From Bacteroidales bacterium (lineage in GTDB: Bacteria > Bacteroidota > Bacteroidia > Bacteroidales > UBA10428): a stretch of DNA of 64,000 bases. Location: positions 1 to 64,000 of the forward strand of contig JAFGIP010000024.1 of assembly GCA_016929525.1 (NCBI GenBank), given 5' to 3'. Shown one piece after another: positions 1 through 64,000 of this stretch (its first letter is position 1; every line of letters starts with the position of its first letter). The notes under the pieces are model-generated. The model was not told the DNA's origin. It ran no database searches and was given only the letters and a program-made list of their open reading frames with translations. The position numbers were made by a program, and so were the translations under genes.

Positions 1-80
1 CGTTTGAACCTCAAAAAATTCTACAAACCTTATCTATCAATCTTTTCAAAGAACTTTATATTTTAATATCAAAACACTAG
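1..80 (-). repeat. Relic or edge of an IS related to the IS4-family element at 3827-5135
   Basis: These bases align by eye with the segment outside the transposase start of the IS at 3827-5135 (about 5058-5136). Shared words, in the same order, are CTACAA, ATCAA, CAAAGAACT, TATATT and the terminal ACACTAG (74-80 here). The alignment ends at the same ACACTAG that closes the other element. If an element is present, it extends to the left of the window and its transposase would read leftward. The match is imperfect, so this is a diverged relative or a decayed copy, not a recent duplicate. Confidence 0.5.
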
Positions 81-170
81 TGATTTGCTAATAATATTTA
101 TTTACTTTATTATAAAGCAATTCAATATTGGAAATTAATGGATTGAATCAAAGCAATAAATAGTTAAATT

Positions 171-565
171 ATGACCTTTTTTGTTAACTGGAACGCAGAT
201 GGCGTAATTGTAAAGTTTGAAGGGACTCTTACATTTGATTTGATAATGAAGGTCAATGATTTTCTGACAGGGAACAGTCAGTTTGATTCAATTTTATACC
301 AGGTTTGGGATTTTCGCAAAGTAACTACCGTAGCTATTACTAAAGAAGATGCTATGCCATTAGCTGCACTTGCAAAATCTGCGTCCAGGTGGACAAAAAA
401 ATACTGGTTGCTTTCCTGGTAAACCTTAATGAAAATAATAAAACCTTTTTTAATGCATTTAATAGTATTATGAAGACGACACACTGGGAATGTGATCTTT
501 TTCAGGATAAAAGTGAAATGACGGACTGGTTAAATTCAGAACTTGGCAATAAAATAACATTGTAA
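171..565 (+). pseudogene. STAS/SpoIIAA-like small protein, broken by a frameshift at an A7 run
   Basis: The first frame runs from ATG 171 and stops at 420-422 after 83 codons. From the run of seven A at 395-401, the -1 frame stays open to a TAA at 563-565. The joined product is about 131 residues. It reads as one domain: WDFRKV strand, basic helix, then ILVAF strand and an acidic C-terminal helix ending DWLNSEL. This is the layout of SpoIIAA/STAS-like single-domain proteins, so the family is an inference from pattern. The break may be a mutation, a sequencing error, or -1 frameshifting, since A AAA AAA sits in the correct phase to be a slippery heptamer. The function is unknown. Confidence 0.6.
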
Positions 566-663
566 TTATTAAGTATAATCAAACAGGGAAGTTTTAATTT
601 ATTTCACGCAACCATTAAGGCTCTGGCTACATCTGCCTTATAAATTTTAAAACAATTTCAATT

Positions 664-1092
664 ATGAGAAATCTTTTTATAATAATATTCACCATTATAA
701 TCATTTCTTTTATCTCATGTGAAGAGAAAGAGAAGGGTACAATGAATAAAACCGGAACCCTTCAGGGAACAATAGGAATATATGAAGGGAATTGTATGCC
801 GGGTCCGGAAAGTTCGTTATGTGAGCATTCTCCGATCTCAACCACTGTTGCAATTACTTACCCGGCGGAATATTTTAATGCCGCTTTACTGGTTGATTCT
901 GTAATAACATCAGAAGACGGTACCTTTGAAATGAGTTTACCCGAAGGTTATTACAGTCTCTTTATTCGGGACAGCGCAGAATTTATTTGCGATAGATGGA
1001 ATTGCCAGAATGAATGTAATTGCACTTTATTTAAAATTAAAAATGACTCCGTTACTATAGTCAATGCCAATATTGATCATGCAACCTGGTGA
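664..1092 (+). CDS. Small secreted lipoprotein, hypothetical
   Basis: The 142-residue protein begins with a hydrophobic signal and a lipobox ending FISC (Cys19), followed by EEKEKG. It is therefore probably a lipoprotein of the outer membrane or cell surface. The mature part has a TGTLQGTIG strand followed by DGTFEMSLPEGYYSLFIRD, which resembles the seven-stranded fold of carboxypeptidase-regulatory or transthyretin-like domains. It also has six cysteines that could form disulfides. It stands alone, 98 nt after the frameshifted STAS-like gene. No function is assigned. Confidence 0.6.
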   Translation: MRNLFIIIFTIIIISFISCEEKEKGTMNKTGTLQGTIGIYEGNCMPGPESSLCEHSPISTTVAITYPAEYFNAALLVDSVITSEDGTFEMSLPEGYYSLFIRDSAEFICDRWNCQNECNCTLFKIKNDSVTIVNANIDHATW

Positions 1093-1136
1093 TTTTTAAG
1101 ATATCTTTTCAGAGTTGGAATAAAAATGAAATTTTT

Positions 1137-1292
1137 AAAAGGGGCTGTATTAAAACATATTAATTAATTGCCACTAATTCCCAAAAACACAAAAAGACAC
1201 AAAAATTTGATTTTTAATATATTTTAATTTTTCGGCGTTCCGATAGTTATCGGAATTATAGCCAAGAAAACACTTTCGATACAACCTCTTTT
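1137..1292. repeat. Miniature inverted-repeat element (MITE-like)
   Basis: About 156 bp are bounded by imperfect 19-nt inverted ends: 1137-1155 (AAAAGGGGCTGTATTAAAA) and 1274-1292, matching at 15 of 19 positions. Inside is a perfect 8-bp palindrome (TTCCGATA, GT, TATCGGAA) at 1238-1255. There is no coding capacity. Terminal repeats around a non-coding centre, placed between a lipoprotein gene and the 3' end of the glucanase gene, suggest a non-autonomous transposon. No clear target duplication was found. Confidence 0.5.
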
Positions 1293-1313
1293 ATTTTTAC
1301 TCCTTATATCTCA

Positions 1314-3716
1314 CTACCTGATTTCCAGGATTTGAGAATATACTTTATCATGTGTAATAAGTGTTAATATATAAACCCCATCACTGAGATTTATGTCGGT
1401 TAAAACAATCTTACCGGAATAAATCCTAATCAGCCGGTTTATTAAAGTTTTGCCATCCATGGCTGTTATCATAATTCGGCCTTCAGCTATCGTTTCTGGC
1501 AAAATAATGTTAAGCTCATTGCCTCTTAGAGGATTTGGATAAACTGCTAAGGTTTCTGCAGTTAAACTGTTGATTCCTACAAAATTCTCTTCGTAGTCAA
1601 TTTCAAACCAGTTTAAGTTAAATCCGCCAGGATTGGCCTGCAGGGTAATAAACTGTTCACCTTCCAGCAAAGTAAACGGATCTGAGACCACTGTTCTCCA
1701 AGATTGCCATGTACCTGTAACAGGAACATCGGTTGTCATTATTTCTTCTTCGTTTTCATTAAGCAGATGGATTGTTCCAACCGAAGTTTGGGCAGCAACA
1801 CGATATGCTATGCGGTATTCATCTTCTGCTTCAACATCGACTGAATAACTCATCCAGTCTCCTGCGTCAATCCAGCCGACATTTATCCCGCCGCCGGTGT
1901 CGCTTGTACCTTCTGTATTTACTCCTTCCATGTAAACATAATCTTCAGCCTGCACCACACCGGGTATTGACGCGCTTAACAGGACTGTTGTTGATGTAGT
2001 GATAAATACAATATCTGATGTGTTACCGGCGAAATCAACCGCCTGAATACCGAATGTGTATCTTGTGAAAGGTTCAAGACCTGTTATTGTAGTTGTATTT
2101 CCTCCAACCGAATCGATCAGTTCATAATCCTGGAATATATAATACATTCTGACGTAATCATTGTCAACAGAAGCATCCCATGAAAGGGTAATCTCTGTAG
2201 CTTCCGGATCTGCGCTCAAATTGGTTGGATCGCTTGGTGGTTCAGAATCATCTATCCCAAATTCGAATGCATACACATGCACATAGTCAACTTCCATGGT
2301 TGTCGGCCAGATTCCGTCCAAATCAACTGTTCCACCCAAGTCGCCACCAATTGCTATATTCAGGATAAGGTAAAATGAATGGTCGTAAGGCCATTCCATA
2401 TATGATTCGTAGTCATTATTAAAAGTAAAATAGTGAATGTCATCAAAGTAGAAATCAATTCGGTTGGGGTACCATTCGATACTATACTCATGAAAGGCTT
2501 CAGCACAATCATATAACCACATTCCTCCTCCTTGTTGAGTTCCCAGAGTATGGTTATAGGTGCCCGTATGTACAGTGCCAAATACCCATCCAAGATTGTT
2601 CCCTACATGCTCCATTATGTCAATTTCGCCACTATTGGGCCATCCGCCATATACCGATTCGGTAGGCATAATCCATATAGCAGGCCATGTACCTCCTGTA
2701 CCCGGTAATTTAGCATTTACATCGATACGACCGTAAAGCCAGTCGCCTTTTAGTCTTGTATTAAGTCTGGCAGAGGTATAATCATATCCACCCATAGATT
2801 CAATTTTACCGGAAATGATTAACTTACCATCAGATACAGATGCATTACCTGCAGTATAATATTGTTCCTCGTTATTCGCATTATTAGGTCCTGTCATAAA
2901 GTTCCACTTGGTAACATCCACCTCAGTACCGTCAAACTCGTCGAACCAGATTAGTTCCCAGTCGGGAGCCAGTGTTGAAATATCAATATCGGTTGTATCC
3001 GATGCATTCCCGGCTAAATCCCTTGCAACTACCGATAAAGTCATAGACTGATCAGGGGGTAAATTAGACAGATTAATTACAGTGTCAATGGAGTATGCAA
3101 ATGGCTCATTATCTTTCAGTATCTGATATCCTGCAATGGCCGAACCAGCATCGCTGCAAGCATACCATACCAGCTGTACATCATGAATGCCGATTGTAGT
3201 ATCGGCGATAACCGGTGTACCAGGAGCATCACCATCAACCGGGTTAGTAAGTGTTAGCTTCCACCAGTTGATGTTGTACCCCCCGGCTGGCACCTCTAAT
3301 CTTATAGTGTATTCGTCTTCTGAAAAAGTAAGAGGGGATTCACCCGTTATCGTTACCCAGTTTTGCCATCCGCTTGTTTGTGGTACATCCAGCGAGATTA
3401 ATGTTGATGCTCCTTCGACAACATTTATAATACCTCCTCCATTCATACTTGCTGTACGAAAACTAATTTCGTAATCACCAGCCATAGGTATATCTATAGT
3501 GTAAACCATCCAGTCATTCATATCGATCCACCCGACATTTGTTCCACCGCCTTCATCTGTGGTTCCTTCAGTTTGAACACCGTTCATATCTGTATAATCT
3601 TCAGCTTCAATAAATATTTGCGCGTTAAGGTTAACGGCACAAAAAAGAATTGCAGTGAAAGCTATATAACTTAGCTTCGATGCAATCGTTTGCGTTATCA
3701 GAATATTTGATTTCAT
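1314..3716 (-). CDS. Secreted GH16 beta-glucanase with two CBM6-like modules, Fn3 domains and a T9SS tail
   Basis: The 800-residue protein has a signal peptide (about 1-32), then a CBM6-like carbohydrate-binding module (about 34-157), a fibronectin type III domain (about 165-250), a glycoside hydrolase family 16 domain (about 252-485), a second Fn3 (about 492-575), a second CBM6-like module (about 584-710) and a C-terminal T9SS sorting domain (about 722-800, beginning VYPNPLRG). The GH16 motif is GEIDIMEH with Glu364, Asp366 and Glu369, so the catalytic triad is complete. GH16 enzymes with CBM6 usually cut beta-1,3- or mixed-linked glucans such as laminarin; the exact substrate is an inference. 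The protein should cross the outer membrane by T9SS. The gene is monocistronic and lies upstream of the IS copy. Confidence 0.93.
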   Translation of the reverse strand: MKSNILITQTIASKLSYIAFTAILFCAVNLNAQIFIEAEDYTDMNGVQTEGTTDEGGGTNVGWIDMNDWMVYTIDIPMAGDYEISFRTASMNGGGIINVVEGASTLISLDVPQTSGWQNWVTITGESPLTFSEDEYTIRLEVPAGGYNINWWKLTLTNPVDGDAPGTPVIADTTIGIHDVQLVWYACSDAGSAIAGYQILKDNEPFAYSIDTVINLSNLPPDQSMTLSVVARDLAGNASDTTDIDISTLAPDWELIWFDEFDGTEVDVTKWNFMTGPNNANNEEQYYTAGNASVSDGKLIISGKIESMGGYDYTSARLNTRLKGDWLYGRIDVNAKLPGTGGTWPAIWIMPTESVYGGWPNSGEIDIMEHVGNNLGWVFGTVHTGTYNHTLGTQQGGGMWLYDCAEAFHEYSIEWYPNRIDFYFDDIHYFTFNNDYESYMEWPYDHSFYLILNIAIGGDLGGTVDLDGIWPTTMEVDYVHVYAFEFGIDDSEPPSDPTNLSADPEATEITLSWDASVDNDYVRMYYIFQDYELIDSVGGNTTTITGLEPFTRYTFGIQAVDFAGNTSDIVFITTSTTVLLSASIPGVVQAEDYVYMEGVNTEGTSDTGGGINVGWIDAGDWMSYSVDVEAEDEYRIAYRVAAQTSVGTIHLLNENEEEIMTTDVPVTGTWQSWRTVVSDPFTLLEGEQFITLQANPGGFNLNWFEIDYEENFVGINSLTAETLAVYPNPLRGNELNIILPETIAEGRIMITAMDGKTLINRLIRIYSGKIVLTDINLSDGVYILTLITHDKVYSQILEIR

Positions 3717-3826
3717 TGAAAAATTAATTTAGTAATTAGGTTTGATAAATATACTATCAAAAACAGTAAACAGGAATAAATTTAACATGACATTAATATT
3801 ACCATTTAATTACAGGTTAATAACAT

Positions 3827-5135
3827 TAGTGTCCGATTAAATCCAGTTGATTTTCAACTATTTACAATATAGTTCTTTGACATCTTTGTAATTCTGATTT
3901 GTAAGTAACTCATTTAGAGGCGTTTTGTCGAGTAGAGATATGCTCAATATTTGCAATATTTCGTAGGTTGAACGGTCAACTTTCAATTTATTACGAACTA
4001 ATGCAACCAGGCAGTAGACTATTATTGCCGAGTAAACCTGGATTTTTACTGCATTTAAGGGTTGTTCCCCAAAATGATTTGACTTTCAAGTGCTGTTTTA
4101 TCCACTTAAAAAATAGTTCGACTTTCCATCGATATTTGTAAAGTTGAGCAACTTCCTCTGCTGTTATATCAAAGCTGTTGGATAGAAACTCAAGATCATT
4201 ATCCGTTTCTTCGTCGTAGAATTTTATCCGTCGAAGTTTTTCTGGATAGTCTTTTGAGACATAAAATCCAGTCAACTTACCAATTTGGTCAAGCAATATT
4301 CCATTGTCCTTATTTACTTTGTTTGAGTACATTCTTCGGGACTGTAGATTATTTTTTGCTCTGACAACAAAGTAAGCAGAACTCTGGTGTATTATAAAAA
4401 GCTGTTCATAATCTACATATCCACGATCAAGAATGTAATAGCCACCTGGTTCATAATAAAGTAGATCCAAGGCATTTACATCATGCGATGCAGCGGTAGA
4501 TATATGGATAAACGAAGGGATGGAGGTTTTAACATCATACAGTGTATGAAGTTTTATCCCACCTTTTGTCGTTCGAAACTTGGCCCACCAGAATATACTT
4601 AAACACAGATCAATGGTTGTAGAATCGAAAGCATATATGCTCCCATCTATATTCAGCTGAAAATCCTGATCCACAATGGAAGATTTTCTTGCCAGATCAA
4701 TCAGATAGAAAGCATATTCTTCAAAGATTCTACAATCGCGTTTCTCATTGGAGTTAGCAAAGTTGGATATTGAAGTACCCTTTCCAAATCCAAGATGATA
4801 ATATTTGGGTTTGTGAGGTTCAATACTAACCATCAGATCCCTTAGACTATCTCTGCCAGTCAACTGACCAAAGATCATACTGAGTAGCTGATTCCAACAG
4901 GAGAAGTGCCTAATATGCTTATCCCCATTGTATTTAGCAACCATACCATCAAAAATACGCTTTGGTAAAAAATCTGTAAGTTGCGAGAAGATATATTTGC
5001 CTTGATTCATGATTTTCAGCTTTTTACAAAGCTAAAATCCAAAATTCAATTCAAATCGACACGCACCTAAAAAGCTCTACAAGTCAGTTATATCAAGGAT
5101 TACAAAGAACTCTATATTAAATTAATCGGACACTA
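3827..5135 (-). mobile_element. IS4-family insertion sequence, about 1.3 kb, probably inactive
   Basis: Perfect 14-bp terminal inverted repeats are present: TAGTGTCCGATTAA at 3827-3840 and its reverse complement at 5122-5135. Between them is one transposase gene on the minus strand. Flanks contain TAACAT on the left and TAACAAT on the right but no clean target duplication. The element stands between the GH16 gene and a cupin stump. The transposase is frameshifted, so the copy is probably no longer autonomous. Confidence 0.85.
3858..5010 (-). pseudogene. IS4-family DDE transposase, frameshifted near its C-terminus
   Basis: The first frame encodes 339 residues from 5010 to 3991. It has an N-terminal DUF4372-like region, DDE residues Asp129 (FDSTT), Asp195 (ILDRGYVD) and Glu298, and the YREK signature (Tyr291, Arg294, Glu298, Lys305) typical of IS4. 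After WGTTL the frame goes wrong at an AAA (TTT at 4054-4056 on the plus strand). Removing one base gives the normal family ending: an AVKIQVYSAIIVYCLVALV helix, then RSTYEILQILSISLLDKTPL, stopping at 3858-3860. All catalytic residues lie before the shift, but the C-terminal helix is lost or scrambled. Confidence 0.88.
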
Positions 5136-5158
5136 GTAACAATGAATATAAAGTATAG

Positions 5159-5293
5159 CAGGATCAGGGCTTTTATATTAAACCCGGGGAAATCCATAAA
5201 GTCATTAATAATACAAAAGAGAATATAAGATTTCTTGTGATCTCAAACCCTGCAACGAAAGATGACAGGTATGAAATGGATTCGAATAAATAA
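5159..5293 (+). pseudogene. C-terminal stump of a cupin-domain protein
   Basis: About 44 open codons read QDQGFYIKPGEIHKVINNT, then a VISNP strand and DDR, ending at TAA 5291-5293. YIKPGEIHKVIN is the second conserved beta-strand motif of small cupins. There is no start codon, a TAG (5156-5158) lies directly upstream, and the IS end is 23 bp away. The N-terminal half is not found on the other side of the IS, so it was deleted instead of merely interrupted. It stops 12 nt before the metallo-beta-lactamase-fold gene. Confidence 0.6.
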
Positions 5294-5305
5294 AACAAGT
5301 TAAAA

Positions 5306-6118
5306 ATGAGACAACCGGTACTTATAGCCATCCTATCTTGTGTTATATTTTCAAACCTGTTCTCCCAGGTATTTGAAAATGATGATCTAAAGATTTCTGT
5401 TCTGGAAGATCTTATCTGGGTAATTGAAACAACCGACAATACTGCTATGTACCTGGTTGAAGGGAGTGATAAAGCATTATTGATCGATACGGGTACAAAG
5501 TGCGATTCGCTCGATAAAATTATGAGGCAAATTACTTCAAAACCTGTTGATGTGGTAATTACACATGGCCATCGCGATCATTCGGGAAATATAAAGTATT
5601 TTGATACGATTTATATGCACCCTGCTGATACAATATTTATTGATAGCTCTTACAAGGGTGTAATTAAATTTGTATCAGAAGGAGATTTTTTCGATCTGGG
5701 AAATAAGGTTACTGAGGTTTATCATATGCCAGGACATACTCCCGGATCAATAGTTTTAACTGATAAACATTCAAAATGTTGCTTTACAGGTGATGCATTC
5801 GGTTCAGGATTAGTTTGGTTACAGATGCGTCCTTATGCATATATGCAGACTTATATTAATTCGTGTTCGAAGATGGAGACTCTTATGGATAGCGGAATTG
5901 AAAAAATATATTGCGGTCATTATCCGTATCTGAAAAAGGCATTGTACAAAGATTATATAATGAACATGAAAAAGCTGGCCAATGCAATTTACGATGATAC
6001 AGCTCAGGGTGCAAAGCCTTATTCAATTAAAGTATCGATCAGTTGCGATAATCCTATGGAAGTATGGTACAACGATGTAGGAATAATTTATAATCCGGAT
6101 CACATTAAATCGAAGTAG
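5306..6118 (+). CDS. Exported metallo-beta-lactamase-fold hydrolase
   Basis: The 270-residue protein has a signal peptide (about 1-21, ending NLFSQ) and a complete metal site: His87-x-His89-x-Asp91-His92 (HGHRDHSG), a later His in MPGHTPGS, an Asp in FTGDAFGSG and a His in YCGHYP. This is the binuclear zinc site of the MBL superfamily. The protein therefore acts in the periplasm or outside the cell. The substrate cannot be read from sequence. A resemblance to glyoxalase II or quorum-lactone hydrolases is only fold-level, and nothing points to antibiotic resistance. It is the only intact gene between the IS and 6.7 kb. Confidence 0.8.
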   Translation: MRQPVLIAILSCVIFSNLFSQVFENDDLKISVLEDLIWVIETTDNTAMYLVEGSDKALLIDTGTKCDSLDKIMRQITSKPVDVVITHGHRDHSGNIKYFDTIYMHPADTIFIDSSYKGVIKFVSEGDFFDLGNKVTEVYHMPGHTPGSIVLTDKHSKCCFTGDAFGSGLVWLQMRPYAYMQTYINSCSKMETLMDSGIEKIYCGHYPYLKKALYKDYIMNMKKLANAIYDDTAQGAKPYSIKVSISCDNPMEVWYNDVGIIYNPDHIKSK

Positions 6119-6193
6119 TTCAAAAAAAATATTTTAAAAGTAATAGTTTTAAATTTCTCTTAATTTCAAATCCTTTAACCAAACCTTACTGTT

Positions 6194-6678
6194 ATGAAAA
6201 ATTTTAAAATGGGTAATTCATTACCAGTTACAAGTTGTCTTTTAATAATCTTAGTTATTGGTTTACTATCATCATGTAAAGATGATAAAGAGACAGGCAC
6301 AGGCATACAATATATTGGAACCCGGGAGTATTCAAAAGGAATTTCAGATCAGTTATGGTATTAGCACTTGACAGCTTTGAAACAAATGCGTATTATACAG
6401 TAGACGAAGAATATGATTATTTATATGCTTCGAATGTTGGGGATCTGGAAGTGACCGAAGATGCATTGAATATGAAAGTCAACCAGGTTATTATGGATAC
6501 TGCTTTTTTTAACGGTTATATTCCAAGCGAAGAATATGTAGTATTTAACAGGGGAACTGCCGAATTCTACGATTTATTCGGGAGTGGAGAAGCTAGTTAC
6601 TATTACGAAATAAATGGAGATGTATTAACAATTTGGATCGACGCATCAAACACCGCAGAGTATGACAGAATTGAATAA
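6194..6678 (+). pseudogene. Lipoprotein gene split by a single-base frameshift
   Basis: From ATG 6194 the sequence encodes a lipoprotein signal, MKNFKMGNSL and a hydrophobic stretch ending LLSSC, followed by KDDKETGTG. This frame stops at TAG 6359-6361. A second open frame, which overlaps it, runs to 6678 and encodes an acidic, Tyr-rich domain (VLALDSFETNAYY through TIWIDAS). Restoring one base near 6343-6354 (around GATCAGTTATGG) joins them into a protein of about 161 residues with a normal export signal. Taken alone, the ORF from ATG 6355 would have no signal. It may be real decay or an assembly indel. The function is unknown. Confidence 0.6.
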
Positions 6679-6763
6679 TATCATACACTATTAACGACGT
6701 ATGAACATTCAGTAACAAAACGTGTTTCTACATTTCAAAAAATGTTTAACAAAAAGTATTAAA

Positions 6764-6967
6764 ATGAAAAAAAATATGGGTGTTGCAGATAGAATTATCA
6801 GGTTGATAATTGCTGCAGTTGTAGCTATTCTGTTTTTTACAGACACTATTTCAGGCACACTGGGTATTGTACTTTTGATTTTAGCAGGAATCTTTGTGCT
6901 GACAAGTATTATCAGTTTTTGCCCGCTTTATTATCCTTTTGGTCTGAGTACTTGTCGAAAAGAATAA
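6764..6967 (+). CDS. DUF2892 / YgaP-like small membrane protein
   Basis: About 67 residues starting MKKNMGVADRIIRLIIA, which is the usual start of DUF2892 proteins and the reason for choosing ATG 6764 over the upstream ATG at 6722. Two hydrophobic helices (IIAAVVAILFF and LGIVLLILAGIFVLTSII) are followed by FCPLYYPFGLSTC, the characteristic CPLY motif with two cysteines. It is an inner-membrane protein; in E. coli YgaP this domain is fused to a rhodanese, but here it stands alone. The physiological role is not established. Confidence 0.8.
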   Translation: MKKNMGVADRIIRLIIAAVVAILFFTDTISGTLGIVLLILAGIFVLTSIISFCPLYYPFGLSTCRKE

Positions 6968-6982
6968 AAACAAACCGAATTT

Positions 6983-7009
6983 AATGCAGGATGAATTCAA
7001 TCCTGCATT
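6983..7009. terminator. Bidirectional hairpin terminator between the DUF2892 gene and sufT
   Basis: A perfect 10-bp stem, AATGCAGGAT (6983-6992) and ATCCTGCATT (7000-7009), has a 7-nt loop and is followed by ATTTTC on the plus strand and TTAAATTCGG on the minus strand. It lies between two convergent genes and probably ends both. Confidence 0.7.
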
Positions 7010-7014
7010 ATTTT

Positions 7015-7350
7015 CTATAACATTCCCAACTCCAGCAGTGCCTCTTCCGACATCATGGTCTGATCCCATGGCGGGTCAAAGACAAGATTTACGTTACACG
7101 ATTTTATATTGTCGACAGACTCTACCCTGCTTTTAACTTCCATCAGAATCTGATCGGCAATAGGACAATTTGGGGCAGTAAGTGTCATAACTATTTCAGC
7201 ATTGTCTTCATCATCGATGTTGATTTCATAAATCAGCCCCAGATCATATATGTTCACAGGGATCTCCGGATCATATATTGTTTTCAGTACCTGTACAATA
7301 TTTGTTTCCAACTGGAGCAATGCGTTATGATCTCTTTTTTCACTCATCAT
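7015..7350 (-). CDS. sufT: SufT-like MIP18/DUF59 Fe-S assembly protein
   Basis: The 111-residue protein is one DUF59 (MIP18) domain, with IYDPEIPVNIYDLGLIYEI at the start, the TLTAPNCPIAD segment carrying the conserved Cys, and VNLVFDPPWDQTMMS at the end. SufT-type proteins help mature Fe-S proteins. It is the last gene of the suf cluster, 11 nt after sufE, which supports this role. The hairpin at 6983-7009 follows it. Confidence 0.85.
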   Translation of the reverse strand: MMSEKRDHNALLQLETNIVQVLKTIYDPEIPVNIYDLGLIYEINIDDEDNAEIVMTLTAPNCPIADQILMEVKSRVESVDNIKSCNVNLVFDPPWDQTMMSEEALLELGML

Positions 7351-7361
7351 TTTCTTTCTTT

Positions 7362-7793
7362 TCAGTTTTTCTTTTCTTTCGCATCGTAGGCTATGGCGTA
7401 AAGCTTAATTTGTTTTATCATAGAGAGCAGACCATTGGCGCGTGTTGGTGAAAGGTTTTGCTTCAGGCCGATCTCATCGATAAATTTCAGATCGGCATTG
7501 ATGATTTCCTGAGGTGTTCTGTTTGAAAGTACCCGGATAAGCAATGCAATAATTCCTTTTGTTATGATTGCATCGCTATCTGCTGTCAATATTATCTTAT
7601 GGTCTTTATACTCTGCATTCAGCCATACTTTCGACTGGCAGCCCCTTATAAGATAATCGTTTTTCTTGTATTTCGCATCAATTACGGGTAAATCTTTGGA
7701 CAGCTCGATCAAATAATTGTACCTTTCCATCCAGTCGTCGAATAGTGTGAACTCATTTACAATTTCCCTTTGTACTTCCTGGATATTAGTCAC
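7362..7793 (-). CDS. sufE: Cysteine desulfuration protein SufE
   Basis: The 143-residue protein accepts persulfide sulfur from SufS and passes it to the SufBCD scaffold. The acceptor Cys52 sits in YLIRGCQSKVWL, at nearly the same position as Cys51 of E. coli SufE. Length and the C-terminal helix (LSPTRANGLLSMI) match the family. It is 44 nt downstream of sufS and 11 nt upstream of sufT. Confidence 0.94.
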   Translation of the reverse strand: MTNIQEVQREIVNEFTLFDDWMERYNYLIELSKDLPVIDAKYKKNDYLIRGCQSKVWLNAEYKDHKIILTADSDAIITKGIIALLIRVLSNRTPQEIINADLKFIDEIGLKQNLSPTRANGLLSMIKQIKLYAIAYDAKEKKN

Positions 7794-7837
7794 CTCTTTT
7801 GTGCTTTAACAATGAAACGGTCAGATTTGTTCATACT

Positions 7838-9058
7838 TCAGCTAAGCATAGCTTTAACCTGGTGTATGGTTTGACAAAGATAGTCAATCTCTTCTTTTGT
7901 ATTATACATCGACATTGATGCGCGCACAGTTCCGTCAATATTGAAATGTTGCATTACAGTTTGTGCACAGTGCGTTCCAACCCGCACAGCAATTCCAAGT
8001 TTATCGAACATCATACCGGCATCTGCCATATGTACTCCATCAATTAAAAATGAAAGGATTGATGCTTTCTCCGGGGCATTGCCGTAGATTGTTACAATAC
8101 CTGTTTCTTTAAGTTTTTTGGTGGCGTAATGCATTAGTTCGGTTTCGTATTTACCGATATTCTCCAACCCGATACTTTCAATGTAACGAAGTGCTTCTGC
8201 CATACCAATTGCTCCAATATAATTGGTTGTACCCGCTTCGAATTTAAAAGGTACCTCGTTATATGTGGTATTTTCGAAAGTTACTATATCGACCATATCA
8301 CCACCGCCCTGGTAGGGAGGTAAATTTTCAAGCCACTTTTCTTTACCGTAAAGAATCCCGATGCCGGTTGGTCCGTATGCTTTATGTCCTGAAAAAACAA
8401 GAAAATCGCAATCAAGTTCCTGCACATCAACTGAAAGGTGTTGTATCGATTGGGCTGCATCTATCATTACCGGAATACTTTGCCGGTGAGCAATTTCAAT
8501 AATATTCTTTATAGGATTTATTGTGCCTAGTGTATTGGAGATATGAATTACGGATACAAGTTTTGTTTTTTCGGTGATTAGGGTACTTAAAGATTCTGTT
8601 TGAAGAATTCCTTCATCGTTGAACGGGATTATTTTGAGTTTTGCCTTTTTTCTTTCGCATAGCATTTGCCATGGAACAATGTTAGCATGATGTTCCATCT
8701 CGGTAATAATAATCTCATCACCCTCACTTACAAATTTTTCCCCAAATGAAAATGCAAGCATATTTATTGATCCGGTGGAACCGCTGGTAAATATTATCTC
8801 TGATGATTTTTCAGCATTGATAAATTCAGCTACTTTTTTTCTGGCATCTTCATAGTCGTTGGTGGCCTGGTCGCTTAGAAAGTGAACTCCCCTGTGAATA
8901 CTGCTGTTAAGCTTTGAGTGATATTTATTGATAATTTCAATTACAGGGGATGGTTTTTGTGTGGTGGCTCCGTTATCGAAATAAATCAATTGTTTATTGT
9001 ATACCTTTTCCCCAAGAACCGGAAAATCATTCCTTATTTTATCTATATCGAAACTCAT
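7838..9058 (-). CDS. sufS: Cysteine desulfurase SufS
   Basis: A PLP-dependent, class V aminotransferase-fold enzyme that takes sulfur from L-cysteine as a persulfide. The PLP lysine is in FSGHKAYGPTG, and the catalytic Cys is in RVGTHCAQ. The open frame begins at 9085, but the internal ATG at 9058 (MSFDIDKIRNDFPVL) matches the family start. It gives 406 residues and puts the catalytic residue at Cys364, as in E. coli SufS. A 231-nt gap separates it from sufD and holds a 7-1-7 palindrome, so it may also have its own promoter. Confidence 0.95.
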   Translation of the reverse strand: MSFDIDKIRNDFPVLGEKVYNKQLIYFDNGATTQKPSPVIEIINKYHSKLNSSIHRGVHFLSDQATNDYEDARKKVAEFINAEKSSEIIFTSGSTGSINMLAFSFGEKFVSEGDEIIITEMEHHANIVPWQMLCERKKAKLKIIPFNDEGILQTESLSTLITEKTKLVSVIHISNTLGTINPIKNIIEIAHRQSIPVMIDAAQSIQHLSVDVQELDCDFLVFSGHKAYGPTGIGILYGKEKWLENLPPYQGGGDMVDIVTFENTTYNEVPFKFEAGTTNYIGAIGMAEALRYIESIGLENIGKYETELMHYATKKLKETGIVTIYGNAPEKASILSFLIDGVHMADAGMMFDKLGIAVRVGTHCAQTVMQHFNIDGTVRASMSMYNTKEEIDYLCQTIHQVKAMLS

Positions 9059-9131
9059 ATTGCAGAATACAGTGTTATAAAACAATAAAAATTATTTCAC
9101 TTCTTCAATGATCAATAAAGATATATATTTA

Positions 9132-9146
9132 ATATTCGTCGAATAT
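9132..9146. promoter_or_regulatory. Candidate operator upstream of sufS (7-1-7 inverted repeat)
   Basis: ATATTCG, T, CGAATAT is a perfect inverted repeat 73 bp before the chosen sufS start. On the minus strand a near-consensus -7 element TATCTTTA follows 12 nt downstream of it. The repeat would then lie between the -33 and -7 elements, a usual place for a repressor. The cognate regulator is unknown. Confidence 0.35.
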
Positions 9147-9289
9147 ATACATTCATTTTAATCCATTCAAGAAAGGTGAACAGGAGTACAGATTCTTTTA
9201 TAAATGATAGTAAGGTAATTTTGGATAATTCTACTAATTCTTAGCTAAGTAAACTATGTGAAATCTCATAATTTTCTCTACTCAGCATT

Positions 9290-10648
9290 TTAATTGCCCA
9301 GATGGTGCACTTTACAATTTTCGCATCTTGCCAGCTCACCTCTCAATCTTTTTTCAATCATCTCATTCATTCTTTGTCTGAGCGGATCCAGCTTAATATC
9401 GGCAATAACTTCGTCGGCAAAAGCATACATAAGCAGGTGACGTGCTTCCTGGTTACTGATACCACGAGAGCGTAAATAGAATAAAGCATTTTCATCGAGC
9501 TGGCCAACTGTGGCACCATGGCTGCACTTAACATCGTCGTTATATATTTCAAGTTGAGGTTTGGTATTCATACGCGCAGTTTTCGAAAGAAGGATGTTGT
9601 TATTTCTTTGATAAGCTTGCGTTTTAACTACAAATTTATCTACCAGGATCTTACCGTTAAATGCACCGGTTGAATTACCATCAAGTATTCCTTTGAATAG
9701 CTGATCGCTCTCACAGTGTGGTTTAGCATGATGTATATGTGTATAATTTGCCACATGCTGATCGTTGTCGCCAAAGAAAATGCCATAAGTTTTATTCAGA
9801 GCCCCTTCGCCATTGAGTTTTGCAAAGGTGTTGTTTCTTATAAGACCGCCATGAAGTGATATTGTATTAGATGAAAACCTGCTGTTGGCTTCCTGATAAA
9901 CGAATGTATTTGATATTTGTGATGAATTGCCATTTTCATTTTGCATTCTTATAACATTAAAAGAAGCATTATCACCGGTATATATCTCCGTAAGTGAATT
10001 GGTAATGAAACTTCGTGGACACAGTGTATGATCACAAATCAGTAGTGAAGCAGAAGAATCTTGCTCAATAACAAAAAGATTTCTTCGAGTTATTCTAAGG
10101 TTCTTAAATGAAAAGCCTATATTAATTATCTGGATGGGTTTATCTATTTTTATATTCTTTGGAATGTAAATGAAGATACCATCCTGAGCAAATAATGTAT
10201 TTAGTGCAGCCAAACTGTCAAGCTTTGTGTCTGCATACTTGGCGTAATGCCTGTTTACGATCTCGGGGTACTGTATTGAAGCTTTGGCAAAGCTGCTTAT
10301 GATAACTCCTTCAGGCAAACCCACCGGGTTATTTTGTTTGTAATAAAAACCGTTTAAGACCAGCACAATAAATGTGTCTAATTCTGGTATATCACATCTG
10401 AAAAGGTCATCAAGATCTACAGAGAATTTTGAAGGAGCAATTTCATAAGAATACTCTCCTTTCAGATAACTCATCAGATCGGTATACCTGTAATCTTCGT
10501 TTTTTTTACTTGGAATCCCGAGTCTTTTAAAATCTTCAAATGCCTGTTGGCGGTGTTTGTTGATAAGCTCACTGGTGTCTTCTGCAATATGCGATGCATT
10601 TTTGTTATATAGTTTAGCCAGTTCTTCCTGTAGTTCCAGAGTTGTCAT
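9290..10648 (-). CDS. sufD: Fe-S scaffold subunit SufD
   Basis: The 452-residue SufD pairs with SufB and two SufC subunits as the scaffold on which clusters are built. It shows the beta-helix core (GLIRNNTFAKLNGEGALNKTYG) and the family C-terminal region NDDVKCSHGATVGQLDENALFYLRSRGIS, with the conserved CSHGATVG. The N-terminal helical part is present. It starts 27 nt after sufC. A final CENCKVHH segment is somewhat unusual but short. Confidence 0.95.
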   Translation of the reverse strand: MTTLELQEELAKLYNKNASHIAEDTSELINKHRQQAFEDFKRLGIPSKKNEDYRYTDLMSYLKGEYSYEIAPSKFSVDLDDLFRCDIPELDTFIVLVLNGFYYKQNNPVGLPEGVIISSFAKASIQYPEIVNRHYAKYADTKLDSLAALNTLFAQDGIFIYIPKNIKIDKPIQIINIGFSFKNLRITRRNLFVIEQDSSASLLICDHTLCPRSFITNSLTEIYTGDNASFNVIRMQNENGNSSQISNTFVYQEANSRFSSNTISLHGGLIRNNTFAKLNGEGALNKTYGIFFGDNDQHVANYTHIHHAKPHCESDQLFKGILDGNSTGAFNGKILVDKFVVKTQAYQRNNNILLSKTARMNTKPQLEIYNDDVKCSHGATVGQLDENALFYLRSRGISNQEARHLLMYAFADEVIADIKLDPLRQRMNEMIEKRLRGELARCENCKVHHLGN

Positions 10649-10675
10649 AACTAATAAATTGTTTTTGGTTCTAGA

Positions 10676-11419
10676 CTATTCTTCTTTTAACCAGTCATAT
10701 CCTTTTTCTTCAAGCTCAAGAGCAAGTTCTTTACCGCTGGATTTTACAATTTTACCCCTGTAAAGAACATGTACATAGTCAGGTATAATATGTTCCAGCA
10801 ATCGCTGGTAATGAGTTATAACTATGGTAGCATTATCTTCTCTGCGTAATTTGTTAACTCCGTTTGCTACAATTCGCAGTGCATCGATATCCAACCCGCT
10901 ATCGGTTTCGTCAAGGATAGCTAGTTTCGGATCGAGCATGGCCATCTGAAAGATTTCGTTTTTCTTTTTTTCTCCTCCCGAAAAGCCCTCATTAACCGAG
11001 CGGTTTGTAAGATTTGAGGTAATCTCAACAACCTCTTTTTTTTCCCGCATCAACTTAAGAAAATCGGTGGCTGATATAGGTTGTAAATTGTTGAATTTCC
11101 TTTGTTCATTGATGGCGGTTTTCATAAAATTTACCATGGATACTCCAGGAATTTCAACCGGATACTGGAACCCTAGAAATATTCCTTTTCTGGCTCTGTC
11201 CTCAGGTGAGAGTTCCAGTAAATCTTCTCCCTCAAAAGTAACTTCTCCTTCTGTAACTTCATAAAGGTCTCTGCCGGCTAATACAGCTGCCAGGGTACTT
11301 TTCCCCGATCCATTCGGTCCCATTATGGCATGTATCTCACCAAGTTTTACTGTCAGATCAATCCCCTTGAGTATTTCTTTGCCTTCTATTGCAACGTGTA
11401 AATTTTTAATATTCAACAT
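10676..11419 (-). CDS. sufC: Fe-S assembly ATPase SufC
   Basis: This 247-residue ABC-type ATPase energises the SufBCD scaffold in the cytoplasm. Walker A is GPNGSGKST, the signature motif is FSGGEKKKNE, Walker B is KLAILDETDSGLD, and the switch His is in ITHYQRLL. The SGGEKK form and the DETDSGLD are diagnostic of SufC, unlike transport ATPases. Its position between sufB (23 nt) and sufD (27 nt) agrees. Confidence 0.97.
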   Translation of the reverse strand: MLNIKNLHVAIEGKEILKGIDLTVKLGEIHAIMGPNGSGKSTLAAVLAGRDLYEVTEGEVTFEGEDLLELSPEDRARKGIFLGFQYPVEIPGVSMVNFMKTAINEQRKFNNLQPISATDFLKLMREKKEVVEITSNLTNRSVNEGFSGGEKKKNEIFQMAMLDPKLAILDETDSGLDIDALRIVANGVNKLRREDNATIVITHYQRLLEHIIPDYVHVLYRGKIVKSSGKELALELEEKGYDWLKEE

Positions 11420-11442
11420 ATACTGATAAACGTTTAAAATGA

Positions 11443-12891
11443 TTAACCAACACTTCCTTCAAGACTTATCTGTAATAGCTTTTGTGCTTCAACAGCAAAT
11501 TCCATAGGAAGTTTATTTAATACTTCTTTTGCGTAACCATTAATAATTAAACCGATGGCGTTTTCGGTATCTATACCTCTCTGGTTACAATAAAATATCT
11601 GGTCTTCACCAATTTTTGAAGTTGTTGCTTCGTGTTCAATAATTGCAGTTTCATTATCTACTTCAATATATGGAAAGGTATGAGCACCACACATATCACC
11701 AAGAAGTAATGAATCGCACTGTGTAAAATTCCTTACGTTATGCGCATTCTTCAGCACTTTAACCAAACCACGGTAGCTATTCTGACTTTGTCCGGCTGAT
11801 ATTCCTTTGGAGATAATTGTACTACGTGAATTTTTACCAATATGTATCATCTTTGTTCCTGTATCGGCTTGCTGATGATTGTTTGTCACTGCTACCGAAT
11901 AAAATTCACCGGTGGTATTATCACCTTTAAGAATGCAGCTTGGATACTTCCATGTTATAGCGGAGCCTGTTTCAACCTGAGTCCAGGATATTTTTGAGTT
12001 ATCGCCTTTACAGATACCACGTTTTGTCACGAAATTATAAATACCTCCTTTGCCATTCTTATCTCCCGGGTACCAGTTCTGCACAGTACTGTATTTCACT
12101 TCGGCATTTTCCATGGCAACAATTTCAACTATAGCGGCATGCAATTGATTCTCATCTCGCTGAGGTGCAGTGCAACCTTCAAGGTAACTGACATAACTGT
12201 CGTCTTCTGCTACAATGAGGGTTCGTTCAAATTGTCCTGTGTTGGCAGCATTTATCCTGAAATAAGTTGAAAGTTCCATAGGACACCTCACACCCTTAGG
12301 TATATAACAGAAAGATCCGTCGCTGAAAACTGCCGAATTGAGAGCAGCAAAATAGTTATCGGTGTATGGTACAACTGAACCCATATGTTTTTGTACAAGG
12401 TCGGGATGCTCCTGAACAGCCTCACTAAATGAACAAAAAATGATTCCCAGCTCTGCTAATGTTTCGCGGAAGGTGGTCTTTACTGAAACACTATCCATGA
12501 CAGCATCCACTGCAACTCCTGTAAGTTGTTTTTGTTCTTCGAGTGGTATTCCCAACTTTTCGAATGTTGCCAACAGTTCCGGGTCAACTTCATTCAGACT
12601 TTTTAACTTGGCTTTTTGTTTTGGAGCTGCATAGTAAATTATATCCTGATAATTTATTTCAGGCAGTTTCAGATGTGACCATTCCGGCATTTTCATAGTT
12701 TGCCAGTGTCTGAATGCTTTCAGCCGAGATTCGAGTAAAAACTCAGGTTCTTTCTTTTTTGCTGAAAGCATTCGGATAATATCTTCACTAAGCCCTTTGG
12801 GTAAGGTTTCCAGTTCAATATCAGTATAGAAACCATACTTATATTCGTTCGATGTTACTTGATCCAGTATTTGATCCTGTTCTGCACTCAT
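11443..12891 (-). CDS. sufB: Fe-S scaffold subunit SufB
   Basis: SufB carries the site on which the nascent cluster forms. The protein contains [27 protein letters not shown], the beta-helix core and the family end [20 protein letters not shown] with the conserved Cys. The open frame begins at 12948, but the ATG at 12891 ([12 protein letters not shown]) fits the family start (482 residues) and leaves the inverted repeat at 12920-12942 in the untranslated leader. It is the first gene of the cluster. Confidence 0.96.
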
Positions 12892-12919
12892 ATCACAAGG
12901 ATTTTGAAATTCTAGTGTA

Positions 12920-12942
12920 TTATTTAGAATTTTTCTAAATAA
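12920..12942. promoter_or_regulatory. Fur/PerR-like operator in front of sufB
   Basis: Perfect 10-bp arms TTATTTAGAA (12920-12929) and TTCTAAATAA (12933-12942) flank a 3-nt spacer. The central 15 nt match the PerR-type pattern TTAGAATNATTCTAA at all but one fixed position. It lies just downstream of the -7 element at 12946-12953, so it would cover the transcription start. A similar sequence precedes the Mn-type superoxide dismutase gene at 40150-40171. The regulator (Fur, PerR or another family) is inferred from motif shape. Confidence 0.6.
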
Positions 12943-12945
12943 GAA

Positions 12946-12974
12946 CAAAGATACAAAAACTAAATAAATCCCAA
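12946..12974 (-). promoter_or_regulatory. Promoter of the suf operon, Bacteroidota type
   Basis: Reading the minus strand, TTG (12974-12972), 18 nt, then TATCTTTG (12953-12946), which fits the TAnnTTTG -7 consensus. The start of transcription should fall about 12939-12940, inside the inverted repeat. This gives a leader of about 50 nt before sufB. Confidence 0.65.
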
Positions 12975-13092
12975 TGAAAACAAAAGAATTTTGGAGTGAA
13001 GTTCATGGCGGTTAATTTAATGTTCAGTTCAGACATAGGAATAAGGTTAATTAATACCTTTGGAACGAAAAAATAAAACAGATTTAACAACA

Positions 13093-14136
13093 ATGGCAGA
13101 AAAGAAGAAAAATAATGAAATAAGCCAAATGGGTGAGTTTGGATTGATAAGATTACTTACTGAAAAAATAAAGATAAAAAACAGATCTACGCTTTGTGGG
13201 GTGGGTGATGATGCTGCAATTATGGATACCGGAAAAAACAGGACTGTTGTAACTACAGATTTATTAACTGAGGGCATTCATTTCGATTTGATTTACACGC
13301 CATTAAAGCATTTAGGTTACAAAGCTGTTATTGTTAATCTTTCTGACATATATGCGATGAACGCAATACCGTCACAGATATTAGTTTCCATTGCAATATC
13401 TTCAAAACTTACTACTGAGATGGTAGAGGAGTTATATGAGGGGATACATTTGGCCTGCGAACTTTATAAAGTTGATATGGTAGGTGGTGATATATCCAGC
13501 TCACTTACTGGTCTTACAATTTCAGTTACAGCAATTGGTGAGGCTCCAGATAATATGATAGTTTACAGGAAAGGAGCAAAGGTAAATGACCTTATTTGTG
13601 TTTCGGGTGACCTGGGAGGTTCATATATGGGATTGCAATTACTTGAACGTGAAAAACAGATTTTTGGCAAAGGAGGAAGTCAGCCCGATTTAGCGGGTTA
13701 TGATTATATACTGGAAAGACAATTAAAACCGGAGGCAAGAAGGGATATAATCAATCTTCTTGCTGAAAGACAGATAAAACCTACCTCTATGATAGATATT
13801 TCAGACGGATTATCTTCGGAGATACTTCATTTATGTGATGCTTCAGAAACCGGTTGTAATATATTTGCTGATAAAATTCCTGTAGCACATGAAACTCGAA
13901 AAGCTGCAGAAGAAATGGGGATGGAACCGGTTACAATTGCTCTGAATGGTGGCGAAGATTATGAGCTCCTATTCACTGTTTCACTCGATCATTTTGATTT
14001 AATCTCTGCAATGCCCGGGATAAGCATAATTGGCCATATGGCGTCAGCTGATAGTGGTATAAACTTAATAATGCCTGATGGCAGTTCAGCAGAAATTATG
14101 TCGATGGGATGGAATAGCCTCCGGGGCAGGAAATAG
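13093..14136 (+). CDS. thiL: Thiamine-monophosphate kinase ThiL
   Basis: ThiL phosphorylates thiamine monophosphate to the diphosphate cofactor. The protein has the AIR-synthase-like fold with GVGDDAAI near the start, TTDLLTEGIHFDL (metal and substrate binding), VNLSDIYAMNAIP, GGDISSS, and MIDISDGLSSEI plus NGGEDYELLF at the end, all ThiL hallmarks. ATG 13093 (MAEKKKNNE) is preferred to 13060. It is divergent from sufB and convergent with lpxA (12 nt between stops), and no other thi gene is adjacent. Confidence 0.93.
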   Translation: MAEKKKNNEISQMGEFGLIRLLTEKIKIKNRSTLCGVGDDAAIMDTGKNRTVVTTDLLTEGIHFDLIYTPLKHLGYKAVIVNLSDIYAMNAIPSQILVSIAISSKLTTEMVEELYEGIHLACELYKVDMVGGDISSSLTGLTISVTAIGEAPDNMIVYRKGAKVNDLICVSGDLGGSYMGLQLLEREKQIFGKGGSQPDLAGYDYILERQLKPEARRDIINLLAERQIKPTSMIDISDGLSSEILHLCDASETGCNIFADKIPVAHETRKAAEEMGMEPVTIALNGGEDYELLFTVSLDHFDLISAMPGISIIGHMASADSGINLIMPDGSSAEIMSMGWNSLRGRK

Positions 14137-14156
14137 TGCTAACGAATACTATTTTT
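14131..14156. terminator. Possible terminator shared by thiL and lpxA
   Basis: AAATAGT (14131-14137) and ACTATTT (14148-14154) form a 7-bp stem with a 10-nt loop followed by T. It overlaps the ends of both convergent genes. The stem is AT-rich and therefore weak. Confidence 0.35.
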
Positions 14157-14937
14157 CGTCGTCGAAATAACCTTTTATAATACCTCTTTTTGAATTTCTC
14201 ACGAAAAGAATTATTTCGTCACGTTCATCTGTCGCTGGTAAGTTTGCTTCTATAAACTCTACAGAGTCAGAGATATTTAACCCGCGTTGATATATGATCC
14301 GGTAAATTTCCTGGATTTCATAAATTGCTTCGTTTTTAAAATTACGACGACGAAGACCAATAGAATTTATTCCGGTATATGATAATGGCTCTCTGCCTGC
14401 AAGAACGTAAGGGGGTACATCCTTACCAACTTTACCGGTTGCCTGAACAAATGCATGCTTACCAATTCGGACAAACTGATGAACAACTGAATACGGACTT
14501 ACTATTGCAAAATCATCAACTTCAACTTCACCAGCCAAACCAGCGTGACTGCCAATAATACAGTGATCACCAAGTATACAGTCGTGAGCTATGTGTGCAT
14601 ATGATTGTAATAAACAATCCTTTCCCACCTTGGTCATCCCTTTTGCTTTTGTACCTCTGTTCAGTGTAACAAACTCTCTTATAGTGGTATTATCACCTAC
14701 TTCAGCTGTTGTATTTTCACCGGCGAATTTCAAATCCTGGGGAATAGCTGAGATTACTGCACCCGGAAAAATTTTACAATTTTTACCAATACGTGCTCCG
14801 TCCATTATAGTAACATTTGGACCTATCCAGGTTCCCTCTCCGATTTCAACATTGCCATAAATAGTTGTAAAAGGTTCTACTATTACATTTTTAGCTATTT
14901 GTGCATCAGGACTTATATAAGATAATGAATTTTTCAT
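14149..14937 (-). CDS. lpxA: Acyl-ACP--UDP-N-acetylglucosamine O-acyltransferase LpxA
   Basis: LpxA performs the first acylation of lipid A synthesis. The 262 residues are mostly left-handed beta-helix hexapeptide repeats, with the catalytic His region SYAHIAHDCILGDHC and the tail GINSIGLRRRNF typical of LpxA. It is the last gene of the HD-lpxD-lpxC/fabZ-lpxA block, 23 nt after lpxC-fabZ. Confidence 0.95.
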   Translation of the reverse strand: MKNSLSYISPDAQIAKNVIVEPFTTIYGNVEIGEGTWIGPNVTIMDGARIGKNCKIFPGAVISAIPQDLKFAGENTTAEVGDNTTIREFVTLNRGTKAKGMTKVGKDCLLQSYAHIAHDCILGDHCIIGSHAGLAGEVEVDDFAIVSPYSVVHQFVRIGKHAFVQATGKVGKDVPPYVLAGREPLSYTGINSIGLRRRNFKNEAIYEIQEIYRIIYQRGLNISDSVEFIEANLPATDERDEIILFVRNSKRGIIKGYFDDEK

Positions 14938-14960
14938 TCCTTTGTTTTTATGAGTATACC

Positions 14961-16364
14961 TTAATTTGGTTGAGGTTTTTTAGCCAGCTGGGCCATGAAA
15001 TTCCCTTCAACTACGAGCGTATCACCTACAAAAACTTCACCATGTGTTAAAGCTATACCGTGTTTTACTTCATTGAGAAGTACCATTCTGATATTAAGGC
15101 TGTCCCCAGGTACTACTTTCCTTTTAAATTTAATATTTTCAATTTTAAGGAAATAAAGAACATAATTTATCGGATCCGGAACACTGCTGAGTAATAAAAT
15201 CCCACCTACCTGTGCCATCGATTCTATCTGAAGTACGCCTGGCATAATTGGTTCTTTCGGGTAGTGTCCGGTAAAATAAGCTTCATTCATGGTAACATTC
15301 TTAATACCACAAATTACTTTTTTATCCATGTATGTAATTTTATCAACCAGTAAAAAGGGGGGTCTGTGTGGAAGTATTTCTTTGATCTGGTTAATATCAT
15401 ACACAGGAGGAATGTTAGCATCGTAATGAGGAGCCTTAGACTTTGAATTCTCTTTTTTAATTGCTTTACGAATAATTTTTGCCAGCTCAGTATTAGCATG
15501 ATGACCTGGTTTTCTTGCAATAATTTTTGCATTTATAGGCATTCCGATCAATGATAAATCACCAATAATATCCAACAATTTATGCCGTGCTGGTTCGTTC
15601 TGATAAGTTAGCTCCGTATTGTTTAAATATCCTTCAGGCAATATTTCTACCTTAGGTTTATTGAAAAGTTCAGCCAGTTTATCCAGCTGTTCTTTGTTCA
15701 TATGTTTTTCTACTATCACAAGGGCATTATCAAGGTCGCCTCCCTGAATCAGATTATTTTTAAACAAGGCTTCTACTTCGTGCAAAAAAACAAATGTTTT
15801 ACAAGATGCTATCTGATCCTTGAAATCGCTAATATCTTTTAAAGATGCATATTGATTACCCAGGACTTTTGAATTAAAATCCACATGAACATCGATACTG
15901 AATTTATTATCGGGATAGGCAACGATCTCAACATCATTTTTCTCATCGCGATAAACAATTTTTTCTTTGAGGTTATAATAAACTCTTTCTTCCTGCTGTT
16001 TCTTTATTCCTGCTTTGCTCAGAGCCTCCATGTAAAACCTGGAACTTCCGTCCATAATGGGAACTTCAGGACTATTTAATTCAATAATTACATTGTCAAT
16101 CCCTGAACCCAACAAAGCTGCACAAACATGCTCTATAGTCATTACTTCTGCACCATTTTCCCTGATAGTTGTACCACGGGCTGTACTTACAACATTTTCA
16201 GCAAGTGCGCGAATTACAGGCTGGTTTTCCAGATCGACACGTTTGAACTGGTATCCGGAATTTGGCTCTGCAGCTTTAAAAGTGATTAATACTTCTTTTC
16301 CGCTATGAAGTCCCTTTCCTTGTAGACTAATCTCTTTAGAAATGGTTTTTTGCTTCTCTGCCAT
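14961..16364 (-). CDS. lpxC-fabZ: Bifunctional LpxC deacetylase / FabZ dehydratase
   Basis: The N-terminal part (about 1-310) is the zinc-dependent UDP-3-O-acyl-GlcNAc deacetylase LpxC, with the zinc His in TIEHVCAALLGSGIDN and His and Asp in RHKLLDIIGDLSLIG. The C-terminal part (about 320-467) is 3-hydroxyacyl-ACP dehydratase FabZ, with LPHRPPFLLVD and GHYPKEPIMPGVLQIES. This fusion is characteristic of Bacteroidota. It couples lipid A commitment to supply of fatty-acid chains. The open frame starts at 16385; ATG 16364 (MAEKQKTISKEI) matches the family better. Confidence 0.95.
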   Translation of the reverse strand: MAEKQKTISKEISLQGKGLHSGKEVLITFKAAEPNSGYQFKRVDLENQPVIRALAENVVSTARGTTIRENGAEVMTIEHVCAALLGSGIDNVIIELNSPEVPIMDGSSRFYMEALSKAGIKKQQEERVYYNLKEKIVYRDEKNDVEIVAYPDNKFSIDVHVDFNSKVLGNQYASLKDISDFKDQIASCKTFVFLHEVEALFKNNLIQGGDLDNALVIVEKHMNKEQLDKLAELFNKPKVEILPEGYLNNTELTYQNEPARHKLLDIIGDLSLIGMPINAKIIARKPGHHANTELAKIIRKAIKKENSKSKAPHYDANIPPVYDINQIKEILPHRPPFLLVDKITYMDKKVICGIKNVTMNEAYFTGHYPKEPIMPGVLQIESMAQVGGILLLSSVPDPINYVLYFLKIENIKFKRKVVPGDSLNIRMVLLNEVKHGIALTHGEVFVGDTLVVEGNFMAQLAKKPQPN

Positions 16365-16429
16365 AGGTATTTCCAATGAAATCAAAAATGCGTGCGCAAG
16401 ATATAAAAATCTTCTTAAATGGTTTTAAG

Positions 16430-17476
16430 TTATTCTTTGTTACTGCCATCTTGTAATTCCTTCAGCTGTTTTTCAAGCTGGTTGATATTTGAGTAGATTT
16501 CCGGTAGTTTTCTGTATACTGCAATAGATTTTCTGGCATCTCGAATATCAATTGCGGGCGATCCCAGAATTATTTCACCTTCATTTTTAACATCACCAAC
16601 TACTCCCGACTGAGCTGCTATTGTAGTTTTATTTGCAATGTTAATATGACCCACAAATCCTACCTGGCCTGCTATTATACACTGTTCACCAATTTTTGTG
16701 GAACCGGAAATACCTGCTTGTGAGGCAATCCCAGTATTTTTGCCAATTTCAACATTATGTGCTACCTGAATTAAGTTATCCAGTTTTGCACCTTTACGAA
16801 TTATTGTTGATCCAATTGTAGCTCTGTCGATAGAAACATTCGATCCAATTTCAACATCATCCTCAATAATCACATTTCCAATTTGCGGTATTTTCTGAAA
16901 TTTACCTTTTTCTGTAGCGAAGCCAAATCCATCTGAACCAATTATAGTTCCTCCATGAATTATACAATTATTACCAATTTTACATTCTTTATACACTTTA
17001 ACACCGGGATATAAGATAGTATTATCTCCAACAGTCACGTTATCACCAAGGTATACATGAGGATAAATTAAGGTACTTTTCCCTATTTTCACATTACCGC
17101 CCAGATATGCAAATGCCCCGATATAGCAGTCTTCTCCAATGGTTGCATTATCATTTATAAAAGCCTGAGGTTCGACACCTCTCTTTTTTGGGAGAGAACT
17201 GGTATATAAATTAAGCAACGAAGCAAATGCCTGATATGCATCACTTACACGTATCAGGGTGGCTTTTACTTCACCCTCAAGCTTCAGATCATTGTTTACC
17301 AGCACTATAGAAGCCTCTGTAGTATAAAGGTATTTGTTATATTTTGGATTGGCCAAAAAAGCCAGAGTGCCTTTCTTACCTTCTTCAATACGTGAAATGT
17401 CTGTAACTTTTTCTTCGGGATTACCCTCTATAGTTCCTTTTAGAAAATCGGAAATGATTTTTGCGGTGAATTCCAT
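16430..17476 (-). CDS. lpxD: UDP-3-O-acylglucosamine N-acyltransferase LpxD
   Basis: LpxD adds the second acyl chain in lipid A synthesis. Residues 1-100 form the uridine-binding domain ([16 protein letters not shown]). About 105-320 are hexapeptide repeats, with [16 protein letters not shown] and [23 protein letters not shown] carrying the conserved His. A C-terminal helix ([15 protein letters not shown]) follows. It sits between the HD hydrolase and lpxC-fabZ in one minus-strand block. Confidence 0.95.
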
Positions 17477-17511
17477 ATTTAAAATTTTGTGTCAAAAGTA
17501 GAGAATAATAT

Positions 17512-18765
17512 TTATTCTCCACAGTCCTTTGGGAAACACGCAAAATATTTTTTTTCGGACCTTTGCAGGTAAGGAACATTCAGAATGTCAGAAACTTCGG
17601 AAATATCGTAAATACTATTTTGACTATACATTATTTGAATAATGTCATCGGTATTACCAAATGCATTGTTTGAGATTTCTCCGGTCTCAAAAAAATATCC
17701 CGTTTCATCGTTGTTAATATTATATTTTAATTGTATACTGTCCTTGACCGAAGAAAGATATTCTTCTGTAAAAGGGTTTTCACTAAATACAACTTTAGGA
17801 AGGTTCCGTTGTACCAAATTATTCGCTAAAACTGATAAAATGGAATCATTACTATTTATCCAGCTTTTTGCAGATACGACTATATCAGTATCATCCAGCT
17901 GAATAAAATGATTAAGTATTTCGGTCAGGCTCTTGTTTAGTATCTCTTTATTGATAGTATTGTTAAGAAAGAATTCTAATGAAGGAGTTGCAAATGGCTG
18001 ATCATTTTTTTCTGCCATAAATTTTGCACGCCGGAGTAAATTAAGCAGAAGATATTCTGCTGCCATAACAGTCTTATGAAAGTAGACCTGCCAATACATA
18101 AGTCTTCGGGCAATCAGGAATTTTTCAACCGAGTATATTCCTTTCTTTTCTACAACAAGGTCGTCATCAACGACATTAAGCATTTTAATAATCCTGTCGG
18201 TTCCGATAGTTCCTTCCGTAACTCCGGTAAAAAAACTGTCTCTTTTTATATAATCAAGACGGTCCATATCTAATTGACTGGATACAAGCTTATGTAAAAA
18301 TTGCTTGTGATATTTGTTTTTAAAAATATTAATTGCCAGGTCCAGCTTACCTTCGAACTCCCGATTCAGATTTTGCATAAGCAACTCTGAAATGTCCTCA
18401 TGGCTGATTTCAGAAATAATACTTTTTTCCAGAGCATGTGAAAAAGGACCGTGACCAATATCGTGAAGTAGAATAGCAATTTGTACTGCCTCTGATTCAT
18501 GCTGTGTGATCTCAATATTTTTGCTTCTGAGATTATCGATAGCCAGACTCATCAAATGCAAGGCCCCGAGTGCATGCAAAAATCGGCTGTGTACGGCTCC
18601 GGGATAAACGTAATGAGTAAGTCCTAATTGTTTTATTCTTCTCAGTCTCTGAAAGTAAGGATGTTCAATCAAATCAAATATAAGTTCAGAAGTAATATTG
18701 ATAAAGCCATGCACGGGATCATTTACAATCTTACGCTTATTGGTTTGTTTTTTTTGTAGCCTCAT
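17512..18765 (-). CDS. HD-domain phosphohydrolase (dGTPase-like)
   Basis: The 417-residue protein has the N-terminal signature DPVHGFINITSELIFDLIEHPYFQRLRRIKQLG, the HD metal site ILLHDIGHGPFSHALE, and SQLDMDRLDYIKRDSFFTG. These define the SAMHD1/YpgQ-type HD family that hydrolyses deoxynucleotide triphosphates or related substrates. The substrate is not known. It is 36 nt upstream of lpxD and probably cotranscribed; the pairing is common in Bacteroidota. Confidence 0.85.
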   Translation of the reverse strand: MRLQKKQTNKRKIVNDPVHGFINITSELIFDLIEHPYFQRLRRIKQLGLTHYVYPGAVHSRFLHALGALHLMSLAIDNLRSKNIEITQHESEAVQIAILLHDIGHGPFSHALEKSIISEISHEDISELLMQNLNREFEGKLDLAINIFKNKYHKQFLHKLVSSQLDMDRLDYIKRDSFFTGVTEGTIGTDRIIKMLNVVDDDLVVEKKGIYSVEKFLIARRLMYWQVYFHKTVMAAEYLLLNLLRRAKFMAEKNDQPFATPSLEFFLNNTINKEILNKSLTEILNHFIQLDDTDIVVSAKSWINSNDSILSVLANNLVQRNLPKVVFSENPFTEEYLSSVKDSIQLKYNINNDETGYFFETGEISNNAFGNTDDIIQIMYSQNSIYDISEVSDILNVPYLQRSEKKYFACFPKDCGE

Positions 18766-18884
18766 TTCTAATTAATTCCTGTACAAAACTATTACATTCT
18801 TCTGCAATTGGAAATTAATAAGTTCAATCATGATATAAAATTTTAGTACATAATAAAAAACTTTATTTATTGACTTCCAATGTT

Positions 18885-18915
18885 TTTGTTGTTTATATTA
18901 TATTTTATACTTTTG
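18885..18915 (+). promoter_or_regulatory. Promoter of rimP-nusA-infB, Bacteroidota type
   Basis: TTTG (18885-18888), exactly 19 nt, then TACTTTTG (18908-18915), a full match to TTTG-N19-TAnnTTTG. Transcription should start near 18922, giving a leader of about 50 nt that is largely taken up by the hairpin at 18937-18958. Confidence 0.75.
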
Positions 18916-18936
18916 CATCGCAAGGTGATCTGAGTT

Positions 18937-18964
18937 ATAGGGGACAAGCGTCCCCTATTTTATT
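18937..18964 (+). promoter_or_regulatory. Leader hairpin before rimP (possible attenuator)
   Basis: ATAGGGGAC (18937-18945), AAGC tetraloop, GTCCCCTAT (18950-18958) is a perfect 9-bp stem followed by TTTTATT, 8 nt before the rimP start. It has the shape of an intrinsic terminator inside the leader. Since the operon encodes NusA, which acts at such hairpins, autoregulation by attenuation is an attractive inference. It could also shield the rimP start. Confidence 0.55.
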
Positions 18965-18972
18965 ACATGTAA

Positions 18973-19437
18973 ATGATTGAAAAAAGTAAAATAGAAAATC
19001 TGATCAGTGATGTTCTTGTTGAAAAAGGAATATTTATAGTTACACTAAATATAAGTACAAATAACAGAATAACACTTTTAATTGATAGTCAGGAGGGAGT
19101 TAAAATAAATGACTGTGCTGCTATTAGCAGAGTAATTGAAAACGGAATGGACAGGAATTCAGATGATTTTGAGCTGGAAGTATCTTCACCCGGAATAGAT
19201 TCTCCGCTCAAAGTAATACAGCAGTATAAAAAGAATCTGGGTAAGGAAATTGAAGTAACGAATAAAGATGGATCTAAGGTTAAAGGGATACTTCTGGATT
19301 TCGATGATGAAAAGTTTAGTGTTGAAGAGAAAAGAACTATAAAAGAAAAAAATAAGAAGAAAAAACAAATTGTAGTTGAAAAACTCAGTTTCACTTACGA
19401 TGAAGTAAGTAAAGTTAAAACAGTATTAAAATTTTAG
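18973..19437 (+). CDS. rimP: Ribosome maturation factor RimP
   Basis: The 154-residue RimP helps assemble the 30S subunit. The family motifs NDCAAISRVIENGMD and FELEVSSPGIDSPLK (usually VSSPGLDRPL) are present, with a C-terminal SH3-like domain rich in lysine. It begins the conserved rimP-nusA-infB operon, 23 nt before nusA. Confidence 0.94.
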   Translation: MIEKSKIENLISDVLVEKGIFIVTLNISTNNRITLLIDSQEGVKINDCAAISRVIENGMDRNSDDFELEVSSPGIDSPLKVIQQYKKNLGKEIEVTNKDGSKVKGILLDFDDEKFSVEEKRTIKEKNKKKKQIVVEKLSFTYDEVSKVKTVLKF

Positions 19438-19460
19438 GAAGAAAGTAATAATAAAGAGTT

Positions 19461-20696
19461 ATGGAAAACTTAAACCTGATTGAGACTTTTTCTGAGTTCA
19501 AGGAACTTAAGAATATCGACAGGGCAACAATGATTTCTGTGTTGGAGGATGTCTTTCGCAGTATGCTGCAGAAAATGTTTACAACCGATGAAAATTTTGA
19601 TGTAATTATTAACATTGACAAGGGTGACTTTGAGATTTGGAGAAACAGGGAAGTTGTAGAAGATGGAAAGGTTGAAGATCCCAACAGGCAAATAGCACTA
19701 TCTGAAGCAAAAAAGATAGACGAGGATTATGAAATAGGTGAAGATGTTACTGACGAAGTTAAATTTGCTGATTTTGGACGCAGGGCCATTCTTGCACTGC
19801 GACAGAATCTTACGGCAAGAATTCTGGATCTGGAGAAAAATAACGTGTTTTTAAACTATAAAGATAGAATTGGTGATATAATAACCGGAGAGGTGTACCA
19901 GGTTTGGAAAAGAGAAATTTTGATTCTTGATGAGGATGGCAACGAGCTTATCCTTCCTAAATCTGAACAAATACATTCCGATTACTTCAGAAAAGGAGAT
20001 ACAATCAGGGCTGTGGTAATTAAAGTGGAAATGAGAAACAACACACCTCTGATTATTCTTTCACGTACATCGCCCATATTTCTTGAAAGATTATTTGAGC
20101 TGGAGGTACCAGAGATATTTGATGGTCTTATCACAATTAAGAAAATAGTCCGTATTCCCGGTGAACGAGCAAAAGTAGCTGTTGAATCTTATGATGAAAG
20201 AGTTGATCCGGTTGGTGCTTGTGTTGGTATGAAGGGATCAAGAATACATGGCATTGTGAGAGAATTGAAAAATGAGAATATCGATGTTATTAATTATACA
20301 AACAATATACAGCTTTATATTACCAGGGCACTTAGTCCTGCTAAGATTACCTCGATAAAGATTGATCAGAAAAATAAAAAAGCCGAAGTATTTCTTAAAC
20401 CGAACGAAGTATCACTGGCTATTGGTAAAGGCGGTTTAAACATTAAGTTGGCCAGCCAGCTTACAGATTACGATATCGATGTTTATCGTGAAGCTGATGA
20501 AGACGATGAAGATGTTAATCTTGAGGAATTTGCAGACGAAATTGATAGCTGGATCCTTGATGAACTTAAATCAATTGGTTGCGATACTGCAAAAAGTGTA
20601 TTAGAATTGTCAGTTGAAGATCTTGAAAAAAGAACAGACCTTGAAGAAGAGACAATCAATGAGGTGATCAAGATTTTAAAGGCAGAATTTGAATAA
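19461..20696 (+). CDS. nusA: Transcription termination/antitermination factor NusA
   Basis: NusA binds RNA polymerase and nascent RNA and modulates pausing and termination. The 411 residues include an N-terminal RNAP-binding domain, an S1 domain (about 134-200, GDIITGEVYQVWKREILIL), KH1 and KH2 (RVDPVGACVGMKGSRIHGIVREL, then LSPAKI and VSLAIGKGGLNIKLASQLT), and an acidic C-terminus with a helix-hairpin-like segment (LDELKSIGCDTAKSVLELS). Confidence 0.96.
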   Translation: MENLNLIETFSEFKELKNIDRATMISVLEDVFRSMLQKMFTTDENFDVIINIDKGDFEIWRNREVVEDGKVEDPNRQIALSEAKKIDEDYEIGEDVTDEVKFADFGRRAILALRQNLTARILDLEKNNVFLNYKDRIGDIITGEVYQVWKREILILDEDGNELILPKSEQIHSDYFRKGDTIRAVVIKVEMRNNTPLIILSRTSPIFLERLFELEVPEIFDGLITIKKIVRIPGERAKVAVESYDERVDPVGACVGMKGSRIHGIVRELKNENIDVINYTNNIQLYITRALSPAKITSIKIDQKNKKAEVFLKPNEVSLAIGKGGLNIKLASQLTDYDIDVYREADEDDEDVNLEEFADEIDSWILDELKSIGCDTAKSVLELSVEDLEKRTDLEEETINEVIKILKAEFE

Positions 20697-20704
20697 TAAG
20701 CATT

Positions 20705-20739
20705 ATATTAGCGTCCGGTCAATTGCGTACTGCTAATAT
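20705..20739 (+). other. Hairpin between nusA and infB
   Basis: ATATTAGC (20705-20712) pairs with GCTAATAT (20732-20739) around a 19-nt loop in the 66-nt gap before infB. There is a TTTTTTAT run 16 nt later, just before the infB ATG. It may affect infB expression or RNA processing; no function is shown. Confidence 0.3.
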
Positions 20740-20762
20740 CGATTGAAAATTGAGTTTTTTAT

Positions 20763-23660
20763 ATGACAGATACAAAGGCAACACGACTGAGTAAAATTGC
20801 AAGGGAATTTAATGTTGGAATTTCCACCATTGTTGATTTTCTTCATAAAAAAGGTCAAAAGATTGATACCAACCCCAATACGAAGATATCAACGGAACAA
20901 TACGAGATGTTATTGGATGAATTCAGTTCTGATTTGTCCATAAAGAAAGAATCGGAAAAACTACATCTTAGACATTTAAAGGAGAAACAGCAGGTGATTT
21001 CATTAGATGATGTCAGTGAATCTGACACAGAATCTTCTAATGACCAGGAAGAGTTGTTAGTTAAAGATTCGAGTGGGACTTCAACTATTTTTGAATCCGA
21101 GGCTGTAAAAGATAAGGAAAAACAATATAAACCCGGTGCAGTTGATAAAAATGATCTGGAAGAAAAAAAGAAACCTGAAGAACAAGTATCTGATAAATTA
21201 AAGGAAGAAGAAGCGGATTTATTAAAAGAAGGTGGTGAAAAAGAAAAACAGAAAAAAGCAGTCACTTCTGATAAAGAGGGTAAACCCGAAGATGAAGAAG
21301 AAAAAAGTAAAGTAAAGGTTGTTGGTAAAATTGACCTGGATGCAATGAACCAGCGAACTCGTCCTGTAAAATCAGTTAAAAAGGAAGATGATAAAGAAAA
21401 GGAACAAAAGGCTGAGACTGAAACAGGAGATGAAGATTTAATTATTGAAGACGATTTAGAGTCCGGCATTGATGAAGATATTCCTGAAGAAGTAAAAGAG
21501 GAAATCATACGTGCAAGGGTTGAAAAACTTACAGGACCTACTGTATTAGGAAAGATCGATCTGCCAAAAAAACAGGAAAAAGAACCGGCAGAAGACAGGT
21601 TTCATGAACATAAGAAAAAACGAAAAAGAATAAGAAAAGATAAAGAAAAGGTAAGTCTCGAAGCAGATAAACAAAACAAATATGAAGGTAAAGAAGAGGC
21701 TCCTGCCGCAGAAGAACGCCTGAAGAAAAAAAGGCCAAAAAAGAAATCGCTGAAACAGGAAATAAGTGAAGAAGACGTACAAAAGCAAATAAAGGATACT
21801 TTGGCCAGACTTACCAAGAGTAAATCGAAAGGTGCAAAATACAGAAGAGAAAAACGCGATGCCGTAAGTCAACGCCTCGAAGAAGAAACGTTAAGAAAAG
21901 AAGAAGCAAAGAATATTATTAAAGTTACTGAGTTTGTATCGGTAAACGAACTGGCTGCAATGATGAATGTGCCAACAAACGAGGTGATAGCAACATGTAT
22001 GAGCCTTGGTTTATTTGTTTCAATAAATCAGCGTCTCGATGCCGAAACAATGTCACTTGTTGCTGAAGAGTTTGGTTACAAAGTCGAGTTTATTAGCGTG
22101 GAAGTGCAGGAATCAATTCACGAAGAAGTCGACCAAGATGAAGATCTTAAGTCACGGCCACCTATTGTTACTGTTATGGGGCATGTTGATCATGGTAAAA
22201 CAAAACTTCTCGATTATATCCGTCATGCAAATGTAATTGAAGGAGAAGCTGGTGGAATAACACAACACATAGGAGCTTATGTTGTTAAACTCGACGATGG
22301 ACGGAGTATAACTTTTCTGGATACACCCGGACATGAAGCATTTACTGCCATGCGTGCAAGGGGAGCCCAGGTTACCGATGTGGTTATTATTGTTGTTGCT
22401 GCTGATGACGGAGTTAAACCGCAAACTGTTGAAGCAATTAACCATGCTCAGGCTGCAGGCGTTCCAATGGTATTCGCCATAAATAAAATTGATAAACCTA
22501 CGGCAAATCCTGAAAAAGTTAAAGAGGAACTGGCAAATATGAATATTCTTGTTGAAGACTGGGGTGGAAAATATCAGTCTCAGGAAATATCTGCCAAGAA
22601 CGGAATCAATATAGAAGAATTGTTGGAAAAAGTACTTCTTGAAGCTGAAATTCTCGACCTGAAAGCTAATCCTGATAAAAATTCCATTGGTACTGTTGTA
22701 GAATCTTCATTGGACAAAGGAAGAGGTTATACCACTACAATACTTGTTGAGGCAGGAACTCTTAAAATTGGTGATGTTTTGCTGGCAGGATCTCATGTAG
22801 GAAGGGTGAAAGCTATGTACAACGAGCGGGGAAAAGCAGTTAAAGAAGCCGGTCCTGCTACACCGGTATTGATTCTTGGATTGAACGGAGCACCACAGGC
22901 AGGTGATAAATTCAATGTAATGGATAGCGAAAGAGAAGCAAAAGAAATAGCAAATAAACGTGAACAATTACAACGTGAGCAGGGCATGCGCACACAGAAG
23001 CATATAACACTTGATGAAATAGGCCGTAGAATAGCCATAGGGAATTTCCAGGAACTGAATATAATCGTTAAAGGCGACGTTGATGGTTCGATTGAAGCAT
23101 TATCAGACTCATTAATTAAGTTGTCAACAGAAGAAATACAGGTTAACATTATTGGGAAAGCTGTAGGGCAGATATCAGAAGCAGATGTATATCTCGCCGC
23201 GGCATCGAACGCAATTATCGTAGGATTTCAGGTAAGACCTTCTTTAAGTGCAAGAAAGCTTGCCGAAAAGGAAGAAATAGATATTAGGATATATTCAGTT
23301 ATATACGATGCTATAGAAGAAATCAAATCTGCAATGGAAGGAATGTTATCTCCCGAAATAAGAGAGGAAATAAAAGCAACTCTTGAGATTCTTGAAGTAT
23401 TTAAAATTACAAAGGTTGGAACAGTGGCAGGCTGCATGGTTAGAGAAGGGAAAATCCGCCGCGATTCCAAGGTTAGGGTTATCCGTGACGGGATTGTAAT
23501 TTATACCGGTGAGTTAGGTTCACTAAAACGCTTTAAAGATGATGCAAAAGAAGTTGTTTCTGGTCTAGAATGTGGTTTGAACATTGAGAACTTCAACGAT
23601 ATTAAAGTAGGTGATTTTCTTGAAGCATTCGAAGAAATAGAAATTAAGAAAACTCTTTAA
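20763..23660 (+). CDS. infB: Translation initiation factor IF-2
   Basis: IF-2 brings initiator tRNA to the 30S subunit in a GTP-dependent step. The 965-residue protein has an N-terminal IF2_N domain (about 3-50), a very charged Lys/Glu-rich linker (about 60-390), a second IF2_N (about 395-445), a G domain from about residue 468 ([20 protein letters not shown]), then domains II to IV ([15 protein letters not shown]). The long charged linker is normal for Bacteroidota IF-2. It is the third gene of the operon. Confidence 0.97.
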
Positions 23661-23680
23661 ATTTATATACCATTTATATT

Positions 23681-23825
23681 AGAGGGTGTCTAAAAAATCC
23701 TTAATTCGTCATTGCGAACGATCCCGATTTTTATCCGGAGTGGAAATCTTATCATATTAATTTTTAAATTACCGCATCTTTCCTCCTCGCAATGACGGTA
23801 TCTTTAAGCTTTTTAGACACCCTCT
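23681..23825. repeat. Miniature inverted-repeat element between infB and queG
   Basis: Perfect 16-bp terminal inverted repeats are AGAGGGTGTCTAAAAA (23681-23696) and its complement (23810-23825), enclosing 113 bp. A nested pair, CGTCATTGCGA near 23708 and TCGCAATGACG near 23787, lies inside. There is no coding capacity. It looks like a non-autonomous transposon whose ends would be served by an IS elsewhere. It begins 20 bp after infB and ends 10 bp before the queG start, so it may supply a terminator hairpin for the rimP operon. Confidence 0.75.
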
Positions 23826-23835
23826 TTGTTGTACG

Positions 23836-24780
23836 ATGGAACCTTTAAAAAGGAAAATATCTCGGATTATTAAAAATAAAGCACTTGAACTGGGCTTTTC
23901 AGATTGTGGTTTTGCTCCTGCTGTAAGACTCAATGCAGATGCCGAAAGACTCAGGAAATGGCTTGATGAAGGTTTGCACGCCGGTATGGGCTACATGGAA
24001 AATCATTTTGAAGAACGAGTCGACCCTGAAAAATTACTTTCGGGAACCAAATCGGTAATAATAGTATTAATGAATTACTTTACAGAAGAAGAAATTTTCT
24101 CTGAAAACGACAATTTTATAATATCCAAATATGCCTATGGTAACGATTATCATTTTGTGCTAAAAGAAAAGCTTAATATGCTTTTTACTTTCATAAAGTC
24201 AAATGTATCTTCTCTTGAAGGGCGCATATTTGTTGATTCGGCACCGGTTTTAGAAAGATCATTGGCAGCATTGGCGGGTCTTGGCTGGATAGGTAAAAAT
24301 ACAAACCTGATCTCACCAAAATATGGATCGTTTATTTTTCTGGGAGAAATTCTTGTTAATATCGAGCTTGATTACGGAACACAATTACCTGATTACTGTG
24401 GTGGATGTACAAAATGTATTCAGGCTTGTCCGACTGGAGCAATAGTAGATTCACGGAAAATAGACAGTAACAAATGTATCTCTTACCTTACAATTGAAAA
24501 TAAAGGTGATATTAGCAATGAATTCACGGGTAAACTGAAAAACAGGATATTTGGCTGTGATATTTGCCAGGATGTCTGTCCTTGGAATCGAAAATCAGAA
24601 ATTAACACTGTAGATAATTTTCAACCAAAACCTGACCTGGTTGGTATGACTAAATCTGACTGGCAGAAACTTACTAAAGAAAAGTTTCTGACACTTTTTA
24701 AAAACTCTGCAGTAAAAAGGGCTGGTTACAAAGGTTTAAAGAGAAATGTTGACTTCGTTTCACAAAATCAGGCCGGATAG
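23836..24780 (+). CDS. queG: Epoxyqueuosine reductase QueG
   Basis: QueG catalyses the last step of queuosine synthesis, reducing epoxyqueuosine in tRNA with cobalamin and two [4Fe-4S] clusters. The cluster ligands are visible: CGGCTKCIQACP, then NKCISYLTIENKG, then GCDICQDVCPWNR. The N-terminal region (AGMGYMENHFEERVDPEKLL) and VDSAPVLERSLAALAGLGWIGKN are QueG signatures. The 314 residues are somewhat shorter than E. coli QueG because the C-terminal HEAT repeats are absent, which is usual in this phylum. Confidence 0.95.
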   Translation: MEPLKRKISRIIKNKALELGFSDCGFAPAVRLNADAERLRKWLDEGLHAGMGYMENHFEERVDPEKLLSGTKSVIIVLMNYFTEEEIFSENDNFIISKYAYGNDYHFVLKEKLNMLFTFIKSNVSSLEGRIFVDSAPVLERSLAALAGLGWIGKNTNLISPKYGSFIFLGEILVNIELDYGTQLPDYCGGCTKCIQACPTGAIVDSRKIDSNKCISYLTIENKGDISNEFTGKLKNRIFGCDICQDVCPWNRKSEINTVDNFQPKPDLVGMTKSDWQKLTKEKFLTLFKNSAVKRAGYKGLKRNVDFVSQNQAG

Positions 24781-24799
24781 ATATATGTTTTTAGCAATA

Positions 24800-25204
24800 T
24801 TATATTTCTAAAATACTGACAATAATTGATCTGGTATTTCTGGGTCCGTCAAATTCGCAAAAAAAAATATTTTGCCATGTTGAAAGCCCCATTTTACCGC
24901 CAACGATTGGTATACTTTCACTGGGTCCGATCAATCCCGCTTTTAGGTGTGCATCGCCGTTATTATCCTGTGCATCATGTTGCCATACACCTTGTGGGAT
25001 AAGCTTTTTTAATAATATAATTACATCGTTCTGAACAGATTCATCCCAGTTTTCCTGGATCATTATTGCTGCTGTTGCTCCCTGAGCATAAACATTAACC
25101 AAACCATTTTTAACTTTACTTTCTGATACAATCTTCTCAACCTGGTTTGTAATATCATACAGTCCGTTGTGACTGTTTGTTGTAATTTGTATAACTGATT
25201 GCAT
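24800..25204 (-). CDS. YjbQ/UPF0047 family protein
   Basis: The 134-residue protein has the family features: NGLVNVYAQGATAAIMIQEN (family GxxxxxxxHTTAAI region, but with a Gln-Gly-Ala-Thr form), DAQDNNGDAHLKAGLIGPSESIPIVGGKMGLSTWQNIFFCEFDGPRNTRSI (NGDAHL, GTWQ-like and FxEFDGPR motifs). UPF0047 proteins have thiamine-phosphate-synthase-like activity in some reports, but the physiological role is unsettled. It converges on queG. Confidence 0.85.
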   Translation of the reverse strand: MQSVIQITTNSHNGLYDITNQVEKIVSESKVKNGLVNVYAQGATAAIMIQENWDESVQNDVIILLKKLIPQGVWQHDAQDNNGDAHLKAGLIGPSESIPIVGGKMGLSTWQNIFFCEFDGPRNTRSIIVSILEI

Positions 25205-25305
25205 TTTTCTAATTTTGTTTTCTCTTAAATAACAGATAGTTATATAGTAGATTTATATCCTCACTGAAGTTAAAATTAATAATTCATTATTTCTCAATTA
25301 CAAAT

Positions 25306-26176
25306 ATGCTGAAGAGTAAGCTGTTGCGCAATAATCCGGAAGTGGAAAGTTCAGAAAAATTTTTCAACTCGCATGATGGAATCAGATTAAATTCAACAAC
25401 CTGGTCTCCTGATGTTGAGCCGAATGGGATCATTAGCCTTGTTCATGATTTTGGCGAACATATTGGTCGCTATAATAATCTGGCAAACAAATTAGCAACT
25501 AAAGGCTTTATTGTAAGAGGATTTGATTTTCGGGGACATGGCAGATCCGAAGGTAAGAAAAGACAGTGTGGAGGTTTTCATAAGATGATAAGCGACCTTG
25601 AATTGTTTTTAATGCTTTGCGATAAAGAATTTGAAGATATACCTCATTTTATTTATGCGCAGGGTTTTGGTGCGACCATTGTATTAAACTATGCAGCTAA
25701 CCATATTTTTATCACATCAGGGATTATAATTACATCACCCTGGTTTGAGTTGACAAAGAAAAAAAGCTTTTTAGGAATGATGCTTCTTTCATTAATAAGT
25801 GTTTTTTTCCCTTCCTTTCAAATGTCTATTAAATTTCGGGCCGAAGATATGTCAAGGGATCTTAGAATGGTACATAATTACAGGGTAGATCCTTTAATTC
25901 ATAAAAAAATAAGTATCAGATTATTATTGGAAACGATAGATGCAGGTATTAAAGCATCGATGAGTATTTATAAAATAAATAATCCGCTTTTGGTTATGCA
26001 TGGTACGGATGACCGCATAACTTCATGTAAGTCTTCCCGAAATTTTGTCAGAAACTCAGGAAACAAAACATCATATATTGAATGGGAGGGGGGGGTATCA
26101 TGAACTCCATAACGATATTATTGCAGACAGGATAGTGAACACAATAACTGAATGGTTGAATGCCAGAATAATTTAA
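25306..26176 (+). pseudogene. Monoacylglycerol-lipase-like alpha/beta hydrolase, nucleophile lost and frameshifted
   Basis: The sequence follows the serine aminopeptidase S33/MAGL pattern: SHDGIRLNSTTWSP, FDFRGHGRSEGKR-like motif, then LLVMHGTDDRITS with the acid residue. At the nucleophile elbow, where the family has GHSMGG, this protein has AQGFGA, so Ser is replaced by Gly at residue 120. At a run of eight G (26088-26095) the frame is thrown off and stops at 26101-26103. With seven G it continues GGYHELHNDIIADRIV to TAA 26174-26176, restoring the catalytic His. Two independent lesions favour a real pseudogene, although a Ser-less relative with another role is possible. Confidence 0.75.
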
Positions 26177-26185
26177 TAAAATATT

Positions 26186-27181
26186 ATGTCTGACTTGTTT
26201 ACTAAAGTAAATATTCCTACACCAGATTTTAATATAAATCATCAATCAGGAATTTTTTTAACAGGATCCTGTTTTTCCGATAACATAGGGAAAAAACTGG
26301 AGCAATTTAAGTTTAATGTCTGTAGGAATCCTTTCGGAGTGGTTTATAACCCCGTTTCTATTGCCAACGGAATCACAATGCTTTTACAAAAAGACAAGTT
26401 CAGGGGGAAAGACCTTTCTTATTACAATGAACTTTGGTTTAGCTTTGCACATTATACATTATTTTCTGATGCTGACCCGGACAAATGCCTTGATAAAATA
26501 AATATTCGTTTTATTGAAGCAAAGAAAAAACTTAAAAATACAGATACTCTTTTTATTACTTTGGGAACTTCTTGGGTTTACACATTCAAATCTTCCGGTC
26601 AGGTTGTTGCCAACTGTCATAAACTTCCGTCAAAGGAATTTGAACGACATTTCAGCTCTGCAGGTGATACGTATAATACAATGAAAAATTGTTTGTTAAA
26701 CTTATGGAAGTTAAATCCTGCGATGCAGGTTATTTTTACAGTTAGTCCGATAAGACACTGGAAAGACGGAGCAATTAACAATCAAAGAAGTAAATCATCG
26801 CTGATTACTGCTATTTCGGAGCTGGAATCTGAATTTAAAAGTGTGTATTATTTTCCGGTATATGAAATTTTTATGGATGAACTGCGTGATTATCGTTTTT
26901 ATTCTTCAGATATGCTTCATCCTTCTGAACAGGCGCAGGAAATTGTATGGCTACGTTTTTCAGAAACATTTATGAATGATAATACAAAAGAATTGTTAAA
27001 AGATATAAATAAAATAAATGCTTCATTGAATCATATACCAAGGCATCCCGGAACAAAGGCTTACAGAGAATTTTTAAAATTGCAGAAGACTAAAATAACA
27101 GAATTATCTCAGTCATATCCGTTTCTTAGTTTCAATGATGACCTTATTAAAATTGATAATCTTCTTAAAGGTCTTAATTAA
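26186..27181 (+). CDS. GSCFA-domain protein
   Basis: The 331-residue protein is named for its motif, here FLTGSCFSDNIGKKLEQ, followed by NPFGVVYNP, ITLGTSWVY and TVSPIRHWKDGAINNQRSKS. GSCFA proteins have an SGNH-hydrolase-like fold, and the segment SSDMLHPSEQAQEIVW supplies the usual Asp-x-x-His. The substrate is unknown. No signal peptide is visible, so it is likely cytoplasmic. It starts 9 nt after the corrected end of the hydrolase and was probably cotranscribed with it. Confidence 0.85.
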   Translation: MSDLFTKVNIPTPDFNINHQSGIFLTGSCFSDNIGKKLEQFKFNVCRNPFGVVYNPVSIANGITMLLQKDKFRGKDLSYYNELWFSFAHYTLFSDADPDKCLDKINIRFIEAKKKLKNTDTLFITLGTSWVYTFKSSGQVVANCHKLPSKEFERHFSSAGDTYNTMKNCLLNLWKLNPAMQVIFTVSPIRHWKDGAINNQRSKSSLITAISELESEFKSVYYFPVYEIFMDELRDYRFYSSDMLHPSEQAQEIVWLRFSETFMNDNTKELLKDINKINASLNHIPRHPGTKAYREFLKLQKTKITELSQSYPFLSFNDDLIKIDNLLKGLN

Positions 27182-27369
27182 CTCCATGTCATATTAGGAA
27201 GTTATTAAAAATCACATGAAGGTTGTGTTTTCAGCTTTCACTCAGGATGGATTTTTTATATAATTTAGTAAAAGATGATCTTAATCACCTTAATTAGATA
27301 ATACATGTCACTTTCACTATAGTAAACATATCTGTAAGCATTTGTAACTTAAATATAAAATTCGCTCTT

Positions 27370-29586
27370 ATGAAGGAGTATCCTGTTAAATGGTCACAGT
27401 TTATATGCACTGTTATAATTTTATTATTATTTCAGATCATATATGCTTCTGATTCTAATGATATTAAAAGCCAGATAGAACAGTATAAAACACTTTTTAA
27501 AAAATATGAATTAGAAGGGAACACTACTGAACTTGCAAAAAGTGCGAGTAAGCTGGGTTATCTGTACTGGCAGATCGATGCAAAAAAGGAAGCGATTGAT
27601 TATTTCGATCAGGCAATTCAACTTAATCTTCAAACAGGAAACAAAAATGCGCTAAGGGTTATTTACAGCAACCTGGGGCTGATTTATTCGGAGCAGGGAA
27701 ATTACCAGCAGGCAATAGAATCTTTTAAAAAAAGTCTTGAGATTAATCTCGCAAAAGGCAATAAAAACGATGCAGCTTCTGATTATCTGAATATTGCGTT
27801 ATCATTCCAGGCACTAGGTTATTATGCAGAATCAAACAGCAGAGCTAAGCAGGCACTTGAAAAGGCACTTGAACTGGATAATCTTACATTAGCAAAGTCA
27901 TGCTACGGCGCTTTGGCTGAAAATGAGGAAAAACTTGGAAATAATAAAGCAGCATCCGGGTATTATGAAAAATATACCACTCTGTCAAAGCATTTGCAGA
28001 AACAGGAAATGGAAGCCATGGCCAGTAAAACAAAAGAGATTGAAAGACAGGTTCAAACCAAAGAAAAACAACTTCGCAGCACACTTGATACTTTGGGTGA
28101 AGTGCTGGAGCTTAATCGGGAAATGCAGCTTGAAAATGCATTACTTAATAAAGAAAATCAGCTTAAGGAAGCTCAAAAAGCAAGACTTGAAGCGCAACAG
28201 GATAAATTAAAGGCAAAGGAAAAAACACGTCGCACACAACTTATTGCGATGGGGGTTGTGGCTCTTCTGATATTCTGTATTGCCGTTCTTATATTTTGGC
28301 AGTTTAGTCAGAAGAAAAAAGCCAATAATTTGCTTAAAGATCAAAATGCAGAAATAGAAAGACAAAAGACAGAAATTGAAAAACAGAGGGATTTGGCAAA
28401 TATTCAAAAGAAAAAAATTACCGATAGCATACAATATGCACGTCGTATTCAGACAGCTGTTATCCCTCCTGTAAGTGTTATTGAACAAAAACTCAGTGAT
28501 TATTTTGTACTTTATAAACCGAAGGATATTGTAAGTGGGGACTTTTACTGGTGGAATCTGAAAGATGATGTTTTAATAATAGCAGCTGCAGATTGCACCG
28601 GACACGGAGTCCCGGGAGCTTTCATGAGCATGCTTGGAGTGGCATTTTTAAATGAAATTGTTAATAAGATTGTAGTAAATAAACATATAAGTGCACTAAA
28701 TGCCGATGAAATCCTGAATCAGTTACGTGAGATGGTTATTACTTCCCTGCACCAGACAGGGGATACAAACGAGAACAAAGACGGGATGGATATTTCATTA
28801 TGTATCATTGATTTTGAACATAAAAAACTACAATATGCAGGGGCAAATAATCCGTTATATATAATCAGAGATAGTGAAATTATTCAATACTCACCTGATA
28901 AGATGCCTGTCAGCTTCCACCAAAACAGGAATAAACCTTTCAGGAAACATGAGGTGATTTTAAAACATGATGACAGAATATATTTATTTTCTGATGGCTT
29001 TGTTGATCAGTTTGGAGGGGATAAGGGATTGAAATTCCTTTCTAAAAGGTTTAAAGAAGTATTGGTTAATATCCACAAACAGCCTATGGAGGAACAAAAA
29101 AAACTTCTCGAGAAATCACTTACCGACTGGATGGGAGATCGTCCTCAACTGGATGATATACTTGTAATCGGACTTAGATTTGGCATACAAAAAATAGAAG
29201 AGAAACCTGTTTCCAAGATAAACTGGCAGTCAAAAACAATTTTAATTGCAGAAGATACAGATGTCAATTATTTTCTTCTGACAGCTGTTTTAAAACAAAC
29301 CAATGCAAATTTAGTGAGAGTAAAAGACGGACAGGAAGCTATCGATTTTATTAAAAACAATGAAGTAGATTTAATTCTGATGGATATTAATATGCCGCGA
29401 ATGAATGGTTATGATGCAACTCGTACAATTAAACAGATAAGGAAAGATATACCGATTATTGTTCAGACAGCAATGCATTTTGAGGAAGAAAGCGAGGAAG
29501 CGTTTAATGCCGGTGCTGATGAATATATTACAAAACCTATTGATTTAAAGACTTTTATGAGTAAGATGGAACGTTTTCTTAGTTAA
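27370..29586 (+). CDS. TPR-sensor SpoIIE/PP2C phosphatase with C-terminal receiver domain
   Basis: The 738-residue protein has a signal/anchor (about 8-26), TPR repeats (about 36-205) outside the cytoplasm, a coiled coil (about 205-285), a transmembrane helix (about 290-311), a second coiled coil (about 315-350), a SpoIIE-type PP2C phosphatase domain (about 355-605), and a receiver domain (622-738). Phosphatase metal residues are present: Asp391, Asp408, Asp542 (FSDG), Asp595/596 (LDD). The receiver has Asp672 as phosphoacceptor with Thr700-region and Lys722. It likely dephosphorylates a STAS- or SiaC-like partner; the SiaC-like gene follows 121 nt downstream. The receiver lets a histidine kinase feed in. 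Confidence 0.9.
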   Translation: MKEYPVKWSQFICTVIILLLFQIIYASDSNDIKSQIEQYKTLFKKYELEGNTTELAKSASKLGYLYWQIDAKKEAIDYFDQAIQLNLQTGNKNALRVIYSNLGLIYSEQGNYQQAIESFKKSLEINLAKGNKNDAASDYLNIALSFQALGYYAESNSRAKQALEKALELDNLTLAKSCYGALAENEEKLGNNKAASGYYEKYTTLSKHLQKQEMEAMASKTKEIERQVQTKEKQLRSTLDTLGEVLELNREMQLENALLNKENQLKEAQKARLEAQQDKLKAKEKTRRTQLIAMGVVALLIFCIAVLIFWQFSQKKKANNLLKDQNAEIERQKTEIEKQRDLANIQKKKITDSIQYARRIQTAVIPPVSVIEQKLSDYFVLYKPKDIVSGDFYWWNLKDDVLIIAAADCTGHGVPGAFMSMLGVAFLNEIVNKIVVNKHISALNADEILNQLREMVITSLHQTGDTNENKDGMDISLCIIDFEHKKLQYAGANNPLYIIRDSEIIQYSPDKMPVSFHQNRNKPFRKHEVILKHDDRIYLFSDGFVDQFGGDKGLKFLSKRFKEVLVNIHKQPMEEQKKLLEKSLTDWMGDRPQLDDILVIGLRFGIQKIEEKPVSKINWQSKTILIAEDTDVNYFLLTAVLKQTNANLVRVKDGQEAIDFIKNNEVDLILMDINMPRMNGYDATRTIKQIRKDIPIIVQTAMHFEEESEEAFNAGADEYITKPIDLKTFMSKMERFLS

Positions 29587-29707
29587 TTGTACCGGAGACC
29601 TGATGTATTTTATTTTAATATTTGATTTAATGATTTGTACTTTGTAAAACTGTTTACTTAAAATTAATTCAGTAAATTGGTGGAATATTCTTTAATACCT
29701 TTAATTA

Positions 29708-30088
29708 ATGGAACCTTTATTTTTAGATGCAACGGAAGATTCACCGGAAATAAATTTTAACAAATCGAAGAAAATCTTCTCGATTACAGGACGTTCTTTG
29801 CCAGAAGATGTCATTTCGTTTTATACTCCAGTTTTCTCATGGCTTGAGCAATATGTTGCCGATCCCGCTGAAGAAACAAACCTGAAAGTGAAAGTAGATT
29901 ATTTTAATTCCGCTTCACAAAGAGCCCTTAACGAGATATTTATTATACTTAACAGAATAGCTATCAAAGGTAAAAAAGTGAAAATAGACTGGTATTATAA
30001 TGAAGAAGATGAAGAGATGAAAGAAGCCGGGGAAGAGTACGCGGATATTACAAAGCTTTCCTTTAATTATATTAGCTATGTTCCTTAG
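29708..30088 (+). CDS. SiaC-family (DUF1987) regulatory phosphoprotein
   Basis: The 126-residue protein matches SiaC/DUF1987: LFLDATEDSPEINFNKSKKIFSITGRSLPEDV at the start and VKVDYFNSASQRALNEIF in the middle. In Pseudomonas SiaC the phosphorylated Thr68 sits in the equivalent YFNTxS motif, and here the position is Ser68. SiaC is switched by a kinase (SiaB) and a PP2C phosphatase (SiaA). The upstream SpoIIE phosphatase would be the SiaA-like partner; no SiaB-like kinase is visible in the window. The downstream target is unknown. Confidence 0.85.
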   Translation: MEPLFLDATEDSPEINFNKSKKIFSITGRSLPEDVISFYTPVFSWLEQYVADPAEETNLKVKVDYFNSASQRALNEIFIILNRIAIKGKKVKIDWYYNEEDEEMKEAGEEYADITKLSFNYISYVP

Positions 30089-30120
30089 TTTATATATTGA
30101 ACCAATAGAAAACAAGTATT

Positions 30121-31833
30121 ATGTTAAAAACTGTTACTCTTTTGTTTCTTACGTTGTTTTCTTTATCTGTTTTTGCGCAGGAGCAGCTTAAGCATGAAAA
30201 GAAAACATACACATCTCCGGATGGAAGGTTTTATGTTCAAAAAAGTCTTCCGGTTTACATCTGGATGTCGACTTCAGAATCTGAAGGCTCTGTAAAATAC
30301 AGGCTTAAAAGTGAAGTAACCACAAAGTATTCAAACCCGATGTATTTTGATACAGAGGGTTATAATACAGTACGTTCTCCGTCAGCTGTTGATACATCAA
30401 CGCACAAAACAATATACCCTTTAAGGGATATAATATTCGAAGTATATGCAGACAGCAGATCACCTGTAACCAGTATCGATTTTGGAGAAGTTATGCTTTA
30501 TAAATCTGAGGGGAAAATTAACCTGGGAACAGGAACCCGGATTACACTTAAGGCCAAAGATCAGCTTTCCGGTGTGGAAAATATTTATTATTCAATAGAT
30601 GGAGCGCCATATAAGCCATATTCAGAACCAATCAATATCGCACAGGAAAAGGAGTATATCCTGAAGTATTATGCTGTGGATAATGTTGGTAATGTTGAAG
30701 AAGTTCACGAACTAACTCTTGTTTATGATAAAACAGCACCATCGTCCAAGCTGGAAATTGAAGGAGATAAATATGAGAACATACTCTCAGCTAGGTCAAA
30801 GATTATTTTAACCACGGAAGATCAGGGAGCCGGATCAAGCAAAATAGTTTACAGTTTGGATGAGGGAGGCGAAAAAGTATATACCAGTCCCATTCTTGCA
30901 GCTTATATATCACAGGACGACCATATTTTATATTATCATGCTGAAGATAAAGTTGGGAATAAAGAGGTAAAAAGATCTTATAATTTTTATGTGGATAAAA
31001 CTCCGCCAACCATAATTGAAGAAATTATGGGGAAGAGTTTTTTTTCAGGAGGAAAAGAATTTTCCTCAGGGAAAACGAGACTTAAGTTAACATCGTTTGA
31101 CAATAAGGCAGGAGTTAGGGAGGTTCGATATTCAGTGAATAATGGAGAGTATGAATTCTATGATAATCCGGTATTTCTGACACAAACATCAGGTAACCTG
31201 GTTATTAAATCATATGCTGTCGATAATGTAAATAACAGGTCGAATAGCCAGACAGCCAATGAAAAGACATCAATTCCATATATCGATCTTACAGGACCCG
31301 AATTGTCACATATATATAATGGGCCAAAATTTATTACCAGAGATACTACATTTATTAGCGCTAAAACGAAAATAATATTAAGAGGGGCTGACTCTGAAGC
31401 TGGAATGAATCGAATAGAATATTCTGTTGATGGCAGCGGTCCAAGGGAATATACAGATCCTGTTATTATCAGTGACGAAGGTTATAAAGTAATTGATATG
31501 ACAGGGTTTGATAATGTTGATAATACTAGTGCAAATTCTTTTGGTGTCAAGGTTGATGCTTCAGGACCAGAATTATCTTATTCATACGGTACTTCATCAC
31601 TGGGGAAAAAAGAAGGTAAACAGGTTTATCCGGCACATACCGTATTATTTATCTCGGCCACTGATAATGTTGTGGGTTTTGAAAAGATGACATATAGCCT
31701 CAACGGAGGCATTTCAAAACCATATAACGGAATGATAGGTAATCTGCCAAAAGGGAATAACGAAATTAAAATTATTGCCCTGGATCAGCTTGGAAACAGT
31801 TCTGAGTTGGTTGTTAATTTCATTATTGAATAA
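30121..31833 (+). CDS. Exported protein with OmpL47-type beta-sandwich repeats
   Basis: The 570-residue protein has a signal peptide (about 1-20, ending VFAQE). After a 100-residue leader region it carries about five repeats of 80-90 residues, each with the pattern ITLKAKDQLSGVENIYYSID, a GxxxxY step and a closing AVDNVGN, near 125-210, 215-300, 310-385, 395-480 and 490-570. This is the OmpL47 (Ig-like) repeat, found in surface and periplasmic proteins. No enzymatic domain and no T9SS tail is seen. It lies 32 nt after the SiaC-like gene and 1 nt before the cupin gene. Confidence 0.8.
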   Translation: MLKTVTLLFLTLFSLSVFAQEQLKHEKKTYTSPDGRFYVQKSLPVYIWMSTSESEGSVKYRLKSEVTTKYSNPMYFDTEGYNTVRSPSAVDTSTHKTIYPLRDIIFEVYADSRSPVTSIDFGEVMLYKSEGKINLGTGTRITLKAKDQLSGVENIYYSIDGAPYKPYSEPINIAQEKEYILKYYAVDNVGNVEEVHELTLVYDKTAPSSKLEIEGDKYENILSARSKIILTTEDQGAGSSKIVYSLDEGGEKVYTSPILAAYISQDDHILYYHAEDKVGNKEVKRSYNFYVDKTPPTIIEEIMGKSFFSGGKEFSSGKTRLKLTSFDNKAGVREVRYSVNNGEYEFYDNPVFLTQTSGNLVIKSYAVDNVNNRSNSQTANEKTSIPYIDLTGPELSHIYNGPKFITRDTTFISAKTKIILRGADSEAGMNRIEYSVDGSGPREYTDPVIISDEGYKVIDMTGFDNVDNTSANSFGVKVDASGPELSYSYGTSSLGKKEGKQVYPAHTVLFISATDNVVGFEKMTYSLNGGISKPYNGMIGNLPKGNNEIKIIALDQLGNSSELVVNFIIE

Positions 31834-31834
31834 A

Positions 31835-32194
31835 ATGCCTCAAATAATTCTTTCACCTGCCGAAATTAAAGCTGCAGGTAATAAGCCCAAAACAATATTG
31901 GAATACATCGGAAGAGTTAATTCTGACTCTTCAGAAATAAGCGTGGCTCAAATGAAAAGCCCTACCGGGTGGATTGAATCCGGACAAAAGCCTGAGTTTA
32001 ATGAATATACGTTAGTGTTAAAAGGTATTCTGAAAGTTGAAACAGAAAATGAAACATTTGAAGTAAAGGCAGGTCAGGCAATTATTATTGAAAAAAACTG
32101 CTGGGTACGTTATTTCACACCATTTCAGGATACCGAATATATAGCAGTTTGTTTACCCGCATTTTCTCCTCAATCCGTACATAGAGATAAATAA
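31835..32194 (+). CDS. Cupin-domain protein
   Basis: The 119-residue protein is one small beta-barrel: EYTLVLKGILKVETENETFEVKAGQAIIIEKNCWVRYFTPF. It resembles the EutQ-like/cupin-2 group, but only some of the usual metal-binding His are seen, so binding is uncertain. ATG 31835 is chosen because it starts 1 nt after the stop of the OmpL47 gene and opens MPQIILSPAEIKAAG; an upstream in-frame ATG at 31775 would overlap that gene. It ends at the terminator 32194-32223. Confidence 0.75.
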   Translation: MPQIILSPAEIKAAGNKPKTILEYIGRVNSDSSEISVAQMKSPTGWIESGQKPEFNEYTLVLKGILKVETENETFEVKAGQAIIIEKNCWVRYFTPFQDTEYIAVCLPAFSPQSVHRDK

Positions 32195-32223
32195 AAACCC
32201 CTGTGCTTACACACAAGGGTTTT
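32194..32223. terminator. Bidirectional terminator between the cupin gene and groL
   Basis: AAAACCC with TGTG pairs with CACA and GGGTTTT around a short loop, with one bulged base on each side. The stem is flanked by A on the left and T on the right, so it works for both strands. It begins inside the cupin stop codon and lies 24 bp before the groL end. Confidence 0.75.
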
Positions 32224-32247
32224 GATAATATAGCGTGTAAATGATTA

Positions 32248-33894
<1,647 letters not shown>

Positions 33895-33917
33895 TTACAA
33901 AATTTTACTGATGATTT

Positions 33918-34196
33918 TTAGATGATAGCAAGGATATCAGACTGTCTCATTATCAGGTAGTCTTTATTGTCGACAGAAATTTCTGTACCTGCATATTTTC
34001 CATATAGAACAGTATCTCCAACTTTGATCTGCATTTCAATATCTTTGGTACCGTTCCCGATAGCAATAACAGTTCCTTTTTGTGGTTTTTCTTTGGCTGA
34101 ATCGGGGATAATTATTCCACTGGCGGTTTTTTCTTCTGCGGCCTGTGGTTCAACAAGAACCCTGTCTTCAAGAGGTTTGATGCTTACTTTTGACAT
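33918..34196 (-). CDS. groS: Co-chaperonin GroES
   Basis: The 92-residue co-chaperonin shows [42 protein letters not shown], with the mobile loop, and the end [16 protein letters not shown]. It is the first gene of groS-groL. No CIRCE element (TTAGCACTC with GAGTGCTAA) is present in the 272-nt upstream gap. A weak minus-strand -7 match, TAAGTTTG at 34276-34269, is the only promoter candidate I saw. Confidence 0.97.
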
Positions 34197-34412
34197 TTTA
34201 TTTTTGTTTATTTAGTTAAACACTTGTATTCAAAAATTCGAATTGCCCTGATCATATTTTGTGCCATTCAAACTTATTCCTGATTTTGACACATTCATAA
34301 GACATTCTTACACGGAATAATATGTTGATCCAATATACTGTTTGGGGCCGGTTTATTATAAAATTCACAAAATCAATATCTTAACGCTGCATTATTATTT
34401 AAGAATAGGTAT

Positions 34413-34446
34413 AAAAAAAGTGTCAGCCTTATGACAGACTGACACT
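34413..34446 (-). terminator. Rho-independent terminator of secG
   Basis: Perfect 8-bp stem AGTGTCAG (34419-34426) and CTGACACT (34439-34446), followed on the minus strand by seven T (34419-34413). It lies 22 bp beyond the secG stop codon and ends the sigma-54 activator/lptE/TPR/secG group. Confidence 0.85.
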
Positions 34447-34468
34447 ACCTATATTAAATTATAAAGTA

Positions 34469-34789
34469 TTATTCTTCATTATCATCTAAATCAAGTGGCA
34501 AACCGAGTGGTTGATCTGTGGTTGTGACATTGTTTTGTTCTATTCTTGTTTTTACTTCTACATCAGGTTTTTTAATTGCCCAGCTGGCAAGTATGCTTAA
34601 TGTCAGTAAAATTGAAGCTAAGGTCCAGGTAGCCTTTTCCAGGAAATCAGCAGTACGTCTTACACCCATCACCTGGTTTGAACCCGTAAAGTTTGCCGAA
34701 AGTCCTCCTCCTTTTGAATTTTGTACAAGCACTACTAAAACTAACAACAGGCATACAATAAGTATTAATACCGATATTAAAGTAAACAT
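34469..34789 (-). CDS. secG: Preprotein translocase subunit SecG
   Basis: The 106-residue protein has two transmembrane helices (LISVLILIVCLLLVLVVLVQ and TWTLASILLTLSILASWA) joined by the conserved loop QNSKGGGLSANFTGSNQVMGVRRTADFLEKATW. SecG aids the SecYE channel. It is the last gene of its operon, as in many Bacteroidota. Confidence 0.95.
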   Translation of the reverse strand: MFTLISVLILIVCLLLVLVVLVQNSKGGGLSANFTGSNQVMGVRRTADFLEKATWTLASILLTLSILASWAIKKPDVEVKTRIEQNNVTTTDQPLGLPLDLDDNEE

Positions 34790-34801
34790 GATTTTAAATA
34801 T

Positions 34802-35980
34802 TTATGTTTTTCTAATAAGTTTCTTTATTTCTGAAATTTGAGTCGCAAAGTAAGTACTTTTTTCGGGATATTTCAAGCTTAATTTTTCGTAGGCAAAGAT
34901 GGCCTTTGCATATTTGCCTTGTTTAACATAAATACCTGCGAGGGTATCGGTAATGAAACTCTCATGTTCCTTGACACTATCATTAGATATATCTTCATTG
35001 GGAATAGAGTCATCACGTGGGACCATCTTCGGATTTGCTTCAATGAAACGATCGATCAGGTCAATCTGAGAATTTTTCCTGTTTTCTGATAATTCCGGTA
35101 TTTCAATCGCTTCTTTATCAACTGAATCAAGATCATAAGCAAGTTCAATTTCAAGCTCATTATTTATAGCTGAAAATTTTTCACCTGATCTTTCTTCAAT
35201 AAGCGTTTTCTCAATTAGATTTTCTTCTTTCTCTACTGTTTCAAGCCATTCCAGGAAAGGTTTGGAATCTGCCTCTTCAGTTTGTTCTTTAGGTTGTGTT
35301 TCATTTTGCTCTTCAGCATCAGTACTAACTTGTGATGCAACTGTTCTTTCACTATCAGCAGATTCCCTCGTACCGTGATCAGTATCAAATATAATTGATT
35401 CATCCAGTGTAATATCTGGTATTTCCTTAACAGCAGTATCTTCAGCTATTGTTGTTTTTAATGTTTCATCTGATAACTCAAAGAATTCGTCATTAATCTT
35501 AATGAGTCTTGGATGCAACCCAAACGATAAATCATCAAGCTCGATTCCGTCACCATATTCCTTTCTTATGTCAATAGCTAATCCGGGAATAAGTTCAAAT
35601 TCCTGAGATATCTCTTCATCATAAGAGCTTAACTGATTAATTACAGTGTCAGAAATATTTTCCCGTAATGTATCCTTTACTTCTTTTCCTCCTTTTATTG
35701 CAATATCATTCTGAAAATTGTTTTCTTTAATTTCAGATTCACTATCCGGATATTTATATAGAAGGTAATAAAGCACTTTCCTGTCGGTAACATAAGCAGC
35801 GGTAAGATTCAGATCATTTTTATCTACACTTTGCTTAATATTAAACATATTCTTTACATACAGCAACCTGGCAGTTTGAAAGTACGGATATGCATCAATT
35901 AATTCTTTCAGATTACCAAGGCTTTCTTTATTAAGCTTTTCAGGTGAATGAATATATTTTATAAATTTCTCGCGTAGCAT
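34802..35980 (-). CDS. Tetratricopeptide-repeat protein, hypothetical
   Basis: The 392-residue protein starts with a helical region (LKELIDAYPYFQTARLLYVKNMF), has a long acidic low-complexity middle (about 90-330, Glu/Asp/Ser-rich), and ends with one TPR (LAGIYVKQGKYAKAIFAYEKLSLKYPEKSTYFATQISEIKKL). There is no signal peptide. It lies 14 nt downstream of lptE and 12 nt upstream of secG. The same order occurs widely in the phylum, and the role is unknown. Confidence 0.75.
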   Translation of the reverse strand: MLREKFIKYIHSPEKLNKESLGNLKELIDAYPYFQTARLLYVKNMFNIKQSVDKNDLNLTAAYVTDRKVLYYLLYKYPDSESEIKENNFQNDIAIKGGKEVKDTLRENISDTVINQLSSYDEEISQEFELIPGLAIDIRKEYGDGIELDDLSFGLHPRLIKINDEFFELSDETLKTTIAEDTAVKEIPDITLDESIIFDTDHGTRESADSERTVASQVSTDAEEQNETQPKEQTEEADSKPFLEWLETVEKEENLIEKTLIEERSGEKFSAINNELEIELAYDLDSVDKEAIEIPELSENRKNSQIDLIDRFIEANPKMVPRDDSIPNEDISNDSVKEHESFITDTLAGIYVKQGKYAKAIFAYEKLSLKYPEKSTYFATQISEIKKLIRKT

Positions 35981-35994
35981 TTATAGATCTGAGA

Positions 35995-36504
35995 TTACCA
36001 GTTTACGAAAGTTTTATTAAATATCTGTTCTATAATTTCTTCAATTATTTCTTCTGTTAATCCTGCTTCCACAGATGAAAAATCCTCGGTACTATCGAAT
36101 TCCCGGTATCTGGAGAATTCAGTATCGTAATTTTCATCCGGATTTACTGAATTAGTATACTTTACTCTTACTGAAATAGTAAAGCGTGTTTTTGCTGCAA
36201 CATCTCCTGAAGTAATGGCTGCAGGTGATATTTGATAATCTTTAATCTCTCCTGAGAAATCAACATCACCGATTGTGTTTACAATCCTGAGTTTGGTATT
36301 ACTTTCAATGTATTCCTTCAAAGCATCGGTAAAATTTTGACTAAGAGTTGGCTCAATGCGGGTAGCCCTGTTATTGAAATATTGAACAGATACAGTTGTA
36401 ATTTCCGGTGGAATATCTGCGCCTTTAAAACTGTAATTAATTGTAAAACAGCTTCCTGCTAACGTTGCGCCAATAGTCAGTAATAAAAGTTCTTTTATTC
36501 TCAT
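35995..36504 (-). CDS. LptE-like LPS-assembly lipoprotein
   Basis: The 169-residue protein has a signal with lipobox LAGSC (Cys19) and the LptE-family pattern: TVSVQYFNNRATRIEPTLSQNFTDALKEYIESNTKLRIVNTIGDVDFSGEIKDYQISP. LptE plugs LptD in the outer membrane and helps insert lipopolysaccharide. It is 3 nt downstream of the sigma-54 activator and belongs with the lipid A genes in this window. Confidence 0.85.
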   Translation of the reverse strand: MRIKELLLLTIGATLAGSCFTINYSFKGADIPPEITTVSVQYFNNRATRIEPTLSQNFTDALKEYIESNTKLRIVNTIGDVDFSGEIKDYQISPAAITSGDVAAKTRFTISVRVKYTNSVNPDENYDTEFSRYREFDSTEDFSSVEAGLTEEIIEEIIEQIFNKTFVNW

Positions 36505-36507
36505 TAA

Positions 36508-37752
36508 TTAATCTTCGTTTAAACTATATTCTTTGATTTTTCGATATAGTGTGCGCTCTGAAATACCGAGTTCCTGTGCTGCATACTTTCTTTTACCATT
36601 ATGTTTTGCCAAAGCTTTCATTATTAGCTCTTTTTCTTTTTCTTCAAGTGATAACGACTCTTCAATAATCTCTTCGGTATCCTGAATTCGATCGTTTTCT
36701 TCGTCGTGCAACCTGTCGAAAGCAGCTTTTTGGAAACTGTCTTTTTCAATCAGAGCAGAATCATCATGGTAAAGTTTCTTCAGTATTCTGGCATTGTTTT
36801 CTTCAATTTCTTCATCTACAGGGCCTTTTTGTATAATTTCATGTACAAGTTTCTTCAGATCATTGACGTCGTTCTTCATATCGAAAAGAATTTTATACAG
36901 CAGTTCGCGTTCCGTGTTAAAAGTCTTCTGATCAATTGGCCCATCATATAATGCCGGAAGTTTATCTTCATAGTAATCGGGAAGATAATTCCGTAAAGTT
37001 TGTCCGTCTATTTGTCTGTTTGTTTCAATGACTGATATTTGCTCTGTTATATTTTTTAACTGACGAATATTTCCCGGCCAACGGTAATTGGCAAGTATCT
37101 TAATTGCATCCTCATTTAAAGATATTGGAGGCATTCGGTTTCTGTCAGCAAAATCAACAGCAAACTTCCTGAAAAGCAAATGAATATCTTCTTTTCTTTC
37201 TCGAAGAGGTGGAATATAAACAGGGACAGTGTTAAGACGATAAAAAAGATCTTCACGAAATTTATTTTCACTTATTGCTTTGTGAATATCAACATTAGTT
37301 GCTGCAATTACTCTGACATTGGTTTTAATGGTCTTTGAAGAACCTACACGGAGAAATTCTCCGGTTTCCAACACCCTAAGTAATCGAACTTGTGTTGATA
37401 GAGGAAGTTCGGCTACTTCATCGAGAAAAATTGTACCTCCGTTAGCTTCTTCGAAATAACCTTTACGACTTTCATAAGCTCCTGTAAATGATCCTTTTTC
37501 ATGTCCGAACAATTCAGAATCGATGGTACCCTCAGGAATAGCACCGCAATTTACAGCGATGTAGGTGCCGTGTTTACGTGCACTGAAACTATGAATTATT
37601 TGCGGGAATACTTCTTTACCCACTCCGCTTTCTCCTGTAATAAGCACAGAAAGATCAGTTGGCGCAACTTGTACGGCTATATCGATTGATCGATTCAACC
37701 CGATGGAGTCACCAATAATTCCAAACCGCTGCTTTATTCTTTGTAAATCCAT
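36508..37752 (-). CDS. Sigma-54-interacting transcription activator without an N-terminal sensor
   Basis: The 414-residue protein starts almost directly with the AAA+ domain (about 10-235): Walker A GESGVGKE (40-47), GSFTGA loop (87-92, which contacts sigma-54), and the Walker B region GGTIFLDEVAELP. A linker (about 260-370) leads to a Fis-type helix-turn-helix (about 373-410, KRKYAAQELGISERTLYRKIKEY). It lacks the receiver or GAF domain usually found in front, so it may be controlled by its own level or by another protein. It heads the lptE-TPR-secG group. Confidence 0.9.
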   Translation of the reverse strand: MDLQRIKQRFGIIGDSIGLNRSIDIAVQVAPTDLSVLITGESGVGKEVFPQIIHSFSARKHGTYIAVNCGAIPEGTIDSELFGHEKGSFTGAYESRKGYFEEANGGTIFLDEVAELPLSTQVRLLRVLETGEFLRVGSSKTIKTNVRVIAATNVDIHKAISENKFREDLFYRLNTVPVYIPPLRERKEDIHLLFRKFAVDFADRNRMPPISLNEDAIKILANYRWPGNIRQLKNITEQISVIETNRQIDGQTLRNYLPDYYEDKLPALYDGPIDQKTFNTERELLYKILFDMKNDVNDLKKLVHEIIQKGPVDEEIEENNARILKKLYHDDSALIEKDSFQKAAFDRLHDEENDRIQDTEEIIEESLSLEEKEKELIMKALAKHNGKRKYAAQELGISERTLYRKIKEYSLNED

Positions 37753-37900
37753 TTTTAATTAAGAAAAATTGTCAGTATAAAAGCTCTAATTTTCCATTTG
37801 GCTTAAACCATAAAGAAAATCTGAAACAGATCAGCTGACAAAATTACAATATTAAAAGATTTTTGCATATTTACCGTTTGCAAAAAGAATAGTTATCTAC

Positions 37901-38662
37901 ATGGATCAATTTATTGCAATTATACCTGCTCGTTATGCCTCAACCCGCTTTCCGGGAAAACCTCTTGCCAGCCTGGCCGGTAAACCGATGATTCAATGGG
38001 TTTATGAAAGAACTGCTGAAGTAATTACCGAAACGGTTGTTGCTACCGACGATAAACGTATCGAAAATGCCGTTAATGCTTTTGGCGGAAATGTGATTAT
38101 GACTGGTGAACATCATAAAAGCGGTACGGATCGTTGCGCAGAAGCTTTATTGAAATACCAGGAATTAACAGGGAAACAATATACTGTTGTAATTAATGTT
38201 CAGGGTGACGAACCTTTTATTCAACCATCGCAGATAGAGAAAATCAGGGAGGAATTTTCCGATCATGAATGTCAGATTGCAACCCTCATTAAGAAAATAG
38301 ATACACAGGAGGTATTATTCGATCCGAACAGACCAAAGGTTATAACTGACAATTCAGGATATGCTATCTATTTCAGTCGCTCTGTGATACCTTATGTAAG
38401 AGGGAAAAATCAAAAAGTCTGGTTAACCTCAAATACATTCTATCAACATATTGGTATGTATGCATACCGGTCTGAAATATTACTGAAAATAACAAAACTT
38501 AAACCTTCAGCTCTGGAAATGGCTGAATCGCTTGAACAGTTGCGCTGGCTCGAAAACGGATTTTATATTAAAACAGCTTTAACCGAGTATGAAAGTATGG
38601 GTATTGATACCCCGGAAGACTTAAATAATCTGATTAATTCCGGTGTTTTCAATAAAAACTAA
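37901..38662 (+). CDS. kdsB: 3-deoxy-manno-octulosonate cytidylyltransferase KdsB
   Basis: KdsB activates Kdo with CTP for inner-core LPS synthesis. The 253 residues begin with IIPARYASTRFPGKPLASLAGKPMIQWVYE and continue with VVATDDKRIENAV, HKSGTDRCAEA and VNVQGDEPFI, all family signatures. It is divergent from the sigma-54 activator. WaaA, which uses its product, lies 1.7 kb downstream. Confidence 0.96.
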   Translation: MDQFIAIIPARYASTRFPGKPLASLAGKPMIQWVYERTAEVITETVVATDDKRIENAVNAFGGNVIMTGEHHKSGTDRCAEALLKYQELTGKQYTVVINVQGDEPFIQPSQIEKIREEFSDHECQIATLIKKIDTQEVLFDPNRPKVITDNSGYAIYFSRSVIPYVRGKNQKVWLTSNTFYQHIGMYAYRSEILLKITKLKPSALEMAESLEQLRWLENGFYIKTALTEYESMGIDTPEDLNNLINSGVFNKN

Positions 38663-38767
38663 GATTCAATATTAGCTGATTTTTCCCAGACCACTCTGTT
38701 TCGCTGTATTATTTACATTGGTAAGAACCTATATCAATAATAGTTATGTGGGAGAAAATATAAAACA

Positions 38768-38801
38768 GACCCTGTCAGGGTATTTCCACCCTGACAGGGT
38801 C
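38768..38801. terminator. Strong palindromic hairpin between kdsB and the Fe-type sod
   Basis: GACCCTGTCAGGGT (38768-38781) and its exact complement ACCCTGACAGGGTC (38788-38801) form a 14-bp stem with a 6-nt loop. Each arm is itself nearly palindromic. It sits between converging genes and probably terminates both. The same core recurs at 53312-53339, so it is also a repeat family. Confidence 0.7.
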
Positions 38802-38807
38802 ATGCTA

Positions 38808-39383
38808 TTAATATCTTCTTGAAATAGTCTCCCAGTCTAATATATCCCAGAAAGATTTTACATAATCAGGCCGTCGATTTTGATAGTTTAGATAATAGGC
38901 ATGTTCCCAGACATCGCAGGTTAATATTGGGATTAATCCGTTACGCAAAGGATTTCCTGCATTACTTTCCTGTAATATTTGTAAATCTCCGGAATCATTC
39001 TTTACCAGCCAGGTCCAGCCTGAACCAAAAAGTGTAATAGCAGCATTGCTGAACTGCTCTTTAAATTTGTCGAAAGATTTAAAAGTATTATTTATAACAC
39101 TGGCTAATTCTCCTTCCGGCTTACCACCTCCTTTTGGCTTAAACGACTGGAAGTAAAACGTATGATTCCAAACCTGGGCTCCATTGTTATATATTCCTCC
39201 CTCAGCCTCTTTTATGATTTCTTCCAGCGAAGAATTAACAAAAGGGGATCCCTTTATAAGTTCGTTAAGTTTATTAACATAAACCTGATGATGTTTTCCA
39301 TAATGAAACTCCATGGTTCTTCTGTCTATAACAGGCTCTAAAGCATCTAATGCATAATTTAGTCTTGGTAGTTCAAAGGCCAT
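38808..39383 (-). CDS. Superoxide dismutase, Fe-type
   Basis: The 191-residue protein has the metal ligands in MEFHYGKHHQVYV, VWNHTFY (His74) and DVWEHAYY (Asp157, His161). The active-site Gln comes from the N-terminal half (GAQVWNH, Gln70), and the C-terminal half has Ala (NAGNPL, Ala142). That is the Fe-SOD arrangement. It disproportionates superoxide in the cytoplasm. It lies 156 nt downstream of a second sod of Mn type, with a terminator between, so the two are separate transcripts. Confidence 0.92.
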   Translation of the reverse strand: MAFELPRLNYALDALEPVIDRRTMEFHYGKHHQVYVNKLNELIKGSPFVNSSLEEIIKEAEGGIYNNGAQVWNHTFYFQSFKPKGGGKPEGELASVINNTFKSFDKFKEQFSNAAITLFGSGWTWLVKNDSGDLQILQESNAGNPLRNGLIPILTCDVWEHAYYLNYQNRRPDYVKSFWDILDWETISRRY

Positions 39384-39488
39384 AGTACAAAGTTTAATAT
39401 AAGATTAGTTAATGTATAAAATTAAATAAACTCTTCTACAGCAGAAAAATAAAGGAATGGTATTTCGAAAAAATTTTTAGTAAGAAAT

Positions 39489-39516
39489 AAAAAATCCCGA
39501 CCCTGAAGGACGGGAT
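39489..39516 (-). terminator. Terminator of the Mn-type sod
   Basis: ATCCCG (39494-39499) and CGGGAT (39511-39516) form the stem, followed on the minus strand by six T (39494-39489). It lies 24 bp after the stop codon of the upstream sod and separates the two dismutase genes. Confidence 0.8.
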
Positions 39517-39539
39517 GAGGAATCATCTTAAAATTTAAA

Positions 39540-40139
39540 TTAACCCTTATGTCGTTTTGCTACTTCATCCCAATTAATTACATTCCAGAATGCTGCGATA
39601 TAATCGGGACGGCGATTTTGATATTTCAGATAATATGCATGTTCCCATACATCAATTCCAAGAATAGGAGTTCCTTTTACCTCACTTATATCCATGAGCG
39701 GATTGTCCTGGTTTGGTGTAGATGTAACTTTTAATCCATCTTTAGTTATAACAAGCCATGCCCATCCTGAACCAAATCTGTTGGCAGCTGCATTCGAGAA
39801 TTCCGATTTAAAATTATCGAATGACCCAAAAGCTTTGTTAATAGCATCTGCCAAATCTCCCAGTGGTGTACCGCCTCCGTTTGGGCTCATAACTTTCCAA
39901 AAAAGACTGTGGTTATAAAAACCACCCCCATTGTTTCGCACTGCTATAGAAGCAGAAGAAATATTTGTTAAAATCTCCTCGATTGATTTACCATCAAGAG
40001 AGCTTCCTGCTACCGCATCGTTTAATTTGGAAGTATATGCTGCATGATGTTTTGTATGGTGTATTTCCATAGTGCGTGCATCTATATGTGGTTCGAGTGC
40101 ACTATAATCGTATCCTAGTTTTGGTAATTCAAATGCCAT
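39540..40139 (-). CDS. Superoxide dismutase, Mn-type
   Basis: The 199-residue protein has the metal ligands in [20 protein letters not shown] (His77) and [11 protein letters not shown]. At the discriminating position it has Gly (GGGFYNH, Gly73), and the active-site Gln comes from the C-terminal half (PNQDNPL, Gln144). That is the Mn-SOD arrangement, so it is Mn or cambialistic. A sequence close to the sufB operator lies 11 bp upstream. Bacterial Mn-sod genes are often Fur-repressed, which fits. Confidence 0.92.
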
Positions 40140-40149
40140 AATTTCAACT

Positions 40150-40171
40150 TTATTTAGAATAATTTAAATAA
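40150..40171. promoter_or_regulatory. Fur/PerR-like site upstream of the Mn-type sod
   Basis: TTATTTAGAA (40150-40159) faces TTTAAATAA (40163-40171), an imperfect palindrome with one mismatch (G opposite T). The first 11 bases and the last 6 are the same as in the sufB operator at 12920-12942. It lies 11-32 bp upstream of the sod start. I infer control by the same Fur-family regulator. Confidence 0.45.
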
Positions 40172-40370
40172 TCTTTTATCTATGAAACCACTCAAACTGA
40201 AAAAAGTTCACAGGTTCATTTAATTGTTCTATTTTCTTACTTTCGCAACATTAATATCACAAACTTGAATAAACAAATTTTACAACTGGCAATACCATTT
40301 ATTGTCAGCTGAATTTTACAGATAATCTGTTATAAAAATGCTATTTTAAACAGTTTTTTATCGTTGATAT

Positions 40371-41603
40371 ATGAGCTTTTTTTATACCACGGCAATATAT
40401 TTATACTATTTAATAGTATTCATTCTGTCTGCTTTTAATTCTAAGGCAAAACTCTGGATAAAGGGCAGAAAGGATTTATTCAGGCAACTAAGAAAAAGCG
40501 TTGAAAAAGATGAAAACATTATCTGGTTTCATGCTTCATCCTTAGGAGAATTTGAACAGGGAAGGCCGCTTATCGAAGCATTAAAAAAGGAAGACCCCGA
40601 ACAAAAAATACTTCTTACATTTTTTTCACCATCCGGTTTCGAAGTAAGAAAGAATTACGATGGAGCCGATTATATCCATTATTTGCCACTTGATACCAAA
40701 AAAAATGCAAAGCGGTTTGTAAAAATTGTAAATCCCAAAGCAGCAATTTTCATAAAGTACGAGTTTTGGTATCATTTTTTAAAACAGTTGAAGAAAAATG
40801 AATCGAGCGTAATTCTTGTTTCAGGAATTTTTCGTCAGGATCAAATGTTTTTTAGAAAAATAGGAGTATGGTACAGGAAGTTACTTTTTTATTTTGATCA
40901 TTTCTTTGTACAGGATCAAAATTCAGCGGAATTACTAAAAGGAATATCTTTAAAGAATATAACTGTTGCAGGTGATACCCGCTTCGACAGGGTAAACAGA
41001 ATTGCCGGTGAATCAGCCGGTAATACGATTGTATCTGAATTCACACAAGGCAAATTCACTTTTGTTTGCGGAAGCACATGGGAAAGAGATGAAGAAATCC
41101 TGATTTCTTTTTTGGAGAAAACCCGTGAAGATTGCAGAGTTATTATTGCTCCACATGAAATAAGCATTTCACAAATCGGGGCTCTGACAACCAGATTGGA
41201 ACCTGATGCGCTACTGTACTCAAAAGCGAATCCTGAGAATATATCTGATAAAAAAGTGATGATAATTGATAACATAGGCATGCTGTCAATGTTATATAAA
41301 TATGGAGATGTAGCATATATTGGCGGTGGTTTTGGCAGTGGTATACATAATATTTTAGAAGCGGCAGTTTATGGTATTCCTGTCGTTTTTGGGCCAAATT
41401 ATCAAAAGTTCAGAGAAGCTCACGAGATATTAAAAGCAGGTGGCGGTTTTTCAGTTTCAAATGCTGTTGAACTTAATAAAGTATTTAATGAATTAATTAG
41501 AAATAAAGAAAAATTGAAATTTGCTTCAAAACAGGCAGATAATTATATTCAAAAAAATCTTGGAGCCACCGATATAATTATGAATTATTTAAAAATGATT
41601 TAA
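40371..41603 (+). CDS. waaA: Kdo transferase WaaA (KdtA)
   Basis: This glycosyltransferase adds Kdo to lipid A at the inner membrane. The 410-residue protein has an N-terminal membrane-anchoring helix (about 2-22), the catalytic base region FHASSLGEFEQGRPLIEAL, IFIKYEFWYHFL, and the CMP-Kdo-binding end AYIGGGFGSGIHNILEAAVYGIPVVFGPNYQKFREA. All fit family GT30. It works directly downstream of KdsB, encoded 1.7 kb away. Confidence 0.95.
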   Translation: MSFFYTTAIYLYYLIVFILSAFNSKAKLWIKGRKDLFRQLRKSVEKDENIIWFHASSLGEFEQGRPLIEALKKEDPEQKILLTFFSPSGFEVRKNYDGADYIHYLPLDTKKNAKRFVKIVNPKAAIFIKYEFWYHFLKQLKKNESSVILVSGIFRQDQMFFRKIGVWYRKLLFYFDHFFVQDQNSAELLKGISLKNITVAGDTRFDRVNRIAGESAGNTIVSEFTQGKFTFVCGSTWERDEEILISFLEKTREDCRVIIAPHEISISQIGALTTRLEPDALLYSKANPENISDKKVMIIDNIGMLSMLYKYGDVAYIGGGFGSGIHNILEAAVYGIPVVFGPNYQKFREAHEILKAGGGFSVSNAVELNKVFNELIRNKEKLKFASKQADNYIQKNLGATDIIMNYLKMI

Positions 41604-41695
41604 AATCATCTTAAACAACTTTTTCTTTTGTCGGTGTAATTTTACAGATAAATATTAAACTGAACTTTTCCCTTTTTTGGGTCAAAATAGATAGT

Positions 41696-41738
41696 AGCGT
41701 GCAGACGCTTTAATACAGCCCTGTTCGGGGCTTTTTTA
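41696..41738 (+). terminator. Two tandem hairpins with a U-tract (terminator or small RNA end)
   Basis: AGCGT GCAG ACGCT (41696-41709) is followed by AGCCC and GGGCT (41717-41721, 41728-41732) and then TTTTTT. They lie 93 nt after waaA and 154 nt before the HD-hydrolase gene. The second hairpin with its U-run has intrinsic-terminator form. The double structure could also be the 3' end of a small RNA. I see no other gene in 41604-41891. Confidence 0.55.
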
Positions 41739-41891
41739 TTTGGGACATAAACACAAATCAAAAATTGTTGTTTAATTAAGTATTGTATAGTATATCTAGG
41801 TTATTGAAAATATCCTGATTAGAATAATAAGTAAATTGTATTTTTTAAAAAGAGAAATTAAATTTATTAAGGATAGAAATTCAGATTTAAA

Positions 41892-42698
41892 GTGATTTCA
41901 AGAAAGAGTTATATTGCAATTTCCGATGCGTCAGTTAAACAAATCAGGGATGGATTCAGGCATTATGCATCAGGATTCCATAAGGATGATAAAGTTTATA
42001 ACAGTCATATACAACTGAAATATTTTCACACCCAAAAGGTATGCAAAGAAATACTATATATTGGCAAAGCACTCGGGATGAATAATGATCAGCTTAATTT
42101 TGCCGAAGCTATTGCCTGGCTCCATGACATTGGTCGTTTTGAGCAATTTCACCGTTATAAAACCTTTGCTGATGCAGAATCGGAAAATCATTCAGAAATT
42201 GCAATACGTGTGATAGAAAATTTGCAGATACTTAAAGACTTTAACAGAGAAAAAAAGGAAGTTGTTTACAGATCAATCCTGAACCATAATATTGCACGAA
42301 TTCCTGATAACGAACCTGAGAAGATTGATTTTTACTCACGACTATTGAGGGATGCAGATAAGCTGGATATATGGCGTGTTGCTATTGAGCAAAATATTTT
42401 TCACACAATTAAAGATGAAGCGCAACCAGACCATTATCAGGTACCAAAGACAATTCTGGATTCTTTTCGTAATAATAAAATATTAATGCTCGACCAGATC
42501 AGGTCTTTTTATGATTCTCTGTTATTCAGGATAAGCTGGATTTACGATTTAAATTATCCGGTTACTGTTGAGCAGATGATGAAAAGGAATATCGTAAAGC
42601 TTTTATTGGATAAAATACCTGATTTTCCTGAAAAGGACGAGATATCAGATATTATTACCAAATGGGCGGGTAATAAAACCTCAATAGCAATATCCTGA
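41892..42698 (+). CDS. HD-domain phosphohydrolase, hypothetical substrate
   Basis: The 268-residue protein has an HD site: HTQKVCKEILYIGKALG, then AIAWLHDIGRFEQFHRYKTF, then HNIARIP and LLRDADKLDIWRV, giving the expected H...HD...D pattern. Such proteins hydrolyse phosphate esters of nucleotides or signalling molecules. The start is GTG 41892 (reading ISRKSY); no upstream in-frame ATG was found. It is unrelated to the HD gene at 17512. No operon partner. Confidence 0.8.
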   Translation: MISRKSYIAISDASVKQIRDGFRHYASGFHKDDKVYNSHIQLKYFHTQKVCKEILYIGKALGMNNDQLNFAEAIAWLHDIGRFEQFHRYKTFADAESENHSEIAIRVIENLQILKDFNREKKEVVYRSILNHNIARIPDNEPEKIDFYSRLLRDADKLDIWRVAIEQNIFHTIKDEAQPDHYQVPKTILDSFRNNKILMLDQIRSFYDSLLFRISWIYDLNYPVTVEQMMKRNIVKLLLDKIPDFPEKDEISDIITKWAGNKTSIAIS

Positions 42699-42942
42699 TG
42701 AACAGATATTATCCTTAATGAATAATTTCCGGAGATTATTTAATTAACAATATGTTCAAGCAAGTTGATTTGTTTGTTTGGATAAAATGGTTTTTAAGCC
42801 AGACAACTTTAATGTACTTTTATAGTGATAATTACAATTCTTCAGTAAATAATAAAATCCATGCTGCTTCAGAGAAGCAACCTTTTAATATCTCAGTGCA
42901 TCAGTATTGATGTCAGAAGAGTAATTTGATAATTAAGGTATA

Positions 42943-44130
42943 ATGAAATTAGTAAGATTTATATTGGCGGTCTGTTTTATCGCCGGAAGCATTGCATTAA
43001 AAGCAGGCGATGATGAAAGATGCTTTAACAGCATGGGGAGCCACTGCTATACGAAACTTGAAGGAGAAGAACTTATTGTTCTTTTTGATACGGTATTTTC
43101 AGCATTTCAATATGAGTTACTTTTCAGTGAAATAGAAGATTATGGATTAATTAGCTATCTGCCGGTCGATACCACACGTAAAACACAAGTTTTCAGACCA
43201 CTCTATATATATTCCGATTCGGCAATGATTGATTTAATTTATAATCTCGATTTTGTAGATACTATTTATTGGCCACTGGTAAATGAAGACAATGGAGTGG
43301 TTTATTACGATATTGAAAAGATCTGTGTATGGTTTGATGAATCTTTATCAGAAGAAAATATTGAAGAAATTGTTGATACATCAGGTTGTAGTATATTTGA
43401 AGAAGGTTTTAATAACAGGTATGTTCTTGTTCTTGAACCAGGGAACGAGTTATTTCAAAGCCTGAACAGATTTTCAAAATATACAGAAGTAGAAATGGTT
43501 GACCTTGAATTTATCGGCTATGGAGGTCGGGTAAATGAGGACTGTGATCATATCATTGATTTGAACGATTATGAAAGCAATCTATTCAACGTTGAATATG
43601 AAGGCAGTAATCTGTATTTATTGATCAATGTAAACTATACATCATCACCTTGTATTAAAGTGAGTGATCTGGTTATTCAGGAAGGGAATATTGTTAACTA
43701 TTATGGTGTTTATACTTCGGGAGATGCTGCCAGTCCGTGTCAGCTAACAGACACTGTAGTTATTGAAGTAATCGATCCTTACGATATTTCATTTATCGCG
43801 AACTTCATTGATCAGCAAAGCCGTTGTATCTATCGGAAAGAACTTCAGTTTAGTGAGGTGACATTAAATACTTTAAACGAAGCAGAGCAGGATGAAGTGA
43901 ATTATTCCTTAATTCATAATGAATTTTCTGTATATCTTTCTGAAGAAGGGAATCAAATCAGGGAAATAACCGCTTACAACATTCTGGGGAGCCCGGTTCT
44001 GACAAAAACTATCAATGATAACACCCGTTTTATTACGACAGATCTTTCAGGTCTGAACGCCGGCATTTATATTATTAATATTCTGTTCGAAGATCTGAGT
44101 TCGGAAAGTATTAAAATATTGAAGTATTAA
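42943..44130 (+). CDS. Secreted T9SS cargo protein with a protease-propeptide-like region
   Basis: The 395-residue protein has a signal peptide (about 1-21, ending LKAG) and a C-terminal T9SS sorting domain (about 325-395, ITAYNILGSPVLTKTI through LNAGIYIINILFEDLSSESIKILKY). Residues about 125-200 (ICVWFDESLSEENIEEIVDTSGCSIFEEGFNNRYVLVL) resemble the N-terminal segment that precedes subtilase domains in Bacteroidota, but no protease domain follows. Several cysteines suggest disulfides. The function is unknown. Confidence 0.7.
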   Translation: MKLVRFILAVCFIAGSIALKAGDDERCFNSMGSHCYTKLEGEELIVLFDTVFSAFQYELLFSEIEDYGLISYLPVDTTRKTQVFRPLYIYSDSAMIDLIYNLDFVDTIYWPLVNEDNGVVYYDIEKICVWFDESLSEENIEEIVDTSGCSIFEEGFNNRYVLVLEPGNELFQSLNRFSKYTEVEMVDLEFIGYGGRVNEDCDHIIDLNDYESNLFNVEYEGSNLYLLINVNYTSSPCIKVSDLVIQEGNIVNYYGVYTSGDAASPCQLTDTVVIEVIDPYDISFIANFIDQQSRCIYRKELQFSEVTLNTLNEAEQDEVNYSLIHNEFSVYLSEEGNQIREITAYNILGSPVLTKTINDNTRFITTDLSGLNAGIYIINILFEDLSSESIKILKY

Positions 44131-44157
44131 CCTTAAGGCTGTTCTTTAAACCGACAA

Positions 44158-45345
44158 TCAGATTACTTTTAAAGATTTTCCAATCTTGATAAATGCGTCA
44201 ATGGCTTTTTTCAGGTGATCTAAAGTATGAGCTGCAGAAATCTGAACTCTGATCCGTGCCTGATCTTTAGGCACAACGGGATAATAAAATCCGATAACAT
44301 AAATGCCTTCTTTTAACAGTGCAGCGGCAAAATCCTGCGATAGTCTGGCATCATATAACATAATTGCTACAATAGCAGATTGTGTTTGTTTTATATTGAA
44401 TCCGGCTTTGATAATTTTTTCTTTAAAATATTCGGTGTTATCGTAAAGTTTCTTTTGCAATGCATTTGTCTCGGTCATCATATCAAACATTTTAATGCCT
44501 GCACTGGCTATCATCGGTGGCAGTGAGTTTGAAAACAGATAAGGCCTTGATCGTTGCCGGAGCATTTCTATGATTTCTTTTCTTCCTGTAGTAAATCCGC
44601 CGATAGCTCCTCCAAAAGCTTTACCTAATGTCCCGGTAATTATATCAACCTGCCCCCTTATGTTAAAATGTTCGGTTACGCCTCTTCCTGTTTTTCCAAC
44701 CACCCCTGCCGAATGGCATTCATCTACCATCACCAGGGAATCATACTTCTCTGCAAGAGCACATATCCGGTTAACAGGGGCTACATTTCCATCCATCGAA
44801 AATACGCCGTCGGTTACAATTATTCTGAATCGCTGGGCCTGTGCTTCTTTAAGCTTTATTTCAAGATCATTCATATTGGCATTTTCGTAACGATAACGCC
44901 GGGCTTTAGAAAGCCTTACCCCATCTATTATCGATGCATGGTTAAGTGAATCGGAAATAATTGCATCATCTTCGGTTAGAAGCGGTTCGAATACTCCGCC
45001 ATTAGCATCAAAACATGCTGCATATAGAATAGTATTCTCTGTGCCAAAAAATTCAGAAATTTTTTTTTCTAAAGTTTTATGCAAATCGGTAGTACCACAA
45101 ATAAATCTTACCGATGACATACCATAGCCGTGTGTCTTTAATCCTTGTTCTGCAGCTTTTATCAGTGCAGGATGTGAAGAAAGGCCCAGGTAATTATTGG
45201 CACAGAAATTTATAACTTCTTTACCTTCTGATGTTTCTATCACTGAATCCTGTGGTGAGGTAATTATACGCTCTTCCTTATACAGACCTGCTGATATTAT
45301 ATTATCCAGTTCTTTCTTTAGGTACTCTCTTATATTACCATACAT
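44158..45345 (-). CDS. kbl: Glycine C-acetyltransferase (2-amino-3-ketobutyrate CoA ligase)
   Basis: This PLP enzyme of the alpha-oxoamine synthase family splits 2-amino-3-ketobutyrate with CoA into glycine and acetyl-CoA. The 395 residues show INFCANNYLGLSSHP, SVRFICGTTDLHK, VDECHSAGVVGKTGRG and the PLP lysine in ITGTLGKAFGGA. It lies 11 nt from the threonine dehydrogenase, which makes its substrate, so the pair degrades threonine. Confidence 0.95.
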   Translation of the reverse strand: MYGNIREYLKKELDNIISAGLYKEERIITSPQDSVIETSEGKEVINFCANNYLGLSSHPALIKAAEQGLKTHGYGMSSVRFICGTTDLHKTLEKKISEFFGTENTILYAACFDANGGVFEPLLTEDDAIISDSLNHASIIDGVRLSKARRYRYENANMNDLEIKLKEAQAQRFRIIVTDGVFSMDGNVAPVNRICALAEKYDSLVMVDECHSAGVVGKTGRGVTEHFNIRGQVDIITGTLGKAFGGAIGGFTTGRKEIIEMLRQRSRPYLFSNSLPPMIASAGIKMFDMMTETNALQKKLYDNTEYFKEKIIKAGFNIKQTQSAIVAIMLYDARLSQDFAAALLKEGIYVIGFYYPVVPKDQARIRVQISAAHTLDHLKKAIDAFIKIGKSLKVI

Positions 45346-45356
45346 TGCATTTTGTT

Positions 45357-46319
45357 TTAATGTTTTGCTTTCTCAATTTTTAAACCTATTTCTCTTATCA
45401 TAATTTTTGTTATTCTTTCGAGACTGTATACAGGTTTCCAATCGTCGTGGAGACGGGCCATATGATCATCGACACTCTCGGGCCATGTCATTGCAATTTC
45501 CTGGCGGAAGTCAGGGTTATATCTGATTTTAAAATCCGGAATATGTTTTCTTATTTCAGATGCAACATCCCCCGGACTAAGACTCTCTCCCATAATATTA
45601 TAACCGGTATGTAACATTAACCTGGCCTTCTCAATTTCCATGAGGCGTGTAGTGGCCTTTATGGCATCATCCATGAACAGTAATGGTTGTTTGGTGTCTT
45701 CTTTCAGAAAGCAGGTATAACTTTTATTTTTAATGGCTTCATAAAATATTTCTACTGCCCAGTCGGTTGTGCCTCCTCCGGGTTCGGTCTTATAGCTTAT
45801 AAGTCCCGGATAACGTATGCTGCGTACATCTAAATCGTATTTCTTATAATAGTATTCACACCAACGTTCTCCGGCCAGCTTACTAATACCATAAACCGTA
45901 GATGGTTCCATGGTTGTCAGCTGGGGTGTGTTTTTTCTGGGTGTTGTCGGACCGAATACTGCAATTGAACTTGGCCAGAAAACCTTTTTTACATCTTCCA
46001 CAAGTCGTGCAATTTCAAGAATATTGAGAATACTGTTCATATTTATATACCATGCCTGCAACGGAAGTTTTTCTGCATTTCCTGAAAGCACTGCTGCCAG
46101 ATGATAGATTTGTGTAATGCGGTGCCGTATTACAAAATGTATCAGATGTTTATCGTCCATAACATCCAGCAGTTGGAAAGGTCCGCCTTCCCTGATTTCC
46201 GGTGGCGGGTCTTTAATGTCTGTAGCATAAACATTTCCATTACCAAATTGTGTCCGTAATGCAAGTGTGAGTTCCGATCCGATTTGTCCGGCAGCACCAA
46301 TTATGAGTATTCTTTCCAT
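45357..46319 (-). CDS. L-threonine 3-dehydrogenase, epimerase (SDR) type
   Basis: The enzyme oxidises L-threonine to 2-amino-3-ketobutyrate with NAD. It is an extended SDR protein: LIIGAAGQIGSELT nucleotide-binding loop, IYHLAAVLSG, and active-site Tyr-Lys in STVYGISKLAGE. SIRYPGLISYKTEPGGGTTDWAVEIFY is characteristic of the TDH subgroup. The open frame starts at 46343, but ATG 46319 (MERILIIGAAG) is the natural start. It precedes kbl in one operon. Confidence 0.9.
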   Translation of the reverse strand: MERILIIGAAGQIGSELTLALRTQFGNGNVYATDIKDPPPEIREGGPFQLLDVMDDKHLIHFVIRHRITQIYHLAAVLSGNAEKLPLQAWYINMNSILNILEIARLVEDVKKVFWPSSIAVFGPTTPRKNTPQLTTMEPSTVYGISKLAGERWCEYYYKKYDLDVRSIRYPGLISYKTEPGGGTTDWAVEIFYEAIKNKSYTCFLKEDTKQPLLFMDDAIKATTRLMEIEKARLMLHTGYNIMGESLSPGDVASEIRKHIPDFKIRYNPDFRQEIAMTWPESVDDHMARLHDDWKPVYSLERITKIMIREIGLKIEKAKH

Positions 46320-46473
46320 ACATTTAAGTTTCTTAATAAGCAAGTTACATAGATTTCATTGTATATAGAATGATAATTTTCAGCAAGGTCATTTTTGTTT
46401 GTGAACGCCAGCATAACTGCTAGCCTTATTCTATATTAGGGTCAAAACTATATCTTTACCAAAAATTATATTT

Positions 46474-47991
46474 ATGTCGAAAGAAGTTCGGGTACGTTTT
46501 GCCCCGAGTCCGACCGGGCCACTCCATATTGGCGGAGTGCGCACCGCCCTTTTTAATTATCTGTTTGCGAAGAAGAACAAAGGGACTTTTATACTTCGCA
46601 TTGAAGATACAGATCAGACACGGTTTATTGAAGGCGCCGAAGAATATATAAATGAATCGCTGGAATGGTTAGGCATTATACCCGATGAGGGAGTTAAGCA
46701 GGGCGGAGAATACGGTCCTTACAGACAATCGGAAAGAATGAATATTTACAGGCAGTATGCTGACAAGCTTATTGAAAAGGGTTGGGCATATTATGCATTT
46801 GATACTCCTGAGGAACTTGATGCTTTACGTAATAAATATGAAGCAGAAAAAAAGACTTTCTCATATGATGCAGTTTCACGAACTGAACTGAATAATTCTT
46901 TAAAAATTGGTGATACTGAAACAAAGAACAGGATTAATTCAGGGGTACCCTATGTGGTGCGTTTTAAAATGCCGGGTGATGAAATTATACAGGGTAGTGA
47001 CCTGGTACGTGGAGATGTAAAATTCAATACATCAACTTTGGATGATAAAGTAATATTCAAATCCGACGGGCTGCCAACGTATCATTTGGCCAATGTTGTT
47101 GATGACTACCTCATGAAAATATCGCATGTAATCCGCGGTGAAGAATGGCTACCCTCGTTACCGTTACATATTATGCTTTACAGGGCTCTGGGGTGGGATT
47201 CGAAAATGCCCTGGTTTGCGCACTTACCATTAATTCTTAAGCCGAGCGGAAAGGGGAAACTAAGCAAACGTGACGGAGATAAAGAAGGATTTCCTGTTTT
47301 CCCTTTGGAATGGAAATCGACAGCGGGAGAAATTTCTTCAGGGTACAGAGAAGAAGGGTATTTTCCTGAAACCGTTGTAAACCTTCTGGCTCTGCTGGGA
47401 TGGAACCCGGGTACTGAACAGGAGATATTCACTATCGATGAGCTTACACGGCAATTCTCTCTGGAAAAAGTGAATAAAGCAGGAGCCCGTTTTGATCCGG
47501 CAAAGGCCAAATGGTTCAATCAGCAGTATCTTCAGAAAAAACCCGATAAAGTCCTGGCAGAACAGTTTTCGATTTTGCTTAGAGCAAAAGGTGTTGAAAA
47601 GGAAATGGTCTTCCTTGAACGAGTTGTAAAACTGGTTAAGGAAAGATCTGTATTTATTTCGGATTTCTGGGACCAGTCTTCTTTCTTTTTCGAAGCACCT
47701 GTCAGCTACGATGAAAAAACAAAAAAGAAATTCTGGAAAGAAGATAGTTCTACGTTGGTAAAAGAATGCCTGAAAATCATTAAAGAAGCAGAACCATTTA
47801 GTTCTTTAAAAATTGAAGATAAAATTAAAACGTATATCGAAAGCAATGAGCTGGGTTTTGGTAAAGTGATGAATCCGTTGCGTCTGGCACTTGTAGGCGC
47901 CGGAAAGGGGCCGCATTTATTTGATATTATGGAAATGATAGGTAAAAAGGAAACAGTAGAACGGATTGAAAAAGCACTGAAAATTCTATAG
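46474..47991 (+). CDS. gltX: Glutamate--tRNA ligase
   Basis: A class I aminoacyl-tRNA synthetase that charges tRNA-Glu. The 505 residues have the HIGH-type motif PLHIGGVRTALFNYLF (His18), EDTDQTRFIEGAEEYI, and the KMSKS-type loop GKLSKRDGDKEG. The C-terminal anticodon-binding domain is present. It is divergent from tdh; 65 nt separate it from the tatD-family gene. Confidence 0.96.
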   Translation: MSKEVRVRFAPSPTGPLHIGGVRTALFNYLFAKKNKGTFILRIEDTDQTRFIEGAEEYINESLEWLGIIPDEGVKQGGEYGPYRQSERMNIYRQYADKLIEKGWAYYAFDTPEELDALRNKYEAEKKTFSYDAVSRTELNNSLKIGDTETKNRINSGVPYVVRFKMPGDEIIQGSDLVRGDVKFNTSTLDDKVIFKSDGLPTYHLANVVDDYLMKISHVIRGEEWLPSLPLHIMLYRALGWDSKMPWFAHLPLILKPSGKGKLSKRDGDKEGFPVFPLEWKSTAGEISSGYREEGYFPETVVNLLALLGWNPGTEQEIFTIDELTRQFSLEKVNKAGARFDPAKAKWFNQQYLQKKPDKVLAEQFSILLRAKGVEKEMVFLERVVKLVKERSVFISDFWDQSSFFFEAPVSYDEKTKKKFWKEDSSTLVKECLKIIKEAEPFSSLKIEDKIKTYIESNELGFGKVMNPLRLALVGAGKGPHLFDIMEMIGKKETVERIEKALKIL

Positions 47992-48056
47992 AATCTGAGG
48001 GCTTATAATTTGCTGTCAGAACTAAGGATCATCATTTTCAGTTCATTTTTATAAAG

Positions 48057-48716
48057 ATGAAAATCGACATTCACAGACATGCAAATGATGCAGGCAAAGC
48101 AGACAGGGTGGTGAGAAACCTGTTTCATTATCAGGAGGACGAGATAGTTGCTGAAAGGTATTATACAATAGGTTTGCATCCCTGGCATGTGCGCGAGGAA
48201 TCCTTGCATAAGGATATTAATAAGGTATCTCAGGCTGCTAAACATCCACAGGTGATTGCGATTGGAGAAGCCGGTCTTGATAAAACCATCGATATTTCCA
48301 TGGGTTTACAGCGCAATGCTTTCAGGGCACAAATCGAAATAGCCAAAGAGGTAAACAAACCACTCATTATTCACTGTGTGCGGTCGTACAATGAAATATT
48401 TGATCTCTACATTAAATCAGGACACAGGAAACCGTGGATAATTCACTGGTTCAATGCAAGTGACCAAATGGGGAAGCAGTTGACAGCAAAAGGGTTTTAT
48501 CTGTCGTTTGGGCACATGCTATTTAAAGATAACAGTAAAGCATTTAAAGCTTTTACAGAGATACCGGTGAGTAATATATTGTTGGAGACTGACGATGCTG
48601 GTTGCACAATAGATGAAATTTATACCAGGGCCGCCAACTTATTAGCTATGTCGCAACAGGATATTGAAAAGCGAATTGAAATAAATTTCGAAAACTGCTT
48701 TGGAATAAAACCATGA
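48057..48716 (+). CDS. TatD-family metal-dependent hydrolase
   Basis: The 219-residue protein has the TatD amidohydrolase residues: DIHRHAND (first metal ligands), IGEAGLDK (Glu), IIHCVRSYNE (His), IIHWFNASDQMG (His) and LLETDDAG (Asp). TatD-family proteins act as DNases or D-aminoacyl-tRNA deacylases in other bacteria. It overlaps the next gene by 4 nt (ATGA), so the two are translationally coupled. Confidence 0.85.
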   Translation: MKIDIHRHANDAGKADRVVRNLFHYQEDEIVAERYYTIGLHPWHVREESLHKDINKVSQAAKHPQVIAIGEAGLDKTIDISMGLQRNAFRAQIEIAKEVNKPLIIHCVRSYNEIFDLYIKSGHRKPWIIHWFNASDQMGKQLTAKGFYLSFGHMLFKDNSKAFKAFTEIPVSNILLETDDAGCTIDEIYTRAANLLAMSQQDIEKRIEINFENCFGIKP

Positions 48717-49438
48717 ATGAATCGGATTGGAGAAACAGGACTCTTTTATTACTGGGAAAAGAAAAACTTGCCAGATTAAAATCTGCACATGTTCTGGTAG
48801 CAGGACTTGGCGGAGTAGGGGGTTATGCTGCGGAACAGCTTTGCAGAGCGGGAGTCGGGGAACTGACATTGGTCGATAATGATATTGTTCAGCCATCGAA
48901 CCGCAACAGACAAATTATAGCTTTACAATCGACAGAGGGGAAACCTAAAACAAAAATATTAGAGGAAAGACTTCTGGACATCAATCCGGATGTAAAAGTC
49001 AGTGCGAAACCGGCTTTTCTAAATGATCAGACAATCAATGAAATATTAATTATTTCATATGATTTCGTTGTGGATGCAATTGACACCCTTAAGCCAAAAG
49101 TTACCTTAATAGCCGAAACATACAGGAGAAATATACCCATTGTAAGTTCAATGGGTTCGGCGGGGAAAACAGATCCTTCACAAGTACAGATTTCCGATAT
49201 TGAGGAATCTCATCATTGTCGTCTTGCATATATGGTGCGTAAACACTTGCACAGGCAGAACATCAGGAACGGAATTAAAGTTGTTTATTCACCGGAACCT
49301 GTCGATAAAGAAGGTATTGTTGTAACCGACGGGAGCAATAACAAACGTTCGTTGGTGGGGACCATTTCCTATATGCCAGCCATATTTGGATGTTTTTGCG
49401 CAGCGGAGGTTATAAGGAATATTTGTGAAATGAAATAA
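48713..49438 (+). CDS. tcdA: tRNA threonylcarbamoyladenosine dehydratase TcdA
   Basis: TcdA cyclises t6A in tRNA to ct6A with ATP. The 241-residue protein is a ThiF/E1-like fold: VLVAGLGGVGGYAAEQLCRAGVGELTLVDND nucleotide loop, NRNRQIIAL, and DAIDTLKPKVTLI; the motif SSMGSAGKTDPSQVQISDIEES is typical of TcdA. It is coupled to the tatD-family gene by a 4-nt overlap. Confidence 0.92.
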   Translation: MNESDWRNRTLLLLGKEKLARLKSAHVLVAGLGGVGGYAAEQLCRAGVGELTLVDNDIVQPSNRNRQIIALQSTEGKPKTKILEERLLDINPDVKVSAKPAFLNDQTINEILIISYDFVVDAIDTLKPKVTLIAETYRRNIPIVSSMGSAGKTDPSQVQISDIEESHHCRLAYMVRKHLHRQNIRNGIKVVYSPEPVDKEGIVVTDGSNNKRSLVGTISYMPAIFGCFCAAEVIRNICEMK

Positions 49439-49444
49439 CCGGGG

Positions 49445-49464
49445 GTAATGTTAATGAGCATTAC
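49445..49464. terminator. Possible terminator between tcdA and the methyltransferase gene
   Basis: GTAATG (49445-49450) pairs with CATTAC (49459-49464) around 8 nt, then TTAATTTTTC on the plus strand. It spans the stop codon of the minus-strand gene. The stem is short. Confidence 0.4.
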
Positions 49465-50017
49465 TTAATTTTTCTGCGATCGGATATATCCTTTCCGACT
49501 GAAATTCAAAATCGTAAATGGGCTGCCTCTGTTCCATCTCAATTAATTTAAATCCATGCTTATCCAGAAGATCAATTAAATCTCTTTTTGAATATGTCCG
49601 GAAAAAAACAGGAAATTCATTCTCACCGTAATAGCCATAAAAGTCTCCGGCATGAACAGTTATCGAAATTTTACCATTCATTTTCAGGATCCTGTTGAAA
49701 TCATTGAACAGACCATTCAGCTTTTCATCTGGAATATGGATTATTGAATAGAATGCACAAATTGCATCGAATGATCCGTCTGCAAAATCCATTTCGAGCA
49801 TATCCATCTGCAGAAAATCGATACCTGGGAAATTTCTTTTTGCTGTTTCTATGCAATTCTTTGACAAATCAATACCGGTTACTACAAACCCATAATCTCT
49901 GAAAAATCTTGCCTGCTGGGCAGTGGAGCAACAGCCTATATCAAGAATTCTTACACCCTTTTCAATTAGGGCTGAAAACCTGGTAAGGAAATCTTTATCA
50001 TAAGGCTTTTTTTCCAA
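49451..50017 (-). CDS. Class I SAM-dependent methyltransferase
   Basis: A SAM-binding Rossmann fold is visible: VRILDIGCCSTAQQARFF (motif I), VVTGIDLSKNCIETA (motif II), FDAICAFYSIIHI and ILKMNGKISITVHAG. It belongs to the Methyltransf_11/25 group; the substrate is unknown. The listed start is TTG at 50017. The frame is open and protein-like farther up (YYDKTHEDYYDNYSDELEKKPYDKDFL), with a CTG at 50113 but no ATG or GTG. So the true start lies upstream, or the gene has lost its start codon. It is convergent with tcdA. Confidence 0.8.
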   Translation of the reverse strand: MEKKPYDKDFLTRFSALIEKGVRILDIGCCSTAQQARFFRDYGFVVTGIDLSKNCIETAKRNFPGIDFLQMDMLEMDFADGSFDAICAFYSIIHIPDEKLNGLFNDFNRILKMNGKISITVHAGDFYGYYGENEFPVFFRTYSKRDLIDLLDKHGFKLIEMEQRQPIYDFEFQSERIYPIAEKLSNAH

Positions 50018-50113
50018 TTCATCAGAGTAATTATCGTAATAATCCTCATGAGTCTTGTCATAATAGTCGGAGCACGATGACTTTATTTTTTCTATTTTGA
50101 ATTTACTTTTCAG

Positions 50114-50360
50114 ATTGAACGGATGAACGTTAATTCACGGTTGGTTTTATATGATAATATCTATCTTTAAACGTTTAATATTCTTTTTTATAAACTGACA
50201 GGTCTTCGTATTTATTATAAATGGCAGCAGTAGATAAGCCCTTTCTACGGAGGACAGATTACAATTTGTACATAAATATTGTCCATTTTAAAACTAAGAA
50301 TACTACTTGAGAATTTTGAAGGGATTAAAATTAAGATATTGAAATAATAAAGCACTTATT
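50114..50360. other. Intergenic region without a recognised gene
   Basis: From the extended methyltransferase frame to the next ATG there are about 250 nt of AT-rich DNA between divergent genes. I see no tRNA, no ORF with family features and no strong hairpin. It should hold the promoters of both flanking genes, but no clear TAnnTTTG element stands out. Confidence 0.5.
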
Positions 50361-51101
50361 ATGTATAACAATCTCAAACAGATTCTGAAAGGTATCTTAC
50401 CCAGAAAAGCTTTATTTCAGTGTGAACCTTTTTTACACCGGATATTATATTTGTTTTATAAAGGGAATAAGTATCAGTGTAATATTTGTAATGGCAATCT
50501 GCGAAGTTTTATTGTGCTGGCCGATGGTGACAAGCTTTGCCCTAAATGTGGAAGTATTTCACGAAACAGAAGGCTATGGGGACTTCTGAAAAAAGAATTC
50601 ATTAGAGATAAAATAACGATACTTGATTTTTCACCTTCACGATGCCTTTACCGGATATTAGAAAAAAATAATTCCATTACATATATCGGTAGTGATATTT
50701 CAGGCGATTTCCTTTCCGAAAAACAATATGATATAACGAAGATCGATGCAAAAGATGATTCTTTCGATCTGATAATTTGTTATCATATTCTTGAACATAT
50801 TGAAAATGATATAAAGGCAATGAAGGAGATTTATAGGATATTAAAGAAAAAGGGCTCGTGCATTATTCAAACGCCTTTTAAAGAGGGTGATATATATGAA
50901 AACCCTCTGATCAAAACCGAAACGGAAAGACTAAAACATTTTGGCCAGAAGGACCATGTAAGAGTATATTCGGTCGACGGATTAGCATTAAGATTATCAG
51001 ATTGTGGATTTAAAACAGATATAAGATATTTTGAAGAATCATCCGATAATGAATTTGGATTAAATATCCGGGAAACTATTCTGGTATGCTCAAAACAGTA
51101 A
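50361..51101 (+). CDS. SAM-dependent methyltransferase with an N-terminal zinc-ribbon
   Basis: The 246-residue protein begins with a hydrophobic-basic region, then CNICNGNLRSFIVLADGDKLCPKCGSISRNRR (about 39-70), a CxxC...CxxC zinc-ribbon. A Rossmann methyltransferase follows, with ITILDFSPSRCLYRIL, ITYIGSDISG, DSFDLIICYHILEHIENDIKAMKEIYRIL and KGSCIIQTPF. The same architecture occurs in glycan- and polysaccharide-associated methyltransferases. The substrate is unknown. Confidence 0.8.
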   Translation: MYNNLKQILKGILPRKALFQCEPFLHRILYLFYKGNKYQCNICNGNLRSFIVLADGDKLCPKCGSISRNRRLWGLLKKEFIRDKITILDFSPSRCLYRILEKNNSITYIGSDISGDFLSEKQYDITKIDAKDDSFDLIICYHILEHIENDIKAMKEIYRILKKKGSCIIQTPFKEGDIYENPLIKTETERLKHFGQKDHVRVYSVDGLALRLSDCGFKTDIRYFEESSDNEFGLNIRETILVCSKQ

Positions 51102-51326
51102 TTAAAAATCAGCTTCTTTATGTTATCCTCATAAACAGATATTTGAACAATAACGGAAATTGACTGAAATAAATACAATACTGATAGTGTTTAGTGAACA
51201 CTGTTAGACGGTTAAACGTTATTTTTTTGTAACTTATACTATATTTCTTCTGATACTAAGATATGTGCTGATGACTTTCTTATTATATCCTGATCTCGAT
51301 TATCATGAATAATAAACTGCTTTGCA

Positions 51327-52571
51327 ATGAATAAAAGATATTCAGAAGTAATTATTCGTGAACCGCGAACTACAAAAAAAGTAAGTATTGGCTCTAAATT
51401 AAAGCCAAAGATCATCTCCTCAGTAATAGAAAGGTGGCAGTCGCTGATTGATGTAACTGCAAAAATTGTGGGAGTTCCTGCCGGATTGGTGATGCAGTTG
51501 AAGGAGGATTCTATTAAAGTGTTCCTAAAAAGCAATACTGATGGAAATCCTTATGAAGTTGGAGAAGAAGCAAAACTTATTTACGGATTATACTGCGAAA
51601 CTGTAATTGGCAATCAAAAGAAGTTATTAGTCCCTGATGCTACGAAAAGTTCTGTGTGGAAAGAAAATAATCCGGATATCGATCTGAATATGATCTCTTA
51701 TATAGGACTTCCCATAAACTGGCCCGATAAAGAAGTATTTGGAACTGTATGCCTGTTGGATAACAAAGAGAACAGTTATGATAATTCTGTAGATGAACTC
51801 CTGCACGTTGTAAAAGATCACATTGAAACCGATCTGAGGTTACTTGTTACCAACAAAGATCTGGTGAAAAAAAATTCTGAACTGAAGAAACTGAATATCT
51901 TAAAATCAAGATTTTTGAGTTTATTATCGCACGATTTAAGAGGGACTATTGGTACACTCGATGAATTTATAAGACTGTTATTGTTGAGATTCTCAGAGAC
52001 AGACAGAACTACAATAAAAAATGGTCTTAAACAAATGAGTAACAGTATTAATTCTATCTATCTGACAATGGAAAACCTGATAAGCTGGTCTAAGAATGAA
52101 CTATTGAAACTTGAAGCAAATAAAAAGGATGTCAATCTGGTGGACATTTTCGGGAATATTTTAAAATACTTTGATCAGACTGTTAAACTTAAAAACTTAA
52201 ATGTAAAAACAGAATTTATTTCAGATGAAATTATTGTTAATGCTGACAAAGATATGCTTGAAACGGCATTGCGAAATATTATATCGAATGCTATAAAATA
52301 TACAGAACCCGGAGGTATGATCATTATCAGAATCGCTAAGAAGGATAATCAGATTATCATTGAAATAGAAGATACCGGAGTTGGTATCGACAGCGAATCA
52401 TTAAAAAAGTTATTTACATTTAATAAAGATCACAAAACAAAAGGTACCAAAGGTGAAAAAAGTGCCGGTATAGGACTTTTTATTATCAAAGATTTTCTCG
52501 ATAAAAACGATGCAAAGGTGAAAGTAACCAGTATTATTGGCGAGGGAACTAAGTTTGTTATTACAATTTAA
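51327..52571 (+). CDS. GAF-domain sensor histidine kinase
   Basis: The 414-residue protein has a GAF domain (about 30-170; EEAKLIYGLYCETVIGNQKKLLVPDA, SYIGLPINWPDKEVFGTVCLLD), a coiled linker, HisKA with the phosphorylated His202 (LLSHDLRGTIGTLDEF), and HATPase (about 295-414; NADKDMLETALRNIISNAIKYT, IEDTGVGID, SAGIGLFIIKDFL). There is no transmembrane segment, so it is a soluble kinase that senses a cytoplasmic ligand or another signal through GAF. No response regulator is adjacent. The receiver of the SpoIIE hybrid at 27370 is a possible partner, but this is speculation. Confidence 0.92.
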   Translation: MNKRYSEVIIREPRTTKKVSIGSKLKPKIISSVIERWQSLIDVTAKIVGVPAGLVMQLKEDSIKVFLKSNTDGNPYEVGEEAKLIYGLYCETVIGNQKKLLVPDATKSSVWKENNPDIDLNMISYIGLPINWPDKEVFGTVCLLDNKENSYDNSVDELLHVVKDHIETDLRLLVTNKDLVKKNSELKKLNILKSRFLSLLSHDLRGTIGTLDEFIRLLLLRFSETDRTTIKNGLKQMSNSINSIYLTMENLISWSKNELLKLEANKKDVNLVDIFGNILKYFDQTVKLKNLNVKTEFISDEIIVNADKDMLETALRNIISNAIKYTEPGGMIIIRIAKKDNQIIIEIEDTGVGIDSESLKKLFTFNKDHKTKGTKGEKSAGIGLFIIKDFLDKNDAKVKVTSIIGEGTKFVITI

Positions 52572-52751
52572 GGTCGACTAACTTAATTACTGCAATAAGA
52601 GAAATAGATACTCGTTATTGCTTATAAGGTAAAATTAATCAGTGATAAAAATATTTAGAAAACCGTGATTCAGATTATACTAAGGTTTTCTGCTCTGTAA
52701 TTTATATGTTTGTGAAATCAGAACTTTTGGATAAAAGTATTTTAGAAAAAT

Positions 52752-53294
52752 ATGGACCGATTAGTTCCCATAAAATCCCTCAAAGACATTTTACCTGAAT
52801 ATCGCAGTACTCCGATAGGTAAACTCCTGGAATATCATAATCTTGGCCGGCCTTATGATAACTATGATACTGCAGAACTGCTGGTTGGCATGTGCATGGA
52901 TAACCGGAAACACCTGCATATCCCCGACAATTTTGCCTATATCATCAGATCTGGCGGGGCAAACCTGCGTTACAGCGAGTTTAAAGTGTCGTATGCAATT
53001 TCTGTTGGCCAGGTGCATCATATAGCTTTAATAGGACATAACCAGTGTGGTATGGTAAACCTTGTATCAAGAAAAGAACAGTTTATCGAGGGATTGGTAA
53101 ACAATGCCGGCTGGGACAAAGTACGGGCAGAAGAACATTTTATCCATTTTTCTCCAATGTTTGAAATTGGCAACGAAGTTGATTTTGTTTTTAGCGAAGC
53201 ACAACGGCTTAGGATCAAATATCCTAAAATTCAGATAGCGCCAATAATGTATCTGGTTGAGGATAATAAACTATATCTAATAAGGGAATCCTAA
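52752..53294 (+). CDS. Beta-class carbonic anhydrase
   Basis: The 180-residue protein interconverts CO2 and bicarbonate with zinc. The ligands are Cys48 (GMCMDNR, with Asp50), His96 and Cys99 (IGHNQCGM). The RSGGANLR loop is also typical. The usual CxDSR is here CMDNR, which still keeps the Cys and the Asp-Arg dyad. It stands alone between the histidine kinase and the CTGTCAGGG repeat. Confidence 0.85.
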   Translation: MDRLVPIKSLKDILPEYRSTPIGKLLEYHNLGRPYDNYDTAELLVGMCMDNRKHLHIPDNFAYIIRSGGANLRYSEFKVSYAISVGQVHHIALIGHNQCGMVNLVSRKEQFIEGLVNNAGWDKVRAEEHFIHFSPMFEIGNEVDFVFSEAQRLRIKYPKIQIAPIMYLVEDNKLYLIRES

Positions 53295-53311
53295 CGATGC
53301 TTAAAAAACAA

Positions 53312-53339
53312 CCCTGTCAGGGTATTAAACCCTGACAGG
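53312..53339. repeat. Palindromic repeat, second copy of the CCCTGTCAGGG family
   Basis: CCTGTCAGGGT (53313-53323) and ACCCTGACAGG (53329-53339) form an 11-bp stem with a 5-nt loop. The sequence matches the hairpin at 38768-38801 over the CCCTGTCAGGGTATT and CCCTGACAGG cores. It lies just after the carbonic anhydrase gene and before the orphan T9SS tail, so it could end both. Confidence 0.65.
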
Positions 53340-53406
53340 ATAGGTAAATTTAAAGCAATGTTGATTTAAAAATAATTTGGACAGGATTGCTATAATGAAA
53401 TAATAA

Positions 53407-53658
53407 TCACTGCTTAACAAACTTCTGGCTGTAAAATCTTCCATAATCATCTCTGGCAGAAATAAAATAAATACCTGCCGGAAGCTTGGAAATATCAACC
53501 TGTGACGTTTGATCTCTATGGCGGATAGCTTCTTTTCCTGTCGCATTGAATATTCTAATCTGATACAATTCTTCAGTAAAATTAACTACATCATAAGCGG
53601 GGTTTGGAAAAAATCCTAAAGTATTGTTCTCAAAAGTACATTCCGGAACTGAAAATTT
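53407..53658 (-). pseudogene. Orphan T9SS C-terminal sorting domain (gene remnant)
   Basis: About 83 open codons end at TGA (53407-53409). They read VPECTFENNTLGFFPNPAYD, a LYQIRIFNATGKEA turn, DISKLPAGIYFISA and a FYSQKFVKQ end. These are the full features of a type A T9SS sorting domain: FPNP near the start, Gly-Ile-Tyr turn, basic C-terminus. A stop codon lies directly upstream and no start is present. The catalytic or binding part of the protein is missing, and the divergent GH3 gene begins 13 bp beyond. Confidence 0.75.
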
Positions 53659-53671
53659 TTATTATTTTTAA

Positions 53672-55822
53672 ATGGATATGAATATAAACAGAAGAAAGAT
53701 GATGAAATTTAAACTTTATCCTGGTTTGACAGTTATTGCTATAATTATTTTATCACAGTGTAAGACCGGAACTGAAATGGAAGAAACCATCCGATATGAG
53801 CCTCCTGTAAGCTTTGAAGAAGCAACCATTTGGGCCGACAGTATTGTAGATCTTATGACACTGGATGAGAAAATATCACTGACGGGAGGGAACCTTATTT
53901 TTTATACCAATGCCGTACCCAGACTTGATATCCCTGCAGTATTCATGGCTGATGCCACACAGGGAATACATATTCGCAAAGAATTTGATACTATTAAATA
54001 TAATCCTACCCTGCAAAAGTCTACAGCATTTCCTTCACCCATTCTGCTGGCTTCAACATGGAACCCTGTTCTGGCTTATGATTATGCTAATGCAGTCGGA
54101 GAGGAATGCCGGGCAGGAGGAATTCCTGTTTTGTTAGGCCCCGGCATGAATATATACCGGTTGTCGCAGTGTGGAAGAAATTTCGAATATTTTGGGGAAG
54201 ACCCATACCTTGCAAGTCGAATGATCGAAAATTATGTTGTGGGTTTGCAGAAGACAGGAACCATTGCCACTCTGAAACATTTCGTTGCCAATAATACAGA
54301 TTATTTCCGTCGAAAAAGTAACAGTATTGTCGACGAAAGGACATTAAATGAAATTTATATGCCCGCATTTAAAGCAGGTATCGATGCGGGAGCAATGGCT
54401 GTGATGACATCGTATAATCAACTGAATGGTGAATGGTGCGGACAAAGTTATCATGTTATTACCGGGATACTTCGTGAACAACTTGGTTTTAAGTGGCTGG
54501 TGATGACCGACTGGTGGTCGGTAAACGATGGGGCCGGTGTTATTAAATCGGGACAGGACATTGAAATGCCTGCACGGGAAGCATTGGAATATACGCAGGA
54601 ATTGATTGATAGTGGAGTAGTTAATGAAGCTGATATTGATCGTATGGTTACAAGTCTTTTGAGAACCCTGTATGCCATGAATTCATTTAAAGTAAAACCT
54701 GACCCGACATTGCTCACCAGGTTTGCTCATCATGAAGAAGTTGCACTCAATACCGCCAGGGAAGGGATTGTATTATTGCGTAATGAAAATAATATTCTTC
54801 CGCTTGAAGTAACCAGTAAAAAGATATTGTTAACCGGTGATTACATTAACAAGGTAGCAGCAGGTGGCGGAGCAGCTGAAGTCGAAGGCTATAATCATGT
54901 TGTACTTGCCAATGCCCTGAAAAATATTCTGGCAGCAAATCTGATGATTGCTGAAACAGCCGCAGATGAAGAGATTAAAGTTGCTGACGCTGTGATCCTT
55001 AATATTGGAACATACGACAGCGAAGGTTACGATCGGCCTTTTGAATTACCCGATTCAACAGAGAAACTAATTTTGAGAGTAGCTGCGTTAAATCCAAATA
55101 CGGTAGTTGTTGTAAACTCGGGTAGCGGAATCGATTTGAGTAATTGGTACGATAAAGTAAGTGCTATAATATATGCCTGGTATCCCGGTCAGAATGGAGC
55201 TACAGCCGTTGCTGAAATCCTGACAGGGATTTTAAATCCTTCAGGTAAACTGCCAATGACCATTGAACGTAAGTTTAAAGATTCACCGGGTTATGGGTAT
55301 TTACCGGAGGGAGAAGAATTATATGTCGGATGGAATAGTGAAGCTGAAGAAGCAAGAGAGGTTTATGATGTAATATATGATGAGGGAGTATTTGTAGGGT
55401 ACCGCTGGTATGAAAAGAAAAATATTAAACCATTGTTTGCATTTGGCTTTGGCCTTTCTTATACAAGTTTCAGCTATAGTGACCTGAAAGTATCAAATGA
55501 ACAGTTTACATCCGGCGATATTATAGAGGTTAGTTTTGTTATAAAAAACACCGGTGAAAGAACCGGTGCTGAGATAGCACAACTTTACATCCACGACACG
55601 GAAGCTTCAGTAGAACGACCTGTTAAAGAACTTAAAGGTTTTAAAAAGGTGAAACTGAATCCGGGCGAGTCAAAAACTGTAACTCTTCAGTTGGGCAAGG
55701 AGGATTTTTCATTCTGGAGCCCCGAAGCAAAAGACTGGATTGCCGAGCCGGGAAAATTTGAGATCAGAGTAGGTTCTTCGTCAGATAATATTTTACTTAA
55801 CAAAGAAGTAGAATTGATATAA
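53672..55822 (+). CDS. GH3 beta-glycosidase lipoprotein
   Basis: The 716-residue protein has a hydrophobic signal with a lipobox ending LSQC (Cys30), so it is probably anchored to a membrane. The family-3 N-terminal barrel includes GPGMNIYRLSQCGRNFEYFGEDPYLAS, LKHFVANN and the nucleophile Asp280 in LVMTDWWSV. The second domain has GTYDSEGYDR, and the end is a fibronectin-like domain (EVSFVIKNTGERTGAEIAQLYI). GH3 enzymes remove glucose or xylose from oligosaccharides. It could follow the GH16 enzyme encoded at the other end of the window, but this is an inference. Confidence 0.92.
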   Translation: MDMNINRRKMMKFKLYPGLTVIAIIILSQCKTGTEMEETIRYEPPVSFEEATIWADSIVDLMTLDEKISLTGGNLIFYTNAVPRLDIPAVFMADATQGIHIRKEFDTIKYNPTLQKSTAFPSPILLASTWNPVLAYDYANAVGEECRAGGIPVLLGPGMNIYRLSQCGRNFEYFGEDPYLASRMIENYVVGLQKTGTIATLKHFVANNTDYFRRKSNSIVDERTLNEIYMPAFKAGIDAGAMAVMTSYNQLNGEWCGQSYHVITGILREQLGFKWLVMTDWWSVNDGAGVIKSGQDIEMPAREALEYTQELIDSGVVNEADIDRMVTSLLRTLYAMNSFKVKPDPTLLTRFAHHEEVALNTAREGIVLLRNENNILPLEVTSKKILLTGDYINKVAAGGGAAEVEGYNHVVLANALKNILAANLMIAETAADEEIKVADAVILNIGTYDSEGYDRPFELPDSTEKLILRVAALNPNTVVVVNSGSGIDLSNWYDKVSAIIYAWYPGQNGATAVAEILTGILNPSGKLPMTIERKFKDSPGYGYLPEGEELYVGWNSEAEEAREVYDVIYDEGVFVGYRWYEKKNIKPLFAFGFGLSYTSFSYSDLKVSNEQFTSGDIIEVSFVIKNTGERTGAEIAQLYIHDTEASVERPVKELKGFKKVKLNPGESKTVTLQLGKEDFSFWSPEAKDWIAEPGKFEIRVGSSSDNILLNKEVELI

Positions 55823-55960
55823 GTAGAGGATCAGACATTTTGGAATCTGATTGTTTAGCAGCTCGGCATAACTCTATGCTTAAATTAAATATACCACAGA
55901 TTTTAGTGGAAAGCTGATAGAATGCATAATTAGATTAGTCAGGTTCAACAGCAAATGTTT

Positions 55961-56449
55961 TTACCCAGAAATTTGAAACCAACTGCTCCAGGAAAATTTT
56001 CCCGCACCGGTGTAGTAACGGAATTTAACTTTCCTGGCCTCAGCATCGATAGGTTCCCAGCCAATTTCCATGGCTCCTTTATGTGTGAGGTCTGTACAAT
56101 ATCCCTTCGATTTCTTTCGCATCTGTTCGGCTTTGAAAAACGAAATGCGTTTCTGTATGTCTAATTTCCATTTCTGATATTCATACGCATCGTCGAGGTT
56201 TTCATCTCCCAAAACAACAATTTCAATACCCTTAAAATGAGTAATGTATCCTTTTCGTGGAGGTATGGATTTCCCTTTCTCTATTTCCTCTACGTCGGAC
56301 CAGAGCAATGGCCGGCTTTTCTTTTTGATGATATAATCTGCCTTATTACCGTTATCAATATCTTCAAAAACCACATGTCTGTAATCATCACCATCTTTTG
56401 ATTCGCCAATCAACCCAAAACACACTATTTTCAGAAACTGATCCGGCAT
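55961..56449 (-). CDS. Hypothetical protein
   Basis: The 162-residue protein has no signal peptide and no recognised domain. It is rich in charged residues, with FGLIGESKDGDDYRHVVFEDIDNGNKADYI near the start and HFKGIEIVVLGDENLDDAYEYQKWKLDIQKRISFFKAEQMRKKSKGY in the middle. Codon use and an intact frame suggest a real gene. It lies between the GH3 gene and the M23 peptidase gene, on the opposite strand. I do not assign a function. Confidence 0.55.
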   Translation of the reverse strand: MPDQFLKIVCFGLIGESKDGDDYRHVVFEDIDNGNKADYIIKKKSRPLLWSDVEEIEKGKSIPPRKGYITHFKGIEIVVLGDENLDDAYEYQKWKLDIQKRISFFKAEQMRKKSKGYCTDLTHKGAMEIGWEPIDAEARKVKFRYYTGAGKFSWSSWFQISG

Positions 56450-56610
56450 AATATTACTATAATTTCAGTGACAATATGCAAGTTACTAATTAACCAACCA
56501 TGCTGTTTATCTATTAATTAACCTTTAGGCAAAAAGATTTATATTTTAACTGGATAGCAGTTCTAAAAGTTGTTAACTTGCATTGTTCTTTTCCTGAGAA
56601 TTACTTTTTA

Positions 56611-56618
56611 TATATTTG
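56611..56618 (+). promoter_or_regulatory. -7 element before the M23 peptidase gene
   Basis: TATATTTG fits TAnnTTTG. Transcription would start near 56625, 10 nt before ATG 56635, which supports that start over 56578. I see no convincing TTTG at the -33 position. Confidence 0.4.
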
Positions 56619-56634
56619 TGCAAATTCATTTCAG

Positions 56635-57501
56635 ATGAATCCTAAAAAAGGTAAAAGTTCATTTTTTAAAAAATTACGGTATAAGTACCGCTTATCCGTA
56701 TATCGTGACCAGTCGTATGAAGAAGTGTTGAACTTACGACTTTCAAGATTAAATGTATTGGCTTGGGGAGGGCTGTTTACTTTGCTTGCTCTTGCAATTG
56801 TCATATCAATAATTGTATATACCCCGGTGCGTGAATTTATACCCGGTTATCCGGATGAAAATACAATTATTAACAGCTATCGGAATAAACAACGATTAGA
56901 TTCAGTAGAGATCGAACTTGCCCGCCGCGATATGTACCTGGAGAATATCAACCGTATAATTTCTGGTAAAGAACCTGAAAACTACGACAATATTGGAGAT
57001 ACCAATAAAAATTATGATGATATTTCATTTACTCGGTCTGTTGAGGATTCTTTGCTTCGTGAATATTATAAACAGGAAGAAAAATATAGTGTGAATCCGG
57101 CATTAAGCAGAAGCAAGCTGGGAGGTGTATCGCATATGCATTTTTTCCCACCCGTAAAGGGGCTTGTTACCAATTCGTTTAATTCGGTTGCAAACCATTA
57201 TGGTACAGACGTGGTTGCAGGCACCAATGAAATTGTTAAAGCAACTCTGGAAGGAACAGTTACAATGGCAACCTGGACTCTTGAAACAGGATGGGTTATT
57301 CAGGTTCAGCATGAAAATAATATGCTCTCGGTTTATAAGCACAATGCAGAATTATTGAAACGTGTTGGTGATTTTGTAAAAGCAGGAGAACCGATAGCAG
57401 TTGTTGGAAATTCGGGGGAATTAACAACCGGACCTCATTTGCATTTCGAACTATGGTATAACGGAATCCCCCTTAACCCTGAAGATTATATCTCTTTCTG
57501 A
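56635..57501 (+). CDS. M23 family metallopeptidase (peptidoglycan endopeptidase)
   Basis: The product, about 288 residues from ATG 56635 (MNPKKGKSSFFKKLRYKY), has a membrane helix (about 40-65; LAWGGLFTLLALAIVISIIVYTP), a linker, and a C-terminal M23 domain: VANHYGTDVVAG, HENNMLSVYKHN, and GPHLHFELWYNG with the HxH zinc ligands. The His of HYGTD and the Asp are also present, so the site is complete. It should trim peptidoglycan crosslinks in the periplasm. The stop overlaps the dxr ATG by one base. Confidence 0.92.
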   Translation: MNPKKGKSSFFKKLRYKYRLSVYRDQSYEEVLNLRLSRLNVLAWGGLFTLLALAIVISIIVYTPVREFIPGYPDENTIINSYRNKQRLDSVEIELARRDMYLENINRIISGKEPENYDNIGDTNKNYDDISFTRSVEDSLLREYYKQEEKYSVNPALSRSKLGGVSHMHFFPPVKGLVTNSFNSVANHYGTDVVAGTNEIVKATLEGTVTMATWTLETGWVIQVQHENNMLSVYKHNAELLKRVGDFVKAGEPIAVVGNSGELTTGPHLHFELWYNGIPLNPEDYISF

Positions 57502-58649
57502 TGAGAAAAAGAGTTGCTATTCTTGGATCTACTGGTTCTATTGGTACACAGGCACTAGAAGTGATTTCGAAACATCCGGAAATATTTGAAGTTACCATTA
57601 TTACCGCTCGGAGTAATGTAGAATTGTTAATTTCACAGGCACTGGAATTTATACCCAAACATGTAGTTATCAGTAATGAAAATGAATTTCATGCAGTATA
57701 TGATGCACTTAGTGCGCTTCCAATAAAAGTTCACGGTGGTGACAATGCACTATCCCAGGTGGTTCGTATTGATGAGGTGGATATTGTACTTACTGCATTG
57801 GTAGGATTTGCCGGACTTATACCAACTCTTAATGCATTAAAGGCAAAAAAGGATGTTGCACTGGCAAATAAAGAAACACTTGTTGTGGCCGGTGAACTGA
57901 TCACTGAAGAAGCCCGCAGGAACAGCAGAAAAATCTACCCTGTTGATTCTGAACATTCAGCCATTTTTCAATGTCTTGCAGGAGAAACCGGTAACGAAGT
58001 AGAGAAAATATATCTTACTGCTTCCGGGGGGCCGTTTCGCGGAATGACAATTGACGAACTTAAAAAAGTAAATAAGAAAAAAGCACTTATGCATCCGAAC
58101 TGGTGTATGGGGAATAAAGTAACAATCGATTCCGCATCTTTAATGAATAAAGGACTTGAAGCCATAGAAGCCCGATGGTTGTTCAATTTAATGCCGGATC
58201 AGATAAAAGTGATTGTCCATCCTCAGTCAATTATTCATTCGATTGTTCAGTTTACCGATGGTTCAATGAAAGCACAGATGGGGCTGCCTGATATGCGTCT
58301 TCCGATACAGTATGCACTGGGATACCCCTATCGCCTGAAGAGTGATTTTCCCAGATTTGATTTTACTGATTATCCGGAACTAACTTTTGAAAAACCTGAC
58401 ACGAAAGTTTTCAGAAATCTGGTGCTGGCATTCAATGCTCTGGAGAAAGCCGGCAATATGCCTTGTATAATGAATGCAGCAAACGAAATTGCCGTTGAAG
58501 CATTCTTAAGTGATAAATTAGATTTTATTCAAATCCCGGAAATTATTGAAAAGGTAATGGAAAGATCACATTTTGTTGTACATCCTACCCTGGAAGACTA
58601 TACAAAAAGCGATAAACAGGCAAGAGACATTGCACTGTCCTTAATATAA
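57501..58649 (+). CDS. dxr: 1-deoxy-D-xylulose 5-phosphate reductoisomerase
   Basis: Dxr makes MEP in non-mevalonate isoprenoid synthesis. The 382 residues show RVAILGSTGSIGTQALE (NADPH loop), ALANKETLVVAGELI, PVDSEHSAIFQCL (metal ligand region), LTASGGPFRG, MNKGLEAIEARWLF and VHPQSIIHSIVQFTDGS. It starts at the A of the M23 gene's TGA, so the pair is translationally coupled. Confidence 0.96.
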   Translation: MRKRVAILGSTGSIGTQALEVISKHPEIFEVTIITARSNVELLISQALEFIPKHVVISNENEFHAVYDALSALPIKVHGGDNALSQVVRIDEVDIVLTALVGFAGLIPTLNALKAKKDVALANKETLVVAGELITEEARRNSRKIYPVDSEHSAIFQCLAGETGNEVEKIYLTASGGPFRGMTIDELKKVNKKKALMHPNWCMGNKVTIDSASLMNKGLEAIEARWLFNLMPDQIKVIVHPQSIIHSIVQFTDGSMKAQMGLPDMRLPIQYALGYPYRLKSDFPRFDFTDYPELTFEKPDTKVFRNLVLAFNALEKAGNMPCIMNAANEIAVEAFLSDKLDFIQIPEIIEKVMERSHFVVHPTLEDYTKSDKQARDIALSLI

Positions 58650-58798
58650 TTTATACCTTCCTTGAGGTTATGACCAAATATTATATTTTTGCTAAGCTTT
58701 TAAAAAGAAGCTTTTTTAATTTAAAAACTTTCGCAGATAGATACTGTTATACATAAGTTCAGAGACAATGATTACTAATTTAATACAACTGTAAAGAA

Positions 58799-60160
58799 GT
58801 GAAGATAATTATACAACTGGGACAACTGTTACTCTCTCTTTCAATACTCATTATTCTGCATGAATTAGGTCACTTTATACTTGCCAGGGTTTTTAAGGTA
58901 AGGGTTGAAAAATTCTATCTTTTTTTCGATCCGTGGTTTTCCATATTTAAACTGAAAAGAGGTGAAACTGAATATGGAATCGGTTGGCTCCCTCTGGGTG
59001 GATATGTTAAAATATCGGGCATGATCGATGAATCAATGGATAAAGAGCAGCTTAAGAAACCTCCCCAACCTTACGAATTCAGAACTAAACCTGCATGGCA
59101 GCGTCTTTTGATAATGCTTGGCGGGGTAATGGTAAACCTTATTCTGGGTTTCATGATATACAGTTTTATCCTGTTTATCTGGGGGGAAAAATATCTGCCA
59201 AATAAAAGTCTTACTGATGGTATTTGGGTGACAGATTCAATTATGTATGAAACCGGTTTGCAAACAGGCGACAAGATAATTTCAGTTAATGGTGTTGAAC
59301 CGGATTACTACCGTGAAGTTCTTGAGGAAATGTTTTACGGCGGTGAAATGTTAATCGAAAGAAATGGTAAGGACACTGCACTGATTATTGCCATAGATTT
59401 TCCGGGAAAGATATCAGATTATAGAATTCATAACAAAGGACCGCTTATTTTAGAACGTCAACCCTATATAATCAGTAAAGTTCCCGATACCAGCATTAAT
59501 GCTGATTTTTTCAAGTCCAAGGACCAGGTAATTGCTATTAATGAAATTCCTATAAAATATTATGACCAGGCTGAAGGATTACAAAAAAAATACAGTGGCT
59601 CCAGGATTAAAGTAACTGTCATTCGTAATAGCGAGGAAATATCGGATTCCGTGTTAATAAGTGATAAAGGTAAGTTTGAGGTTGAATGGGGTTATCTGAC
59701 ATACGAACAGTTGGAAAAGTTGGGATATTATAAACTGGCAAGGCATGAATATTCATTTTTGCAATCAATACCTGCAGGATTTAAAAAAGCGAAAGATAAT
59801 ATATCGTCATATCTAAGACAGTTTAAACTGATTTTTGATTTCAAAACCGGGGCCTATAAAGGCCTTGGAGGGTTTGGTGCTATTGGGGGATTATTTCCGC
59901 CGGTTTGGGACTGGCAGACTTTCTGGGAAATAACGGCTTTTCTATCGCTTATGCTGGCAGTATTGAACCTCCTTCCAATACCGGCACTTGACGGTGGACA
60001 TGTTACTTTTCTGATGTTTGAGATGATAACCGGAAGAAAACCAGGAGACAAATTCCTGGAGTATGCCCAGATAGCCGGAATGATTCTTCTGCTTTTCCTT
60101 CTTATATATGCAAATGGTAACGATCTTTACAGGTGGATACTACGATTGATAGCAAAATAA
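58799..60160 (+). CDS. rseP: RseP-type site-2 protease
   Basis: An intramembrane zinc protease of the RseP family. It starts at GTG 58799 and has 453 residues: the membrane helix with His21-Glu22-xx-His25 (HELGHF), a PDZ region (about 140-290), a second membrane region, and the LDG-type motif NLLPIPALDGGHV. Residues and arrangement are complete. In other bacteria it cuts anti-sigma factors; no such factor is nearby. It follows dxr by 149 nt. Confidence 0.93.
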   Translation: MKIIIQLGQLLLSLSILIILHELGHFILARVFKVRVEKFYLFFDPWFSIFKLKRGETEYGIGWLPLGGYVKISGMIDESMDKEQLKKPPQPYEFRTKPAWQRLLIMLGGVMVNLILGFMIYSFILFIWGEKYLPNKSLTDGIWVTDSIMYETGLQTGDKIISVNGVEPDYYREVLEEMFYGGEMLIERNGKDTALIIAIDFPGKISDYRIHNKGPLILERQPYIISKVPDTSINADFFKSKDQVIAINEIPIKYYDQAEGLQKKYSGSRIKVTVIRNSEEISDSVLISDKGKFEVEWGYLTYEQLEKLGYYKLARHEYSFLQSIPAGFKKAKDNISSYLRQFKLIFDFKTGAYKGLGGFGAIGGLFPPVWDWQTFWEITAFLSLMLAVLNLLPIPALDGGHVTFLMFEMITGRKPGDKFLEYAQIAGMILLLFLLIYANGNDLYRWILRLIAK

Positions 60161-60187
60161 TATTACCTTTGATTAAAATATGAAGCA

Positions 60188-60403
60188 ATGAACGGATTTA
60201 TTCTTATCGGCCCTCCTGGTCCATTCGAGATTATAATAATTGTGATAATCTTGTTGTTGCTTTTCGGAGGAAAAAAAATTCCTGAACTGATGCGTGGTTT
60301 GGGACAGGGAATGAAGGAATTTAAAAAAGCGACCAAAGAGGAAGATCCGCCAAAAAAGGAAAACGATAATTCAAAATCGATAGAATCTGATAAAAGCAAA
60401 TAA
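60188..60403 (+). CDS. tatA: Twin-arginine translocase TatA/E subunit
   Basis: The 71-residue protein has the TatA form: one membrane helix (about 13-30, FEIIIIVIILLLLFGGKKIPELMRGLGQGM) with the FGGKKIPELMRGLG hinge and amphipathic helix, then a charged tail. It forms the pore of the Tat pathway with TatC, which is not in this window. It lies 27 nt after rseP. Confidence 0.93.
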   Translation: MNGFILIGPPGPFEIIIIVIILLLLFGGKKIPELMRGLGQGMKEFKKATKEEDPPKKENDNSKSIESDKSK

Positions 60404-60456
60404 TATTTGCTTTTTGTTCATATACCTTAACTAAACCTTTTCATTCTCCGGCTGTA

Positions 60457-61644
60457 ATGAGAACAGGCCTCGTATTTATAATAGGATCATTATTTATATA
60501 TCAAGGCTTTAGAATTAATGCTCAGACTTTACATTTCGAACAAACGTTTTCTTCAGAATTAGTCATTAATCATTCATTAATTCCGGAGGTTTTTCAATCG
60601 CCTGAACAAGGGTATGAATATTATATTGGTTTGCTCGACAATTGTTCCCCGATCGACCTTGAGTATAATGAATATGTAGAAGAATACATCAATATATTTC
60701 TTGGAAAAAGAAAAAAAGATCTTGAGCTGTCGCTGCAGAGGGCACAAAAATATTTTCCACTCTTCGAAGAAATACTGGATAAAAACGATCTTCCTCTTGA
60801 ACTCAAATATGTTGCAGTAATAGAGTCCGGGTTAAACCCATATGCGAAGTCGCCTTCAGGCGCAGTTGGTTTATGGCAGTTCTTGTATAAAACGTGTTCG
60901 ATGTTGGATCTTACAGTAAATTCTTATATCGACGAACGCAGAGATCCATATAAATCTACCGAAGCCGCCTGCCGGTATTTCAAATACCTCTATGCAACAT
61001 TTAACAACTGGAATTTGGTGCTTGCAAGTTATAACAGCGGTCCCGGGGAAGTCAGAAAAGCTATAGCCCGTTCCGGCGGAAAGACCGATTACTGGGAAAT
61101 TCGCAAATACCTTCCTGAACAGGCTGTAAACTATGTACCGGCATTCGTTGCAATAAATTACCTGATGAATAACTACAAAAGGCATGGTATTGAAATCTTT
61201 CAGGGGAAAATGGGAAAAATAAAGACCGATACAGTCCTGATTAATTATTCATTATCCTTCAGGCAGATATCGTCAGTGCTTGATATTAGTATCCAGACTT
61301 TGCAGGAATTAAACCCAACGTATAGCAAAGATTTCATACCTGACCTTGAATATCCTTGTATTCTTGTTTTACCGGAAGATAAAATTTTAGAATTTATCAC
61401 AAATGAAAAAAGGATTATTGGATACAGAATGCCCGAAACCGATTATAATTACCTGCTGGCAAATGCCGGTAATAAAGAAAATCGCAGAAAAATAATACAT
61501 GTAGTTCAGTATGGCGAATATTTTCATAAAATTGCAATGCACTACAATTGTACACTTGAAAATATAATGGCATGGAACAATTTGAATAATTTGTCGCTTC
61601 ATCCGGGGCAGATACTGGAAATCTGGATACCTGAAGATAACTAG
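60457..61644 (+). CDS. Membrane-bound lytic transglycosylase with LysM domain
   Basis: The 395-residue protein has a signal peptide (about 1-22) and an MltD-type SLT domain (about 100-240), with catalytic Glu123 in YVAVIESGLNPYAKSPSGAVGLWQF, DERRDPYKSTEAACRYFKYLY and NLVLASYNSGPGEVRKAIARSGG. One LysM-like segment (about 260-310) and one clear LysM (about 345-395, IIHVVQYGEYFHKIAMHYNCTLENIMAWNNL) follow. It cleaves peptidoglycan glycan strands in the periplasm and fits with the M23 peptidase nearby. Confidence 0.93.
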   Translation: MRTGLVFIIGSLFIYQGFRINAQTLHFEQTFSSELVINHSLIPEVFQSPEQGYEYYIGLLDNCSPIDLEYNEYVEEYINIFLGKRKKDLELSLQRAQKYFPLFEEILDKNDLPLELKYVAVIESGLNPYAKSPSGAVGLWQFLYKTCSMLDLTVNSYIDERRDPYKSTEAACRYFKYLYATFNNWNLVLASYNSGPGEVRKAIARSGGKTDYWEIRKYLPEQAVNYVPAFVAINYLMNNYKRHGIEIFQGKMGKIKTDTVLINYSLSFRQISSVLDISIQTLQELNPTYSKDFIPDLEYPCILVLPEDKILEFITNEKRIIGYRMPETDYNYLLANAGNKENRRKIIHVVQYGEYFHKIAMHYNCTLENIMAWNNLNNLSLHPGQILEIWIPEDN

Positions 61645-61712
61645 TGATGCTCAGTGCTGAAACGGCAAAATATTTGTTAACTGCTCGGCTGTTATAAATA
61701 AACCTTTATACA

Positions 61713-62723
61713 ATGAATATTAAGCATTTTTCTGTATTAATAATTGCTTTTACAGCAGTTTCTTGCCTTAATAAATCCAACCAGCCATTATTGCCGGCAG
61801 CATCTGGGGCACCAGGTGACGTACTTGTAGTAATGAATAATAGTAAGTGGGAGTCGGCTCCGGGTGAAGCAGTTAGAAATGTACTTTCATTGCCAATGGA
61901 AGCAATTCCACAAGATGAACCAAAATATGACATTATTAATATTCAACACCATGCATTTTCTAATTTATTCAAGAAACAAAGGAGTATACTTGTCACCAAA
62001 ATTGGAAAAGACCAATCTGAGGTAAAGAGTCTCGTGCAGAAGAATATGTGGGCAAAAGGACAAATAATTATTACAGTTGTAGCACCTTCAGATTCTGCAT
62101 TTATTGAATACATCGAAAATAATGCTGTTAAGATTATTTCACTTCTTGATAATATGGAAAGGCACAGACTTATGAAAGCCTTTGAATCCAGTTCGGAAGC
62201 TACTTTGATCGATAAAATAATCAAAAAACATAATATTAAAATAATCGTTCCAAAGGGTTATAAACTGGGAGAAGATAAAAATGGTTTTATCTGGCTTACT
62301 CATGCTTATCGTGACATAATTCAGGGAATTTTAATCTATTATTATCCATATACCGATACCAATACTTTTACAAGAGATTACCTGGTTGCACGCAGAGATA
62401 AGATTTTAAAGCAAAATGTTCCAGGTGATATTGAGGGCTCATATATGCAGACAGAATTATTATTTCCGCCAATTATGAGTGAATATAAATTGAATAACAA
62501 AATTTATACAGCTGAACTCAGAGGTCTGTGGCGAATGGAGAACGGACTTGCTATGGGCGGGCCATTTATCAGTATCACACAACTGGATGAAAAACGAAAC
62601 CGGGTTGTAACAGCAGAAGGTTTTGTTTATGCTCCGGCACATAAAAAACGCGATCTATTGCGTCAGGTGGAAGCCATTATACTATCAATGGAATTTACAG
62701 ACAATCAAAGCAACGAAAAATAA
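61713..62723 (+). CDS. DUF4837 lipoprotein
   Basis: The 336-residue protein has a lipoprotein signal (lipobox AVSC, Cys18) and the DUF4837 layout: LPAASGAPGDVLVVMNNSKWESAPGEAVRNVL, then FSNLFKKQRSILVTKIG, and a C-terminal part with the motif RGLWRMENGLAMGGPFISITQLDEKRNRVVTAEGFVYAP. It is a Bacteroidota-specific family of unknown function. It is 68 nt after the transglycosylase and 6 nt before the next gene, so it belongs to one group with them. Confidence 0.85.
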   Translation: MNIKHFSVLIIAFTAVSCLNKSNQPLLPAASGAPGDVLVVMNNSKWESAPGEAVRNVLSLPMEAIPQDEPKYDIINIQHHAFSNLFKKQRSILVTKIGKDQSEVKSLVQKNMWAKGQIIITVVAPSDSAFIEYIENNAVKIISLLDNMERHRLMKAFESSSEATLIDKIIKKHNIKIIVPKGYKLGEDKNGFIWLTHAYRDIIQGILIYYYPYTDTNTFTRDYLVARRDKILKQNVPGDIEGSYMQTELLFPPIMSEYKLNNKIYTAELRGLWRMENGLAMGGPFISITQLDEKRNRVVTAEGFVYAPAHKKRDLLRQVEAIILSMEFTDNQSNEK

Positions 62724-62729
62724 TATATT

Positions 62730-63101
62730 ATGGAAAAATTACCGGTTGGTAAAGAAGACCTGGCAAAATACCATGATGATGTAGAAATTGTCAGAAAAAC
62801 AGCCAAACAGGTAATTAAAGATTTTGCTGAATTTGGAATTGACATTTCATTTCCAACCAACCTGAAATTTGCGTACAATCAACTTTTCGATGAGCTTTCT
62901 CCGATTATTCAGGAAATCATAGATAAAGATATGTCACGACTTTATTCTTTACTTTATCGCATAGATATTCACGAATCAACAGTAAGGAAAGGCACTCATG
63001 AAATGAATAAACTTGAATTGCACGATGTAATTACGCACCTTATACTTGAACGGGAACTTAAGAAAGTCTTAACACGTCTGCATTTTAGTCAAAATAGCTG
63101 A
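62730..63101 (+). CDS. Hypothetical small helical protein
   Basis: The 123-residue protein is predicted mostly helical: LPVGKEDLAKYHDDVEIVRKTAKQVIKDFAEFGIDISFPTNLKFAYNQLFDELSPIIQEIIDKDMSRLYSLLYRIDIHESTVRKGTHEMNKLELHDVITHLILERELKKVLTRLH. It has no signal peptide. The start is 6 nt after the DUF4837 gene, so they are probably cotranscribed. No family is recognised. Confidence 0.65.
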   Translation: MEKLPVGKEDLAKYHDDVEIVRKTAKQVIKDFAEFGIDISFPTNLKFAYNQLFDELSPIIQEIIDKDMSRLYSLLYRIDIHESTVRKGTHEMNKLELHDVITHLILERELKKVLTRLHFSQNS

Positions 63102-63357
63102 TCCGGGTACAAAACATAAAATTAATTTAAAACTGACGAGCTTTTTCTAATTAGAATTTCCAAAAACTCTCAATGTATTATTCCGGCTTCTTTATTCATT
63201 ATTAAATTACTATCTCCAACTGTATCTACAATTCTTTAATATTGTCAGATAGAATTATTATTTTTAGCCAATTTTTAAGTGATGTTGAGAAATTCTTGTT
63301 GGAATTTATTGAGAATCAAGAATTTTACATCAGTTCAACCGAAAAGATATTTATGGG

Positions 63358-64000
63358 ATGAAGAATAATAGAATTGTAGTAGGAATTACACATGGTGACA
63401 TAAATAGTATTAGTTATGAAGTAATTATTAAGGCCCTTATGGATAACAGGATAATGGATTTCTGTACTCCTGTGGTTTATGGATCTCCAAAGGTTGCTGC
63501 ATATCACAGGAAGGCTTTGAATATTGATAACTTCAGCTTTAATAATATTAAAACTCCCGAGGAGGCAAATCCGAAACGTGCAAATATCATTAATTGTATT
63601 AGTGAAGATATCCGAGTGGAACTCGGGAAATCTACTTCAGTTGCCGGAGAAGCATCAGTTAAGGCGCTTGAAATAGCATGTCAGGACCTTGCTGATGGTA
63701 AAATTGATGTACTGGTTACAGGGCCAATTAATAAATATAATATCCAGTCGGAGAAATTCACTTTTGCCGGACATACAGAATTTCTTGAAACACGATTTAA
63801 TTCGGCCGGAGGGCTCATGTTTATGGTTAACGATTTTTTTAGGGTTGGTGTTGTTACAAGCCACATTCCAATTGCTAAGATTCCGGAGTATATTACAAAA
63901 GATGCAGTTCTGAATAAGATCAGGATCATGAATAAATCGCTCATTGAGGATTTTGGATGCAGGAAACCACGCATTGCTCTGCTAGGGTTGAACCCTCACG
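63358..64000 (+). CDS. pdxA: 4-hydroxythreonine-4-phosphate dehydrogenase PdxA (partial, runs off the window)
   Basis: The reading frame from ATG 63358 is open to the window end, giving 214 residues. It has the PdxA start MKNNRIVVGITHGDINSISYEV, the motifs VAGEASVKALE, VTGPINK, FAGHTEFLE and FMVNDFFRVGVVTSHIPI (metal-binding His). It oxidises 4-phosphohydroxy-L-threonine in the DXP-dependent vitamin B6 pathway. HGDINSISYEV replaces the GDPAGIGPE of proteobacteria, as is usual in Bacteroidota. The 3' end is missing. Confidence 0.93.
   Translation, partial: MKNNRIVVGITHGDINSISYEVIIKALMDNRIMDFCTPVVYGSPKVAAYHRKALNIDNFSFNNIKTPEEANPKRANIINCISEDIRVELGKSTSVAGEASVKALEIACQDLADGKIDVLVTGPINKYNIQSEKFTFAGHTEFLETRFNSAGGLMFMVNDFFRVGVVTSHIPIAKIPEYITKDAVLNKIRIMNKSLIEDFGCRKPRIALLGLNPH

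Follow-up and report, generated by a model that had tools for sequence, protein, structure and literature searches.

What does a secreted OmpL47-repeat protein do beside the genes of a SiaA/SiaC-type partner switch? It could be a surface component that the switch controls, or part of the sensor that controls the switch. The question is raised by a locus of a Bacteroidales bacterium (assembly GCA_016929525.1, contig JAFGIP010000024.1), found in a window of 64,000 nucleotides, by which we mean the whole stretch of DNA that was analysed. Positions 27370-32194 hold four same-strand open reading frames encoding a phosphatase, a SiaC-family protein, an OmpL47-repeat protein and a cupin-like protein. 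The gaps between them are 121 nt (phosphatase/SiaC), 32 nt (SiaC/OmpL47) and 1 nt (OmpL47/cupin), and the open reading frame positions confirm the tight 32-nt and 1-nt spacing described in a previous sequence-only reading, which was made without database searches. That reading took the locus for a partner switch that controls the surface in response to a two-component signal. It is half right: our results support a SiaA/SiaC-type switch with receiver input, and they make control of the surface doubtful. We lean slightly towards a partner switch in which the OmpL47-repeat protein would serve as an extracytoplasmic co-sensor.

The first gene (27370..29586, + strand) encodes a SiaA-like phosphatase of 738 aa. 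Pfam matches cover TPRs (TPR_12, 2e-14) in a region of about residues 25-285, a SpoIIE/PP2C domain at residues 399-604 (SpoIIE, 6.4e-21) and a C-terminal receiver at residues 624-732 (Response_reg, 2.4e-26), in which Asp672 lies within LMDINMP. Together with hydrophobic segments at residues 9-27, at the N terminus, and 291-309, these matches confirm the predicted make-up of TPRs, membrane segment, PP2C domain and receiver. From the two segments we infer an extracytoplasmic TPR part; this topology is not proven, because basic residues flank segment 291-309 on both sides. The PP2C part matches the solved phosphatase domain of SiaA (6k4e) at 1.9e-40. The accessible text of PMC7647112 names the conserved active-site residues of SiaA, and their counterparts by motif and spacing are D391, D408, G411, D542, G543 and D595, which are invariant in 38 OmpL47-linked phosphatases. 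A PP2C protein with intact active-site residues thus stands beside SiaC, as in SiaABC-type systems. The match to the SiaA equivalog NF038263 spans residues 329-604 only and stays below the cut-off (203.1 bits vs 700). The structure model of the phosphatase has a pLDDT of 77 and a pTM of 0.40.

The second gene (29708..30088, + strand) encodes a 126-aa member of the SiaC family (PF09345, 3.7e-39, 133.6 bits vs a cut-off of 24.5) that scores below the cut-off of the SiaC equivalog NF038265 (77.7 bits vs 150). It carries Ser68 directly after Asn67, within YFNSAS. Alignment to the solved structure places Ser68 on Thr68 of Pseudomonas aeruginosa SiaC, the residue that is phosphorylated by SiaB and dephosphorylated by SiaA (PMC7278518), and the earlier assignment of Ser68 to the phosphosite therefore holds. 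All 12 orthologues compared share the motif N-S-A-S. Among the other copies in the genome, most have N-T or N-S at the site followed by different letters; this alignment took 16 of the 17 copies, the one on contig C11 having an in-frame stop that was not read through.

The third gene (30121..31833, + strand) encodes a 570-residue protein that is built of successive OmpL47 repeats and whose start resembles a signal peptide. Five stretches match the repeat family NF047446 (2.3e-70, 233 bits vs a cut-off of 40), and the protein does not reach the cut-off of the Leptospira OmpL47 equivalog NF047441 (197.4 bits vs 250). A lipobox-like motif occurs in 1 of 133 OmpL47 proteins. The structure model shows repeated beta-strand domains in a beta-sandwich chain, with a pTM of 0.51 that leaves the packing of the domains uncertain. 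Foldseek matched it best to tandem-domain chains, among them the grappling-hook protein GhpA, and these tandem beta-domain matches gave no functional lead. The fourth gene (31835..32194, + strand; start most likely ATG 31835) follows the OmpL47 gene after 1 nt and is probably co-transcribed with it; its cupin match is weak (Cupin_2, 1.9e-5, 24.8 bits vs a cut-off of 27.2).

How far does this arrangement extend beyond one strain? Within the genus, the genes for phosphatase-receiver, SiaC and OmpL47 are consecutive in five genomes (G001, G007, G005, G008 and G004), and the short contigs of G003, G002 and G006 show whichever parts of the unit they hold. Wherever a locus of the genus has both SiaC and OmpL47, the two genes adjoin directly. 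At the level of the family, all three genes are present in G014, G009 has phosphatase and SiaC with OmpL47 not adjoining, and G012 has SiaC and OmpL47 without a phosphatase. The sequence-only reading would have fallen had the gene order been confined to this strain. The order of phosphatase, SiaC and OmpL47 is conserved well beyond it; the cupin lies outside the conserved unit, and we rejected it as a member since no homologue was found among the open reading frames of the fetched loci. We also rejected an upstream two-component pair as a general feature, because in five relatives (G001, G007, G008, G006 and G004) the phosphatase gene is directly preceded by genes for a TonB-dependent receptor and for a small protein that Pfam assigns to no family. 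Only in G005 do genes for a TPR histidine kinase and a LytTR response regulator take this place, and there the pair is a possible input to the receiver.

The linkage of OmpL47 to the switch genes extends across the order. The OmpL47 profile matched in 66 of 295 genomes, strongly in 60. SiaC is present in 56 of these 60 genomes vs 66 of the other 235, with six weak-OmpL47 genomes counted as lacking OmpL47 and the 295 genomes of the OmpL47 and SiaC searches taken as the same sample, as their handles suggest; the Fisher p-value of 3e-21 is too small because related genomes were counted singly. Four of the 60 strong-OmpL47 genomes lack SiaC. We fetched the long matches, leaving aside fragments and further entries (such as G064, G204 and G281), called open reading frames with a simple script, and dropped L200, which has no OmpL47 open reading frame; the frame called in L164 is doubtful. 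The resulting 86 OmpL47 loci fall into 30 families. The same-strand run includes a PP2C gene in 37 loci (18 families), a SiaC gene in 25 (9 families) and at least one of the two in 42 (20 families). Ten of these loci (the window and nine of L083-L095) were first fetched through the SiaC search. Without them, PP2C is found in 30, SiaC in 15 and either in 32 of 76 loci, corresponding to 17, 8 and 19 of the 30 families, respectively. Named genomes, scanned independently, contributed 47 further OmpL47 loci, with PP2C in 18 and SiaC in 13; the scan also refound eight of the nine SiaC-fetched loci from L083-L095. Altogether, PP2C lies in the run of 55 of 133 OmpL47 genes vs 7 of 415 other long genes of the same loci, and SiaC in that of 38 of 133 vs 6 of 415. 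Sixty of the 133 OmpL47 genes have neither in their run, and a further 13 are located at the ends of contigs.

This company is kept while the gene order is re-sorted, which speaks for a shared function. Writing P for phosphatase, C for SiaC, B for SiaB and O for OmpL47, about ten orders occur: P-O, P-C-O, O-P, O-P-C, O-P-C-C, C-P-O, C-P-O-O, P-O-O, C-O and, once, O-P-P-B-C, where OmpL47, two phosphatases, SiaB and SiaC share one run (L157). A quickly searched tree of the 133 OmpL47 proteins, with SH-aLRT values as its only support, requires 15 changes of the linked state, whereas shuffled labels require 44 on average.

Does OmpL47 belong to the input or to the output of the switch? The composition of the linked phosphatases bears on this question. 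Of the 38, 36 carry TPRs, and all of these 36 also have a membrane-like segment around residues 270-350; 14 of the 38 have a receiver. Ten other SpoIIE proteins of the genome were scanned for domains (C112, one of the genome's 12, was left out); three have TPRs, and the seven without comprise three with propellers, one with PAS/GAF, one with a receiver and two without a named sensor. Moreover, a TPR protein remains beside OmpL47 where the phosphatase does not. In L187 it bears a histidine-kinase ATPase domain (HATPase_c); over residues 2-395 it shares 56% identity with the L184 phosphatase, and its N-terminal half is 28% identical to that of the window protein. In L178 the TPR protein, cut by the contig end, is 52% identical over 338 columns to the L190 phosphatase and runs into HDLKSPL, which we take to be an H-box motif; Pfam made no call in this segment. 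The OmpL47 proteins of both loci fall in clades whose other members are phosphatase-linked. On these comparisons, the TPR sensor stays with OmpL47 while the output domain is exchanged. In another clade of 13 OmpL47 proteins, which includes the genome's second OmpL47 gene, a YfiR/HmsC-like gene adjoins in 13 of 13 cases, the family having been named by Pfam and NCBIfam only for the genome's own copy, which lies below the NCBIfam cut-off. Since many relatives keep OmpL47 with the phosphatase in different gene orders, it is more likely the outer half of a sensor than the thing controlled. We therefore think that these patterns of gene company suggest an extracytoplasmic co-sensor rather than a controlled surface output.

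The alternative closest to the sequence-only reading is that OmpL47 is the output, with the switch controlling expression or export of the envelope protein through the action of SiaC on a regulator or an export step. The same-strand order, the short gaps and the direct SiaC-OmpL47 neighbourhood in the genus would suit such an arrangement, and regulators often adjoin their targets. However, in 17 of 86 loci OmpL47 accompanies a TPR phosphatase and SiaC is missing, and in 5 it accompanies SiaC and the phosphatase is missing; at least three of these 5 end at a contig edge. Its signal-peptide-like start means that SiaC could not touch it directly, the unit encodes no DNA-binding protein, and the relatives that pair with a TPR histidine kinase or YfiR-like proteins point to the input side for OmpL47. 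We consider an output role unlikely. Alternatively, OmpL47 and the switch could share an operon without direct interplay, as hitch-hikers co-expressed, for example, under envelope stress. The 60 OmpL47 genes found elsewhere fit this idea, as does a mirror-tree distance test on 54 pairs, in which the partial correlation of OmpL47 was 0.29 with the TPR part and 0.39 with PP2C; the test did not single out the TPR part and is neutral, or slightly against the co-sensor reading. Against hitch-hiking stand the persistence of the linkage through so many gene orders in 19-20 of 30 families and the small number of changes on the tree, and we regard it as improbable.

A further alternative concerns the kinase. 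The sequence-only reading had noted that a SiaB-type kinase is absent locally and had proposed a genome search. No SiaB gene lies in the unit with the window SiaC, and the local absence stands. For the genome (4.06 Mb, 97.7% complete, 3.9% contamination) it does not, as there are 5 DUF6272/SiaB-type matches, alongside 17 SiaC and 12 SpoIIE matches, and the absence of any kinase at all is rejected. One of them, an orphan SiaB gene, is found 15 kb beyond the end of the window, at 79.1 kb of the contig, and its product matches the solved SiaB 6kko (1.2e-9). SiaB adjoins SiaC at three places of the genome; the other two SiaB genes do not. Of 60 relatives, 39 have both SiaC and SiaB and the other 21 have neither, which makes a shared SiaB-type kinase acting in trans likely. 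In the 23 genomes of the window's family, 303 SiaC vs 93 SiaB matches were found, and therefore many SiaC proteins share kinases or lack one. The window SiaC might instead be phosphorylated by a different kinase, for example a stand-alone RsbW-like ATPase, or not at all. A 134-aa open frame with HATPase_c_2 (E 9.7e-23; G000:C108:120601) is a candidate for the former, and the unit's lack of a SiaB gene is in keeping with both. The shared genomic distribution of SiaC and SiaB and their adjacency in this genome, and in the run of L157, weigh against this possibility, to which we give very little credence.

We therefore return to the co-sensor reading and propose the following scheme. The secreted OmpL47-repeat protein would act outside the inner membrane and bind or modulate the TPR sensor of the phosphatase. 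The C-terminal receiver, phosphorylated by an unlinked histidine kinase, would provide a second, two-component input, and the two signals together would set PP2C activity. The PP2C domain would remove the phosphate from Ser68 of SiaC, which at least one of the genome's five SiaB-type kinases, all encoded outside the unit, would restore. Free SiaC would then bind a cytoplasmic target, probably not a GGDEF cyclase: GGDEF has no match in this 97.7% complete genome, which makes a SiaD-like target unlikely.

The locus is a conserved variant of SiaABC, and a co-sensor outside the cytoplasm is probably part of it. It resembles SiaABCD of P. aeruginosa (PMC7278518, and the accessible parts of PMC7647112 and PMC8457831) in its PP2C membrane phosphatase, in the SiaC phosphosite at position 68 and in the SiaB-type kinases of the genome. 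Unlike in SiaABCD, the kinase is unlinked, Ser replaces Thr at position 68, a TPR sensor, a C-terminal receiver and an OmpL47 partner gene are present, and the genome has no GGDEF match. In the literature found, the mechanism of SiaC (DUF1987) is described for Pseudomonas only, where it switches a c-di-GMP cyclase (PMC7278518; PMC7647112 and PMC8457831, as far as their accessible text goes). As GGDEF has no match in the one genome checked, signal and target here must differ from those in Pseudomonas. The L187 histidine kinase shares with the window phosphatase its place beside OmpL47 and an N-terminal half homologous to that of the linked phosphatases, and differs in its output, HATPase_c instead of PP2C plus receiver. 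A parallel also exists with YfiBNR (accessible parts of PMC4655355 and PMC4887326), in which an outer-envelope partner controls an inner-membrane signalling protein; in Pseudomonas, outer-membrane YfiB sequesters YfiR (PMC4655355, in its accessible part), and a sister OmpL47 clade adjoins YfiR-like proteins. Unlike in that system, OmpL47 is not YfiB, the window has no YfiR, and its output is a phosphatase.

Leptospira OmpL47 has the same repeat type (NF047446), and the window protein falls below the Leptospira-specific cut-off. Among the matches listed in our literature searches, which left most subscription papers outside, the accessible parts of the OmpL47 papers all concern Leptospira in a surface-protein context, OmpL47 does not appear together with Bacteroidetes or SpoIIE, and no link of OmpL47 to a phosphatase or SiaC is described. 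The order-wide linkage to PP2C and/or SiaC in about ten gene orders is new here. A broader generalization, which we put forward tentatively and hold to be rather less than an even bet, is that the OmpL47-repeat proteins of Bacteroidota form a general class of co-sensors that act outside the cytoplasm. One set would work with TPR-membrane receptors of any output (PP2C with or without receiver, histidine kinase) and another with YfiR-like periplasmic regulators. Here the co-sensor would feed one of 17 SiaC switches, which would draw in common on five SiaB kinases and be directed at targets that are not c-di-GMP cyclases.

SiaC has multiplied in the window's family, and the pairing of OmpL47 with TPR proteins is a candidate for the missing signal input. 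A candidate target comes from another cassette, of the C115 type, in which SiaB and SiaC are followed by an ABC-type protein of 1022-1035 residues; this arrangement occurs at seven loci in seven genomes, including the genome of the window, and a relative flanks the SiaB-SiaC pair of C38. Pfam was run on the two copies of this genome and found TerB in one of them. The TerB/ABC-type protein may be the target of SiaC in its own cassette.

On contig C99 of the source genome (positions 10136-14078, locus L067), a receiver-PP2C phosphatase gene is followed by genes for a TPR-PP2C phosphatase, the DUF6272 kinase SiaB, and SiaC. This gene row resembles that of L157, a relative's locus with two phosphatases, SiaB, SiaC, and OmpL47 in one same-strand run, but it lacks OmpL47. 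The glycine-rich box is poorly kept in the SiaB of L067 compared with the other four SiaB proteins of this genome. Additionally, a stand-alone RsbW-like ATPase gene (C108:120601-120963; 134-aa open frame) possibly encodes a partner-switch kinase of another type.

The whole genome holds 17 SiaC paralogues, most of which have no adjoining SiaB or phosphatase gene. The copy on C11 carries an in-frame stop, and two SiaC genes lie in tandem on C56.

PP2C, SiaB, SiaC, and a TerB/ABC-transporter-like protein of ~1030 aa form a conserved cassette, found in the source genome within C115:1-18000 (L064) and also at the loci L094, L097, L098, L099, L100, and L102. The TerB/ABC-transporter-like protein adjoins SiaC in the cassette, which makes it a candidate for the target that SiaC acts on. 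At L064, genes for CheR and CheB are located upstream of the cassette.

At L186 (contig C57), 2069-4347, the second OmpL47-repeat gene of the source genome is directly followed by a YfiR/HmsC-like gene; despite the latter, a search of the genome found no GGDEF match. At L176, L185, L195, and L199, paired OmpL47-type genes, the first of 309-354 aa and the second of 551-564 aa, lie behind SiaC and PP2C. At L160, OmpL47 directly follows SiaC in a run without a phosphatase, and SiaC is preceded by a gene for a 395-aa protein, which by eye we take to be of the flavodiiron type.
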